From assembly GCA_017451685.1 (NCBI GenBank), contig JAFTNV010000006.1:1-52909 (forward strand): a DNA stretch of 52,909 nt, in the 5' to 3' direction. Source of the stretch: Alistipes sp. (lineage in GTDB: Bacteria > Bacteroidota > Bacteroidia > Bacteroidales > Rikenellaceae). Below, piece after piece: positions 1-52,909 of the stretch. Position 1 is the first letter of the stretch. Each line of letters starts with the position of its first letter. Made by a program: the position numbers and the translations under genes. The notes under the pieces were generated by a model that ran no database searches, was not told the origin of the DNA, and saw only the letters and a program-made list of their open reading frames with translations.

Positions 1-9
1 GACAATATG

Positions 10-33
10 AAAGACGCATATACGCATCTTTTT
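10..33 (+). terminator. Possible terminator of a gene left of the window
   Basis: AAAGACGC at 10-17 pairs with GCATCTTT at 24-31 (one mismatch) around a 6-nt loop and runs into a T tract. It would end a plus-strand gene lying before the window. The stem is short and AT-rich, so this is weak. Confidence 0.3.
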
Positions 34-94
34 GCGGCTTAATCCAAAATATAACCAAAATTATCGCTCGTCTATCTCAATCATACCCCCCCCC

Positions 95-140
95 AAAAAA
101 AAAGAGCCTGCCTAACTTTTTGCATTGTTAGACAGGCCCT
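95..140 (-). terminator. Rho-independent terminator of malQ
   Basis: GCCTGcCTAAC and GTTAGaCAGGC (about 106-136) form an 11-bp stem with one mismatch. Read on the minus strand it follows the malQ stop codon directly and ends in a run of nine T residues (A run at 95-103 on the plus strand). Confidence 0.85.
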
Positions 141-144
141 TTGT

Positions 145-2598
145 CTATCTGCCGCTCTCGGCAATCTTGTGTGTAATCATCTGATTGAGGTTGTCGGCAT
201 TGAGCAACTCCTCAAGCGTGATGTGCATGCGGTAGCGCCAGTAGTGGCGTGAGTTTGCCGGCACGTTGATACGCTCATCGTGCGGGTTCTCCCTGCGCAG
301 AGCGCCATCCATAGCCACCCAGTCCTGCCACGGCAGCACCGTGAGCATAGCGGGCGACTTAAGGTGCATGGCAACGACCTGCTCGGCAATCCACGGCTCG
401 CAGAAGTAGGGAGCATCGCCCCATGCGCCGAGAACCTGGTTGTAGAAGCGCTGTGTCACGCCTCGATCCTCCTCCCACCATGCACGCAGCGGGTTCATGT
501 CGTGCGTGCCCGTAGTACATATTGAGAGGTAGGGATAGTGGTACGTTGAGCCGAACTCCACCTTCGGATCCTTGGGCATACGCTGAATCTCGAGCGACAA
601 AATCTGCTCGCCCGACATTACCGAAGGTACGCAGTCGGGAATCATGCCAAGATCCTCGCCACATACGAGCATGCCCGTAGCCTCGGTAAGAGGGGGCAGC
701 TTCTTGAGTGCCTCCCACTTCCAGAAGTCGTTATGACGACGGTAGAAGAAGTCGTTATACAAGCGGTTGTAGGCCTCCTTCTGGTCGTCGGCAAGCCAGC
801 GGTAGCAGTCTGTCGACTGTGCCGAGATGCGGGGGTGGAACTTACCCTTCTCGATCTTATCCTCCACGAAGAGCACGTTATCCGTCTCTGACACGTTACC
901 CACATGCCAACCCTCGAAGCGGAAGCCATACGATGCTATCTCGTCGTAGCTATAAGGCAGCGCGGGGTTGAAGCGGCCAAGGAGCGCATTTACGGCATCC
1001 AACGGAATCTCCCAAATGCGGAAGAAACCGAGGATATGGTCGATACGGTAGGCATCGAAATACTCCGCCATCTTCACGAAGCGCGCCTTCCACCAGGCAT
1101 AGCCATCCTCGGCCATCTTTGCCCAGTTGTATGTCGGGAAGCCCCAGTTCTGACCCATAACCGAGAAGTCATCGGGTGGAGCACCCGCCGACGAGTCCAT
1201 ATTGAAGAGCTCGGGGTATACCCACGCATCGACACTCGTGCGCGAGATGCCGATAGGTATATCGCCCTTGAGGACAACACCCTTAGAGTGTGCATAGTCG
1301 CGCACCTCGCGCAACTGCTTCGAGAGGTGATACTGCACGAAGTAGTGGAACGCTACATCGTCGCCATTCTCCTTCTCATATTTCGCAGCCTTAGCCTTCG
1401 TATACTTAGCCATAGCGCCCCACTCTGAGAAGTCGGGCGTGCCCTTCTTATCGCGCAAAGCCGAGAATACGGCGTATGGGCGCAGCCACTCCTCGTTGGC
1501 AGCCATGAAGGCCTTGAACTCCTTCGAGGCTAGCGTCTTCTTACCCTCGGCATCGAAAAGGAGGTGTAGGTACTCGGCCTTGGCGTTATTCACGCGCTCG
1601 TAGTCTACCATAGGCAGCGCGTTGAGCTCCTTGCCGAGAGCCTCGAAGCGCGCCTTCGCCTCCTTATCCTTCAACTCGCCAACAGCGGGGAGGTGGAGGA
1701 ACTGAGGGTGTAGCGCAAAGGTAGAGTTAGCGTTGTAGGGGTACGAGTCCTGCCATGTGCCCGTCATCGTGGTGTCGTTGATGGGGAGAATCTGGATGAT
1801 AGACTGTCCAGTCATCGCTGCCCAGTCGACCATGAGCTTAAGGTCGTAGAACTCTCCCACACCGAAGCTACTCTCCGAGCGCAGCGAGAATACGGGGATG
1901 GCAACACCGGCACCACGCCAAGGTGCCATATCGAACTGGGGACGGAGGCCGTCAACAACAAGCGCCTCGCCCTCGTTTACGCTCTCAGCGAAGTAGTAGT
2001 TCTCGCCCGCCTGCCATGCCACAACATCGCCCGAGGCGCTGTCGACGATAACGAACTTATAGGCGAAGGCCGACTTAGGCATCTTCACGCGAGCGCTCCA
2101 CACGGGAGCATCGGCATCGTTCATCACGACACCCTTCTTAACATCCCAGTTGCCAAGCGCCTTGCCATCGCCAACCATCACTACATGCTGCGTAGAGCGC
2201 ACAACGGCGATGTCAGCACGGATGGTGAGGTAGCCATCGGCCACGCCCTGTGCCTTCTTACGCTTCGCGCGCGCAAAGACACCATCGGTGAACATCGACG
2301 AGTGGAACGACCTATCTGCGGGCATGTCGCCCCAGCGGTCGAGGATGCGCAACGACGTAAGCTTCTTATCGAGCGCGAGGTGATGCTTGGCACCCCACTC
2401 CTTGCGAACTACATCCGTGCCACGGCGTACCTCGTAGCGATATACGAGCTCCGCCTCGGCGGTGAGCTTCAGCTGTACATCCCAGATGCCGCCACCGATG
2501 TATGTCATCGCGTAGGCCTTCTCCTTGGATGCGCCAACAACCACGTATAGGTCCTCGCCATACGCAGTCTGATACTCCATTCTTAGGTTTAGTGTCAT
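145..2598 (-). CDS. malQ: 4-alpha-glucanotransferase, DPE2-like with two starch-binding domains
   Basis: GH77 disproportionating enzyme that transfers glucan segments between maltooligosaccharides in the cytoplasm. The 817 residues are longer than the roughly 500-700 of simple MalQ because two CBM20-like domains (about 1-110 and 120-225) precede the catalytic barrel, as in plant DPE2 and Bacteroidota homologues. The catalytic region shows AYRIDHILGFFR (nucleophile Asp), GEDLGMIP (acid/base Glu) and TGTHDMNPLRAWW (third Asp). No signal peptide is visible. It lies 18 nt downstream of the HAD phosphatase gene and is probably co-transcribed with it; a strong terminator follows. Family assignment is firm; the preferred acceptor glucan is not readable from sequence. 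Confidence 0.93.
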   Translation of the reverse strand: MTLNLRMEYQTAYGEDLYVVVGASKEKAYAMTYIGGGIWDVQLKLTAEAELVYRYEVRRGTDVVRKEWGAKHHLALDKKLTSLRILDRWGDMPADRSFHSSMFTDGVFARAKRKKAQGVADGYLTIRADIAVVRSTQHVVMVGDGKALGNWDVKKGVVMNDADAPVWSARVKMPKSAFAYKFVIVDSASGDVVAWQAGENYYFAESVNEGEALVVDGLRPQFDMAPWRGAGVAIPVFSLRSESSFGVGEFYDLKLMVDWAAMTGQSIIQILPINDTTMTGTWQDSYPYNANSTFALHPQFLHLPAVGELKDKEAKARFEALGKELNALPMVDYERVNNAKAEYLHLLFDAEGKKTLASKEFKAFMAANEEWLRPYAVFSALRDKKGTPDFSEWGAMAKYTKAKAAKYEKENGDDVAFHYFVQYHLSKQLREVRDYAHSKGVVLKGDIPIGISRTSVDAWVYPELFNMDSSAGAPPDDFSVMGQNWGFPTYNWAKMAEDGYAWWKARFVKMAEYFDAYRIDHILGFFRIWEIPLDAVNALLGRFNPALPYSYDEIASYGFRFEGWHVGNVSETDNVLFVEDKIEKGKFHPRISAQSTDCYRWLADDQKEAYNRLYNDFFYRRHNDFWKWEALKKLPPLTEATGMLVCGEDLGMIPDCVPSVMSGEQILSLEIQRMPKDPKVEFGSTYHYPYLSICTTGTHDMNPLRAWWEEDRGVTQRFYNQVLGAWGDAPYFCEPWIAEQVVAMHLKSPAMLTVLPWQDWVAMDGALRRENPHDERINVPANSRHYWRYRMHITLEELLNADNLNQMITHKIAESGR

Positions 2599-2616
2599 AC
2601 TTATATATATTATATG

Positions 2617-3225
2617 TTAGTTATCTCCGTTTAGCAACATCGCCCTCAGCTCCGCGCAGCTGGCCTCGGGATTGCGGTGGTCGAAGTCGTAGCCCTGCCA
2701 CCCTAACGCGCGCGCAGCCACGATGTTTTTCTTGCGGTCGTCGATAAAGAGCGTCTCCGCAGGGTCTAAGGCGTAGCGTTCGGTGAGGCGGTCGTATATC
2801 TCCCTCTCGGGCTTCACTACATGCTCCGCGCACGACACCACCTCGCCATCGAAGTGGGCGTACACCTCCTTCTCGCGCAGAAACTCGATAAACTCCTTCG
2901 ACATGTTCGACAGCACATAGAGCCTATACCCCGCAGCCTTGAGGTCGGCAATGAGCGCCTTCGTCGCAGGTATCTCCTCCTGCGTGAGGATTGAGCGACG
3001 CAGGTTCTTCTCCGCCAGCGCCCTATCGCACTTGTTGTACTCCGCAAGCGAGGTGATGACCTCGTCGTAGCCGACAACACCGCGGTCGTAGTCCTCCCAA
3101 AACTTGGGCATCTCGGGCAGCAGGATGTAGGAGAAAAACTCTATAAACTCGGGCTCGAACTTCCTCGGGTCGCGGGCAAAGACTACCCCACCGAGGTCGA
3201 ATACTATATTTTTCAGCATCTTCAT
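2617..3225 (-). CDS. HAD-superfamily hydrolase (phosphatase-like)
   Basis: A 202-residue HAD hydrolase with motif I FDLGGVVF (DxG variant; the usual second Asp of DxD is Gly), motif II VLSNMS, the motif III lysine in VVKPEREIYD and motif IV FIDDRKKN. This resembles the YihX/epoxide-hydrolase-like subgroup acting on sugar phosphates or similar small molecules; the substrate is unknown. An upstream in-frame extension to 3339 is open, but the promoter at 3233-3263 lies inside it, so the start is ATG at 3225 (or the second Met at 3219). The -7 element ends only 7 nt before the ATG, so the mRNA is probably leaderless. It heads a two-gene unit with malQ. Confidence 0.85.
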   Translation of the reverse strand: MKMLKNIVFDLGGVVFARDPRKFEPEFIEFFSYILLPEMPKFWEDYDRGVVGYDEVITSLAEYNKCDRALAEKNLRRSILTQEEIPATKALIADLKAAGYRLYVLSNMSKEFIEFLREKEVYAHFDGEVVSCAEHVVKPEREIYDRLTERYALDPAETLFIDDRKKNIVAARALGWQGYDFDHRNPEASCAELRAMLLNGDN

Positions 3226-3232
3226 AATCGTA

Positions 3233-3263
3233 CAAATGTAGGCATTTTGACCGAATAATGCAA
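3233..3263 (-). promoter_or_regulatory. Bacteroidota promoter of the HAD-malQ unit
   Basis: On the minus strand TTG (3261-3263), a 20-bp spacer and TACATTTG (3233-3240) match the Bacteroidota -33/-7 consensus. The -7 element lies 7 nt from the ATG. Confidence 0.75.
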
Positions 3264-3390
3264 GCGTAGCAGCCACTTTTTTGACGAGTGGTAAAAAGCG
3301 AAAACCGAGCGGTAGAAAGTAGTGTTCAATCAGCCACAAACATTATTGTTTGCGCGACAACAAAAATTTCGAAAATAGCACACCGAAATA

Positions 3391-3421
3391 TTGCACGATT
3401 TACAAAAAATGCTTACCTTTG
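3391..3421 (+). promoter_or_regulatory. Promoter of the pyrimidine operon
   Basis: TTG at 3391-3393, a 20-bp spacer and TACCTTTG at 3414-3421 match the Bacteroidota consensus. Transcription would start near 3426, leaving a leader of about 155 nt before pyrC. Confidence 0.8.
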
Positions 3422-3430
3422 CACAAATTT

Positions 3431-3544
3431 ATGGATACTATGAAGCGAGCGACAAATAACCAGCCATCGGCGAGACTGCGAGGCAAGCAGTCAGTGGGCA
3501 ATTGTCGACGTTATAATAGTTTGGGAATCACTGTTTTTAATTGA
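3431..3544 (+). CDS. Possible 37-residue leader peptide of the pyrimidine operon
   Basis: A short ORF starts about 5-10 nt after the predicted transcription start (ATG 3431, a second in-frame ATG at 3440) and stops at TGA 3542-3544, five nt before the terminator-like hairpin. It is basic (several Arg and Lys) and has no recognisable domain. It encloses a 6-bp hairpin, GACTGC (3474-3479) with GCAGTC (3487-3492). The placement recalls translation-coupled attenuation as in enterobacterial pyrBI, but translation is not proven. Confidence 0.35.
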   Translation: MDTMKRATNNQPSARLRGKQSVGNCRRYNSLGITVFN

Positions 3545-3548
3545 TATT

Positions 3549-3575
3549 GGCGGCTCTTTGGGTCGCCTGTTTTTT
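3549..3575 (+). terminator. Terminator-like hairpin directly before pyrC (candidate attenuator)
   Basis: GGCG (3549-3552) and CGCC (3564-3567) with flanking weak pairs form a short stem followed by TGTTTTTTAT. It lies only 5 nt before the pyrC ATG and 5 nt after the leader ORF stop. Transcription of the operon must pass through it, which is the arrangement of an attenuator. The stem is short, so this is a hypothesis. Confidence 0.45.
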
Positions 3576-3579
3576 ATAT

Positions 3580-4842
3580 ATGGGAAACGGGAGAATCATA
3601 ATCAAAGGGGGCATCGTTGTAGGTGCCGGCAGAGAGGATATTGCTATTGCCGACGGCAAGATTATAGAGCGCGGTAGCGACATCAAACCCACGGCTGACG
3701 ACAGGGTCATTTCGGCCGAAGGACTCATTGTTGCGCCTTCGTTTGTCGATGTGCACGTACACCTGCGCGAGCCGGGCTACGGCTACAAGGAGCGCATAGC
3801 CACGGGCACGATGGCCGCGGCACATGGTGGCTACACCACGGTATGCTCTATGCCCAACCTTAACCCCGTGCCCGACACGGTCGACAACCTCAAGGTGCAG
3901 CAGGCAATCATCGACAGCGATGCAAAGATTGAGGTGCTACCCTACGCTGCCATAACCATAGGTCGTAAGGGCGAGGAGCTTGTCGACATTGCCTCGTTGA
4001 AGGATGGCGTTGCCGCCTTCTCGGACGATGGCAGTGGCGTGCAGGTTGACGGCATGATGGAGAGGGCTATGACCGAGGCTGCGAAGCACGACGCCCTCAT
4101 TGCGGCACACTGCGAGGTGGAGGAGCTCCTCAAGGGTGGCTACATCCACGATGGCGAGTATGCAGCGAAGAATGGACATAAGGGTATATGTTCGGCAAGC
4201 GAGTGGGAGCAGGTTAAGCGCGACATAGATATTGCCGAGCGCACGGGATGTCGCTACCACGTATGCCACATATCGACGAAGGAGACCGTGGAGCTTGTAC
4301 GCGAGGCTAAGGCTCGTGGCGTGAAGGTTACGTGCGAGACAGGTCCCCACTACCTCATATTCACGGATATGGACTTGGAGGAGGATGCCCGCTGGAAGAT
4401 GAATCCTCCGCTACGCTCGGCAGAAGATAGGGCTGCACTCATCGAGGGCATCAAAGATGGCACCATAGATATGATTGCCACCGACCATGCCCCCCACAGC
4501 ATCGAGGAGAAGTCGAAGGGATTGAAGGATAGCGCCATGGGCATCGTAGGCCTCGAAACGGCCTTTGCAGCGATGAATACGCACATAGTCGAGAGGGGCA
4601 TCATCACGCTGGAGCGCCTTGTGGAGCTTATGAGCCTGCGCCCGAGAGAGGTGTTCCGCATCGCAGGAGGCATAAACGTGGGCGACAGAGCCGACATAGT
4701 CCTCTTGGACACCGAGAAAAAGTGGAGGGTGGATAGCGACAAGTTCTACTCTATGGGTAAGGTGTCGATGTTCGTCGGGCGCGAGTTGCAGGGCGAGGTG
4801 GCGATGACCATACACCGCGGAGAAGTAGTATACGAGAGATAA
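3580..4842 (+). CDS. pyrC: Dihydroorotase (class I)
   Basis: Third step of UMP synthesis: reversible cyclisation of carbamoyl-aspartate to dihydroorotate, cytoplasmic and zinc-dependent. The 420 residues show DVHVHLREPGYGYKE (metal-binding HxH and substrate Arg), SMPNLNPVPD, AAHCE, CHISTKE and the C-terminal metal ligand in ATDHAPHS. The start is ATG 3580; an extension upstream would run through the hairpin at 3549-3575. First gene of a complete pyr operon, 24 nt before carA. Confidence 0.95.
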   Translation: MGNGRIIIKGGIVVGAGREDIAIADGKIIERGSDIKPTADDRVISAEGLIVAPSFVDVHVHLREPGYGYKERIATGTMAAAHGGYTTVCSMPNLNPVPDTVDNLKVQQAIIDSDAKIEVLPYAAITIGRKGEELVDIASLKDGVAAFSDDGSGVQVDGMMERAMTEAAKHDALIAAHCEVEELLKGGYIHDGEYAAKNGHKGICSASEWEQVKRDIDIAERTGCRYHVCHISTKETVELVREAKARGVKVTCETGPHYLIFTDMDLEEDARWKMNPPLRSAEDRAALIEGIKDGTIDMIATDHAPHSIEEKSKGLKDSAMGIVGLETAFAAMNTHIVERGIITLERLVELMSLRPREVFRIAGGINVGDRADIVLLDTEKKWRVDSDKFYSMGKVSMFVGRELQGEVAMTIHRGEVVYER

Positions 4843-4866
4843 TCAAAACAATAAATAGTTAGATAG

Positions 4867-5955
4867 ATGAAACCTTTTACAAAGAAACTTGTACTCGAGA
4901 ATGGTAAGGAGTTTCCCGGGTATGGCTTTGGCTCATCGCGCAATGCCGTATGCGAGTTGGTATTCAACACCTCGATGGTGGGATACCAGGAGATTGTTTC
5001 CGACCCGACGTACACCGACCAGATTGTCGTGATGACATACCCGCTCATGGGTAACTACGGATTCATGGACGAGGACTACGAGAGTAAGTTCCCCTCGATG
5101 GGAGGCATGGTTGTTCGCGAGCGCTGCGAGGCACCGAGCAACTTCCGCTACACGAAGACCATAGACGAGACCTTCGAGGAGCTCGGCATCGCGGGCATCA
5201 GCGATGTGGACACGCGCATGATTACGCGCATCATCCGCAACGAGGGCACACAGCGTGCCGCCATCGTCGACATCGACATGAGCCACGACGAGGTCATGGC
5301 CCTCATTAAGAATACCACACCGCGCCACGACCAGGTCGAGAGCATAAGCTGTAAGAAGCGTTGGTTCTCGCGCACGCCCAATCACAAGTGGGATGTCGTA
5401 GCCATCGACTGTGGCATCAAGTACAGCTTCATACGCCAGCTCAATGCCAAGGGTTGCAACGTGACCATCGTGCCGTACAACTCTACGCCCGAGGAGATTA
5501 TGGCGTTCAACCCCGACGGCATCTTCGTATCTAACGGCCCGGGTGACCCCGCAGATGTTGCGGTTGTGGGCGAGGCCATCAAGGCACTACGTGGCAAGCT
5601 ACCCATCTTCGGTGTAGACCTCGGCCATCAGATTATAGCCATGACCTACGGCGCGAAGAACGACAAGCTTAAGTTCGGCCACCATGGCGCCAACCACCCT
5701 GTGAAGTGTTTGGAGAACGATAAGCTGGAGATTGTTGCCCAGAACCATAACTTCGTGGTAAACGAGGCATCGCTCGCGGGCACGAAGCTCGCGGTAACGC
5801 ACCGCAACCTGCTCGATGGCACGATTGCGGGCATCGAGGCGAAGGAGGATAAGGTATTTTCGGTGCAGTATCAGCCCGACTGTACGCCCGAGGCTATGAA
5901 CACATATCTTTTTGATAAATTCATTAAACTGATGGAGGACGAGAAACATGCCTAA
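4867..5955 (+). CDS. carA: Carbamoyl phosphate synthase small subunit with degenerate glutaminase site
   Basis: By position and fold this is CarA, which normally hydrolyses glutamine and passes ammonia to CarB. The N-terminal CPSase domain (about 1-150) and class I amidotransferase domain (about 175-358) are complete at 362 residues, and [22 protein letters not shown] and AQNH are all present. The catalytic triad is not: the nucleophile region reads [10 protein letters not shown], with Asp251 (codon GAC at 5617) in place of Cys, and the usual Y/G-H-P-E segment reads YQPDC, with Gln336 for His and Asp338 for Glu. There is no frameshift and the codon style matches the neighbours. It overlaps carB by 8 nt. 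Inferred role: structural partner of an ammonia-using CPSase. Identity as CarA is firm; loss of glutaminase activity is a strong prediction. Confidence 0.92.
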
Positions 5956-8900
5956 GAGAACAGATATAAAGAAGGTAATGGTCATCGGCTCTGGCCCCAT
6001 TGTTATTGGTCAGGCTGCCGAGTTCGACTACGCAGGTACGCAGGCCTGCCTTGCACTCAAGGAGGAGGGTTATCAGGTGATACTCGTGAACTCCAACCCT
6101 GCGACAATCATGACCGATACGCATATTGCCGACAAGGTATATATGGAGCCCCTCACGCTGGAGTATGTGGCTAAGATTATACGCTACGAGCGCCCCGACG
6201 CCATCGTCCCAGGCCTCGGTGGCCAGACGGGTCTTAACCTCGCCGTGCAGCTTGCGAAGAAGGGCATCCTTGAGGAGTGTGGCGTGGAGATTCTCGGCAC
6301 GTCGTTCACCTCAATCGAGGAGGCTGAGGATAGAGAGCTCTTCAAGGAGCTATGCTTGCGCATAGGTGAGCCCGTCATACCCTCGCGCATCACCAACTCT
6401 ATCGAGGAGGGTGTCGAGGCTGCCAAGGAGATAGGCTACCCCGTAGTTCTTCGCCCCGCCTTCACGCTCGGTGGTACGGGTGGTGGCTTTGCCGACAACG
6501 AGGAGGAGCTGCGCGATGTCATGCGCAATGCCCTCGTCCTCTCGCCCATACATCAGGTGCTCGTCGAAAAGAGCATCAAGGGTTACAAGGAGATTGAGTT
6601 CGAGGTTATGCGCGACAAGAACGACACGGCGCTTGCCATCTGCTCAATGGAGAACGTAGACCCCGTAGGTATTCACACGGGTGACTCTATCGTCGTAGCG
6701 CCGAGCCAGACACTTGCACACAAGGAGTACTCGATGCTTCGCTCGAGTGCCCTGAAGCTTATCCGCGCCCTGAAGATTGAGGGTGGTTGCAACGTGCAGT
6801 TTGCCCTCGACCCCTTGTCGTTCAAGTACTACATCATCGAGGTTAACCCGCGCGTCAGCCGCTCGTCGGCCCTCGCATCGAAGGCCAGCGGCTACCCCAT
6901 CGCCCGCGTTACGGCAAAGGTGGCTGTGGGCATGACCCTCGACGAGATACGCATAGCCAACACCCCTGCGAGCTTCGAGCCCTCGTTGGACTATATCGTA
7001 ACGAAGGTGGCACGCTTCCCCTTCGATAAGTTTAGCGACGCCTCAAACGAGCTCGGCACGCAGATGAAGGCTACGGGCGAGGTTATGTCGGTAGGTCGCA
7101 CCTTCGAGGAGGGATTGTTGAAGGCCGTGCGCTCGTTGGAGACAGGCGTATGCCACGTATATCACAAGAAGTTCGACACGATGTCGGTGGAGGGCATCCT
7201 CGCATACATCCGCAAGGGTACCGACGACCGCATCTACGCCATCGCGGAGCTTATACGCCGTGGTGTAGACCTCCTGCACGTATACGACAACACGAAGATA
7301 GACCTCTTCTTCCTCGAGAAGCTCAAGAACATCGTCGAGATGGAGCGCGTGGTGAAGGAGGGTGTTCGTAACGCCGAGGTGCTATACGACGCCAAGCGCA
7401 TTGGCTTCAGCGACAAGTATATCGCCAAGCTCTGGGGCATGACCGAGAGCGAGGTGTTCCTCTTCCGCAAGGAGAACAACATCTTCCCCGTATACAAGAT
7501 GATTGATACGTGCGCTGCGGAGTTCGACTCTAAGGTGCCGTACCTCTACTCTACGTACGAAGAGGAGAATGAGTCTATCGTCACGAACAATAAGAAGATT
7601 GTAGTTCTCGGCTCGGGCCCGATACGTATCGGTCAGGGTGTGGAGTTCGACTACTCTACCGTGCATGCCATCTGGGCTATCCGCGAGGCGGGCTACGAGG
7701 CTATCATCATCAACAACAACCCCGAGACCGTATCTACGGACTACTCGATAAGCGACAAGTTGTACTTCGAGCCTCTGACGGTGGAGGATGTGATGAACGT
7801 CATCGAGTTGGAGAAGCCTACGGGCGTGGTTGTATCGCTTGGTGGTCAGACGGCCATCAACCTCGCGAAGCCTTTGGCCGACCTTGGCGTGGAGATTATC
7901 GGCACGGGCATCGAGGCTATCAACAATGCCGAGGATAGAAAGTGCTTCGAGGCTATCATGCGCCGCGTGGGCATCCCTCAGCCCGATGCTGAGGCTATCA
8001 CCGACATTGAGCGCGGTGTTGCTGCTGCCGAGCGCATAGGCTACCCCGTGTTGGTGCGTCCGAGCTACGTGCTGGGTGGTCGCGCCATGCAGATTGTGTC
8101 GAACGAGGAGGCTCTGCGCCACTACCTCAAGACCGCCGTGGAGCTCAACGAGGATCAGCCCGTATTGGTCGACAAGTATATCATGGGTAAGGAGTTGGAG
8201 GTCGATGCTATATGCGACGGCAAGGATGTATTCATCCCCGGCATCATGGAGCACGTCGAGCGCACGGGTATCCACTCTGGCGACTCTATTAGCGTCTACC
8301 CCACATTCAGCGTGAGCCAGAAGGTTAAGGATACGATTATCGACTACACCATTCGTCTGGGTAAGGAGATTGGCATCGTCGGCCTCTACAACATACAGTT
8401 TATTGCCGACGACCGCGACATGGTATACGTCATAGAGGTTAATCCCCGCTCGTCGCGCACCGTGCCCTTCCTCTCGAAGGCTACGGGCATGCCGATGCCT
8501 AAGATTGCCACAAACGTGATGCTCGGCAAGTCGTTGAAGGAGCAGGGCATGGATAAGATTATCGCCGACGAGAAGAAGCGTTGGTATGTTAAGACCCCCG
8601 CCTTCTCGTTTGCCAAGATTCGCGGTGTCGACTCATACCTCTCGCCCGAGATGAAGTCTACGGGTGAGGCCATAGGCTACGACACATCGCTGCGTCGCGC
8701 ACTCTACAAGTCGTTGCAGTCGTCGGGCATGACCATCGCCAACTATGGTACCATCTTCGTATCTATCGCCGATGCCGACAAGCCACGCGCGCTGCCGCTC
8801 ATACGTCGTTTCTACGAACTCGGCTTCAACATCGAGGCTACGGGCGGCACGGCGAAGTACCTGCGCGAGAATGGCATACGCACACGCATGCTCAAGAAGC

Positions 8901-9130
8901 TCAGCGAGGGCTCGACCGAGATATTCGAGTCAATACGCAAGGGCCACGTAAACTATGTTATTAACACCATCGATATCAACCAGCATAGCGCACGCCTCGA
9001 TGGCTACGACATACGTCGTTGTGCCGTGGAGAACAACGTGACAATCTTCACCGCGCTGGAGACCGTGAGCGTACTGCTCGACGTCTTGGAGGAGATAACG
9101 CTCGGTGTATCGACAATCGATGCAGAGTAA
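5948..9130 (+). CDS. carB: Carbamoyl phosphate synthase large subunit
   Basis: Makes carbamoyl phosphate from bicarbonate, ammonia and two ATP. At 1060 residues it is full length (about 1070 in E. coli), with two homologous ATP-grasp halves beginning [14 protein letters not shown] and [14 protein letters not shown], the oligomerisation region between them, and a C-terminal MGS-like domain from about 930 ([23 protein letters not shown]) that binds allosteric effectors in relatives. It appears intact, unlike its glutaminase partner. It overlaps carA by 8 nt and its stop codon TAA shares one base with the pyrK start (TAATG), so translation is likely coupled. Confidence 0.97.
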
Positions 9131-9870
9131 TGTATAAGAAGGGAATATATACCGTTCTAAGCAACGAGCCCCTCACCACAATGGTCTACCGTATGGTTTT
9201 GGAGGGTAACACCCAGTATATCACACGCTCGGGTCAGTTTATCAACATCGAGCTTGAGGGTAAGTTCTTGCGCCGACCTATATCTGTTGCCGACTACGAT
9301 GCTACGACCATCACCATAATATATAAGGTGGTGGGTCGTGGCACCGAGCAGATGCGCCAGATGGCCGTGGGCACGAAGTTAGATATCCTCACGGGCTTGG
9401 GCAACGGCTTCTCGACGGAGAACGACAAGCAGCGCCCGCTGTTGGTGGGTGGTGGCGTGGGTGTACCCCCGATGTACAATCTATGTAAGCGCCTCCTGGC
9501 GGAGGGCAAGCGCCCGACGGTCGTCGTGGGCTTCAACACCAAGGATGAGGTCTTCTACATCGACGAGTTCAAGGCCTTGGGCGTAGATGTATACTGCTCG
9601 ACGGCTGACGGCACGATGGGCATCAAGGGCTTTGTCACGGATGCCATACGCGAGGCGGGCATCGAGTACGACTACCTCTACACGTGTGGCCCGCTGCCGA
9701 TGTTTAAGGCGCTATACAATGCCACGGAGGTGGATGGCGAGTTCAGCTTCGAGGAGCGCATGGGCTGCGGCTTTGGCGGCTGCATGGGATGCACGTGCAA
9801 GACGAAGTATGGCTATAAGCGCATATGCAAGGAGGGACCGGTACTTAAACGCGATGAGATTATATGGTAA
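9130..9870 (+). CDS. pyrK: Dihydroorotate dehydrogenase electron-transfer subunit
   Basis: FAD and [2Fe-2S] subunit that passes electrons from class 1B dihydroorotate dehydrogenase to NAD+. The 246 residues show a ferredoxin-reductase FAD domain (RPISVADYD), an NAD-binding domain (LLVGGGVGVPP) and a C-terminal cysteine cluster GCGFGGCMGCTCK followed by RICKEGPV. The ATG at 9130 overlaps the carB stop; an earlier in-frame extension lies within carB. It overlaps pyrD by 7 nt, consistent with a PyrD-PyrK complex. Confidence 0.95.
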   Translation: MYKKGIYTVLSNEPLTTMVYRMVLEGNTQYITRSGQFINIELEGKFLRRPISVADYDATTITIIYKVVGRGTEQMRQMAVGTKLDILTGLGNGFSTENDKQRPLLVGGGVGVPPMYNLCKRLLAEGKRPTVVVGFNTKDEVFYIDEFKALGVDVYCSTADGTMGIKGFVTDAIREAGIEYDYLYTCGPLPMFKALYNATEVDGEFSFEERMGCGFGGCMGCTCKTKYGYKRICKEGPVLKRDEIIW

Positions 9871-10784
9871 AGAACTACGACACAAGTGTTGAGCTTTCAG
9901 GCGTAAAGCTCCACAACCCCATCATCCCCGCGTCGGGCACCTTTGGCTTTGGCCGCGAGTTCTCGGAGTTCTACGACTTGGACTGCTTGGGTGCAATATC
10001 CATCAAGGGCACCACGCGCGATGCTCGCTTTGGCAACCCCACGCCGCGCATCGCGGAGTGCACATCGGGTCTTATCAACTCGGTAGGTTTGCAAAACCCC
10101 GGCATCGACAAGGTTATCGCCGAGGAGCTCCCCGCGCTACGTAAGATATTTCACAACCCCATCGTTGCGAACATCAGCGGCTTCTCGCTCGAGGAGTACG
10201 AGGTGTGCTGCGCGAAGATAGACAAGGAGGCGCAGGTCGAGATTATCGAGGTCAACGTGTCGTGCCCCAACGTGCACAACGGAGGCATGAGCTTCGGCAC
10301 ACAGCCCGAGGCTGCTGCCGAGGTGACACGCAGAGTTAAGGCCGTGACGACAAAGCCTGTATATATCAAGCTGAGCCCCAATGTCACTGACATCGTGGCC
10401 ATTGCGCGTGCTTGTGAGGAGGCGGGAGCCGATGGTATATGCCTTATCAACACGCTCCTTGGCATGCGTATCGACACCATGCGTCGTCGCCCCGTCATCG
10501 CTAATAAGATGGGTGGCTTCTCGGGCGATGCCATCTTCCCGGTGGCTGTGCGCATGGTCTACCAGGTGGCTAACGCCTGCAACATTCCGGTCATGGGCTG
10601 TGGTGGCGTAAGCTCGGCCTCGGATGTTATCGAGATGATGATGGCGGGAGCCACGGCCGTGCAGGTGGGTGCTGCCAACCTCAAAAACCCCTACGCCTCG
10701 AAGGAGATTGTCGAGGCCCTACCGAAGGAGATGGAGCGCCTCGGCATCGAGTGCCTCAGCGACATCATCGGCATAGTGAAGTAG
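9864..10784 (+). CDS. pyrD: Dihydroorotate dehydrogenase, class 1B catalytic subunit
   Basis: Oxidises dihydroorotate to orotate with FMN; class 1B enzymes work with PyrK and NAD+. The 306 residues have the class 1 active-site Cys in [14 protein letters not shown]-binding segments ([30 protein letters not shown]) and the class 1 length. It starts inside the end of pyrK and is followed 28 nt later by pyrF. Confidence 0.96.
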
Positions 10785-10812
10785 AACATATAAATTAAAC
10801 AAAAGAGATATT

Positions 10813-11514
10813 ATGAGTAAGCGTGATGTAATTATTGCATGCGACTTTAGCAGCAAGGAGCAGACCCTGAACTTTCTCGATAAGTTCACGGGCCGTAAGC
10901 CCTTTGTGAAGATTGGCATGGAGCTCTTCTATGCCGAGGGCCCCGAGATTGTGCGTACCATCAAGGCACGTGGCCACCGTATATTCCTCGACCTCAAGCT
11001 CCACGACATTCCGAACACCGTGAAGAAGGCTATGTCCGTACTCCGCAACCTGGATGTAGACATGACCAACGTACACGCTGCGGGCACCGTGGATATGATG
11101 AAGGCTGCCATCGAGGGTCTCACGCGCGAGGATGGCACACGCCCCTTGCTTATTGCCGTGACACAGCTCACCTCGACATCCGAGGAGCGCATGCAGAAGG
11201 AGTTGCTCATCGGTGCATCTATCAACGACACCATTGTGAAGTATGCCGAGAATGCCAAGCTCGCAGGCCTCGATGGCGTGGTATGCTCACCCCTTGAGGC
11301 TGCCATGGTGAAGGATGCCTGTGGCAAGGAGTTTATGACCGTAACCCCGGGTGTGCGCTTTGCCGATGGTGACATAGGCGACCAGGTGCGCGTGACGACA
11401 CCCGAGCGCGCAAAGGAGATAGGCTCCGACTTCATCGTCGTAGGCCGCCCCATCACCGCTGCCGACGACCCCGTAGCAGCATACGAGCGCTGCATGAGGG
11501 AGTTTGCAGAGTAA
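10813..11514 (+). CDS. pyrF: Orotidine 5'-phosphate decarboxylase
   Basis: Final step to UMP. This is the shorter bacterial type (233 residues), with the catalytic Asp-Lys-Asp segment [16 protein letters not shown] at the N-terminus, [10 protein letters not shown] and the phosphate-binding VVGRPIT. It sits in the pyr operon between pyrD and pyrE with short gaps (28 and 30 nt). Confidence 0.96.
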
Positions 11515-11544
11515 CGATTATTAACCTACTAAAGATATAACATT

Positions 11545-12174
11545 ATGGAAAAGAAGATAGCAAAAGACCTACTCTCGATTGGCGCAGTATTCCTCCGCCC
11601 CGAGCAGCCCTTCACTTGGGCAAGTGGCATCAAGAGCCCCATATATTGCGATAACCGCCTCACGCTCACCGCTCCCGAGGTGCGCAACCACGTGGAGGAG
11701 GGCCTCGCCGAGTTGATACGCAAGCACTACCCCGAGGTGGAGGTGTTAATGGGCACATCGACAGCGGGCATCGCCCACGCTGCCATCACAGCGACAATCC
11801 TCAACCTGCCGATGGGCTACGTGCGCTCGGGCTCGAAGGATCACGGCCGTGGCAACCAGATTGAGGGTAAGTTGGAGAAGGGACAAAAGGTTGTTGTTGT
11901 GGAGGATCTCATCTCTACAGCAGGCAGCTGCATCGAGGTTGTCGAGGCACTGCGCAATGCCGGTGCCGATGTGTTGGGCATCGTGAGCATCTTCACCTAC
12001 GGCATGCAGAAGGGCTTGGATCGTCTGGCTGCTGCCGAGGCCAAGAACTACTCGCTCTCGAACCTCGACGCTCTGGTAGAGGTTGCTGCCGAGGAGGGTT
12101 ACATCAAGGCCGAGGATAAGGAGCGCATCCTTAAGTTCCGCAACAACCCCTCGGACGAGAGCTGGATTAAGTAA
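11545..12174 (+). CDS. pyrE: Orotate phosphoribosyltransferase
   Basis: Adds orotate to PRPP to give OMP. The 209-residue type I phosphoribosyltransferase has the PRPP loop [13 protein letters not shown], the flexible-loop segment [15 protein letters not shown] and the N-terminal [16 protein letters not shown]. Its position immediately after pyrF fits successive steps of the pathway. Confidence 0.96.
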
Positions 12175-12194
12175 TTATATATAGGTAGACGAAG

Positions 12195-13262
12195 ATGAAG
12201 CACTTGATAGACCCCACAGACCTCTCGGTGAGCGAGATTGCCGAGATTATAGCCTTAGCCGAGGATATCATCGCCAACCGCGCGAAGTATAGCGAGGTGT
12301 GTCGCGGTAAGAAGCTCGCCACGTTGTTCTACGAGCCGAGCACACGCACACGCCTGAGCTTCACGTCGGCAATGATGGAGCTTGGCGGTAACGTGATAGG
12401 CTTTGCCGATGCCAAGAGCTCGTCGGTATCGAAGGGCGAGACCGTGCAGGACACCGTAAGGGTCATCAACTGCTTTGCCGACATCATCGCCATGCGCCAC
12501 AAGGTCGAGGGTGCTCCCCTCGCTGCTACGGAGGTGTCGCGCACGCCCATCATCAACGCGGGTGACGGCTCACACAGCCACCCCACGCAGACGATGACCG
12601 ACCTGCTCACCATCAAGCGCGAGCTCGGCACGCTCAACAACCTAACGATAGGTCTTGTTGGCGACCTTAAGTATGGCCGCACCGTGCACTCGCTCATCAA
12701 GGCGATGACACGCTACGAGAATACCAAGTTTGTGCTTATCTCGCCTCCCGAGCTGGCACTGCCCGACTACATCAAGCGCGATGTGTGCGATCGCTATGGC
12801 GTGGAGTACCGCGAGTCGTCGGACATCGAGAGCGTTATCGGCGATGTGGACATCCTATACATGACGCGCGTGCAGCAGGAGCGCTTCACCGACCTCGAGG
12901 AGTACGAGCGCGTGAAGGATTGCTTCGTGTTGGATGCCGCGAAGATGCGTGGCGCTAAAGAGCAGATGGCCGTGCTACACCCGCTACCACGTGTGAACGA
13001 GATAGCCATAGATGTCGATAGCGACCCGCGCGCTGCCTACTTCCGTCAGGTAGAGAATGGTAAGTTTGTCCGCATGGCTCTTATACTTAAGCTCCTCGAG
13101 TGGCAGGACGATGCCTCGCGCACCTTCGACCATGGTGGCACGAATATGAGGTGCAAGTGTACAAACCCGCTCTGTATCTCCAACCTCGAGCCTGTGCGCC
13201 CGCGCTTCGAGCGCTCCGACGACATCGTACGCTGCGTGTACTGCGAGTGGGAGGCAAAGTAG
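12195..13262 (+). CDS. pyrB: Aspartate carbamoyltransferase fused to a PyrI-type zinc knuckle
   Basis: Condenses carbamoyl phosphate with aspartate. The catalytic chain (about 1-306) is normal: [12 protein letters not shown] for carbamoyl phosphate, HPTQTMTDL, and [11 protein letters not shown]. After it, residues 320-355 match the zinc domain of the regulatory chain PyrI: Cys322-x4-Cys327, then ISNLEPV (ISHAEPV in E. coli PyrI), then Cys347-x2-Cys350 (CVYC against CKYC). The roughly 100-residue nucleotide-binding domain of PyrI is absent and no pyrI gene is nearby. Inference: the knuckle stabilises the catalytic trimer, and CTP/ATP control has been lost. Last gene of the operon. Confidence 0.93.
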
Positions 13263-13283
13263 CATAAAAGTATTCGATTTGAT

Positions 13284-13325
13284 AATATGAGTAACGGCTG
13301 TAAGGTCGTTACTCATATTGTTTTA
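13284..13325 (+). terminator. Terminator of the pyrimidine operon
   Basis: A perfect 13-bp inverted repeat, AATATGAGTAACG (13284-13296) with CGTTACTCATATT (13307-13319), is followed by GTTTTA. It lies 21 nt after the pyrB stop. Confidence 0.85.
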
Positions 13326-13476
13326 CAGTAATACCTTAAATATCAATACATTAACATCATAACCACGTAACTCGCTGATAATCAACACTATGAAAAACTT
13401 GTCAATACCACGTTTATAACAATCTTATTTTCAACACATTACAAAACGAGTGCTGAAATAAAAGAGATCGAAAAAT

Positions 13477-13508
13477 TTGGAATAAGGGGCATGGGTGGTG
13501 TAACTTTG
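13477..13508 (+). promoter_or_regulatory. Promoter of the surface protein trio
   Basis: TTTG at 13476-13479, a 21-bp spacer and TAACTTTG at 13501-13508. It decides the start of the next gene, since the open frame from 13491 overlaps it. Confidence 0.7.
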
Positions 13509-13532
13509 CAGTACGAAACCAAACAAAAAGTT

Positions 13533-14258
13533 ATGAAAAGAGTCGCACTAACATTTTACGGCATGGTGCTAATGGTGTTAGCCGTAGCGCTACCGGCGGA
13601 GGCGATGGCGCAGTACACATACAAGTTTCGCGACACGTTAGGAACGTACGAGGTACGCTTCACGCCCGCCTCGAAGTCGTCGCGCTTTACGTACTCGCGC
13701 ACGAAGCCCCTGCTACCCCACACCCACGAGATACGCCTCGGGACATCCTTCGGAGGTACGACATGGGATAACTGCGTTGCACATGGCTTCGACATAAGCT
13801 ACCATGGCGACAGCCTTGACAGGCCGATAGATTATGGCCCCACACACCACTACACGTTAAGCCTCGACTACGGCTACTGGGTGAACGAGTGGCTGAGCGT
13901 GGGCGCAAGTGTCACGTATATGGCGGGGCTACGTAACATCTTCGACGACTACACCAAGGAGCGCATGATGACACTACACGAGGACGACCTGAGCATCATG
14001 CCCATTGTCCGTATGGCGTGGTATCGTCGCGGCATCGTGCAGCTATATTCGAGCATAGGTGTAGGCATAGGCCTAAACATCTGGAGTCGTTATTATGATG
14101 GTCGCGAGATTATGCACGAGATATATTGCGCCTTCGACCTTAAGCCCCTCGGCATTGCCGTAGGTCGCAGGTGCTTCGGCTTTGTGGAGGTGGGATACGG
14201 CTCGCGAGGCCTGATAAACGCGGGATTTGGAGTACGTATAAACAATAAGGTAAGATAG
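13533..14258 (+). CDS. Outer membrane beta-barrel-like protein, paralogue 1
   Basis: A 241-residue protein with a clear signal peptide (MKRVALTFYG, hydrophobic core, AMAQ cleavage region). The mature part is rich in alternating aromatic and polar strands (LSLDYGYWVNEWLSVGASV, YSSIGVGIG) and ends in a strand-like segment GFGVRINNKVR, as in small outer membrane barrels. I do not recognise a named family. It shares order and motifs with the next gene: HEIRLG, a W-Y-R-R-G-I-V segment followed by YSS, and VGRRCFGFVEVGYG. The start is ATG 13533 because the promoter overlaps the longer frame. Confidence 0.65.
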   Translation: MKRVALTFYGMVLMVLAVALPAEAMAQYTYKFRDTLGTYEVRFTPASKSSRFTYSRTKPLLPHTHEIRLGTSFGGTTWDNCVAHGFDISYHGDSLDRPIDYGPTHHYTLSLDYGYWVNEWLSVGASVTYMAGLRNIFDDYTKERMMTLHEDDLSIMPIVRMAWYRRGIVQLYSSIGVGIGLNIWSRYYDGREIMHEIYCAFDLKPLGIAVGRRCFGFVEVGYGSRGLINAGFGVRINNKVR

Positions 14259-14260
14259 TT

Positions 14261-14980
14261 ATGGCAAGGATGTTTAGATATATCGTCGTGGCGGTAGCAA
14301 TGCTATGCACAACGCCACTCTTTGCGCAGGATGTGATTAGCGACGAGCTGATATACGACCGCGTATCGGGATTTATGGTTACGGCCGACAGCCACGACAT
14401 GAAACCCACGCGCAAGAGCAAAAATATTCAGGAGATACGCCACCGACACAACATACGCCTCGGCTATGGCGCCCCGGGTCTCTTCTCGGAGTTTATGCTC
14501 GGCAACATATCCATGGGGTGTGACTGTGCCATACTCTTCAACTACCCGCACACCATCGAGCATCTGCGCCATAGCACAAGCCCGCGCCGTCAGCTCTCGA
14601 CACTAAGTCTACAGTACGCCCACTGCATAAAGCCGGGCTTCTGGCTCGGAGCAAAGGGCACGTATGCCGGCGTATGGCAGTATGAGTACGACACCATAAC
14701 GGGCGAGAGGCTCTACGACAACAATGCGCATAACATTGCCGCGATGCTCGATGCTCAGATTGCGTGGCTTCGTCGCGACATTGTCGAGATGTACTCGTCG
14801 CTAAGCCTCGGCCTCATGGCGCACATCGAGCGTGCCAACGGTGGTCTGACGCCCATGTTCGATGCCGTTTTTGTAGGTCTGAGCGTGGGGCGTAAGTGGT
14901 ACGGCTACGTGGAGGTGGGTGCCGGCATTGGAGGCTCGGTGCGCGGAGGCATAGGCATAAGGTTTAACTCTAAAAATTAG
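14261..14980 (+). CDS. Outer membrane beta-barrel-like protein, paralogue 2
   Basis: 239 residues with a signal peptide (hydrophobic segment ending LFAQ). It is a diverged tandem paralogue of the preceding gene: HNIRLGYG, AWLRRDIVEMYSSLSLGL and VGRKWYGYVEVGAG align with the corresponding parts, and it ends GGIGIRFNSKN. The 2-nt gap indicates co-transcription. Function unknown; probably an outer membrane barrel. Confidence 0.65.
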   Translation: MARMFRYIVVAVAMLCTTPLFAQDVISDELIYDRVSGFMVTADSHDMKPTRKSKNIQEIRHRHNIRLGYGAPGLFSEFMLGNISMGCDCAILFNYPHTIEHLRHSTSPRRQLSTLSLQYAHCIKPGFWLGAKGTYAGVWQYEYDTITGERLYDNNAHNIAAMLDAQIAWLRRDIVEMYSSLSLGLMAHIERANGGLTPMFDAVFVGLSVGRKWYGYVEVGAGIGGSVRGGIGIRFNSKN

Positions 14981-14986
14981 GATGTT

Positions 14987-15736
14987 ATGAAGCGAACAAT
15001 CATATTTTGCCTGTCGGCACTACTACTCCTTTCGTCGTGCGAGGTAACCGAGGGAGAACGACACGAGCCCATAAATGTAGGTAGTGGCATCGTGTATTGG
15101 ACGAATGAGCATGTAACATATATCACCAACACGCTGGAGTCACTCTTTATTATAGACCACTACCTCGCCACCGACCCTGCATTGCGCCAGGAGGAGTTAG
15201 GCGAGCGAGCGCAAGGTCTTGTTGTGGAGTACAACGACACGACAAACACGATAGCCGTGGGACATCGCTACGATAGTGGCACAGTGTACAATTATCATAA
15301 CATAGTCACCGACGGCCGACTACTATCCGAGGGTGGCACGTGGAGCATCGACAAAGAGGCTATCGTCATAGCAAATACACCGGATGGGATGACTGCGACA
15401 TTTGACACATCATCCCCCCAAGACTCTCAAATAGATGCCAAGCTACGCATCGAGGAGTATCGCTACGTTAAGGGCAAGCGAGGTTTCCACTTAAAATATG
15501 ACGGTGAGATAGATGTCGTAACATCGGGGGCATACGACTACACACTCGGCATCGACATACGAAAGAGCATGGAGTATGGCTACATCGAGGGTGTCGGACG
15601 AGGCATCGTAGGTGGCGAGTTGGACGTAGACTACAACTACGCTGCGAGAGAGGAGGTAGACGAGGTATACATGGTCTACGGCAATGATGGCAATATTAAC
15701 TTCAGTTACCGAGGTTATAACGTGACAACCCGATAG
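14987..15736 (+). CDS. Surface or periplasmic lipoprotein of unknown function
   Basis: 249 residues with a type II signal peptide: MKRTIIFCLS, hydrophobic core, lipobox LLSSC (Cys19). The rest is acidic and beta-rich with no recognisable domain. It follows the two barrel-like genes by 6 nt and ends at a strong hairpin, so the three form a unit. Confidence 0.6.
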   Translation: MKRTIIFCLSALLLLSSCEVTEGERHEPINVGSGIVYWTNEHVTYITNTLESLFIIDHYLATDPALRQEELGERAQGLVVEYNDTTNTIAVGHRYDSGTVYNYHNIVTDGRLLSEGGTWSIDKEAIVIANTPDGMTATFDTSSPQDSQIDAKLRIEEYRYVKGKRGFHLKYDGEIDVVTSGAYDYTLGIDIRKSMEYGYIEGVGRGIVGGELDVDYNYAAREEVDEVYMVYGNDGNINFSYRGYNVTTR

Positions 15737-15742
15737 ATACAA

Positions 15743-15780
15743 AGAGGGGATGACTAAAAAGTAAATTAGTCATCCCCTCT
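15743..15780. terminator. Bidirectional terminator hairpin between convergent units
   Basis: A perfect 15-bp inverted repeat (15743-15757 with 15766-15780, core GGGGATGACTAA) sits between the stop codons of two convergent genes. A T-rich tract is present only in the minus-strand reading (TTTGTAT), but the stem could serve both directions. Confidence 0.75.
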
Positions 15781-15797
15781 CTCTATAGGTATAAATT

Positions 15798-16097
15798 CTA
15801 CAAGTCTAACTCATCGATATAATTGTCGATAACCTCCGACTTAACCGAGTTTTCCTCATCCCAGTCATAAAATGCCTCGTCGGCAATTTCCCAATCGGCA
15901 TCGTTGAGCGACTCCTCCCATGTATTGAAGGCCTGAAGAAGTTCGATAAACTCCTTCTTGTCACCATCGACAGCAGCCTCGTACAACTCGTCGCAGTACC
16001 ACTCGACACAATCCTCAACAGAGTACACATTCTGGGCAATCCACTGGCACGATGTTAGAATCGCACCGAGGGCAATGATTACAAGCGTTCTTTTCAT
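15798..16097 (-). CDS. Small acidic lipoprotein
   Basis: 99 residues with a lipoprotein signal (MKRTLVIIAL, lipobox ILTSC). The mature part is strongly acidic, with many Asp and Glu and helix-forming composition (EFIELLQAFNTWEESL), and two further cysteines. Not recognised. Last gene of the minus-strand run that begins at 20060; 32 nt after the DUF3575-like gene. Confidence 0.55.
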   Translation of the reverse strand: MKRTLVIIALGAILTSCQWIAQNVYSVEDCVEWYCDELYEAAVDGDKKEFIELLQAFNTWEESLNDADWEIADEAFYDWDEENSVKSEVIDNYIDELDL

Positions 16098-16129
16098 AGC
16101 GTAAGATTTAGGTTAATATGTTTGTTCCT

Positions 16130-16765
16130 CTATTTCCACAGCAGGAAGCCAATAGATATACCCGCCTTGTTGGGTAGCCACTGGGCAGAGATATTGAAGG
16201 GGTCGGGCGATGCGGGCTCCTTCCATGCGGGGCGGTGGGGGTGCATATCTATGACGCCATCCATCGAGTAGCCATTATACATCGTATACATATATGAGAA
16301 GCCGACGAACACGTCGAGCATCCATCGCTCGGCAAACTGCCACTGGTAGCCCACAACTCCACCGAGCATAAAGCCGTAGCCCTTGCAATACCTATTTTGC
16401 AACCTTACAGCGGCACCATCGAGGTACGGCTTCGACATATCGAAGCCCATCATACCGATATTAGCACCCACATACAGACCCTTAGTCTTTGCCGGGGCAA
16501 TGTAGTAGCGGTACTCGTTGATAAACATGCCAAAGTGCATGTGGTAGCCATTGATAGACTTCCAGGGTGAATATACAAGTTCGGTCTGGAATGCCGAATG
16601 GGGCGTAAAGCGAAACTCGACCTGCGGATTGACGACACCCACAAGGGCATAGGCAGCATTGAGCTTAATGGCGGGGGCGAAACGCTCACTCTTCACTTCG
16701 CCATCCTGGGCCATAGTCGCGGTAAGTGCAAACAGCGCTACGACAGTTAGTAGTAGTCTCTTCAT
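16130..16765 (-). CDS. DUF3575-like outer membrane protein
   Basis: 211 residues with a signal peptide (MKRLLLTVVALFALTATMAQ). The segments KLNAAYALVGVVNPQVEF, FQTELVYSPW and YVGANIG resemble the Bacteroidota DUF3575 family of small outer membrane barrels. Function is unknown. It follows fmt by 21 nt on the same strand. Confidence 0.65.
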   Translation of the reverse strand: MKRLLLTVVALFALTATMAQDGEVKSERFAPAIKLNAAYALVGVVNPQVEFRFTPHSAFQTELVYSPWKSINGYHMHFGMFINEYRYYIAPAKTKGLYVGANIGMMGFDMSKPYLDGAAVRLQNRYCKGYGFMLGGVVGYQWQFAERWMLDVFVGFSYMYTMYNGYSMDGVIDMHPHRPAWKEPASPDPFNISAQWLPNKAGISIGFLLWK

Positions 16766-16786
16766 TATATTCTCATTTAATGTTTC

Positions 16787-17755
16787 TTAGGCAAATGTAA
16801 CCTCCGAGGCATCGCGCCAGCCAAGCAGCAACTCGCGCGTAGTCATGCGTCGCTTGCCGGCCAACTGCAACTCGTCGATATATACCCATCCGTCCGCGGC
16901 AGCCACACGCAACTCCGCGCGACCATCGGTATATACCGTACCGGGGGCTACATTCATCTCACGTGGCTCTACGTGCGTAGCGAATATCTTCACCGAGCCA
17001 CACTCCTCGCCACACTTAAAGATGGACGACCATGCCGCGGGATAGGGCGAGAGGCCACGGACAAGGTTGTGTATATCCTCCGCACGACGGCTCCAGTCGA
17101 TACGACCATCCTCCTTGAATATCTTAGGCGCGGGGCGCAGCGTAGCCTCGTCGATGTGCATCTGCTCAACGGGGGTTACATTCCCCGCAGCCAAGTCCTC
17201 GACGGTAGTAAGCACCAAGCCGGCACCCACGTACATAAGCCTATCGTAGAGCGTGCCTATGTTATCCTCAGGAAGAATATCCACCTCGCGCTGACCTATG
17301 ATAGCACCCTTGTCAATCTCGTGATTCAGGAGGAACGTGGTCACACCCGTCTTTGTGTCGCCATTGATGATAGCCCAATTTATGGGCGCAGCACCGCGGT
17401 ACTCCGGCAAGAGCGAGGCATGGAGGTTGAACGTGCCGAGCTTAGGCATCGCCCACACCACCTCGGGGAGCATGCGGAAGGCGATGACAATACCGAGGTC
17501 GGGCTGTAGTGCGCGTAGTGCCGACAAGAAGGCCTCGTCGCGCAACTTCTCGGGCTGCAAGAGGGGCAAGCCCAACTCCTTAGCCACAATTTTAACATCG
17601 CTCTCGTGTATCTTCTGACCGCGGCCCGCAGGCTTATCGGGTGTGGTGACAACAGCGACTATATTATAGCCCTCCGCCACGAGGCATCGTAGCGATGTCG
17701 CAGCGAACTCGGGCGTACCCATAAACACAATCCTCAACTCCTTAGTATTCATCAT
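16787..17755 (-). CDS. fmt: Methionyl-tRNA formyltransferase
   Basis: Formylates initiator Met-tRNA using 10-formyl-tetrahydrofolate, cytoplasmic. The 322 residues show FMGTPEFAA, TPDKPAGRGQK (loop 1) and the catalytic ASLLPEYRGAAPINWAI with the expected Asn-His-Asp context, plus a C-terminal tRNA-binding domain. The ATG overlaps the stop of the LptF/G gene (ATGA), so the two are translationally coupled. Confidence 0.95.
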   Translation of the reverse strand: MMNTKELRIVFMGTPEFAATSLRCLVAEGYNIVAVVTTPDKPAGRGQKIHESDVKIVAKELGLPLLQPEKLRDEAFLSALRALQPDLGIVIAFRMLPEVVWAMPKLGTFNLHASLLPEYRGAAPINWAIINGDTKTGVTTFLLNHEIDKGAIIGQREVDILPEDNIGTLYDRLMYVGAGLVLTTVEDLAAGNVTPVEQMHIDEATLRPAPKIFKEDGRIDWSRRAEDIHNLVRGLSPYPAAWSSIFKCGEECGSVKIFATHVEPREMNVAPGTVYTDGRAELRVAAADGWVYIDELQLAGKRRMTTRELLLGWRDASEVTFA

Positions 17756-19245
17756 CTCTTGGTGTTAGTTTTACTCTTCTTGCCTCGCTTCATCCATTTC
17801 GGCAGGCGCTTAGATATTGCCCTGCGCATCTTACGTATGCGCACATCGTACCAATCCATATCCAACAGCGAAGTGTCGTTCGTCGCCTTATAGGTGAGGT
17901 ATATAGCCACGGGGGTGAGGATAAACACTGGCAGCCACATGCCGTAGATGGCATCCCACGTACCCTCCTTGGTCATCTTCTCGCCCGAGAGGCTGATGAC
18001 GTAGTATATCACAAAGAAGAAGACCGAGATAACGATAGGCGTGCCAAGGCCACCCTTACGGATGATGGCACCGAGTGGTGCGCCAATCATGAAGAAGACG
18101 ATGATAGAGATAGGCATCGTGAGCTTACGATGCCACTCAGCCTCGGCACGGTAGAACTGCGTGAGGGCCACCTTCGACGACATCTCGTCGAAGCTGTACG
18201 AGCCCTGTGCCGAGCGCGCCGTGCGCAATGCTGCCTCGTATACCGCAGCCTTCTTGCGCATCGACAGGTTGGGTATCGAGTCGTAGAAGTTGAAGGCGTG
18301 GTACCTCGAGCGGTCAAAGCGTATGCTGTCGTTAGGCACAATCGTCGTGTCGCGTGCAAATATCTGTTTCTTCAACAGCGGCTGATACGTTTCAAGCGTC
18401 GCGCGGTCGATGGTTATCTGCAACGAGTCCATAAGTTCCTCTAACTCCACGAGGTTACGTGTCTGCGACTCGCTAAACTCCCTCGACATGTCACCCTCGG
18501 GGCGCGCAACCTTATCTACGGGGAAGGTGCCATCCTGGCGCTCAAAGACGTGCTCACGCATAGTATTACGGTCGTACCATTGCGCACTGCGCGTATGCTC
18601 GTAGGTCTGGCCATTGAAGAGCGTAACGTAGAGGTACGCCTTATCATCGGACATGCGTATGTATCCCGAGTCGGCGAGGGTTGTGGTCATGTCGCCATTC
18701 TTCGAGCGCGTGTCGTAGATGATGACATCGGTAAGCAGACCTGTCTTATCATCCTGATGTCCCACGCGGATGCTCATATCCGGAAGGCCGTTGAAGAACA
18801 TGCCATCCTGAAATTTCAGCTCCTGGCGCTGCTCACGAATGTCGAAGAGGATGTCGTACATGCGCTTATTGGCATACGGGACGAGGTTATTCGAGATGAA
18901 GAAACTGCCGACAGCGATCATCGCAACGACAACCAAGAGAGGTCTCAATATGCGCATGAGCGACATTCCCGCCGACTTCATCGCCAAGAGCTCGAAGTTC
19001 TCACCGAGGTTACCCATGGTCATAATTGCCGAGAGCAACATCGCAAGCGGAAGACCCAACGGCACCATGTTGATAGTACCACACACGAACAACTCAATGA
19101 TGGTATAGACATCGAGGCCCTTACCCGTGAGCTCGTCGATATAACGCCATACAAAGTTGAGCATCAGCACAAAGAGCACGATGCAAAAGATTGCCAACAA
19201 GGGGCCGACGTAGGCTTTCAGTACAAGTTTATGTATCTTCTTCAT
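17752..19245 (-). CDS. LptF/LptG-family permease of LPS export
   Basis: 497 residues of the YjgP/YjgQ family, which with LptB extracts LPS from the inner membrane. The N-terminus KLVLKAYVGPLLAIF and three early membrane segments (about 12-35, 60-80, 100-120), a large periplasmic beta-rich domain (about 125-370) and three C-terminal membrane segments are all visible. It is longer than E. coli LptF/G (about 360), as is usual in Bacteroidota. Whether it acts as F, G or both is unclear. 4-nt overlaps on both sides. Confidence 0.88.
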   Translation of the reverse strand: MKKIHKLVLKAYVGPLLAIFCIVLFVLMLNFVWRYIDELTGKGLDVYTIIELFVCGTINMVPLGLPLAMLLSAIMTMGNLGENFELLAMKSAGMSLMRILRPLLVVVAMIAVGSFFISNNLVPYANKRMYDILFDIREQRQELKFQDGMFFNGLPDMSIRVGHQDDKTGLLTDVIIYDTRSKNGDMTTTLADSGYIRMSDDKAYLYVTLFNGQTYEHTRSAQWYDRNTMREHVFERQDGTFPVDKVARPEGDMSREFSESQTRNLVELEELMDSLQITIDRATLETYQPLLKKQIFARDTTIVPNDSIRFDRSRYHAFNFYDSIPNLSMRKKAAVYEAALRTARSAQGSYSFDEMSSKVALTQFYRAEAEWHRKLTMPISIIVFFMIGAPLGAIIRKGGLGTPIVISVFFFVIYYVISLSGEKMTKEGTWDAIYGMWLPVFILTPVAIYLTYKATNDTSLLDMDWYDVRIRKMRRAISKRLPKWMKRGKKSKTNTKR

Positions 19246-20060
19246 CTGTTTCTTCCGTAAGTTAATAGCTTAATCACAACGAGCAGCACCGCAAGGATAA
19301 ATATTATGCAGCTACCCGTCGGCAGGTCGTACTCGTAGCTAACGACGAAGCCCGCAATGTTACCCACGACGGCAACGATGGCCGAGTATAGCGCGATGCG
19401 TCGGTAGTCCTTCGTGAACGTATTGACGATGACCGTAGGCATCGTGAGTAGCGACAGAAGGAGGATGATGCCCATGACCTTTATCGACAGCACGATGGTT
19501 ATGGCGATAACCACAGCCATGAAGTAGGCAACCCTCTCGGCACATATACCCTGACTGCGGGCGTAGCTCTCGTCGAAGGTAAGATACATAATCTTTCGTA
19601 GCCACACGACAGCACCCACAACGACAGCCACCGTAAGCAACGCAAGCCACACGACATCGCGCCCGTTGACAAGCAGGATGTTACCAAAGAGGTAGCTCGT
19701 AAGGTCGGTGGCGTAGCCCGGACGTAGCGACATAAAGAGCGCTCCCGTGGCCATGCCTATAGCCCAGATGATGCCTATGGCGGAGTCCTCCCTCATGCGA
19801 CCGCGGCGCGACGAAAACTCTATGCCAAGTGAGGCGAGCGAGGCGAAGCACAAGGCTCCGAGCGTGGGGCTCACACCCGCATAGAGGGCTATGCCCAAGC
19901 CCCCAAACGAGGCATGCGTGATGCCACCGCTGAGGAATACCATCCTTCGCGCAACGACATAACTACCTACTATGCCACACGTTACACCCGAGAGGATGCA
20001 GGCGATGAAGGCATACGCGAGGAAATCATACGCAAATATGTTCGTAAACATCGACGGCAT
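19242..20060 (-). CDS. Metal ABC transporter permease (ZnuB/MntB type)
   Basis: 272 residues of the ABC-3 family with about eight hydrophobic segments and the family signature GITHASFGGLGIAL near the N-terminus, plus YLFGNILLV and DLPTGSCIIF. It imports zinc, manganese or iron together with an ATPase and a binding protein that are not in this window. First gene of the minus-strand run, overlapping the LptF/G gene by 4 nt. Confidence 0.88.
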   Translation of the reverse strand: MPSMFTNIFAYDFLAYAFIACILSGVTCGIVGSYVVARRMVFLSGGITHASFGGLGIALYAGVSPTLGALCFASLASLGIEFSSRRGRMREDSAIGIIWAIGMATGALFMSLRPGYATDLTSYLFGNILLVNGRDVVWLALLTVAVVVGAVVWLRKIMYLTFDESYARSQGICAERVAYFMAVVIAITIVLSIKVMGIILLLSLLTMPTVIVNTFTKDYRRIALYSAIVAVVGNIAGFVVSYEYDLPTGSCIIFILAVLLVVIKLLTYGRNR

Positions 20061-20079
20061 AATACAACCGATAAACGTG

Positions 20080-20087
20080 CAAATTTA
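20080..20087 (-). promoter_or_regulatory. -7 element of the metal permease operon
   Basis: TAAATTTG on the minus strand, 20 nt before the ATG at 20060. I could not find a convincing TTG at the -33 position. Confidence 0.5.
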
Positions 20088-20202
20088 CTTTTTTTTTGCG
20101 ATACTACGAAAACTTTTTTCACTTTCGTATAACTTTTTGTACCTTCGCCCTCGAAAGCACCTCCAACAGGAGGGTTACAATAAGATTGTAAATTTTGAAA
20201 AT

Positions 20203-21501
20203 ATGTCTGAAAAAAGGGTTAGTTTTCATACGTTAGGCTGCAAGCTAAACTTCTCTGAGTCGTCGACCTTAGCGCGCGAGTTTGAGCGCGGAGGCTATCG
20301 TCGCGTGGAGCCCTCGGAGCCTACCGATGTGGCGGTCATAAACAGCTGCTCCGTAACCGAGCATGCCGACAAAAAATGCCGTAACATAATACGCAAAATA
20401 CACCGCCGAAACCCCAATGCCATCATCGCCGTGACGGGGTGTTATGCGCAGCTGAAACCCGAGGCCATAGCCGAGATTGAGGGTGTAGATATAGTATTGA
20501 GCAACAACGATAAGGGCGATTTATATAAACGTGTGGTTGAACTTCAGGAGCACGACCGCGCCGAGGTGTATAGTTGCTCCGTGGAGCTGCTCACGCGCTT
20601 CTTTGCCGCCTACTCCTCGGGCGACCGCACACGCTCGTTCCTCAAGGTGCAGGACGGCTGCGATTACAAGTGTGCCTACTGCACCATTCACTATGCCCGC
20701 GGAGCGAGCCGAAACATACCCATTGCCGACATCGTACGCGAGGCTGAGGAGATAGCCGCGGCAGGGCAGAAGGAGATTGTCATCACGGGTGTCAACACGG
20801 GCGATTTCGGTCGCACGACGGGCGAGAAGTTTATCGACCTTTTGCGGGCACTGAACGAGGTGGATGGCATCGAGCGCTACCGTATTTCGAGCATCGAGCC
20901 CAACCTCATAACTGACGAGATTATAGAGTTTTGCGCCTCGTCACCTAAATTCGTTCCCCACTTCCACATTCCACTCCAGAGTGGCTCGACACGCATCCTC
21001 GGGCTTATGCGTCGTCGCTACACCGCGGAGCGCTACCGCGAGCGCATAGCGAAGATACGCGAGTTGATGCCCGACTCGTTCCTCGGCGTGGATGTCATCG
21101 TCGGCTTCCCGGGTGAGGGCGAGGAGGAGTTTATGGAGACATACCGCCTGCTTGAGGAGGTGGGAGCCTCGTTCCTCCACATCTTCCCCTTCTCGGAGCG
21201 CCCAGGCACACCCGCTGTCGCGATGCCCAACAAGGTGCAGTCGAGCATATCGACCGAGCGCGTAGAGCGCCTCGAGGCATTGAGCAACAAGTTACACAAG
21301 GCCTTCGCAGAGAGATATTTAGGCACCGAGCGCACCGTCCTCTTCGAGAGTACCGACCACGACGGCATGATGTATGGCTACACGGACAACTATCTGCGCG
21401 TCGTGGCACCCTACGACAGCCAATACATAAACACCATCTGTCGTGTTAGGCTCGACACGTTAGACGAGGATGGTAACATTCGCTCGAAAATAGTTGGATA
21501 A
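20203..21501 (+). CDS. mtaB: tRNA t6A37 methylthiotransferase (MtaB-like)
   Basis: Radical SAM enzyme that converts t6A37 to ms2t6A37 in tRNA. The 432 residues show the N-terminal cluster-binding cysteines (LGCKLN, NSCSVT, KKCR), the radical-SAM CxxxCxxC in GCDYKCAYC, PHFHIPLQSGS and a C-terminal TRAM-like region. LGCKLNFSE favours MtaB over MiaB or RimO. The start ATG 20203 begins the conserved MSEKRVSFHTLGCK; an in-frame extension to 19972 overlaps the divergent gene and lacks similarity. Confidence 0.9.
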   Translation: MSEKRVSFHTLGCKLNFSESSTLAREFERGGYRRVEPSEPTDVAVINSCSVTEHADKKCRNIIRKIHRRNPNAIIAVTGCYAQLKPEAIAEIEGVDIVLSNNDKGDLYKRVVELQEHDRAEVYSCSVELLTRFFAAYSSGDRTRSFLKVQDGCDYKCAYCTIHYARGASRNIPIADIVREAEEIAAAGQKEIVITGVNTGDFGRTTGEKFIDLLRALNEVDGIERYRISSIEPNLITDEIIEFCASSPKFVPHFHIPLQSGSTRILGLMRRRYTAERYRERIAKIRELMPDSFLGVDVIVGFPGEGEEEFMETYRLLEEVGASFLHIFPFSERPGTPAVAMPNKVQSSISTERVERLEALSNKLHKAFAERYLGTERTVLFESTDHDGMMYGYTDNYLRVVAPYDSQYINTICRVRLDTLDEDGNIRSKIVG

Positions 21502-21524
21502 TTCACACAAAAGTATTACTTTTG
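21494..21524 (+). promoter_or_regulatory. Promoter of the HAMP protein-trkH run
   Basis: TTG at 21494-21496, 20-bp spacer, TACTTTTG at 21517-21524. The TTG overlaps the end of mtaB. The start codon is 26 nt downstream of the -7 element. Confidence 0.75.
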
Positions 21525-21550
21525 TCCGAATTTAACGACATTAACGAGGT

Positions 21551-22375
21551 ATGTTTGACAAACTGAAAAAGTTATTTACCATAAACTCAATCAAGCGACG
21601 CATACAGTTCGCCTTTTTGAGCCTCATATTGTTGCTCTGCTTCTCGGGAGCGATGTCGCTCTTCGAGCTTGAGCGCGTGAGTCACGACACGGAGGAGATT
21701 CTGTTGGCGAGTAAGCAGAATGTGGATCTTGCAAGCGACATGATTACTGCCCTCAACGAGCAGAACGATGCCATGATTTACATGGCAGTGATTGGCGGTG
21801 GCCTAAGCGACATTGCACCCCACTTCCGCGAGTGCGAGAGCTCGATAAAGCACCTCTCGTTAGCCGTGGAGAGGGCACATACCTCGATGAGCAACACGGA
21901 GACACCCATGGCTACCGACTCGCTCGTGATGTTCACCAACCGCATAAATGCCATGGCCAAGGCCTACATCAACGGTGAGATACACGGTGCCATTGCCGCA
22001 GACTCGCTCGGCTACGAGACGACACACAGCTGGTATGTCGAGAGTTACAAGCCTGAGTATGTGAACGTGTCGAAGCAGATAACCAAGTATATGACCGGTT
22101 CGGAGAGCACCTTAGGCCCCGATGTCAACCGTCTGAGCCACACGGCGCGCCGTGCCGTGGTGCCGGTGTTCATCGCTCTTGTGGTTATGCTCGTCGTGGT
22201 GCTGATGTTCTACTTCTTCCTGCGCCACTATTTTGTGAAGCCCGTGCTGCGCATAAACAACGCCTTGGGCGACTACTTGCGCTACAGGATTCCGTTTGAC
22301 GAGAACATCGCCTGTCGTGACGAGATACGCACGCTCCACGACCGCATAATAACGCTGATATCGAAACTACGCTAA
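21551..22375 (+). CDS. Membrane sensor-like protein ending in a HAMP domain
   Basis: 274 residues. A membrane segment at about 17-42, an extracytoplasmic helical region of about 150 residues resembling a four-helix-bundle chemoreceptor sensor, a second membrane segment at about 198-222 and a HAMP-like region (VKPVLRINNALGDYL to the end) are visible. It stops after HAMP: no histidine kinase, cyclase or methyl-accepting domain follows, and the next gene begins 10 nt later. It may signal through a partner or act directly on TrkH. Function not known. Confidence 0.7.
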   Translation: MFDKLKKLFTINSIKRRIQFAFLSLILLLCFSGAMSLFELERVSHDTEEILLASKQNVDLASDMITALNEQNDAMIYMAVIGGGLSDIAPHFRECESSIKHLSLAVERAHTSMSNTETPMATDSLVMFTNRINAMAKAYINGEIHGAIAADSLGYETTHSWYVESYKPEYVNVSKQITKYMTGSESTLGPDVNRLSHTARRAVVPVFIALVVMLVVVLMFYFFLRHYFVKPVLRINNALGDYLRYRIPFDENIACRDEIRTLHDRIITLISKLR

Positions 22376-22385
22376 CGCACGGAGC

Positions 22386-23831
22386 ATGAGAGGACACGTA
22401 GTCATACGCTACATCGGAATGGTGCTGCAATTCATCGCAGCATTCATGTTGGCATCGGCCATGGTGTCGATGCTCAACGGCTACGACTCGGCATACTACC
22501 CACTGCTGCTATCGTCATTTCTCACGGCGCTGCTCGGCATCTTCCCGCTTCTGTTCGTCGATAAGGTCGACGAGATAAACACCAAGGAGGGTTACGCCAT
22601 CGTCGTGGGCTCGTGGTTTGTGGCCTGTATTGTAGGCATGTTCCCCTACCTTATCTGGGGTGGCGAGTTTAGCATCATAAACGCATGGTTCGAGAGTGTC
22701 TCGGGCTTCACCACAACGGGAGCATCCATCCTCAACGACATAGAGTTCCTGCCACGCGGTCTGCTCTTCTGGCGCGCCTCGTCGGCATGGATTGGAGGTA
22801 TCGGCGTAGTTATGTTTGCACTCGTTGTCCTGCCGTCGATGGGCAAGAGTCGCCACATGCTCTCAAACGTGGAGATGAGCTCCATAGCCCGAGATAACTT
22901 CCACTACCGCTCGAAGGTCATCATCCGCATCCTGACGATGGTATACGCCGGGCTCACGTTGGCAACAACCCTCGCACTCAAATACTCGGGCATGACATGG
23001 TTCGATGCCGTAACTCACGCCATGTCGTCGTGCAGCACATGTGGTTTCAGCACCAAGAATGCCTCGGTAGCCTTCTGGGACAGCCCTGCCATCGAGGGCA
23101 TCATGATGGCCGCAATGACACTCTCGGCGATACACTTCGGAATACTCTACGCCACATTCACGGGACGCAGAAACAATATCTTCCGCTCGGAGGTGGTGCG
23201 CACGTTCGTAGGTATGATGGTTGTAATCTCGATAGTCATAGCCATAAGCCTCGTAGCCGAGGATGTATACCCCACCGTTGGCGAGGCCCTGCGCCACGCA
23301 TCGTTCCAGGTGGTGAGCATAACGACGACATCGGGATTTGCCACGGCCGACACCAACACGTGGACATCGTTAGCCATAGCGCTCCTTGTATTCTGCTCGG
23401 TGATATGTGGATGTGCAGGCTCAACATCGGGAGGTATGAAGGTTGACAGGTTGCTCATAGCCACAAAGGTCATACGCAACCGCATGAAGATACAGCTACA
23501 CCCCAATGCCGTCATCCGCACGAAGATGGATGGCACGGTGCAGGACGACGGTGTGCAGAGCCTCGTGATGACATTCATCGTGACGTACATCCTTCTGGTG
23601 TTGCTCGGCACCATCGTATATGCTCTCTTTGGCTGCGACCTCACCACCGGCTTTACGGCATCTATAGCGTGCATCAGCAACGTAGGCCCTGGCTTTGGTG
23701 AGGTGGGCTCGATGTCAAACTTTTCGGAGCTACCGGCAGTGTTGAAGCTCACATCGACGATACTGATGCTTATCGGTCGTCTTGAGATATTCGGCTTCAT
23801 ACAGCTGCTTTTCATACGTTCATGGAGATAG
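22386..23831 (+). CDS. trkH: TrkH/KtrB-family potassium uptake protein
   Basis: 481-residue integral membrane K+ channel-like transporter. The four pore loops are recognisable: GFTTTGASI, SSCSTCGFST, ITTTSGFATAD and SNVGPGFGEVG, each supplying the selectivity-filter Gly. No trkA/ktrA gating subunit gene is next to it; it may be elsewhere. It is embedded between a HAMP protein and a SPOR-like protein with gaps of about 10 nt. Confidence 0.93.
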   Translation: MRGHVVIRYIGMVLQFIAAFMLASAMVSMLNGYDSAYYPLLLSSFLTALLGIFPLLFVDKVDEINTKEGYAIVVGSWFVACIVGMFPYLIWGGEFSIINAWFESVSGFTTTGASILNDIEFLPRGLLFWRASSAWIGGIGVVMFALVVLPSMGKSRHMLSNVEMSSIARDNFHYRSKVIIRILTMVYAGLTLATTLALKYSGMTWFDAVTHAMSSCSTCGFSTKNASVAFWDSPAIEGIMMAAMTLSAIHFGILYATFTGRRNNIFRSEVVRTFVGMMVVISIVIAISLVAEDVYPTVGEALRHASFQVVSITTTSGFATADTNTWTSLAIALLVFCSVICGCAGSTSGGMKVDRLLIATKVIRNRMKIQLHPNAVIRTKMDGTVQDDGVQSLVMTFIVTYILLVLLGTIVYALFGCDLTTGFTASIACISNVGPGFGEVGSMSNFSELPAVLKLTSTILMLIGRLEIFGFIQLLFIRSWR

Positions 23832-23842
23832 AAAAAGTGAGA

Positions 23843-25420
23843 ATGATGACAATAAGAAGAACGATATATACACTTACGGCTATGCTTCTTGTGCTCTCGG
23901 CAACGGCCATAGCACACAGTCAGGAGCCCCGCTTCCCGGGCCTCGAGGAGAATAGCGAATATATGGAGTTGAGGGAGCGTAACAGCATGCTCCTCGAGCG
24001 CGAGGACTCGGTGCAGAGGCTTATCGCTGCGGCACGCGAGGAGTTTAGCGCCACGCGCGACTCGATAACCAACGTAAGCGAGGCGATGGATAGGTATTCG
24101 AGCTACATCATCGAACTCGAGCAGCGCGTATTCGAGTTACGCCAGGAGCGTGGCGATGTGATTACGGCCATCAACAACATCGAGCAGCAGTACATCCTCG
24201 AGCACATGTACTCGGAGCAACACTACGACGAGGTGGAGAGCGAGGTGCAGGATAGTGTCGCGAGAGTCCCGGGACACCGCGAACTGATACTAAACGACAT
24301 CTTCACCGAGTTACTTAGCGCAGAGGACTACGACGAGCTTAAGCGTGCTGAGGCCGAGGTAAGCACCATGGATAGCCTCGCAAGGAGATACCTCGACACC
24401 TATCATACGTTAGCCACCACGGCCGACTTGTACAATGCGGCAACCACCGAGGCCGAGGCCAACGAGCTCTTCGTCAAGTTCCACTCGTTGCGCGACGAGG
24501 CCGAGAGCCTCAACGACGACATTGAGAGCGTATGGAATCATATCCTCGACACGAAATACTACGCCTACGGTTACATCCTCGAGCGTCGTCTGCGCTACGA
24601 CCTCCTGGATCGTTCGTCGGAGGAGTTCAGTCAGATGCAGCAGCAGTGCTCGGCAAACGACGGCACATACGCCTCGGATGCTCTCATGCACTACGCCATA
24701 GGCCGCCCCACGCTTCTCGACTTCGAGATAGGCATAGCGCGCGAATTTGAGCTCGAGGAGGCTCTTGAGGCACTCATCGCGGCGCGTAACACGCTGAGCC
24801 TCCCCGCCTACGACATCGCACCGCTGGCTATTGAGCAGCGCCTATTCTTGGACTACGAGCCTATAACCATTGGGCGCACGAACTTCTACAACGCCTCAAA
24901 TCCGTTGCCCGCGTTGAAGGTATACGAGCGTGGCACGATATACCGCATACTCCTCGGCACGTTCCGCAGCAAGCAGCCCATGACACTATTTAAGGGTGTG
25001 CAGCCGTTATATATCGAGGAGGGCGAGGATAGCTATGCGTACTATGCCGGAGGCTTTGCCACGCGCAGCGAGGCTGACGAGGCACAGTTGTTCCTCAAGG
25101 AGAAGGGCTTCCGACGACCGGAGGTATGTCGCTGGAGGGATGGCGAGATGATAAACCTGAGCATTGCTGCCGAGCAGGAGGATGGCACGGAGATAGCACC
25201 CGTGGGTAGTCGCTACATCGTGGTGATGGAGTGCGACAGCATAAGCGAGGAGATGCGCACCGTGATAACTGTCGCAGCACCCGAGAAGCGCATATCGCGC
25301 ATAGGCGAGGAGTTTGCCGTGGGCACCTTCACCGAGCGCTCGGAGGCCGACATCTTCATCTCGACGCTCACGGAGCAGCACCCCGAGGTGGTAGTAAAAC
25401 TTAAAGAGTTGGATTTGTAA
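23843..25420 (+). CDS. Periplasmic coiled-coil protein with SPOR-like repeats
   Basis: About 525 residues. A signal peptide (MMTIRRTIYTLTAMLLVLSA, cleavage near AHSQ) precedes a long acidic, coiled-coil-prone region (about 30-270). Toward the C-terminus two segments, YRILLGTFRSKQP with YYAGGFATRSEADEAQLFL, and GEEFAVGTFTERSEADIFI, resemble SPOR peptidoglycan-binding repeats. The start is placed at the MM pair (23843), 11 nt after the trkH stop; an ATG at 23822 lies within trkH. Role unknown, probably envelope-associated. Confidence 0.6.
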   Translation: MMTIRRTIYTLTAMLLVLSATAIAHSQEPRFPGLEENSEYMELRERNSMLLEREDSVQRLIAAAREEFSATRDSITNVSEAMDRYSSYIIELEQRVFELRQERGDVITAINNIEQQYILEHMYSEQHYDEVESEVQDSVARVPGHRELILNDIFTELLSAEDYDELKRAEAEVSTMDSLARRYLDTYHTLATTADLYNAATTEAEANELFVKFHSLRDEAESLNDDIESVWNHILDTKYYAYGYILERRLRYDLLDRSSEEFSQMQQQCSANDGTYASDALMHYAIGRPTLLDFEIGIAREFELEEALEALIAARNTLSLPAYDIAPLAIEQRLFLDYEPITIGRTNFYNASNPLPALKVYERGTIYRILLGTFRSKQPMTLFKGVQPLYIEEGEDSYAYYAGGFATRSEADEAQLFLKEKGFRRPEVCRWRDGEMINLSIAAEQEDGTEIAPVGSRYIVVMECDSISEEMRTVITVAAPEKRISRIGEEFAVGTFTERSEADIFISTLTEQHPEVVVKLKELDL

Positions 25421-25433
25421 TAAACGAAGAGAT

Positions 25434-26882
25434 ATGAGAAGAGCATTTCGCAGCATGGTATTAGCCGCGGTCGTAGGCCTCGGATTATCACTATGGGCAT
25501 GCAGCAAGAGTGAGATTAAGAGCTTTGCCGTACCGACACAGAGCATCCTCGTGTCGATGCCCGGCGAGACGGGAACGACCGAGTTTGACAGTCGCAATAT
25601 CAGCTCCATAGAGGCTACAACCATACCTAACGGCTGGGTGGTAGACGACATAGACCTCTACACCAAGACCATCACCGTCACCGCACCCTCGACCTTCGAC
25701 AACGGAGAGGTTACCGAGGGCGACCTTGTGCTTACGGGCTACACGCCTACGGGTAATACGCGCGAGGTGACGATATACATCGCCATACTCCCGAATGCCG
25801 ACATAGACCTGTCGGATAAGCCGGCAAACAGCTTTATTATCACGCAGGCAAAGACACGATACAGGTTCAACCCCTACATCGGAGGCTCCTCGACACCGCT
25901 CGCAACGAGCTATGTGAAGCTCCTCTGGGAGACGCGCGTAGGCCTTATCAACTACCTCGACATGCGCGACGGCAAGGTGTCGTTCTACATTGCCGGCACG
26001 CCCGAGGAGGATGACACGGAGCTGAGCCTATATCCGGGCAATGCCCTTATTGGCGCCTACAACGAGGATGACGAGCTTATCTGGAGTTGGCACATCTGGG
26101 TGACGGAGAAAAACCCCGAGGCTGCGGAGAACATCACGACACTCGGTGGCAAGGAGATGATGACGATGAACCTCGGCGCCACGAGCCTCAACGACGGCAG
26201 TGGCGACAAGGCAAAGATATTGGCATCGTATGGTCTATACTATCAGTGGGGGCGCAAGACACCCCTCCCCGGCCCCTTCTCATGGAACTTCTCGGGAAAT
26301 GAGGATGCCCGCCTCTTCGACTCGGAGGGCGAGATACGCTACCTCGGATATGTGGAGTCTACGGCCGAGACGGGAAATACGGCATGGGCAAATGCCAACC
26401 CCGTGAATGTCATCAAGGGTAATGCCGACAACGGCTACAATTGGTTGGCTGAGGCTACCGACGATGCCCTGTGGAGCGATGGCAACAAGACTGAGAACGA
26501 CCCCTGTCCCTACGGCTGGCGTGTGCCCGAGAGTTCGGTATTTATGAACCTCACAATCACGGATATGGATGATGCCATGACATGGGAGGAGGCACAGCCG
26601 ATGTACGGATGGATGCTTAAGGATATGGTGAGCAACAAGGAGTACTTCTTCACTGCGGCAGGTCGTCGCAACTACCTTGATGGTCGCCTCGACAACATGA
26701 ACACCAACCTTGAGCTTCCCGTGCCATGGTCTGGATATTACTGGACAACGACGACGGTAGGTGAGGATGCCAGGGCGCTATACTTCAACCTTAACACCAA
26801 CACACGCACATGGAACGGCTTCGATGCGGCACATGCCATGCAGCGAGCCAACGCCCTACCCATACGCTGTGTGAGAGAGTAA
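25434..26882 (+). CDS. FISUMP-domain lipoprotein
   Basis: 482 residues with a lipoprotein signal (lipobox SLWAC, Cys23). Residues about 30-150 are a beta-rich domain. The C-terminal half carries the Fibrobacter succinogenes major paralogous domain pattern common in Bacteroidota: MTMNLGATSLN, GLYYQWGRKTPLPGP, DPCPYGWRVPES, SGYYWTTT and NALPIRCVRE. Surface lipoprotein of unknown ligand. Same strand and close spacing suggest co-expression with neighbours. Confidence 0.75.
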   Translation: MRRAFRSMVLAAVVGLGLSLWACSKSEIKSFAVPTQSILVSMPGETGTTEFDSRNISSIEATTIPNGWVVDDIDLYTKTITVTAPSTFDNGEVTEGDLVLTGYTPTGNTREVTIYIAILPNADIDLSDKPANSFIITQAKTRYRFNPYIGGSSTPLATSYVKLLWETRVGLINYLDMRDGKVSFYIAGTPEEDDTELSLYPGNALIGAYNEDDELIWSWHIWVTEKNPEAAENITTLGGKEMMTMNLGATSLNDGSGDKAKILASYGLYYQWGRKTPLPGPFSWNFSGNEDARLFDSEGEIRYLGYVESTAETGNTAWANANPVNVIKGNADNGYNWLAEATDDALWSDGNKTENDPCPYGWRVPESSVFMNLTITDMDDAMTWEEAQPMYGWMLKDMVSNKEYFFTAAGRRNYLDGRLDNMNTNLELPVPWSGYYWTTTTVGEDARALYFNLNTNTRTWNGFDAAHAMQRANALPIRCVRE

Positions 26883-26908
26883 TGTGAGAACGAAAAAAAG
26901 AGAGATTT

Positions 26909-27631
26909 ATGGCAGAGATAACATCATATCCGCACCGCGTAGAGCCACAGGAGGTGGACTTCACGCTACGCGCCTCGGTCGCTTCGATAATAAACTACAT
27001 GCTCAACGTGGCGGGCACCGATGCCCACAACAAGGGCTTTGGCGTAGATGTGCTCCAGGGACAGTCGTTCACATGGGTACTATCGCGCTTGGCTGTCGAG
27101 GTACGCGAGCAGCCACGCCAATATGAGGATGTGGAGGTTGACACGTGGGTGAACGAGTTCAACCGCCTCAGCTCGACACGTAACTTCCGCGTGCGTCGTA
27201 GCGATAGCCTCTTAGCTGAGGGCGTATCACAGTGGTGCATGATAAACATGGAGACTCGTCAGGCTGTCGACATGTCTACGCTGAAGGATGTATACGAGCG
27301 TGCCATGGTTGCGGAGCCTTCGCCCATAGCCATACCGGCACGACTACGCTCAATCGAGCCCACGACGACAACGTCGCGCCCCGTGGTATATAGCGACATA
27401 GACTTCAACCGCCATGTAAACACGTTGCGTTACATCGACCTCATCTTCGACACGCTCCCCATAGAGCTTATCGAGAATAACAACGGCCTACGCATAGACC
27501 TCAACTTCATCGCCGAGGCCCGCTATGGCGAAGTGCTCACGATAGGTGCCGTGGAGGAGGGCAACACGTGGCAATTCGAGATTTCGGCAGACGGAACAAA
27601 GACACTCTGTCGTGCAAAGATAACATTCTAA
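26909..27631 (+). CDS. Acyl-ACP thioesterase
   Basis: 240 residues with two hotdog folds, releasing fatty acids from acyl carrier protein. Visible family features are LQGQSFTWVLSRLAVEV, the hotdog TWVNEF segment and the second-domain motif SDIDFNRHVNTLRYI, containing the Asn-His-Asn set typical of FatA/FatB-type enzymes. Bacterial members of this length occur in Bacteroidota and Firmicutes. It lies 6 nt before the glycosyltransferase gene. Confidence 0.85.
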   Translation: MAEITSYPHRVEPQEVDFTLRASVASIINYMLNVAGTDAHNKGFGVDVLQGQSFTWVLSRLAVEVREQPRQYEDVEVDTWVNEFNRLSSTRNFRVRRSDSLLAEGVSQWCMINMETRQAVDMSTLKDVYERAMVAEPSPIAIPARLRSIEPTTTTSRPVVYSDIDFNRHVNTLRYIDLIFDTLPIELIENNNGLRIDLNFIAEARYGEVLTIGAVEEGNTWQFEISADGTKTLCRAKITF

Positions 27632-27637
27632 AGACTT

Positions 27638-28774
27638 ATGGAGCAGAGGGCAAAGCGCATAGCCATCGTCGGCCCTGCACACCCCTATCGTGGCGGCCTC
27701 GCCTCGATAATGGAGAGCATGGCGCGTGAGTTTCAGGTGCGTGGCATGGAGGTGAGGATTACCACCTTCACGTTGCAGTACCCCTCGATACTCTTCCCCG
27801 GTAAGAGCCAGACGGTAGATACCCCTGCCCCTCAAGACCTCAACATCGAACGTAAGCTGTCGACCATAAATCCGCTGTCGTGGTGGCGCGTAGGCAGGGA
27901 GCTGAGGCGTCTCAAGCCCGACATTGTGCTCATGAAGTATTGGACACCATTTATGGCGCCATGCTTCGGCACCGTTGCGCGCCTTGCTCGTCGCAACGGT
28001 ACGACAAAGGTCATCTGCCAGATAGACAACGTGGAACCGCACGAGCACCACATAATTGACAAGCCCTGCAACCGCTACTTCCTGCGCTCGGTGGATGGTT
28101 TTATCTACATGTCGGAGCAGGTACATGGCGAACTTAAGGCCTACACCTCGGCACCGGCACTCTTTGCACCCCACCCCACGTTCAACAACTTCGGTTGTCG
28201 CGTGGAGCGTAGCGAGGCGTGCAAGAGGTTGGGCCTGGATGCCGACACAAGATACGCCCTATTCTTTGGCCTCATACGCGACTACAAAGGCTTAGATATG
28301 CTTCTCGATGCGTGGGCGGAGTTTCGTCGCGAGGGTCACAAGTTGATTATTGCCGGTGAGTTTTACGCCTCGCGCGACAAGTACATGGCGCAGATTGAGC
28401 GCTTAGGCCTACAGGAGGAGGTCATCCTCCACGACCACTTCATCCCCGATGCCGAGGTTAAGTACTACTTCTCGGCAGCGGACTGCGTAGTGCTCCCCTA
28501 CAAGACGGCAACGCAGAGTGGCGTGACGCAGATATGCTACAACTTTGCCACGCCCGTCATCGTCACGCGCGTGGGTGGCCTCTCGGAGATTGTCCCCGAC
28601 GGCCGCGTGGGATATGTGTGCGAGCCTACAAAGGAGGGTGTGCGTGATGCCTTGGAGCGCATATACGAAGGCGACCGCCTCCAACGCTTTGCCGAGGCTA
28701 TGACAGAGGAACGCCGTCGGTTTACGTGGGAGGCGATGTGCGATAAAATCGAGGAGTTGTACGCCGAGTTATAA
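27638..28774 (+). CDS. Glycosyltransferase family 4-like
   Basis: 378 residues with a GT-B fold: N-terminal IAIVGPAHPYRGGLASIM, C-terminal FFGLIRDYKGLDMLLDAW, HDHFIPDAEVKYYFSAADCVVLPY and TRVGGLSEIV. Likely transfers an activated sugar to an envelope lipid or polysaccharide; donor and acceptor are unknown. Its TAA stop forms a TTATAA palindrome with the stop of the convergent gene. Confidence 0.85.
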   Translation: MEQRAKRIAIVGPAHPYRGGLASIMESMAREFQVRGMEVRITTFTLQYPSILFPGKSQTVDTPAPQDLNIERKLSTINPLSWWRVGRELRRLKPDIVLMKYWTPFMAPCFGTVARLARRNGTTKVICQIDNVEPHEHHIIDKPCNRYFLRSVDGFIYMSEQVHGELKAYTSAPALFAPHPTFNNFGCRVERSEACKRLGLDADTRYALFFGLIRDYKGLDMLLDAWAEFRREGHKLIIAGEFYASRDKYMAQIERLGLQEEVILHDHFIPDAEVKYYFSAADCVVLPYKTATQSGVTQICYNFATPVIVTRVGGLSEIVPDGRVGYVCEPTKEGVRDALERIYEGDRLQRFAEAMTEERRRFTWEAMCDKIEELYAEL

Positions 28775-29836
28775 TCTTATCTCTCTAATCGGCTGTTTCT
28801 GAACCTTATCCAACGGATACGAGGCATAGTTTACGCGCGAGAAATCAATCGCCGCGAGGTCTATCATGCGTATCTCGTTGTTGTATGCCGTCTTGTAATA
28901 TACCTTACGTGCCTTGAGGTCTATGGCCGACGTCCACTGCGTAGCACTCGGCAGTTGCTTCTCGGTGGGTGCCTCCATGGCTATGGGCACATCGAAGTTG
29001 TTAAGCAGATGGAACGCCTGAACGATAGTATCGAATCCCGTGGCTCGCTGCGGGGCGCTATTGCGGAAGAAGGCGGCACGTATGAAGCGTGAGGGAGGGG
29101 TGAAGTCACCGGGCAGGCCGAGCATTGCCGAGCTACCACCAAGAGGCTCGACGGTGACATCGCCAAGCGTGAGGTTTGAGGCACTACCCGGGCGCAGGTT
29201 CACGTAGTTGGCGAGGTTGGCGATATGCCACTCGAAGCCCGGGGCGTTGGTGATGACACCCACGGTGTTATCGTAGAAGCGCGCCACACCGCCGACAATT
29301 TCCATGACGACCTGACGACCCGAGGGCTCACCTATGCGCCAATGCACCACAGCGCCCTTATCCAAGCCCACGATGGCGACATCCTTGACCGCAGCCTTAA
29401 CCTCGTCAATCGTTGCAAACTGTGTGAGCATCCACTGCACAACCTGAAGGTCGGCAAGAGTCTTGGCGTTATCCGCAGCGTTATACTCCACATATTCGCC
29501 ATAGCGCGGGAAGAAGAACAACCCCGCCGACAGTCCCGCCTCGTTGATACCCTCGGCGATAAACTCCTTCTCCACAACGGCTAAGCCCACAACGCCATGG
29601 CGCGCTGCGAAGGTCATGCCGTTAGCTCCCGTGGGGGTGTAGGAGCGCAGCCTCTCACCGCGCGGGATGATGACATATTCGCTCTTAAGCTCTCCATAGG
29701 CCCACTCTATCGTGCGTGCCTGAACATAGCTACCATCTGCTGCGGTGAGCGATATGCCCGTGCAGGCGATGGCGGCATGCGTGGTGCCGACAACCGCAGC
29801 AACACCCATAAACAAATTTCTAAACTCTCGAATCAT
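28769..29836 (-). CDS. Choloylglycine hydrolase-family linear amide C-N hydrolase
   Basis: 355 residues of the Ntn-hydrolase family that includes bile salt hydrolase and penicillin V acylase. A signal peptide ends at AAIAC, so cleavage would expose nucleophile Cys25 (CTGISL) as required. ARTIEW follows at the Arg/Asp region (Glu where bile salt hydrolases usually have Asp), then GINEAGL, and VITNAPGFEWHIANL with the oxyanion Asn. The export signal suits a periplasmic amidase. Substrate (bile salts, N-acyl amino acids or others) cannot be decided. Convergent with the glycosyltransferase, overlapping 6 nt. Confidence 0.85.
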   Translation of the reverse strand: MIREFRNLFMGVAAVVGTTHAAIACTGISLTAADGSYVQARTIEWAYGELKSEYVIIPRGERLRSYTPTGANGMTFAARHGVVGLAVVEKEFIAEGINEAGLSAGLFFFPRYGEYVEYNAADNAKTLADLQVVQWMLTQFATIDEVKAAVKDVAIVGLDKGAVVHWRIGEPSGRQVVMEIVGGVARFYDNTVGVITNAPGFEWHIANLANYVNLRPGSASNLTLGDVTVEPLGGSSAMLGLPGDFTPPSRFIRAAFFRNSAPQRATGFDTIVQAFHLLNNFDVPIAMEAPTEKQLPSATQWTSAIDLKARKVYYKTAYNNEIRMIDLAAIDFSRVNYASYPLDKVQKQPIREIRL

Positions 29837-29947
29837 ACTTCAATATTTTTGCAAACAACCGTAGAGCAAGCACAAATCGCGCCACGACAGATGGAGTGTT
29901 TTATTACGTAACAACGCTTTTGCATCATATATTTAGAGCATAATAAT

Positions 29948-29978
29948 TGCATAATCAAAAAAAAATGTTTACTTTTGT
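29948..29978 (+). promoter_or_regulatory. Promoter of ppdK
   Basis: TTG at 29948-29950, 20-bp spacer, TACTTTTG at 29971-29978. Leader of about 75 nt. Confidence 0.8.
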
Positions 29979-30060
29979 ATGCTAATCGTCGCCCCAAAGG
30001 CGCGGCGAGGCTATACAAACAGAATAATCAACATATTAACTAATTATAAAACAAAAGATT

Positions 30061-32790
30061 ATGGCAGATGTAAAACGTGTCTACACCTTTGGCAACAAGG
30101 AGGCTGAAGGTAATGGCAAGATGCGAGAGTTGCTTGGCGGTAAGGGTGCCAACCTCGCCGAGATGAACCTGATTGGTATTCCCGTACCTCCGGGATTCAC
30201 CATCACCACCGACGTATGTTCGGAGTACTACAAGGAGGGCAAGGAGCGCGTTATCGAGTTGTTGCGCCCCGAGGTTGAGGCCGCTATCAAGAATATCGAG
30301 AACCTCACAGGTCGTAAGTTTGGCGACTCAAACCTTCCCCTTTTGGTGTCGGTACGTTCAGGTGCCCGCGCATCAATGCCCGGTATGATGGATACAATCC
30401 TCAACCTCGGTATGAACGACGAGGCTGTTGAGGCTGTAGCTAAGCTCTCGGGCAACCCCCGTTTTGCATGGGATTCATACCGTCGTTTCGTGCAGATGTA
30501 CGGCGACGTTGTGCTCGACATGAAGCCCGCATCGAAGGAGGATCACGACCCCTTCGAGGTTATCATCGAGGCACAGAAGGAGAAGCGCGGTGTTAAGGCC
30601 GATACGGACCTTACTACCGACGACCTCAAGGAGCTCGTTGCTGCCTTCAAGAAGGCTGTGAAGGAGCAGACAGGCAAGGAGTTCCCCACAAGCGCATGGG
30701 AGCAGCTCTGGGGTGCTATCTGCGCTGTGTTCGGCTCATGGATGAACGAGCGTGCCATCCTCTATCGTAAGCTAAACAACATCCCCGAGGCTTGGGGTAC
30801 AGCCGTATCTGTTCAGGCCATGGTATTCGGTAACATGGGTGAGAACTCGGCTACGGGTGTTGCCTTCTCGCGTGATGCTGCTACCGGTGAGAACATCTTC
30901 AACGGTGAGTATCTTATCAACGCTCAGGGTGAGGACGTCGTTGCAGGTATCCGTACACCCCAACAGATTACCATCGAGGGCTCGAAGCGTTGGGCTGCTG
31001 CTCAGAACATCTCTGAGGAGGAGCGCAATACGAAGTATCCCTCATTGGAGGAGGTTATGCCCGAGGTTTATGCCGAGCTTAACGGCATCCAGAAGCACCT
31101 CGAGGAGTACTTCACCGACATGCAGGATATCGAGTTCACCATCCAGGACGGTAAGCTCTGGATGTTGCAGTGCCGCAACGGTAAGCGTACGGGTGCTGCG
31201 ATGGTGAAGATTGCTATGGATATGCTCCGCGAGGGTCTTATCGACGAGAAGACTGCCGTATTGCGTTGCGAGCCCGAGAAGCTCGACGAGCTCCTCCACC
31301 CCGTATTCGACAAGAAGGCTATCAAGAACGCTAAGGTTATCGTTAAGGGTCTTCCCGCGTCACCTGGTGCTGCTACGGGCCCCGTGGTATTCTTCGCTGA
31401 CGATGCCGAGAAGGTACTCAACCAGACAGGTCAGAAGGCTATCCTCGTGCGTATCGAGACCTCTCCCGAGGACTTGAAGGGTATGTTGGATGCTGCCGGC
31501 ATCCTCACCGCACGTGGTGGTATGACCTCACACGCTGCCGTTGTTGCACGTGGTATGGGTAAGTGCTGCGTATCGGGCGCCGGTGAGCTCGAGATCGACT
31601 ATAAGGCACGTACCATCAAGGTTAACGGCTACGAGATTAAGGAGGGTGACTGGATTTCGTTGAACGGCTCTACGGGTGAGGTTTACCTCGGCCAGGTGGC
31701 AACACAGGCTGCTAACCTCGACGGTGACTTCGGTCAGCTGATGGAGCTTGCGGGCAAGTACTCTAAGATGAACGTGCGCGCAAATGCAGATACTCCTCGC
31801 GATGCTGAGCAGGCATTTGCCTTTGGTGCTCAGGGTATCGGTCTCTGCCGTACGGAGCACATGTTCTTCGAGGGCGACCGTATCAAGGCTATCCGCGAGA
31901 TGATTCTCTCGGACGACGAGGCTGGTCGTCGCGTGGCTCTTGCTAAGCTTCTTCCCATGCAGCGTGGCGACTTCGAGGGTCTGTTCAAGGTTATGAACGG
32001 CTACCCCGTTATCGTACGTCTGCTCGATCCCCCCTTGCACGAGTTCGCACCTAACACCGAGAAGGATCAGAAGGATATGGCCGAGGCTATGGGCATACCT
32101 TTCGAGAAGGTTGTCGCTAAGGTTGAGGCCTTGCACGAGGTTAACCCGATGCTTGGTCACCGTGGTTGCCGCCTCGGTAACACATATCCCGAGATCACCG
32201 AGATGCAGGCACGTGCCATCATCGAGGCTGCGATGAATGTTAAGGCTTCGGGCACACCCGTGAAGGTTGAGATCATGGTTCCGCTCGTGGGTAACCATAA
32301 GGAGCTCCGCTACCAGAAGAATATCATCGACAAGACTGCCGAGGCTGTATTTGCTGAGCGCAACGACCGCATCGACTACCTCGTAGGTACGATGATTGAG
32401 GTTCCTCGCGCTGCTGTTACGGCTAACCAGATTGCCGAGGTTGCCGAGTTCTTCTCATTTGGTACTAACGACCTTACGCAGATGACTCTTGGCTTCTCGC
32501 GCGACGATATCGCTAAGTTCTTGCCTATCTACCTCGAGAAGAACATCTTGAAGAATGACCCCTTCAAGATCTTGGATCGCAACGGTGTAGGCCAGCTTAT
32601 CCGTGAGGCTGTGTTCAAGGGTCGCACCACACGTCCCGACCTTAAGTGCGGTATCTGTGGTGAGCACGGTGGTGAGCCCTCGTCGGTAGAGTTCTGCCAC
32701 TATGCAGGCTTGAACTACGTTAGCTGCTCGCCCTTCCGTGTGCCTATCGCACGCCTTGCAGCAGCTCACGCCGCTCTCAACGAGAAGTAA
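30061..32790 (+). CDS. ppdK: Pyruvate, phosphate dikinase
   Basis: Interconverts pyruvate, ATP and phosphate with phosphoenolpyruvate, AMP and pyrophosphate. The 909 residues are full length: N-terminal ATP-grasp ([26 protein letters not shown]), the swivelling phosphohistidine in [18 protein letters not shown], and the C-terminal barrel with GTNDLTQMT and the catalytic Cys in CGICGEHGG. Codon choice leans to GGT, GCT and GTT more than in neighbouring genes, as expected for high expression. Monocistronic, with its own promoter and terminator. Confidence 0.97.
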
Positions 32791-32810
32791 TCGAGCCGGC
32801 TAATATCTCG

Positions 32811-32844
32811 AGGGGCTGCCTGACATCGGGCAGCCCCTTGTTTT
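32811..32844 (+). terminator. Terminator of ppdK
   Basis: GGGGCTGCC (32812-32820) pairs perfectly with GGCAGCCCC (32829-32837), followed by TTGTTTT. Confidence 0.9.
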
Positions 32845-32921
32845 GCACTATAATATATATAGGTATACCTCGCGGGGTATGGCCCAATAATTACATTTTT
32901 CAGAAAATTAGTTGCAATTAT

Positions 32922-32952
32922 TTGGCTATTTCAAAAAAATGCATTAATTTAG
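32922..32952 (+). promoter_or_regulatory. Promoter of the small HTH gene
   Basis: TTG at 32922-32924, 20-bp spacer, TAATTTAG at 32945-32952, a near match to the -7 consensus. Confidence 0.55.
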
Positions 32953-32996
32953 TAGTGCGAAACGAATTTTACATTAATCTTAATATTTGAAAAGTT

Positions 32997-33242
32997 ATGA
33001 TTATCACATTTAATGAATTGCGCCGCATCAAGGACAAGTTGCCCAGTGGCAGCTCGCAGCGCATAGCAGATGAGTTGGGTATCGACGTAGACACTGTTCG
33101 TAACTACTTTGGCGGCAAGCACTTTGAGGCTAAGGAGGGTGTCGGCATACATATTGAGCAGGGCCCCGATGGTGGCGTTGTAACGCTTGATGACACGACG
33201 ATATTCGACGCTGCGATGCGCATATTGAACGAGCAGAAATAA
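32997..33242 (+). CDS. Small helix-turn-helix DNA-binding protein
   Basis: 81 residues. SSQRIADELGIDVDTVRNYF looks like a helix-turn-helix (recognition helix about 31-40), followed by an acidic C-terminal segment. It resembles small uncharacterised DNA-binding proteins seen in Bacteroidota. It is monocistronic with its own promoter and a strong terminator. Target and role are unknown. Confidence 0.7.
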   Translation: MIITFNELRRIKDKLPSGSSQRIADELGIDVDTVRNYFGGKHFEAKEGVGIHIEQGPDGGVVTLDDTTIFDAAMRILNEQK

Positions 33243-33287
33243 TATAGCTGTTGGCCGAATAAGATAATTATTCAACCCAACAAGAAT

Positions 33288-33316
33288 GACCGGCTGTATG
33301 GCCGGTCTTTTTTTTT
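33288..33316 (+). terminator. Terminator of the small HTH gene
   Basis: GACCGGC (33288-33294) pairs with GCCGGTC (33301-33307), followed by nine T residues. Confidence 0.92.
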
Positions 33317-33674
33317 GCGGGGTAGGAAAGGACGGCAGGGACGACAGCGCTCTCGCGGGCAGATGCTTCACTTCGTTCAGCATGACATATCACGCCCCCG
33401 CACACTCACCCCTTATTCTTGCGGGTTACAAAAATGTAACCCGCGGTTTGCAGGGACAGCAGGGACAGCAGGGACGACAAGGACAACAACGACCATGCGG
33501 ACAGCAGCGCTCTCAATACCCTACCTCGTTGTCGTCTTTACCCTCCCTGTTGTCCCTGCTCTCCCTGCCCTCCCTGTTGTCCCTGCTCTCCCCGCGCTGC
33601 TCTTTTTTTTTCGATTTTATGACTGTTATTCCAAACTTTTTTTACATTTTTGTAAGACAATGTCCCACAGAGTG
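33317..33674. repeat. Gene-free stretch of dispersed repeats and nonamer tracts
   Basis: No supported gene. It holds one copy of the GTCAT...GATCT-type repeat (33361-33386, reversed), a hairpin GCGGGTTAC/GTAACCCGC (33421-33429 and 33436-33444), purine nonamer repeats of the type GGGACARCA (about 33449-33490) and their pyrimidine complement (about 33538-33595), which together form an imperfect inverted repeat. ORFs across it are low-complexity by-products. Confidence 0.7.
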
Positions 33675-33705
33675 TTGTTCGTTTCGGAAATTCTTCTTAT
33701 ATTTG
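33675..33705 (+). promoter_or_regulatory. Promoter of the peptide-lipoprotein unit
   Basis: TTG at 33675-33677, 20-bp spacer, TATATTTG at 33698-33705. Predicted transcription start near 33711, giving a leader of about 345 nt. Confidence 0.7.
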
Positions 33706-33764
33706 CGCCATCATGTAGCACTATGTTATGTGATGACATATTGATGAAGGTGTTTTCGCTGTCC

Positions 33765-33930
33765 TAAATAGAAAATCTGACAGTTTTCCAAAGACAACAG
33801 GACGAACGAACGGCACTCATTCCTTGTATAGCTATGCGGCTATGCCTTTCTGGGCATATACCCCATACTATTCAAGTGTGGGGCATTGTAGCGTTTATTG
33901 TTGTCAGGTTTTGTCAGAGCCTCTATTTAG
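33765..33930 (+). ncRNA. Candidate structured 5' leader RNA (unknown class)
   Basis: Three nested perfect stems close this region: CTAAATAG (33765-33772) with CTATTTAG (33923-33930), CTGACA (33778-33783) with TGTCAG (33912-33917), and GACAAC (33794-33799) with GTTGTC (33900-33905). Inside are two local hairpins, TATGCC/GGCATA (33841-33858) and CCCCATACT/AGTGTGGGG (33861-33883). It lies within the transcript predicted from the promoter at 33675-33705. It matches no riboswitch I recognise; it could also be a DNA-level inverted repeat. Confidence 0.5.
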
Positions 33931-34057
33931 TAAACGAAAGATCAACTCCACACTTTCTTTATTTTTTAACTAATAGGTTTTCCATTAGGAGTTGGATGGT
34001 TAAGAAGATGTGCAACATTCACATTTTTGTTTAACTATATTAATTTTTTTTCAGGTT

Positions 34058-34192
34058 ATGAGAAAAACCAACTTTTTTGCGGAGGAGTATACCGCTCCCG
34101 AGCTTGAGGTCATCTCTACAATCGTAGAGCAGGGCTTCACACTCTCTGCCGGCATCATGGAGGCCGAGGAGGACAACTATGGTGATTTCTAA
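34058..34192 (+). CDS. 44-residue peptide preceding a surface lipoprotein
   Basis: A short ORF beginning MRKTNFF with the pattern YTAPELEVIS-x-x-VEQGF and an acidic tail ending NYGDF. No signal peptide or membrane segment. From general knowledge, similar short Bacteroidota peptides with a YxxPExEV...VEQGF core often precede surface lipoprotein genes; their function is undescribed to my knowledge. The 15-nt gap to the lipoprotein indicates co-transcription. The start ATG 34058 is the only one giving the conserved N-terminus. Confidence 0.65.
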   Translation: MRKTNFFAEEYTAPELEVISTIVEQGFTLSAGIMEAEEDNYGDF

Positions 34193-34207
34193 AAAACTAT
34201 TGCAACT

Positions 34208-36049
34208 ATGAAGAACATTTTTAAGAGTTTGATGCTTGTTGCAGTAGCTGCAATGGCATTCACCGCTTGTCAGAAGGACAACGACGAAACAAACAAGACA
34301 GAGCAGAAGACCGTTATCACGGGTGTTGCTACCATCGCGAATGACGACACACGTTCAGGCTTCCTTCCTAAGGAGGATGGCGCAACCTCTTACAAGTCAG
34401 CATGGGAAGGTGGCGAGACAATTAAGATCTTCTACAACGACAAGGTGGCTACTGCTACTATCGATGCTAATGGTGTCTTCACGGCAAAGCTCGAGGGTGA
34501 GGTTAGCTCTATAACTGTATGCTCTCCTGCATCAGCGTGGAACGACGAGGGCGAGTATTATGTTACTGACTGGCAGACATCGGGCGATAACAGCGTAGAC
34601 CCCAGTGTTCACATCCTTAAGTCAGAGGCAACCGCTATCGTTGATGGCGCAGCATCTGTGAATATGGCACACGCTGTTGCTTATGGTAAGATGACCATTG
34701 GCGTACCTCAGGATTTTGCTACTTATCGCGTTGCAGTTACCATCAATAACGAGGCGTCTTATAGTGTCTATGGTGGCAAGAACGGCACTTACTGGTTTGC
34801 TACTAAGCCCTTCGCCGAGGTTGAGACTATCACAGTAGCTGCTTACAATGTTAACGGCCAGCGTGTTGAGAAGACCGTAAGCATGGAGGATGTTGCTAAG
34901 CCTTTGGCATTTCACGCAGGTCGCGTGTCTACTTTCAGTGTAAGTGGTCTTGCCGAGAAGATTGAGCAGGTTGAGTTTACGGATGCTGAGGCCATAATTG
35001 TTGGCGACAAACTTAATGTTACATTTAGCAACGATGACCACACGCTGCTTGTACCATTCTTCTCAAACACTTTTGAGAATGGAGTTCTTAAGACTGGAAA
35101 ATGGGTATTGGGTGACAACTTCTCTTCGTATGATATAACCTTTAATAGCATTTCAGCTCAAGGTTATTACTGTACGGCAATGGAGGTCACTGTTACAGAT
35201 ACTAATGTAACTATTAATTTCACATGGAATGGTGACAAGTACTCAGCTGTATACAATGGTACCATTGCTGCCGACTTGGATGCACTTCCTACTTGGTACT
35301 TCTACTGCTTGATGGATTTAACAGATCGCCAATATTCGTGGGAGCATTTCGACAACTACATGAAGTGGGGCACTATTGACGAGTTGAATATCACAAATGG
35401 TATTCAGATTGCTCTACGAAATGATAACTGGGATTGGGTCATCTTTACATTCCCAACTAATGGCAACAAGTACATCACTCCTGGCACATATACCGTAGGT
35501 TCTACTCTCGGTTCAGAGAGCTACAACGCTACCAACAGAGAACTACTCACATCGGGTACTGTTGAGGTGTCGTACGACGAGGCGACCGGATATACAATTA
35601 CTTTTGATGTATATCAGGGTAGCACCTCTATTAAGGGTAAGTTTGTAGGCGACCTTAGTGCTAAGGGCATAACAGCTCCTGGTACTGGCGGTAATACTGG
35701 TGGTAGCGAAGAGCCTGATCCTGAGAATCCCGGCGAGGGAGGAGATGCTACGGAGAGCTTTGAGAACTGGGTATTTAGCGCCAGCCTTGATCAGGGCGCA
35801 AGACTTATCACTGTGACAGATGGAACTCACACGGTAACCTTTACAATCAATGCAATAGCGGGTGGCACATTCAAAATAGGCGGTTATGGTGCGTTATACG
35901 CTTACAGCGTTACCGTAAACGGAGAACCTGCAGAAAGTGCTTCTGGCACAATACAAATGGATTCTGCAACAGGTTATAAAATTCGTCTCGATGCTGAAAT
36001 TAACGGCGTTAAATACACTGGCACATCAACAAATGCTGTTGTTAAATGA
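34208..36049 (+). CDS. Fimbrillin-like multidomain surface lipoprotein
   Basis: 613 residues with a lipoprotein signal (MKNIFKSLML, lipobox AFTAC, Cys21). The N-terminal 250 residues look like a fimbrillin-family domain (TRSGF, W-x-GGETIKIFY, AVAYGKM, FHAGRVSTFSVSG). Two further beta-rich units follow (about 260-490 and 520-613), separated by a Gly/Pro/Glu-rich linker near 500-520. Codon use is more AT-rich than in the housekeeping genes. Probably a surface-exposed adhesin or fimbrial component; which cannot be said. Ends at a strong terminator. Confidence 0.65.
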   Translation: MKNIFKSLMLVAVAAMAFTACQKDNDETNKTEQKTVITGVATIANDDTRSGFLPKEDGATSYKSAWEGGETIKIFYNDKVATATIDANGVFTAKLEGEVSSITVCSPASAWNDEGEYYVTDWQTSGDNSVDPSVHILKSEATAIVDGAASVNMAHAVAYGKMTIGVPQDFATYRVAVTINNEASYSVYGGKNGTYWFATKPFAEVETITVAAYNVNGQRVEKTVSMEDVAKPLAFHAGRVSTFSVSGLAEKIEQVEFTDAEAIIVGDKLNVTFSNDDHTLLVPFFSNTFENGVLKTGKWVLGDNFSSYDITFNSISAQGYYCTAMEVTVTDTNVTINFTWNGDKYSAVYNGTIAADLDALPTWYFYCLMDLTDRQYSWEHFDNYMKWGTIDELNITNGIQIALRNDNWDWVIFTFPTNGNKYITPGTYTVGSTLGSESYNATNRELLTSGTVEVSYDEATGYTITFDVYQGSTSIKGKFVGDLSAKGITAPGTGGNTGGSEEPDPENPGEGGDATESFENWVFSASLDQGARLITVTDGTHTVTFTINAIAGGTFKIGGYGALYAYSVTVNGEPAESASGTIQMDSATGYKIRLDAEINGVKYTGTSTNAVVK

Positions 36050-36134
36050 TGATTTACATCTCAATGTTTCCATAATGGAATAATTGAATAACGACACCTA
36101 ACTTTTATAGTTAGTTTATAATTATGGTTTTTGT

Positions 36135-36172
36135 GTAGGAGCCTCCCGCGACGGGCCGCTCCTACTTTTTTT
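36135..36172 (+). terminator. Terminator of the lipoprotein unit
   Basis: GTAGGAGC (36135-36142) pairs perfectly with GCTCCTAC (36158-36165), with an inner CCCG/CGGG stem, followed by seven T residues. Confidence 0.92.
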
Positions 36173-36215
36173 ATGTCCTCGCCCCTCCCCTCCCCGCCCA
36201 CGCACACAGCCCCCC

Positions 36216-36368
36216 GTTCTTGTGGGTATACTTTTATATACCCACAAAAATGGTGGGGTACAATGAGTTCCGATGAGTTCCGATGGGTTTCTATGATAGC
36301 GACGGCGCTGCCCCATAGGGACTCATATTAACTCATAGGACCCCATTTTTTTCTATGGGTTTCTATGA
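36216..36368. repeat. 153-bp direct repeat, copy A
   Basis: Begins with a perfect 11-bp hairpin (36220-36230 with 36237-36247), then runs of a 10-nt unit of the form GATGAGTTCC / GATGGGTTTC and their reverse complement. Copy B at 36504-36656 is the same length and nearly identical. Confidence 0.85.
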
Positions 36369-36375
36369 GCGTTTG

Positions 36376-36473
36376 GTCATCCTGAGCGGAGTGAAGGATC
36401 TATAAAGAGACCGCAGGGACAACACTCTTGCGGGCAGATGCTTCGACTGCGCTAACGCTCCGCTCAACATGAC
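36376..36473. repeat. Two copies of the GTCAT...GATCT intergenic repeat
   Basis: Copy one (36376-36401) reads GTCATCCTGAGCGGAGTGAA then GGATCT. Copy two (36436-36473) is in the opposite orientation with a 12-nt insertion in the middle. A third copy is at 33361-33386. This motif is a known widespread bacterial intergenic repeat. Confidence 0.7.
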
Positions 36474-36503
36474 AAACAGCGCCCTGCCCCGCCCACGCCC
36501 ACC

Positions 36504-36656
36504 GCTCTTGCGGGTATACTTTTATATACCCGCGAAAATGGTGGGGTACAATGAGTTCCGATGAGTTCCGATGGGTTTCTATGATAGCGACGGCGCTGCC
36601 CCATAGGGACTCATTTTAACTCAAAGGACCCCATTTTTTTCTATGGGTTTCTATGA
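36504..36656. repeat. 153-bp direct repeat, copy B
   Basis: Same structure as copy A. In the hairpin stem GTGGG/CCCAC of copy A is GCGGG/CCCGC here, a compensatory change that keeps the pairing. Confidence 0.85.
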
Positions 36657-36900
36657 AATTAAAAATAATTCCTTAATTACTCACTACTCACTACTCATTT
36701 GCAATAATCGCCCCACCACCCTTGCGGGTTACAAAAATGCAACCCGCAAAACGAATGAGTTTCTATGGGTTTCTATGAAATTGAAAATAATTCCACAATT
36801 ACTCACTACTCACTACTCACTACTCATTGCTATTAGCTCACTACTCATTGCTATTAGCTCACTACTCATTTGCAATAATCGCCCCGCCATTGCGGGTTAT
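36643..36900. repeat. Partial tandem duplication with ACTCACT heptamers
   Basis: The segment from CTATGGGTTTCTATGAAATT through tandem ACTCACT units to TTTGCAATAATCGCCCC occurs at about 36650-36714 and again at about 36767-36890, the second copy expanded by extra heptamers and two copies of ACTCATTGCTATTAGCTC. A hairpin (36722-36730 with 36741-36749) lies between them. No gene is seen in this stretch. Confidence 0.75.
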
Positions 36901-36959
36901 TCGTGCGCATTATTTATCAATTAAAAACGATAAGTAATTAGCAAATCGAAAAAAAGTAG

Positions 36960-36967
36960 TATCTTTG
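36960..36967 (+). promoter_or_regulatory. -7 element before the HU-like membrane protein
   Basis: TATCTTTG, 29 nt upstream of the GTG start. No clear TTG at -33. Confidence 0.5.
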
Positions 36968-36996
36968 CACGTTATATCATTAAATAGGAACGTAGC

Positions 36997-37803
36997 GTGG
37001 AGCTGATTACAAACATACTCATCGAGTACCTCAAGCACAACAAGCGTCTTGTTGTGCCAAAGCTCGGTGCGTTCATCGTAAAGCAGCCCGCAGGGGTAAT
37101 ACTCTTCTCCGACCTTATGCGCAATGACGATGGCGTACTGCGCTCGTTACTCATGGCATACGGCGTGAAGGAGCTCGAGGCTAACGGCATGATTGACCGC
37201 TTAGTATTCGACATACACCACGCCATAAATCGTGGAGAGAGCTACGTGATAGAGGGCTTTGGCGAGTTCGTAGCCAGCGACAACAACTCGATAAAGTTCC
37301 ACCACAAGCGCGAGCCACAGGTATTTGGTGGCAACATAAAGCCCCCCGTGGAGGCGCTGAACGTCGAGCGCGAGAAGTTACAGCGCGAGGAGGCGGCACG
37401 CCACACGCACAACCGCGAGGGCAGGGCTACGCAGCGCCCACGACAGAGTGTCGCAGGCAGCGCAGCAAAGGAGGGCGACATGATGCACTTAGGCAAGCCC
37501 GAGGCCTATCTCCGTGGCCTGAAGTACGACAACAGGAAGAACAAGAAGCGCAGCGAGGAGCGCATGGAGGTGAAGCATCGACGACCATCGCTCGCGTTGG
37601 TCGTCGTAATAGCGATAATCGTCGGAGGCCTGATATGGGGCGGATGGTGGTGGCTAAAGGGCAACAACACAGCGGTGGAGAGCACAGCCATAGTTGTAGC
37701 CACAGCGACAGATGCGCTCACGGGTGCAGATATAACGATAGACACGGCCGTCATGGCGGAGCCCATGGCAAGCGTGGAGAGTGATAACGATGTAACGATG
37801 TAG
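36997..37803 (+). CDS. HU-CCDC81-like domain protein with a membrane anchor
   Basis: 268 residues. The first 100 residues resemble the Bacteroidota HU-CCDC81 type of HU/IHF fold (ILIEYLKHNKRLVVPKLGAF, INRGESYVIEGFGEF). A basic, low-complexity region (about 110-200) leads to one membrane segment (about 200-222) and a short acidic tail. The start is GTG (36997), set by the conserved N-terminus. It lies 4 nt upstream of the sigma-54 activator. Relatives often end in a SPOR domain, which is missing here. Confidence 0.65.
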   Translation: MELITNILIEYLKHNKRLVVPKLGAFIVKQPAGVILFSDLMRNDDGVLRSLLMAYGVKELEANGMIDRLVFDIHHAINRGESYVIEGFGEFVASDNNSIKFHHKREPQVFGGNIKPPVEALNVEREKLQREEAARHTHNREGRATQRPRQSVAGSAAKEGDMMHLGKPEAYLRGLKYDNRKNKKRSEERMEVKHRRPSLALVVVIAIIVGGLIWGGWWWLKGNNTAVESTAIVVATATDALTGADITIDTAVMAEPMASVESDNDVTM

Positions 37804-37807
37804 CACA

Positions 37808-39025
37808 ATGACAGCAAACGAACTTCTAACGGTAAAGCAGCGCTTCGGCATAATAGGAAACACCGAGGCTCTCAACAACGCCATAGAGGTGGCGATGCGC
37901 GTAGCACCGACAGACCTCTCGGTGTTAGTCACGGGCGAGAGTGGCGTGGGTAAGGAGTTCTTCCCCCAGATAATACACGCATACTCGGCACGCAAGCACA
38001 GCAAATACATCGCCGTGAACTGCGGAGCGATACCCGAGGGCACGATAGACTCGGAGCTCTTCGGGCACGAGAAGGGCTCGTTCACAGGTGCCATAGAGAG
38101 CCGCAAGGGTTACTTCGAGGAGGCCGATGGCGGAACGATATTCCTCGACGAGGTGGGCGAGTTGCCCATATCTACGCAGGTACGCCTCCTGCGCGTATTA
38201 CAGACAGGCGAATACATGCGCGTGGGCTCGGCGAAGGTGCAGAAGACAAACGTGCGCGTGGTGGCAGCAACAAACAACGACCTGATGAAGGCGATAGCCG
38301 ACGGCCGCTTCCGCGAAGACCTATACTACCGTCTGAACACCGTGCCCATAAGTGTGCCACCGCTACGCGAGCGCAAGGGCGACATATATCTCCTCTTCCG
38401 CAAGTTCGCAAGCGACGTCGCCGTGCAGTACAAGATGCCTGCCGTGGCGCTGAATGATGCCGCGCGAGCATTGCTCGAGGGCTACCACTGGCGCGGTAAC
38501 ATACGACAGCTTAAGAACGTGGCAGAGCAGATATCGGCCATAGAGCAGAGTCGCGACATCACGGCCGACATACTACGTCGCTACCTCCCCGACGAGGGTT
38601 ACTCGGTACGCACCGTGGGCGCGAACAACAACAGCTACGCCGATGCCTCGACAGAGCGCGAGTTGCTATACAAGATACTCTTCGACATGCGCAACGACAT
38701 AAACGACCTCAAGCGCATGATGACAGAGGCGATGTCCGGAAGGGTCGCGACACCACGCCCCGCAACCGCGACGAGCGACGTCGTAGGCCTCCTACCCGAG
38801 CGCACACATCGCCAGGAGGAGAGCTACGACTATGCCGACATTGAGGTTGTAGACGACATCCCCGCGCGCGAGGTGACGAAGGAGGATGTGCAGCGCGAAC
38901 AGATAATACAGGCGTTGCAGCGCAACAACAACTGCCGCAAGGATGCCGCACGCGAGCTCTTCATCTCGGAGCGCACACTATATCGACGAATGAAGGCGTT
39001 AGGCATTGACGACAACATCAAATAG
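37808..39025 (+). CDS. Sigma-54-dependent transcriptional activator without a receiver domain
   Basis: 405 residues. The AAA+ domain starts almost at the N-terminus (GIIGNTEALNNAI) with Walker A GESGVGKEFF, the sigma-54 contact loop as GSFTGA (instead of GAFTGA), Walker B GGTIFLDEVGELP and the sensor WRGNIRQLKN. The C-terminal Fis-type HTH reads NNNCRKDAARELFISERTLY. No REC, GAF or PAS domain precedes it, so activity must be controlled another way. The activator - lptE - small protein - secG order suggests an envelope stress or secretion role. Confidence 0.9.
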   Translation: MTANELLTVKQRFGIIGNTEALNNAIEVAMRVAPTDLSVLVTGESGVGKEFFPQIIHAYSARKHSKYIAVNCGAIPEGTIDSELFGHEKGSFTGAIESRKGYFEEADGGTIFLDEVGELPISTQVRLLRVLQTGEYMRVGSAKVQKTNVRVVAATNNDLMKAIADGRFREDLYYRLNTVPISVPPLRERKGDIYLLFRKFASDVAVQYKMPAVALNDAARALLEGYHWRGNIRQLKNVAEQISAIEQSRDITADILRRYLPDEGYSVRTVGANNNSYADASTERELLYKILFDMRNDINDLKRMMTEAMSGRVATPRPATATSDVVGLLPERTHRQEESYDYADIEVVDDIPAREVTKEDVQREQIIQALQRNNNCRKDAARELFISERTLYRRMKALGIDDNIK

Positions 39026-39030
39026 CGACT

Positions 39031-39561
39031 ATGAAGCGATTGAGAAACATACTTATGAGGGCGGCCGTGCTCGTCATCGTGGCGGTGGCATGTGCCGGAT
39101 GCGGATACAAGGTGACGTACAACCTATCGGGAGGCTCTATACCCCCCGAGGCGCAGACATTCTCCGTGGCATACTTCCCCAACAACGCACCGATGGTGGC
39201 ACCTACGCTCAGCAACGTCCTCACCGAGGCACTGCGCGACAAATTCTCGCGACAGACGCGCCTACAACAGGTAGAGGAGGGTGGCGACTTCGCATTCGAG
39301 GGCGAGATTACGAACTACACCTCGACGACAGCGTCAGTATCGAGCGGCGACTACGCCCTCATGAACCGCCTAACAATAACCGTGAAGGTCAACTTCCAGA
39401 ATGCCGTAGACCAGACGACGTCGTTCAACAACAAGACATTCTCGTCGTACACCGACTACGACTCGTCGCAGCTACTCGTCGATGTGCAGGATCAGCTTAT
39501 CGAGGAGATTGTCGACGCCCTCGTAAACGACATATACATGGCCGCAGCGGGCAACTGGTAA
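39031..39561 (+). CDS. lptE: LptE-like LPS-assembly lipoprotein
   Basis: 176 residues with a lipoprotein signal (lipobox ACAGC) and the Bacteroidota LptE pattern CGYKVTYNLSGGSIPPEAQTFSV..., FPN, and LTEALRDKF. In relatives LptE plugs the LptD barrel in the outer membrane. Starts 5 nt after the sigma-54 activator, same strand. Confidence 0.82.
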   Translation: MKRLRNILMRAAVLVIVAVACAGCGYKVTYNLSGGSIPPEAQTFSVAYFPNNAPMVAPTLSNVLTEALRDKFSRQTRLQQVEEGGDFAFEGEITNYTSTTASVSSGDYALMNRLTITVKVNFQNAVDQTTSFNNKTFSSYTDYDSSQLLVDVQDQLIEEIVDALVNDIYMAAAGNW

Positions 39562-39574
39562 CATACGTAAGCAG

Positions 39575-40027
39575 ATGGCAAACAACGACATATCAACACT
39601 CATCGAGCACTACCCGTGGTGGAGCGAGGGGCACATAGCCCTGGCGCGCGAGCATAAGGGCGAGGGGGCACTACCCCACGCCACGGCACTCGTTGCCATG
39701 CTGCACCCCACGGCACTAATCCCTCGACGACAGGTAGATGTCGCAAGGCTCACGTACCTCAGCCATGACGACCTCATTGACCGCTTCCTCAAGCGCGAGG
39801 AGTACCGCATAGTGGCCGAGGAGGGCGTGGCCGACGACCTCGCCGCGGTAGATTGCGACCCCGAGGAGGAGATTGTGAGCGAGGATTTGGCGGAAATTTA
39901 TGCAAATCAGGGGCTATATGACGAGGCAATCGACATATATCGCAAATTAAGTTTGCTAAATTCAGAAAAAAGTATTTACTTTGCAGGACTTATTGCGACA
40001 ATTGAGCAGAAAAAGAATAAAAACTGA
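39575..40027 (+). CDS. Small cytoplasmic protein with TPR-like end
   Basis: 150 residues, no signal peptide or membrane segment. The C-terminal third, EIYANQGLYDEAIDIYRKLS, looks like one tetratricopeptide repeat. Not otherwise recognised. It sits between lptE (13 nt) and secG (27 nt) and is likely part of the same transcript. Confidence 0.6.
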   Translation: MANNDISTLIEHYPWWSEGHIALAREHKGEGALPHATALVAMLHPTALIPRRQVDVARLTYLSHDDLIDRFLKREEYRIVAEEGVADDLAAVDCDPEEEIVSEDLAEIYANQGLYDEAIDIYRKLSLLNSEKSIYFAGLIATIEQKKNKN

Positions 40028-40054
40028 TAACGAAAAATTAAATTTATAAGCTTT

Positions 40055-40429
40055 ATGTATACATTTAGTATTATCATGATTGTCATCGCAAGTATCTTGC
40101 TTATACTTGCAGTATTGGTTCAGAGCCCCAAGAGCGGCATGGCTGCCAACTTCGGTGCTGCAAACCAGACTATGGGTGTTCGTCAGACCACCGATTTCCT
40201 CGAGAAGTTTACATGGGCGATGATTGCTGCTATCGTATTCTTCTGCCTCTTGTCAGTAATCTCTCTTCCCAAGGCCGAGAAGCACGCAGCTGTAGGTGCT
40301 GCCGAGGTGAGCGCTGCTGTTGATGCCGCCACAAAGGTTGAGGAGCCCGAGGTTGTTGTAGGCGAGGAGGATATCACCGTTGAGGCCGAGGCTACCGAGG
40401 AGGCTGCCACGGAGGAGGTTGCCGAGTAA
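40055..40429 (+). CDS. secG: Preprotein translocase subunit SecG
   Basis: 124 residues with two membrane segments (about 2-22 and 52-72) and the SecG features LVQSPKSGMAANFG and a second helix FTWAMIAAIVFFCLL. The acidic Ala/Glu/Val tail of about 45 residues is longer than in E. coli SecG but usual in Bacteroidota. A terminator follows. Confidence 0.9.
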   Translation: MYTFSIIMIVIASILLILAVLVQSPKSGMAANFGAANQTMGVRQTTDFLEKFTWAMIAAIVFFCLLSVISLPKAEKHAAVGAAEVSAAVDAATKVEEPEVVVGEEDITVEAEATEEAATEEVAE

Positions 40430-40452
40430 CACCTATATCGACACACGCATGT

Positions 40453-40488
40453 GGGGATGGCTAAAAAATTAGTCATCCCCATTTTGTT
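40453..40488 (+). terminator. Terminator of the lptE-secG unit
   Basis: GGGGATGGCTAA (40453-40464) pairs with TTAGTCATCCCC (40469-40480), one mismatch, followed by ATTTTGTTT. The stem is close to that of the hairpin at 15743-15780. Confidence 0.85.
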
Positions 40489-40541
40489 TCGTGGCAGGTG
40501 GAACGCTATTTGCAACGTGGTGCATATAACCAATAAACACC

Positions 40542-41003
40542 ATGCTTATGCGACGATTTTTGAAATACCTGCTCCCCATCCTCCTATGCTTTGCCGTAGG
40601 TGCTGCCGCCATGTACTTCCAGAGCGATGCCCTCGTAGAGTGGTACCCCACGCTCGACAAGCCCGCCATAACGCCACCAAATATGGTATTTCCCATCGCG
40701 TGGTCTATAATATATATATGTATGGGTCTCTCGCTCGGCCGTCTGCGGGACTTGGGCGACAAGCGCTTTCGCGGGCTGTGGTTTCTGCAACTGGCGCTCA
40801 ACTTCCTATGGAGCCCAATGTTTTTCTTCATGCAGTCGCCAATATCGGGCTTAGCAATAATCCTATTGCTGGACATCGCCGTGTTGAGTTACACGATATT
40901 TACGTGGAGTACAAGCCGTCTCGCATCGCTACTGATGCTCCCCTACCTCGCATGGCTATGCCTCGCCACGTACCTAAACTTCTACATCTGGCTGTTTAAT
41001 TAA
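40542..41003 (+). CDS. tspO: TspO/MBR-family membrane protein
   Basis: 153 residues with five hydrophobic segments. Visible family features are WYPTLDKPAITPPNMVFPIAW and LNFLWSPMFF (usual NxxWxxxFF), plus a conserved WL-x-LATYLN end. TspO proteins bind porphyrins and related ligands. The start may be ATG 40542 or the second Met at 40548. Confidence 0.9.
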   Translation: MLMRRFLKYLLPILLCFAVGAAAMYFQSDALVEWYPTLDKPAITPPNMVFPIAWSIIYICMGLSLGRLRDLGDKRFRGLWFLQLALNFLWSPMFFFMQSPISGLAIILLLDIAVLSYTIFTWSTSRLASLLMLPYLAWLCLATYLNFYIWLFN

Positions 41004-41045
41004 CGGTATTACCATGTATTTTGTCGCGAAAAAGGTAAAAACATG

Positions 41046-41075
41046 TTGCAAATTAGAAAATTATTACTACCTTTG
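41046..41075 (+). promoter_or_regulatory. Promoter of the rpsF-rpsR-rplI operon
   Basis: TTG at 41046-41048, 19-bp spacer, TACCTTTG at 41068-41075. Leader of about 35 nt without an obvious S6:S18 binding hairpin. Confidence 0.8.
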
Positions 41076-41114
41076 CACCGCTTTATGCACAAAACTTTAA
41101 TTAATTAAACAGTT

Positions 41115-41462
41115 ATGAACAATTACGAAACCGTTTTCATTGTCACTCCCGTCCTCTCAGACGCACAGGTGAAGGAGGTTGCTGACAAATTCCAGGGCGT
41201 AATCACCGAGAACGGCGGTCAGATTGTGAATATGGAGAACTGGGGCTTGAAGAAGCTCGCTTATCCTATTCAGAAGAAGACTACCGGCTTCTACTTCCTC
41301 GTAGAGTTCACCGGTGAGGGCTCAATCATCAACACTCTCGAGACACAGTACCGTCGCGACGAGCGTATCATTCGTTTCTTAACTTTCAAGCAGGACAAGT
41401 TCGCTGTTGAGTACTCTCAGAAGCGTCGCGCTAAGCTTGCTAACAAATCACAGGAGGAGTAA
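41115..41462 (+). CDS. rpsF: 30S ribosomal protein S6
   Basis: 115 residues starting [17 protein letters not shown] with [15 protein letters not shown], both S6 hallmarks. First gene of the S6-S18-L9 operon. Codon use is biased to GCT/GGT/CGT, as in highly expressed genes. Confidence 0.96.
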
Positions 41463-41465
41463 ACC

Positions 41466-41747
41466 ATGGCAGAGAACACACAGCAGGGTGCATCTGAGAT
41501 TCGTTATCTCAACCCCGTATCGGTAGATGTTAAGAAGAAGAAGTACTGCCGCTTTAAGAAGCTCGGTATCAAGTATGTAGACTATAAGGACGGTGAGTTC
41601 TTGAAGAAGTTCCTCAACGAGCAGGGTAAGATTTTGCCCCGTCGTCTTACGGGTACTTCACAGAAGTTCCAGAAGAAGGTAGCGCAGGCTGTTAAGCGTG
41701 CTCGTCACTTGGCGATCCTTCCGTTCGTAACCGATTGTATGAAATAA
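41466..41747 (+). CDS. rpsR: 30S ribosomal protein S18
   Basis: 93 residues with [36 protein letters not shown] and [11 protein letters not shown]18 binds next to S6 in the 30S platform. Three nt after rpsF. Confidence 0.96.
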
Positions 41748-41765
41748 TAAAGAGGAGGAGAGACT

Positions 41766-42203
41766 ATGGAAGTAATTCTTATCAAAGACGTAGAGAACTT
41801 GGGCTACGTAAACGACATCGTTAATGTACGCCCCGGCTATGCCAACAACTACTTGATTCCTCAGGGTTTCGCCAAGGCTGCAACAGCTTCTGCAAAGAAG
41901 GTGCTTGCTGAGAACCTTCGCCAGCGCGCTCACAAGGATGCTAAGATTCTTGCTGACGCTCAGGCTTTGGCCGAGACTATCAACAACCTCCACCTCACAC
42001 TCACAGCTAAGGCTGAGGAGGAGAAGATCTTCGGTGCTATCACCGCTGCTGACCTTGCTGCTGCATTGCAGGAGAAGGGCATCGAGGTTGATCGCAAGAA
42101 CATCACTGTTGACTCTGTAAAGACCCTCGGCGAGTTCGAGGCTACAGCGAAGCTTCACCGCGAGGTTAAGGCTACTATCAAGTTTGCTGTTGTAGCAGAG
42201 TAA
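41766..42203 (+). CDS. rplI: 50S ribosomal protein L9
   Basis: 145 residues: N-terminal MEVILIKDVENLGYVNDIV and NYLIPQGFAKAAT, central helix, C-terminal domain (FGAITAADLAAAL). Last gene of the operon; a long hairpin follows 39 nt after the stop. Confidence 0.96.
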   Translation: MEVILIKDVENLGYVNDIVNVRPGYANNYLIPQGFAKAATASAKKVLAENLRQRAHKDAKILADAQALAETINNLHLTLTAKAEEEKIFGAITAADLAAALQEKGIEVDRKNITVDSVKTLGEFEATAKLHREVKATIKFAVVAE

Positions 42204-42242
42204 TTTTCGTGATAGCGGCGCATTAGCGGCGCTTCAATCAAA

Positions 42243-42285
42243 AGTCCGAATGGGAAATACGTGAGTATGTCCCATCCGGGCTTTC
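42243..42285 (+). terminator. Long hairpin after rplI (terminator-like, repeat family member)
   Basis: An 18-bp stem with two mismatches joins 42243-42260 and 42265-42282 across a GTGA loop, followed by TTCTC. Its sequence recurs almost exactly, in opposite orientation, at 46960-46999 after tsaB, so it behaves as a shared terminator-type repeat. Confidence 0.7.
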
Positions 42286-42324
42286 TCATGTCAGCACCAC
42301 TACCACACCACTCTGACGAAAATT
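42285..42324. repeat. 40-bp direct repeat, copy 1
   Basis: Starts CTCATGTCAGCACC, ends CTGACGAAAATT; GTCAG and CTGAC could pair across an ACC-rich loop. Identical to 42462-42501. Confidence 0.85.
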
Positions 42325-42370
42325 TTAAGGAGCACGAAGAGACTGTAGCTATATGCTCCCATCCCAAACA

Positions 42371-42411
42371 AAATCCCGTAGGCTGTACGTGAGTACTATC
42401 CTGCGAGATTT
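42371..42411. repeat. Second hairpin in the rplI-bamD gap
   Basis: An imperfect stem AAATCCCGTAGG.../...CCTGCGAGATTT with the apex TACGTGAGTA, the same apex as the hairpin at 42243-42282, suggesting that hairpin plus 40-bp repeat was duplicated as a unit. No gene is seen in 42204-42736. Confidence 0.6.
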
Positions 42412-42461
42412 CTTATTGCGATAGACTAAATCTGCTCCACTAAAATCAAAAATTATTTTCA

Positions 42462-42501
42462 CTCATGTCAGCACCACTACCACACCACTCTGACGAAAAT
42501 T
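42462..42501. repeat. 40-bp direct repeat, copy 2
   Basis: Perfect copy of 42285-42324, 177 nt downstream. Confidence 0.85.
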
Positions 42502-42527
42502 GGGAGGGTGGTATCTACTTTTGTGGG

Positions 42528-42605
42528 GTTCTATGAGTTCTTATGTTACGGTTGCCATCGACAAAAAAAACATATTAACCCATAGGAACCCATAGAAACT
42601 CATTT
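42528..42605. repeat. Member of the 10-nt TTCTATGAG repeat family
   Basis: GGGTTCTATGAGTTCTTATG at its left and ACCCATAGGAACCCATAGAA at its right are inverted versions of the same 10-nt unit seen at 36216-36368 and 52700-52733. Confidence 0.65.
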
Positions 42606-42691
42606 CTAAGTTTCATCCTCTTTGCCACGGCTCGACAATCTTTTCGCAGCAATAATTTAGGCACAATGTTCGTTATTTGAAAAATATTGTG

Positions 42692-42718
42692 TAACTTTGT
42701 GCGCTTATGCGCATAAGC
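42692..42718 (+). promoter_or_regulatory. bamD promoter element with adjoining palindrome
   Basis: TAACTTTG at 42692-42699, with TTCG at 42669-42672 as a weak -33. Directly downstream, at the expected transcription start, is the perfect 16-bp palindrome GCTTATGCGCATAAGC (42703-42718), a possible operator. Confidence 0.6.
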
Positions 42719-42736
42719 TAAAGGAAACGACTCTAT

Positions 42737-43561
42737 ATGAAACGCGGTTTGGGATATATGCTCGTAATGGTGGTGGCGGTGATGACCGTTGCCGCATGCA
42801 GCGTGGTGAACAACGCCATAAAGTCGGGAGATCCGCAGTTTGCCTACAACCAGGCCTTGGCGCTATACGACCAGGAGAAGTGGGAGAAGGCATCGTCACT
42901 CTTCGAGGCGTGCAGACACATATACATGGGCACACCCCGCGAGGACACGCTCACGTTCTACAACGCGCGATGCAAGTTCAAGACACACCGTTGGGATGAG
43001 GCGGCAATGCTCCTCGACGAGTACAGGCGTAAGTTTGCGCGCAGCCCCTTCATCGAGGATGCCGAGGGTATGTATGCGCTATGCCACTACTACATGTCGC
43101 CCGACCCCGAGCGCGACCAGACGATGACAACGCAGGCGATAATAGCCATAACCGAGTTTATGTCGCGCTATCCCGAGTCGGAGAACATCGACGAGTTCGA
43201 GGAGATGATCGACAAGCTCACGCACAAGCTCATGACAAAGAGCTACATGAACGCCTACACATACTACAAGATTGGGCGTTACAAGGCGGCAATCGTGGCA
43301 TTCAAGAATGCGATGAAGAAGTACCCCGACTCGCCATACAGCGAGGATATGTTGTACTACACGACCGTCTCGGCATACAAGCTCGCGGAAAACTCAGTGG
43401 AGGAGAAGCAGCTCGACCGCTACATAGCGATGCTCGACCACTACTACTCGTTCCTCGACCTCTACCCCGAGTCGAAGCACCTGAAGGAGGTGGAGCGCAT
43501 GGCTAAAGATGCGCGTAACTTCATCGACAAGAACAGAACGACGGATGGCAGCATGCTATAG
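42737..43561 (+). CDS. bamD: Outer membrane assembly lipoprotein BamD
   Basis: 274 residues with a lipoprotein signal (lipobox VAACS) and TPR-type repeats (FAYNQALALYDQEKWEKASSLF, YYKIGRYKAAIVAFKNAMKKYPDSPY). BamD is the essential lipoprotein partner of BamA in beta-barrel insertion. First gene of bamD-rpoZ-coaBC-recN. Confidence 0.9.
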   Translation: MKRGLGYMLVMVVAVMTVAACSVVNNAIKSGDPQFAYNQALALYDQEKWEKASSLFEACRHIYMGTPREDTLTFYNARCKFKTHRWDEAAMLLDEYRRKFARSPFIEDAEGMYALCHYYMSPDPERDQTMTTQAIIAITEFMSRYPESENIDEFEEMIDKLTHKLMTKSYMNAYTYYKIGRYKAAIVAFKNAMKKYPDSPYSEDMLYYTTVSAYKLAENSVEEKQLDRYIAMLDHYYSFLDLYPESKHLKEVERMAKDARNFIDKNRTTDGSML

Positions 43562-43596
43562 TCGGAACGATAGAGAATTAAAACACAATATACACT

Positions 43597-43917
43597 ATGG
43601 AGATTAAGAAGAACGTACCCGGAAACACCGTAACACGTAAGCTCGTAGACCTCGACACACCCACAGGTAACATCTACGAGAGCATCAACATCATCGCACG
43701 TCGTGCTAATCAGATTGCTACGGAGCTTAAGACGGAGCTTAACCGCAAGCTCGCCGACTTCTCTACACCCTCGGACAACTCGGCAGAGGAGACCTTCGAG
43801 AACCGCGAGCAGATAGAGATCTCGCGCTACTACGAGCGTCTTCCCAAGCCCGCAATCATCGCTACGGAGGAGTTCCTCGATGGCGAGATTTACTTCCGCC
43901 ACGGCGCAGAGAAATAG
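43597..43917 (+). CDS. rpoZ: RNA polymerase omega subunit (Bacteroidota type)
   Basis: 106 residues. IYESINIIARRANQIATELKTEL corresponds to the omega core helix (usual form: ANRRARQL), and the length and place between bamD and coaBC match Bacteroidota omega. Helps assemble RNA polymerase. Confidence 0.82.
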   Translation: MEIKKNVPGNTVTRKLVDLDTPTGNIYESINIIARRANQIATELKTELNRKLADFSTPSDNSAEETFENREQIEISRYYERLPKPAIIATEEFLDGEIYFRHGAEK

Positions 43918-43956
43918 TCGAAGGGCACAACGCCCATGAGGCATAAACGAGAAGAT

Positions 43957-45150
43957 ATGCTTAACGGAAAACATATAATACTCGGAATTACCGGCAGCAT
44001 AGCAGCCTACAAGGCAGCTATGCTGTGCCGTCTTTTAGTAAAGGAGGGTGCCGAGGTGAGAGTGGTGATGACACCTCTGGCGAAGCAGTTCATCACGCCA
44101 CTGACGATGGCGACGCTATCAAAGCACCCCATTCTCGTTGAGTTCTTCAACCCCGAGAATGGCGAGTGGAACTCACACGTGTCGCTCGGCGAGTGGGCCG
44201 ACCTGTTGCTTGTAGCCCCCGCCACGGCAAACACCATGGCCAAGATGGTCACGGGCGTGGCAGACAACCTCCTACTCACGACATACCTCTCGGCACGCTC
44301 GAAGGTAGCCATAGCCCCCGCCATGGATCTCGACATGTATGCTCACGTGACGACGCAGCATAACATTGCGATACTCCGTGAGCGTGGCGTGGCGATAATA
44401 GAGCCCGCGGCAGGCGAGCTCGCAAGTGGTCTTGTGGGCAAGGGTCGCATGGCCGAGCCCGAGGATATTGTCGAGCAGGTAAAGGCGTTATTCGTGGAGC
44501 GTAACACGCTCAGTGGCAAGCATTACATCGTGACAGCAGGCGCTACGATAGAGCCCATTGACCCTGTACGTTACATCACCAACCACTCTACCGGCAAGAT
44601 GGGCTATGCCATAGCCGAGGAGTTAGCAGCACGTGGTGCGCGTGTGTCGCTCGTAAGTGGTCGCACGACACTCCCTGTACCTCGCGGAGTGGAGCGCATA
44701 GATGTCCTCACGGCCGAGGACATGTACAATGCCACGGTGGAGCGTTGGGCGGAGGCCGATGGTGCTGTGATGTGTGCTGCCGTAGCCGACTACACGCCCA
44801 AGCATGTTGCCACGAGTAAGCTCAAGAAGAGCGACGACGACATGGCGATAGAGCTATGTCGCACGAAGGATATAGCCAAAACCTTGGGAGAGATGAAGGG
44901 GGCGCGCACACTCGTTGGCTTCGCCCTCGAGACCGACAACGAGGAGGCAAATGCCGAGGGTAAGCTCGAGCGCAAGAATCTCGACTTCATCGTACTCAAC
45001 TCGCTCCGCGATGCGGGTGCAGGCTTCCGTGGCGACACCAACAAGGTGACGCTCATAGACCGCGCGGGTCGCCAGGAGCAGCCCCTGATGTCGAAGCGCG
45101 AGGTGGCAGCCGTAATCGTCGATAAGATAGAGAAGATAAACCGCAAATAG
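43957..45150 (+). CDS. coaBC: Bifunctional phosphopantothenoylcysteine decarboxylase/synthase
   Basis: About 397 residues. The N-terminal flavoprotein decarboxylase CoaC (GITGSIAAYKA, catalytic His in SHVSLGEWAD, PAMDLDMY) and C-terminal CTP-dependent synthetase CoaB (TAGATIEPIDPVRYITNHSTGKMG) form two steps of coenzyme A synthesis. The start at 43957 begins the conserved MLNGKHIILGITG; an ATG at 43936 would add seven unconserved residues. 1-nt gap to recN. Confidence 0.94.
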   Translation: MLNGKHIILGITGSIAAYKAAMLCRLLVKEGAEVRVVMTPLAKQFITPLTMATLSKHPILVEFFNPENGEWNSHVSLGEWADLLLVAPATANTMAKMVTGVADNLLLTTYLSARSKVAIAPAMDLDMYAHVTTQHNIAILRERGVAIIEPAAGELASGLVGKGRMAEPEDIVEQVKALFVERNTLSGKHYIVTAGATIEPIDPVRYITNHSTGKMGYAIAEELAARGARVSLVSGRTTLPVPRGVERIDVLTAEDMYNATVERWAEADGAVMCAAVADYTPKHVATSKLKKSDDDMAIELCRTKDIAKTLGEMKGARTLVGFALETDNEEANAEGKLERKNLDFIVLNSLRDAGAGFRGDTNKVTLIDRAGRQEQPLMSKREVAAVIVDKIEKINRK

Positions 45151-45151
45151 G

Positions 45152-46792
45152 ATGTTAAAGAGCCTCGCCATAGAGAACTATGCCCTTATCGACTCGCTCC
45201 GCGTGGAGTGGGACGAGAGTCTCAACATAATCACGGGTGAGACGGGTGCCGGTAAGTCGATACTCCTCGGAGCCCTCGGCCTATTGCTCGGTGCCAAGAA
45301 CGAGGGACAGGCACTCAAGGACACCACGCGCAACTGCGTTGTCGAGGCCGTGTTCAACATCGAGGGCTTAGGCTTGGAGCACCTATTTGAGGATAACGAC
45401 ATAGACTACGAGGCGGAGATAACCATCCGTCGCGTGATAACGCCCGCGGGCAAGAGCCGCTCGTTCATTGGCGACATGCCCGTGCAGTTGGCTACGCTCA
45501 AGGAGCTTGGGGCGCACATCATAGACATCCACTCGCAGCACCAAAACCTCGTGGTGTCGTCCGAGGAGTTTCGCATAACGGCGCTCGACACCCTTGCCGG
45601 CAGTCACGTCATACGCAAGGAGTACGCGACACTACTTGCGGAGCTCACCACCCTACGCTCGGAGTTACGACGTATGGAGGCCGACATGGCCACGGCACGC
45701 CGCGATGAGGAGTGGCTGCGATATACCGTCGAGGAGCTACGCGCCGCGAAGCTAAAACCCGGGGAGCAGACCGAGACAGAGCAACTATTAGCAACGCTTG
45801 AGAGTGCCGACCGCATAGGCGAGGCGCTCACCACGCTACGTAACACCCTCGACGACGAGGAGTTGGGCGCTGTGGCTACCCTCGCACGCTCACAGCGCGA
45901 GATGGAGAGCATCGGCGACCGATACCCTGAGGGTAACAACCTCGCGGAGCGTCTACGCTCTGTGGTGGCTGAGCTTAAAGACATAAGCGCCACGGCAGCA
46001 GACGAGGCCGAGCGCATAGATGCCGACCCCGAGAAGTTGCAGAGGTTGAGCGACAGGCTTAACACGATATACTCGCTCGAGATGAAGCACCGCACAGAGT
46101 CGTATGACGACCTTCTCGATAAGGCTGCGATGTTTGAGGCACAGCTCGCGACGATAGACAATAGTGACACGGCGCTTGGCGAGCTCAAGGAGCGTATCAG
46201 TGCCAAAGAGGCGGAGTGTCGCGCCACGGCAGAGAGGCTGCGCGAGGCACGACAGAGCGTGGCACCCATCATGGAGCAAAGCATCGTCGATATGCTTCGC
46301 AAGCTCGGCATGGAGGATGCCGTGTTCATCGTAGAGATAACCGCCACGGAGGAGTTCGCCCCCCTCGGCATGGATAGCGTGGCTTATATGTTCACCGCCA
46401 ACCGCACGACGAAGCCCGCAGCCGTGGAGCGCATAGCATCGGGTGGCGAGTTGTCGCGTATCATATTGGCTCTTAAGGCTTTGATTGCCGAGAAGAGAGC
46501 CCTTCCCACGGTCATCTTCGACGAGATAGACACAGGCGTGTCGGGACGTATTGCCGATGCTATGGGCGACATCATCGCTAAGTTGTCGCACTCGATGCAG
46601 ATTATCGACATCACCCACCTGCCACAGGTAGCCTCGAAGCAGGGCACGCACTTTGTGGTCTACAAGGAGGAGGGGCTGTCGAACATCCGTCGCCTGACGA
46701 AGACGGAGCGCGTAGACGAGATAGCCAAGATGCTATCAGGCAGTGCCATAACCGAGGCCGCCCGCAAACAGGCACGCATCCTTTTGGGATAA
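45152..46792 (+). CDS. recN: DNA repair protein RecN
   Basis: 546-residue SMC-like ATPase in double-strand break repair: Walker A ITGETGAGKSILLGAL, DIHSQHQN, central coiled coil (about 150-360), signature SGGELSRIILALK and Walker B TVIFDEIDTGVSG. Follows coaBC after one nucleotide. Confidence 0.95.
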   Translation: MLKSLAIENYALIDSLRVEWDESLNIITGETGAGKSILLGALGLLLGAKNEGQALKDTTRNCVVEAVFNIEGLGLEHLFEDNDIDYEAEITIRRVITPAGKSRSFIGDMPVQLATLKELGAHIIDIHSQHQNLVVSSEEFRITALDTLAGSHVIRKEYATLLAELTTLRSELRRMEADMATARRDEEWLRYTVEELRAAKLKPGEQTETEQLLATLESADRIGEALTTLRNTLDDEELGAVATLARSQREMESIGDRYPEGNNLAERLRSVVAELKDISATAADEAERIDADPEKLQRLSDRLNTIYSLEMKHRTESYDDLLDKAAMFEAQLATIDNSDTALGELKERISAKEAECRATAERLREARQSVAPIMEQSIVDMLRKLGMEDAVFIVEITATEEFAPLGMDSVAYMFTANRTTKPAAVERIASGGELSRIILALKALIAEKRALPTVIFDEIDTGVSGRIADAMGDIIAKLSHSMQIIDITHLPQVASKQGTHFVVYKEEGLSNIRRLTKTERVDEIAKMLSGSAITEAARKQARILLG

Positions 46793-46816
46793 GGGGCAGC
46801 ACTCTTCGTAGCATTG

Positions 46817-46861
46817 TTCCAAAAGACGACAGGGACAACAGGGACGACAGGGACAACAACG
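46817..46861. repeat. Nonamer repeat tract after recN
   Basis: Four or five near-repeats of the 9-nt unit GACRACAGG, the same purine repeat as at 33449-33490. Confidence 0.65.
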
Positions 46862-46915
46862 AAGTCGCGAGATAATGATTAAGGTGCTGTAATCAACGCT
46901 ATATAACAGCTATTA

Positions 46916-47041
46916 AATTTGTTGTCAGAAGGGGTTAGGCTTGGTCTCTACATGAAATCAGCCCGGATGGGACATACTGAAGTATTTCCCATTCGGGCTG
47001 ATGATTGAGAGGCCGAGAATAACCCCTTAGCACAACAAATT
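46916..47041 (-). terminator. Giant imperfect palindrome after tsaB
   Basis: Nested pairs: AATTTGTTGT (46916-46925) with ACAACAAATT (47032-47041), AGGGGTTA (46930-46937) with TAACCCCT (47020-47027), and the inner 18-bp hairpin 46960-46999. The inner hairpin is the reverse complement of the one after rplI. It lies immediately after the tsaB stop codon on the minus strand and probably terminates it; no poly-T run is obvious. Confidence 0.6.
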
Positions 47042-47750
47042 ACAGTAATTTCTTTTTAGAAGGAATAACCAAAAACTCCTTAAGGTAGAAGGGCTCAAAG
47101 TAGGCGATATCCTCAAACCTGCCGGCATTGAAGGCATCCTCGGCAAGGCGCACGATGCCTCGCGCAGAGGGGGTAACGGCTACATGTATAGCATCCGAAA
47201 GCGTCTCGACGCACTTAGACGAGCCATTACCAAAGATAACGAGCTTGCCATCATTACGCCACGCACTAAAGCTATCCTCGGTAATAACCTCGGCAGATAC
47301 ATCCGAGAGGGGCTTACCCTCGTTATCGAAGACTTGGGCGTAGACCTCCATACGGCGGGCATCGACCATAGGACAGAGGCGTGCCACAGCCCACTCATCA
47401 TCCTCGATGTCGAGGATGCCGGCGTCGTAGTCCTCGCGAGCTACCTCCGTGAGTGCATCGAGCGACCCCACGGCAATAAGCGGGATATTCAGCGCATAGC
47501 ACATGCCCTTAGCAAACGACACGCCGATACGCAAGCCCGTATACGAGCCCGGGCCCTTACCCACGGCGATAGCATCGAGGTCGTCGGGCTGCACGCCCGT
47601 CTCGCGGAGAAGCTCATCGACAAAGAGCGCCACCTTCTTAGCGTGGTCCCTGCCCTCGTCGCTCTCCCTAAGAGCCATAAGCTCACCATCGTTAGCCAAA
47701 GCTACGGAGCACACGTCCGTGCCTGTCTCAATTGAAAGTATAAGTGCCAT
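47040..47750 (-). CDS. tsaB: tRNA threonylcarbamoyladenosine biosynthesis protein TsaB
   Basis: 236 residues of the ASKHA fold: LILSIETGTDVCSVALA, LDAIAVGKGPGSYTGLRIGVSFAKG and IPLIAVGSLDAL. TsaB is the partner of TsaD in making t6A37 of tRNA; MtaB, also encoded in this window, modifies that same nucleoside. Three nt after smpB on the same strand. Confidence 0.93.
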   Translation of the reverse strand: MALILSIETGTDVCSVALANDGELMALRESDEGRDHAKKVALFVDELLRETGVQPDDLDAIAVGKGPGSYTGLRIGVSFAKGMCYALNIPLIAVGSLDALTEVAREDYDAGILDIEDDEWAVARLCPMVDARRMEVYAQVFDNEGKPLSDVSAEVITEDSFSAWRNDGKLVIFGNGSSKCVETLSDAIHVAVTPSARGIVRLAEDAFNAGRFEDIAYFEPFYLKEFLVIPSKKKLL

Positions 47751-47752
47751 AT

Positions 47753-48217
47753 CTATCGTCTATTATTCTTCATCGCCTTATCCATCTCGCGCCGAGCGTC
47801 GTTCTCCTTGATATACTCGCGCTTATCGAATGATTTACGGCCACGCGCCAAGCCCACGGCAATCTTCGCCAGACCGCGCTCGGTGAGGAAGAGACGCAGA
47901 CCCACGACCGTGAGGCCGCGGTCTTGCAGTGCGCGTTGCAGTTTGTTTAGCTCCTTGCGGCTAAGCAGCAGCTTACGGTCGCGCTTAGGTACATGGTTGT
48001 TGCACGTGCCCCACGTGTACTCTGCGATATTCACGTTACGTATCCACAGCTCGTTGCGCTCGAAGTAGCAGTACGAGTCTACAAGCGAGGCCTTACCCAT
48101 GCGTATGGACTTTATCTCCGTACCCACAAGCACAACACCCGCGATATACTCCTCCAATATCTCGTAGTCGAATGTAGCGCGCTTATTACGTATATTTATA
48201 TTTTTATAGTCCGCCAT
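47753..48217 (-). CDS. smpB: SsrA-binding protein SmpB
   Basis: 154 residues: [30 protein letters not shown], the tmRNA-binding barrel, and the C-terminal basic tail ([16 protein letters not shown]). Needed for trans-translation. ssrA itself is not next to it. Confidence 0.95.
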
Positions 48218-48268
48218 TATCTACTCTTATTTCACGATTAGCGCCTTTCGGCATAGGTTTTGCCACCT

Positions 48269-48404
48269 ATCACAGTGGGTGGACCCGGATAAAGGTAACT
48301 AATTCTTTTATCTTTGATATGTTTTACACATCTTTTAAGTTTATTTTCTGTTTGCACACCGTTGGCGTAGTGATACGTCGACACTCCGGGGCCCACCCTT
48401 TTTT
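48269..48404 (+). ncRNA. Candidate structured small RNA, class unknown
   Basis: GGGTGGACCCGG (48277-48288) can pair with CCGGGGCCCACCC (48386-48398), closing about 120 nt and followed by six T residues as an intrinsic terminator. Inside is a 9-bp hairpin with a GTGA tetraloop (48361-48382) and AT-rich weaker hairpins. A degenerate -7 element TAGGTTTTG lies at 48254-48262. The form (long closing stem, open middle) recalls 6S-type RNAs, but I see no decisive motif. On the opposite strand it is the dnaG-smpB gap. Confidence 0.45.
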
Positions 48405-48409
48405 ATCGA

Positions 48410-50407
48410 CTAAATCAATCGTCCCACGGTCTTGGCAATAGCCACACGCGCAGCCTGATATTTGGTATAAAGCGCAAGGTTGGTGCTAAACTCCTCGTCG
48501 TCCTCGTGACCTACGCCTATAAGCGTCTTAAGCTCCGCCATACGACCCTCGAGCGTGCGCCACTTGAAGAGGATGACAACCTTCGGCACACCTTCGGAGA
48601 GCTGCTCCTCGACACTCTCGATATGCACATCCTTCTGCGCCCATATCTTGCTGATGACGTAGCTGTCGTCCGACGTGAGAAGGTCGATACTCACACTCGC
48701 AACGCCATGGTCTACATTGTTGACAAAGGGGTGCGTGGGGACCTCGACACCATCGCCACGGCTCTCCCACTCCGCGCGATAGAGTTCGACTATATTACGA
48801 TACACGCCCTCCCTAAGTTGCAGGCCATCGGCATCCAACTCATCGAAGATATAACGTGCCACATTGAACGTATACTCGTCCTTATCCTCCACAACCGTGA
48901 AGTCCAAGTGGCCATATCTCAGTAGGTACTTCGCCAACTCGCGCTCCAGCGTGTCTATCGTCGTGCCCACAGTGATGCGCACAGGCTCATTATGTTGTGC
49001 CTCGGGGCGCGCGACATACAACGAGTTGGGCGTGGCCGTCTGGAACTCGCGGCGCTGCTGACGTAGGAGGAAGTCCTGCGCCTCGTTGTTACCACGCACG
49101 CCGTCAAGCTGACGGGCAACAGCCACGGCCAGCACCTGCTGCTCGACATTCATAATCTCGGCACAGTAGCGCACATACTCCGAGCGTTTTATCTGGTCGG
49201 GGATGACGGCGATAGACTGCACCATGTCGGCGATAGCCTCCGAGCGCTTAAGAGGGTCGTTCGTAGCCTCGCCAAGCAACAACCGCGCCTTGAAGGCGAG
49301 GAAGTCCTGCGCATTGTCGGCGATATACTTGCGTAGCTCCTCGGAGCTATGCTCGCGGGCAAACGTGTCGGGGTCGTGCTCCTCGGGAAGGAGTACTATG
49401 CGCACGTTCATATCCTCCTTAAGGACAATATCCACACCACGAAGTGCCGCCTTAACACCCGCAGCATCGCCATCGAACATGAGGGTCATATTGCGCGTGA
49501 AGCGGCTCAGGAGGCGCACCTGCTCCTCCGTGAGCGACGTACCCGACGAGGCGACGACATTCTCGACACCCGCCTGGTGCATAGAGATGACATCGGCATA
49601 GCCCTCGACCATGATGGCGTAGTCCTCCTGCTGTATCGCCTTCTTGGCGAAGAAGAGGCCGTACAACTCGCGGCGCTTGTTATATATCTCGCTCTCGGGC
49701 GAGTTCTGATACTTCGCAACCTTCTTATCCGTGCGCAGCGTGCGGCCACCAAAGCCCACAACACGACCCGAAACATTATGTATCGGGAACATCACACGGT
49801 CGTAGAACCTATCGCGCAGTTTACCATCGCTCTCGCGCTGGAACGCAAGACCCGTAGACAGGAGGAACTCGTCCTTATACCCCGCAGCGCGGCAGTCCTC
49901 CAGGAAACGCACGCCCGACGAGGGGCAGAAGCCGAGGCCGAACTTCTTTATCGTAGCATCGCTGAAGCCGCGCAACGACGAGAAGTAGGACAGACCTACG
50001 CTACGACCCTCATCTTCGGAGAACATATAGCGCTGGAAGTACTCCGCAGCCCACGCATTGAGCGCGAACATGCTCTCGCGGTTGTTGTTACGCGCGATGT
50101 CCTCGTCGGTCATGGCCTCCTCCTTAACATCTATGCCGTAGCGCTTGGCGATGATGCGCAGCGCCTCGGGATAGGTGGCGCTCTCGCTCTCCATGACGAA
50201 GTTTATGGCGTTGCCACTCTTACCACAGCCGAAGCACTTATATATGCCACGCGCGGGAGAAACCTTGAACGAGGGTGTCTTCTCCTGATGGAAGGGACAG
50301 CACGCCTCGTAGTTCACACCCTTGCGTTTGAGCGTGACATAGTCACCGACAATATCTACGATATTGACAGCTGCGTAAATGCGGTCTATGGTTTCGCGGT
50401 TAATCAT
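48410..50407 (-). CDS. dnaG: DNA primase
   Basis: 665 residues. CHC2 zinc finger (CCPFHQEKTPSF...KCFGCGKSGN), TOPRIM core (IMVEGYADVISMHQAG, LMFDGDAAG) and a C-terminal helicase-interaction region. Synthesises RNA primers at the fork. The start is ATG 50407 (MINRETIDRIY); a longer frame to 50470 covers the promoter. The -7 element ends 4 nt before the ATG, so the message is likely leaderless. Confidence 0.95.
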   Translation of the reverse strand: MINRETIDRIYAAVNIVDIVGDYVTLKRKGVNYEACCPFHQEKTPSFKVSPARGIYKCFGCGKSGNAINFVMESESATYPEALRIIAKRYGIDVKEEAMTDEDIARNNNRESMFALNAWAAEYFQRYMFSEDEGRSVGLSYFSSLRGFSDATIKKFGLGFCPSSGVRFLEDCRAAGYKDEFLLSTGLAFQRESDGKLRDRFYDRVMFPIHNVSGRVVGFGGRTLRTDKKVAKYQNSPESEIYNKRRELYGLFFAKKAIQQEDYAIMVEGYADVISMHQAGVENVVASSGTSLTEEQVRLLSRFTRNMTLMFDGDAAGVKAALRGVDIVLKEDMNVRIVLLPEEHDPDTFAREHSSEELRKYIADNAQDFLAFKARLLLGEATNDPLKRSEAIADMVQSIAVIPDQIKRSEYVRYCAEIMNVEQQVLAVAVARQLDGVRGNNEAQDFLLRQQRREFQTATPNSLYVARPEAQHNEPVRITVGTTIDTLERELAKYLLRYGHLDFTVVEDKDEYTFNVARYIFDELDADGLQLREGVYRNIVELYRAEWESRGDGVEVPTHPFVNNVDHGVASVSIDLLTSDDSYVISKIWAQKDVHIESVEEQLSEGVPKVVILFKWRTLEGRMAELKTLIGVGHEDDEEFSTNLALYTKYQAARVAIAKTVGRLI

Positions 50408-50411
50408 CGCA

Positions 50412-50441
50412 CAAAGATAAGAAAGTTTTGCGGATGAGCAA
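50412..50441 (-). promoter_or_regulatory. Promoter of dnaG
   Basis: On the minus strand TTG (50439-50441), 19-bp spacer, TATCTTTG (50412-50419), 4 nt before the ATG. Confidence 0.75.
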
Positions 50442-50520
50442 TGCCATATTGCGACATTGATTGTCTCCAACTAATTAATAATTAATAATTACTCACTACT
50501 CACTACTAATTACTAATTAG

Positions 50521-51114
50521 TTAGAGTACTCCTGCCTTGTAATATCTGACTATCTCCTCGAGCATCTCGTCCTCGCCATCGGGGTCGTATTCGAGTTTCA
50601 GGTTATTGCCAAAGAGCTTGGCAAGGGCCTGATAGAAGCCTGCGGTGAAGCCCGAGCGGAAGTCCTTGATGATGCCAAAGACCGTATGGTTGGTTTCGCG
50701 GTCGATGAGTTTGAGGAGTATCTTACCCTCGTAGCGCGTCATCTTCCATAGCATGGGCGAAATCTCATCCTTCAATGCATCCTCGATAGCCTTGGTATAG
50801 GCTCTGCGATCCTTACGTTTCTCGTACTTGGCAAGCTCCTCGTCGAGGTTTTCCATGCGCTTCGATGCCTCCACCGCCAACGGATATACCTTCTTCACGG
50901 CGCGCACCATGCGCTGGTAGTTCTTGAGGTCGCGCATGCGGTGGTATATGTTCACCGGCACGAGCGTGACATATAACACCGAATCTCCCCTACTATCCAC
51001 ACTCCAATATGCCGTGCGCACGCCCCTGACACGCTGGTAGCATTGCGCAGAGATAGTGCCGCAGTCGAGCACCATGAGGCACAAAAGAAGGAGTATGGCA
51101 TAGCGTAGTTTCAT
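50521..51114 (-). CDS. DUF4294-family exported protein
   Basis: 197 residues with a signal peptide (hydrophobic core LRYAILLLLCLMVL, cleavage near ISAQ). The conserved middle, KNYQRMVRAVKKVYPLAVEA and MLWKMTRYEGKILLKLIDRET, is typical of the Bacteroidota DUF4294 family. Function unknown. The -7 element at 51119-51126 ends 4 nt before the ATG. Confidence 0.75.
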   Translation of the reverse strand: MKLRYAILLLLCLMVLDCGTISAQCYQRVRGVRTAYWSVDSRGDSVLYVTLVPVNIYHRMRDLKNYQRMVRAVKKVYPLAVEASKRMENLDEELAKYEKRKDRRAYTKAIEDALKDEISPMLWKMTRYEGKILLKLIDRETNHTVFGIIKDFRSGFTAGFYQALAKLFGNNLKLEYDPDGEDEMLEEIVRYYKAGVL

Positions 51115-51118
51115 GACA

Positions 51119-51126
51119 CAAATGTA
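51119..51126 (-). promoter_or_regulatory. -7 element of the DUF4294 gene
   Basis: TACATTTG on the minus strand, 4 nt before the ATG; -33 not clear. Confidence 0.55.
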
Positions 51127-51159
51127 CGAAAAAAGACGACCATTTCATATATAGATACG

Positions 51160-51189
51160 TTGCATTATAGAAAATTATTGCTATCTTTG
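51160..51189 (+). promoter_or_regulatory. Promoter of the hotdog thioesterase gene
   Basis: TTG at 51160-51162, 19-bp spacer, TATCTTTG at 51182-51189. Confidence 0.75.
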
Positions 51190-51210
51190 TAAATAAATCA
51201 TTATTTCGAT

Positions 51211-51582
51211 ATGTTGGAAAAGGGATTAAAGCACCAGAGCGTGATGCGTGTCACGGATGGTAATACTGCCGAGTTTATAGGCTCGGGCGACATGGCCGTA
51301 TTGGCCACACCGGCGATGGTGGCACTCATGGAGAATGCCGCGATGCTTGCCGTAGCATTGCACCTCGACGAGGGCGAGACAACCGTGGGCTCGATGATAT
51401 CTACATCGCACCTTAAGCCGTCAAAAATCGGCGCGACGATAAGCGCCATTGCCGAGCTTGTGGAGGTCGACGGCCGCAAACTGACATTTAAGATTGAGGC
51501 CTACGATGCCGATGTGCTCATAGGCGCGGGTGAGCACGTGCGCTACGTGGTAAACCGCGAGAAGTTTCTATCGAAGCTATAA
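51211..51582 (+). CDS. Hotdog-fold thioesterase, FlK-like
   Basis: 123 residues forming one hotdog domain. Thr33 and Glu41 in ATPAMVALMENAA and His67 in STSHLKPSKIG occupy the places of the catalytic Thr-Glu-His of fluoroacetyl-CoA thioesterase FlK. Relatives in anaerobes are general acyl-CoA thioesterases of unknown substrate, so fluoroacetate is not implied. Monocistronic. Confidence 0.8.
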   Translation: MLEKGLKHQSVMRVTDGNTAEFIGSGDMAVLATPAMVALMENAAMLAVALHLDEGETTVGSMISTSHLKPSKIGATISAIAELVEVDGRKLTFKIEAYDADVLIGAGEHVRYVVNREKFLSKL

Positions 51583-51685
51583 AAATAGGAAAGCCGGTGC
51601 GCTCCCCCTACGTTCAGTCGACAATTACCCAAATGAAAGCCTCATCAACCAATCGACCGAACAATGCGCACCGGCAATAAACGAT
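51581..51685 (-). ncRNA. Candidate small RNA on the minus strand
   Basis: Read on the minus strand, about 5 nt after the promoter at 51690-51720: GCCGGTGCGC (51675-51666) pairs perfectly with GCGCACCGGC (51602-51593); inside, GTTCGGTCG pairs with CGACTGAAC (51662-51654 and 51620-51612) with one mismatch, leaving a loop of about 33 nt. After the stem comes TTTCCTATTTTT. Its 3' end overlaps the thioesterase stop codon. No class recognised. Confidence 0.5.
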
Positions 51686-51689
51686 GGTG

Positions 51690-51720
51690 CAAAAGTAGAT
51701 ATTCTACAATGCACTGACAA
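51690..51720 (-). promoter_or_regulatory. Promoter of the minus-strand small RNA
   Basis: On the minus strand TTG (51718-51720), 20-bp spacer, TACTTTTG (51690-51697). No protein gene lies downstream on this strand until the DUF4294 gene at 51114, so it most likely drives an RNA. Confidence 0.65.
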
Positions 51721-51829
51721 TAGACAGATTACCGAATTTATAACCATTTTTACTGAAATTACGCATGCCACGGCACATTAGCCCATAAGTATGTGTAAAT
51801 CATGATGGTTATAGTAAGATGATGAGGCT

Positions 51830-52693
51830 ATGAAAGAGCGTAAGCAACACGAAGTTCTCAACACTATTGAGCGTTGTAATGCCTACTTTGGCATCGCCAT
51901 GTCGCACCCCATGGTGAGCATTGTCGACCTATCTAAGGTGAGGAGGGTGGACATCGCGGAGGTCAAGCTAAACCTCTATGCCGTGGTGTGCACATCGGGG
52001 CATGTGAGGTTCTACGCCCCGGGGCACATAAGCAAGAGATACAACTACGACTCGCTGAACATCGGCGGGTGGATTCTTATCTTTCACCCCGACCTTCTGG
52101 AGGACACGCTCTTGGCGCAGCGTATGTCGGAGTACGCCTTCTTCGACAACAAGGTAGATGCGGCACTGCAAGTAACCGAGAGCGAGACAGCCGTCATCAA
52201 TAACTGCATACTGAGCCTCAAGGAGGAGCTGCGCAACGACACCGACCGCTACTCGCGACGCATCCTTGTGGCGGGCATCGCCGTATTGCTAAGCATCTGC
52301 ATGCGCTATGCTGAGCGACAGCCGATGCTAAACATAACATCGAACAAGAATGTTGTGGCACGCCTCAACACTCTGCTCAACTACCGCATATCGCACCCTT
52401 CGGAGGATAAGGCTCTGTTCTCTGTGGCAGAGTGCGCCCGCGAGCTCGGCATATCACCCAACTACCTTGGCGACCTGGTACGCAAGCAGGCAGGGTGTTC
52501 CGCGAAGCAATATATTCAGAATCACATGCTTAACGAGGTGAAGTTGCAGCTCTCGCGCAGCAATCACACCGTCAGTCAGATAGCCATAGACCTCGGTTTT
52601 AAGTATGCCCACCACCTCACGCGCCTCTTTAAGCGCATGACGGGCATCACGCCCAACGAATACCGTAAGCAGATGCAGGAAAACAATAATTAA
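51830..52693 (+). CDS. AraC-family transcriptional regulator
   Basis: 287 residues. The N-terminal 170 residues resemble a cupin-type ligand or sensing domain (FYAPGHISKRYNYDSLNIGGWILIFHPDLL). The C-terminal HTH pair reads FSVAECARELGISPNYLGDLV and SQIAIDLGFKYAHHLTRLFKRMTGITPNEYR, the AraC signature. The target is unknown; the gene is isolated, followed by repeats and an insertion sequence. Confidence 0.9.
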   Translation: MKERKQHEVLNTIERCNAYFGIAMSHPMVSIVDLSKVRRVDIAEVKLNLYAVVCTSGHVRFYAPGHISKRYNYDSLNIGGWILIFHPDLLEDTLLAQRMSEYAFFDNKVDAALQVTESETAVINNCILSLKEELRNDTDRYSRRILVAGIAVLLSICMRYAERQPMLNITSNKNVVARLNTLLNYRISHPSEDKALFSVAECARELGISPNYLGDLVRKQAGCSAKQYIQNHMLNEVKLQLSRSNHTVSQIAIDLGFKYAHHLTRLFKRMTGITPNEYRKQMQENNN

Positions 52694-52699
52694 GCAACG

Positions 52700-52733
52700 T
52701 GATGGGCTCCTATGAGTTCCTATGAGTTCTTAT
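52700..52733. repeat. 10-nt repeat tract
   Basis: GATGGGCTCCTATGAGTTCC then TATGAGTTCTTATG: three units of the 10-nt family seen at 36216-36368 and 42528-42605. Confidence 0.65.
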
Positions 52734-52773
52734 GCGCTTGTCGCAGACAACAGATTAAATATTAATAATATTA

Positions 52774-52909
52774 CTGTCCGCTAAACTTTCGTCATTAGAA
52801 TAAATAAGGGCTGATACCAGATTCGGTGTCAGCCCTTATGGTTACCTTTGTAGTCGCAAAACAAAATCAAATGTAACCATGGGCAAAAGTACACATTTTT
52901 TCGGACAGC
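52774..52909 (+). mobile_element. Left end of an insertion sequence, cut by the window edge
   Basis: The end begins near CTGTCCGCTAAACTTTCG. A strong hairpin, AAGGGCTGATACC (52806-52818) with GGTGTCAGCCCTT (52825-52837), lies between the tip and the transposase promoter (TACCTTTG, 52843-52850); such hairpins shield IS transposase genes from read-through. The transposase N-terminus follows. The exact boundary cannot be fixed without the right end. Confidence 0.6.
52879..52909 (+). CDS. Transposase N-terminus (partial), IS4-like
   Basis: Ten residues, MGKSTHFFGQ, before the window ends. This matches the usual first residues of Bacteroidota IS4-family transposases with an N-terminal DUF4372 domain (MxKSTxFxGQP). 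Identification rests on this short segment plus the IS-end context. Confidence 0.55.
   Translation, partial: MGKSTHFFGQ

Follow-up and report, generated by a model that had tools for sequence, protein, structure and literature searches.

Can a carbamoyl phosphate synthetase whose small subunit carries none of its glutaminase residues still serve pyrimidine synthesis and, if so, from which nitrogen donor? The question is raised by a contig of Alistipes sp. (GenBank assembly GCA_017451685.1, JAFTNV010000006.1), whose whole 52,909-nucleotide stretch is called the window here.

CarA without its catalytic triad in an intact pyrimidine operon

The carA gene of the window (4867..5955, forward strand, as are all window genes below) is an uninterrupted frame of 362 aa and encodes the only PF00988 match of the genome. 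An N-terminal domain (residues 1–150; 4867..5316), less altered than the rest in a comparison of alignment columns, precedes a class I GATase domain recognized by PF00117 (residues 175–362; 5389..5952), which is catalytically disarmed: the nucleophile loop reads GVDLGHQ and the His/Glu segment YQPDC. In alignment with the solved E. coli CarA, from which the E. coli residue numbers were counted, Asp251 (codon GAC, 5617..5619), Gln336 (CAG, 5872..5874), and Asp338 (GAC, 5878..5880) stand at the positions of C269, H353, and E355. A preliminary description of this DNA had proposed the loss of all three triad residues, and its coordinates and codons proved correct. The Cys-His-Glu triad of a glutamine-hydrolysing class I amidotransferase is absent from this CarA, and replacement of the nucleophile Cys is a CPS I-type trait; fusion into a single chain, also a CPS I-type trait, is not found, as CarA and CarB are encoded by two overlapping genes. 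The protein nevertheless scores 403.8 bits against the NCBIfam model TIGR01368 “glutamine-hydrolyzing”, 96 bits above the cut-off of 307.35, so annotation by this model would overlook the loss.

The surrounding operon is intact, in the order pyrC-carA-carB-pyrK-pyrD-pyrF-pyrE-pyrB. Overlapping carA by 8 bases, carB (5948..9130) encodes an intact synthetase large subunit of 1060 aa that matches TIGR01369 over its full length (1480.5 bits, cut-off 1027). Upstream lies pyrC (dihydroorotase, start set at ATG; 3580..4842), and downstream follow pyrK (dihydroorotate dehydrogenase electron-transfer subunit; 9130..9870), pyrD (9864..10784), pyrF (10813..11514), pyrE (11545..12174), and pyrB (aspartate carbamoyltransferase; 12195..13262). 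Apart from carA and carB, these genes are what we take them to be from sequence and operon order. Both the subunits and their pairing in one operon are the same as in E. coli CarAB. The genome assembly amounts to 1.59 Mb in 43 contigs and is 80.6% complete; a second carA, for which the preliminary description had suggested a search, was not found in it with PF00988.

Altered triads are shared by clades of relatives

The search for CarA covered 61 genomes, namely that of the window, 36 others from its genus, and 24 from other families of the order. Matches were obtained in 35 of the 37 genus genomes, G018 and G031 being the two without one; the nucleophile Cys is kept in nine of these CarAs and lost in 26. 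All 18 full-length CarAs from other Bacteroidales families retain Cys-His-Glu, and the remaining six of the 24 other-family genomes gave no full-length match. A scan of titled genomes added further loci, the best 80 of 122 qualifying ones being kept. These 80 are mostly labelled Alistipes sp. or Rikenellaceae bacterium, and many come from the caecum, colon, or rectum of sheep, goat, cattle, buffalo, yak, and deer, in agreement with the earlier suggestion of a gut habitat.

For comparison of whole operons we assembled 102 rows, comprising 36 genus genomes (the window's included) and 66 named loci, which may reach beyond the genus. The triad is Cys-His-Glu in 18 rows, 83 lack the Cys, and one has no CarA; the residue replacing Cys is D, G, S, A, N, or E. 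The window belongs to a clade, W, of 37 rows (36 assemblies, as G021 recurs as L138), in which the Cys position is Asp in 33 and Gly in four, and the His position is Gln in 36. The homologue alignment called for at the outset thus places the altered triad in a clade that makes up 37 of the 102 rows, and it is therefore due neither to sequencing error nor to chance. The sequences are largely metagenome-assembled and could in principle carry sequencing or assembly artefacts, an explanation that can practically be dismissed given the identical substitution in many assemblies and the presence of carA and carB on one contig in all 66 named rows (two genus rows, G007 and G021, were each put together from two contigs).

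Asp251, Gln336, and Asp338 are well conserved within W, as would be expected if the Asp-Gln-Asp site had gained a new chemistry instead of having none. The four W rows with Gly at the Cys position (L089, L090, L094, and L067) argue against this, as they indicate that Asp is not strictly required; one of them reads GHN (L090) and the other three GQD. On the operon tree they occupy three separate positions, L089 grouping with L090, and on the CarA tree two. Other lineages have S, A, N, G, or E at this position, and the domain as a whole is relaxed (see below). We consider a new activity very unlikely.

Three further clades lack the Cys. It is replaced by G, S, N, or E in S1 (18 rows), by S, G, or A in S2 (23 rows), and by G in Gc (five rows); Ser, the replacement also present in human CPS1, accounts for five of the 18 S1 rows and 17 of the 23 S2 rows. 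The triad Glu is kept in every S1 and S2 row and the His in six of 18 and 18 of 23, respectively, and three loci (L102, L105, and L108) read GHE. From this pattern, Cys seems to have been the first of the triad residues to be lost. Within W, the carA of G017 (L007/L080) has a short deletion just past the triad His that removes the Glu position, and its CarA ends at 353 aa, which suggests that erosion is ongoing in one sub-lineage of the clade.

CarA has lost its nucleophile repeatedly

A tree of concatenated PyrC, CarB, PyrK, and PyrD, with CarA excluded, requires five changes between Cys and non-Cys states over the 102 rows, and again five when built from 47 rows. The five loss lineages are W, S1, S2, Gc, and G031, the last through deletion of carA. 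On the 36 genus genomes alone the operon tree needs three Cys changes, because the intact sisters of two lineages sit among the named loci; the count of five therefore depends on these intact named relatives. The sister group of W consists of three loci with an intact triad (L092, L093, and L134), with SH-aLRT support of 100 in the operon trees of 102 and 47 rows and 97 in the CarA tree, and S1 has intact neighbours in L095, L096, and L118. A CarA tree from which the triad regions had been removed gives four losses, to which the G031 deletion, necessarily off this tree, adds a fifth.

A single ancestral loss of the CarA glutaminase was rejected by AU tests on groups picked after the tree had been seen, both with all Cys-less rows as one clade (p-AU 8e-9) and with W, S1, and S2 as one clade (p-AU 2.5e-61). 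The operon tree was also rooted on other Bacteroidales families; this root was not used because it gave a very long branch.

carA remains constrained while its glutaminase half relaxes

Selection was compared by pairwise NG86 estimates, given here as median dN/dS for up to 60 pairs per clade with dS between 0.05 and 1.5. For carA and carB, respectively, the medians are 0.107 and 0.043 in W (28 of 37 rows used), 0.103 and 0.043 in S2 (15 of 23 rows), 0.077 and 0.048 in S1a (10 rows), 0.140 and 0.035 in S1b (five rows, four carA pairs), and 0.107 and 0.034 in Gc (five rows). In three Cys-keeping groups the two genes are alike (0.066/0.064, 0.066/0.068, and 0.027/0.031; a small set of seven pairs in total). 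Protein distances point the same way: intact rows have a median CarA/CarB ratio of 1.73 (153 pairs), against 3.0–4.9 in the loss clades, and the ratio of GATase to N-terminal domain distance is 0.95 against 1.4–2.5. Divergence is greater among the intact rows, however (median CarB distance 0.176 versus 0.03–0.11), and saturation may overstate the difference. Alterations in one or more loss clades affect 37 of the 92 GATase-domain columns that intact rows conserve, as against nine of 69 such columns in the N-terminal domain (Fisher p 1.8e-4). Taken together, dN/dS, domain ratios, and column changes indicate that carA is retained under constraint and that the relaxation is concentrated in its glutaminase half. 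CarA seems to be kept for a non-catalytic role that is itself now being relaxed.

These data bear on whether CarAB is simply decaying, being unneeded through pyrimidine salvage, with the triad substitutions as neutral erosion. Such decay would account for CarA/CarB distances about two to nearly three times the values of intact relatives and for the short deletion in G017. It does not fit the low median dN/dS of carB and carA in W, the completeness of the pyr operon, or the conservation of the substitutes themselves within the clade, and we judge it quite unlikely. The preliminary view that this is not simple decay therefore holds for carA as a gene under constraint in W; it needs amending for the glutaminase domain, which is changing more rapidly than that of Cys-keeping relatives and, in G017, lacks the Glu position altogether.

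CarB without CarA

G031 provides a natural CarB-only arrangement. On a single 72.9-kb contig (L198), pyrC ends at 6654 and carB starts at 6751, followed by pyrK, pyrD, pyrF, pyrE, and pyrB; the 96-bp gap between them (6655–6750) holds no carA, and the stretch read contains zero Ns. A search of the whole G031 genome, which is 85% complete, found no CarA elsewhere. Its CarB is 77% identical to that of the window and matches TIGR01369 with 1446.5 bits (cut-off 1027). G031 suggests that the CarA subunit is dispensable. A different situation was observed in G018 (87% complete), where the only CarB found is a 1077-aa frame (G018:C76:37141-40302), 41% identical to the window's; no carA adjoins it and the genome has no CarA match.

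CarB could still depend on glutamine in the cell if another glutaminase fed it ammonia in trans. Room for such a partner is left by the 80.6% completeness of the window assembly and by a search directed at the PF00117 family. That search matched CarA and GuaA in the window genome, with no third class I GATase match in this assembly, and the seven other W genomes match only by CarA, GuaA, and PyrG (G035 without GuaA, G021 with two CarA copies). GuaA and PyrG each have a synthetase domain of their own in the same chain, and the sole PF00117 match of G031, which has no CarA to pair with, is a truncated GuaA. A glutaminase acting in trans is in our view improbable.

Comparison of the loss clades in the CarB alignment revealed no change common to all of them. 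Position 316 is Tyr in intact relatives, in other families, and in W. Phe predominates there in S1, S2, Gc, and G031, making Y316F a parallel change of four loss lineages. A tunnel-blocking change in CarA akin to Gln318 of human CPS1 (E. coli Gly293) was also considered and set aside: the window has Ala275 at this position, to which we give no weight since Ala occurs in three of 18 intact rows and His in all 18 other-family rows.

Other glutamine amidotransferases in the loss lineages

GuaA was matched in 32 of the 37 genus genomes, and 30 of these proteins were read. A full-length form with GVCYGAQ and HPEV is present in 15 (seven Cys-keeping genomes, seven of W, and G018), and the other 15 (L183–L197), all from S1, S2, Gc, and G031, are frames of 436–471 aa without either motif. 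The five short forms that were aligned lack the core of the GATase domain and keep remnants of it; G006 has a sixteenth short form, judged by frame length only, and the GuaA of G009 is a 29-aa fragment. GuaA without the GATase core is thus found in four of the five CarA-loss lineages and not in W. No separate GATase subunit for GuaA stood out among the PF00117 matches. The archaeal split GMP synthetase, in which the ATPPase subunit has no fused GATase and the GATase is a separate gene (PMC10526850, in part), is a counterpart of this short GuaA and not of the window; it differs in that the short GuaA retains GATase remnants.

At E 1e-60, GuaA was matched in 262 of 295 genomes sampled across the order. 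Six of the 262 belong to families other than the window's and encode a copy 87–90% identical to the short GuaA. The short form stands beside a full-length GuaA in G141, G314, and G325, and G214 and G244 have GuaA frames of 332–335 aa. This distribution suggests that the short GuaA may move horizontally. An independent-pairs test of joint CarA and GuaA loss yielded two supported pairs and was without power.

Of the 37 genus genomes, 27 gave a PyrG match. GICLGMQ and HPEY are kept in 17 (all nine Cys-keeping, seven of eight W, and G018). Altered forms (L156–L164) occur in S1, where N or G stands in place of Cys and HPEY is unchanged (four), and in S2, either with Cys replaced by Gly plus His by Asn (two) or with Cys kept, the Gln of GxCLGMQ replaced by Glu, and His by Asn (three); the PyrG frame of G014 is broken. 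No PyrG match was obtained from the window's own genome or from nine genomes of the loss lineages, six of which exceed 90% completeness. PurF keeps its N-terminal Cys in all eight W genomes, all five of Gc, and eight of nine Cys-keeping genomes (the ninth, from G009, is a fragment). In S1 (6/6) and G031 it begins with MSVLxVY, after the position of the propeptide and the catalytic N-terminal Cys, which are missing (L214, L216–L219, L344, and L345). In S2, a remote PurF-like protein, 31–33% identical, is present in four genomes.

Two other glutaminases served as controls. PurL, matched in 34 of 37 genomes, keeps GICNGFQ or GVCNGCQ together with HGEGKF in all 30 read, and a protein that we take to be HisH is intact in all eight read. 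A general loss of glutaminases is disfavoured by these two enzymes: the losses are selective, and glutamine apparently remains in use. Within W, CarA is the only enzyme affected so far as read, the catalytic residues of GuaA, PyrG, and PurF being kept where these were found, so W itself shows no broader switch.

Two further enzymes were compared. GlmS was considered as a companion of CarA loss and rejected, since no match above the NCBIfam cut-off was found in the eight W genomes and none either in the Cys-keeping G012, G013, and G023, so its absence does not track that of the CarA triad. A long glutamine synthetase of about 730 aa, presumably type III, was matched in none of the eight W genomes and in 28 of the 29 others. 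W genomes have a form of about 504 aa instead, with G021 and G025 lacking any match. In G000, a glutamine synthetase was matched with equal score on two contigs (G000:C23:52677-53711 and G000:C37:52564-53598), possibly a duplicated stretch of the assembly.

Discussion

Loss of glutaminase chemistry with both CarA and CarB retained, as put forward in the preliminary description, is strongly supported at the sequence level by a substitution that defines a clade, the absence of a second CarA from the searched genome, the constraint on carB, and the natural deletion of carA in G031. We infer that glutaminase activity is absent, that ammonia is the donor in vivo, and that CarA has a residual role. 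On these grounds, the CarAB of W is very probably an ammonia-dependent carbamoyl phosphate synthetase that does not hydrolyse glutamine and in which CarA serves as a non-catalytic partner. In the proposed mechanism, CarB would bind free ammonia, in equilibrium with the ammonium that is plentiful in the gut, and make carbamoyl phosphate from bicarbonate, ATP, and this ammonia through the usual two phosphorylations; CarA would remain for assembly, stability, or shaping of the ammonia path. Ammonium is described as the preferred nitrogen source of rumen bacteria (PMC5552732, in part). The E. coli large subunit also makes carbamoyl phosphate from ammonia, reportedly at very high concentrations that are likely physiologically irrelevant (PMC6245113, in part), so the CarB of W would need a better affinity for ammonia.

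The closest known parallel is human CPS1, which, like the CarA of W, has kept an ancestral glutaminase domain with the Cys replaced (Ser294) and whose substrate is ammonia (PMC4655335, in part), as we propose for W. Unlike vertebrate CPS I, the enzymes of this genus and its near relatives consist of separate CarA and CarB subunits encoded in a bacterial pyrimidine operon, and they record five separate losses, with six residues in place of the Cys and, in one case, the entire subunit gone. The C269S form of the E. coli enzyme (1c30) has Ser at the Cys position in our alignment; the alteration in W, compared with this form and with ammonia use by the E. coli enzyme, is natural and evolutionarily stable. 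A bacterial precedent for ammonia use is the single-domain NAD synthetase NadE, many members of which have no glutaminase and draw on ammonia in the cell. For NadE, the ammonia form has been proposed to be ancestral (PMC3376133, in part); in CarA the glutaminase has been lost secondarily.

Available excerpts of the literature treat glutamine as the rule. A review names it as the physiological donor of all bacterial carbamoyl phosphate synthetases (PMC6245113), and the human CPS1 structure paper calls CPS1 the sole type that does not use it (PMC4655335). Table 1 of PMC3376133, which counts gene arrangements and not catalytic residues, shows no arrangement of carAB, guaA, or pyrG without a glutaminase component in 600, 730, and 800 genomes, respectively. 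Within the open-access literature, partly in extract and with subscription papers and preprints outside its scope, we found no report of triad loss in a bacterial CarA. Our best reading is that an ammonia-type carbamoyl phosphate synthetase, already known from vertebrates, is here bacterial, two-subunit, and repeatedly evolved.

We read the CarA losses as one component of a wider, lineage-specific exchange of glutamine for ammonia in the synthesis of nucleotides. It seems rather likely that a move from glutamine to free ammonia is under way in the nucleotide biosynthesis of this uncultured genus of gut Bacteroidales and of its near relatives, one enzyme at a time and separately in each lineage, with W at an early stage that involves CarA only. 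Under this scenario the CarA glutaminase would have been lost at least five times, once by deletion, and GuaA would have become coreless in four of those lineages; PyrG would have been stripped of catalytic residues, or is missing from the matches, and two lineages would have a PurF deprived of its N-terminal Cys. The catalytic residues of PurL, and of HisH in the genomes read, would have been retained; the short GuaA, present in a few other Bacteroidales as well, may spread horizontally.

For these gut bacteria, “glutamine-hydrolyzing” annotations and metabolic models are likely to be in error. With repeated losses, intact sister groups, and a natural carA deletion at hand, the evolution of ammonia-type amidotransferases becomes directly testable.
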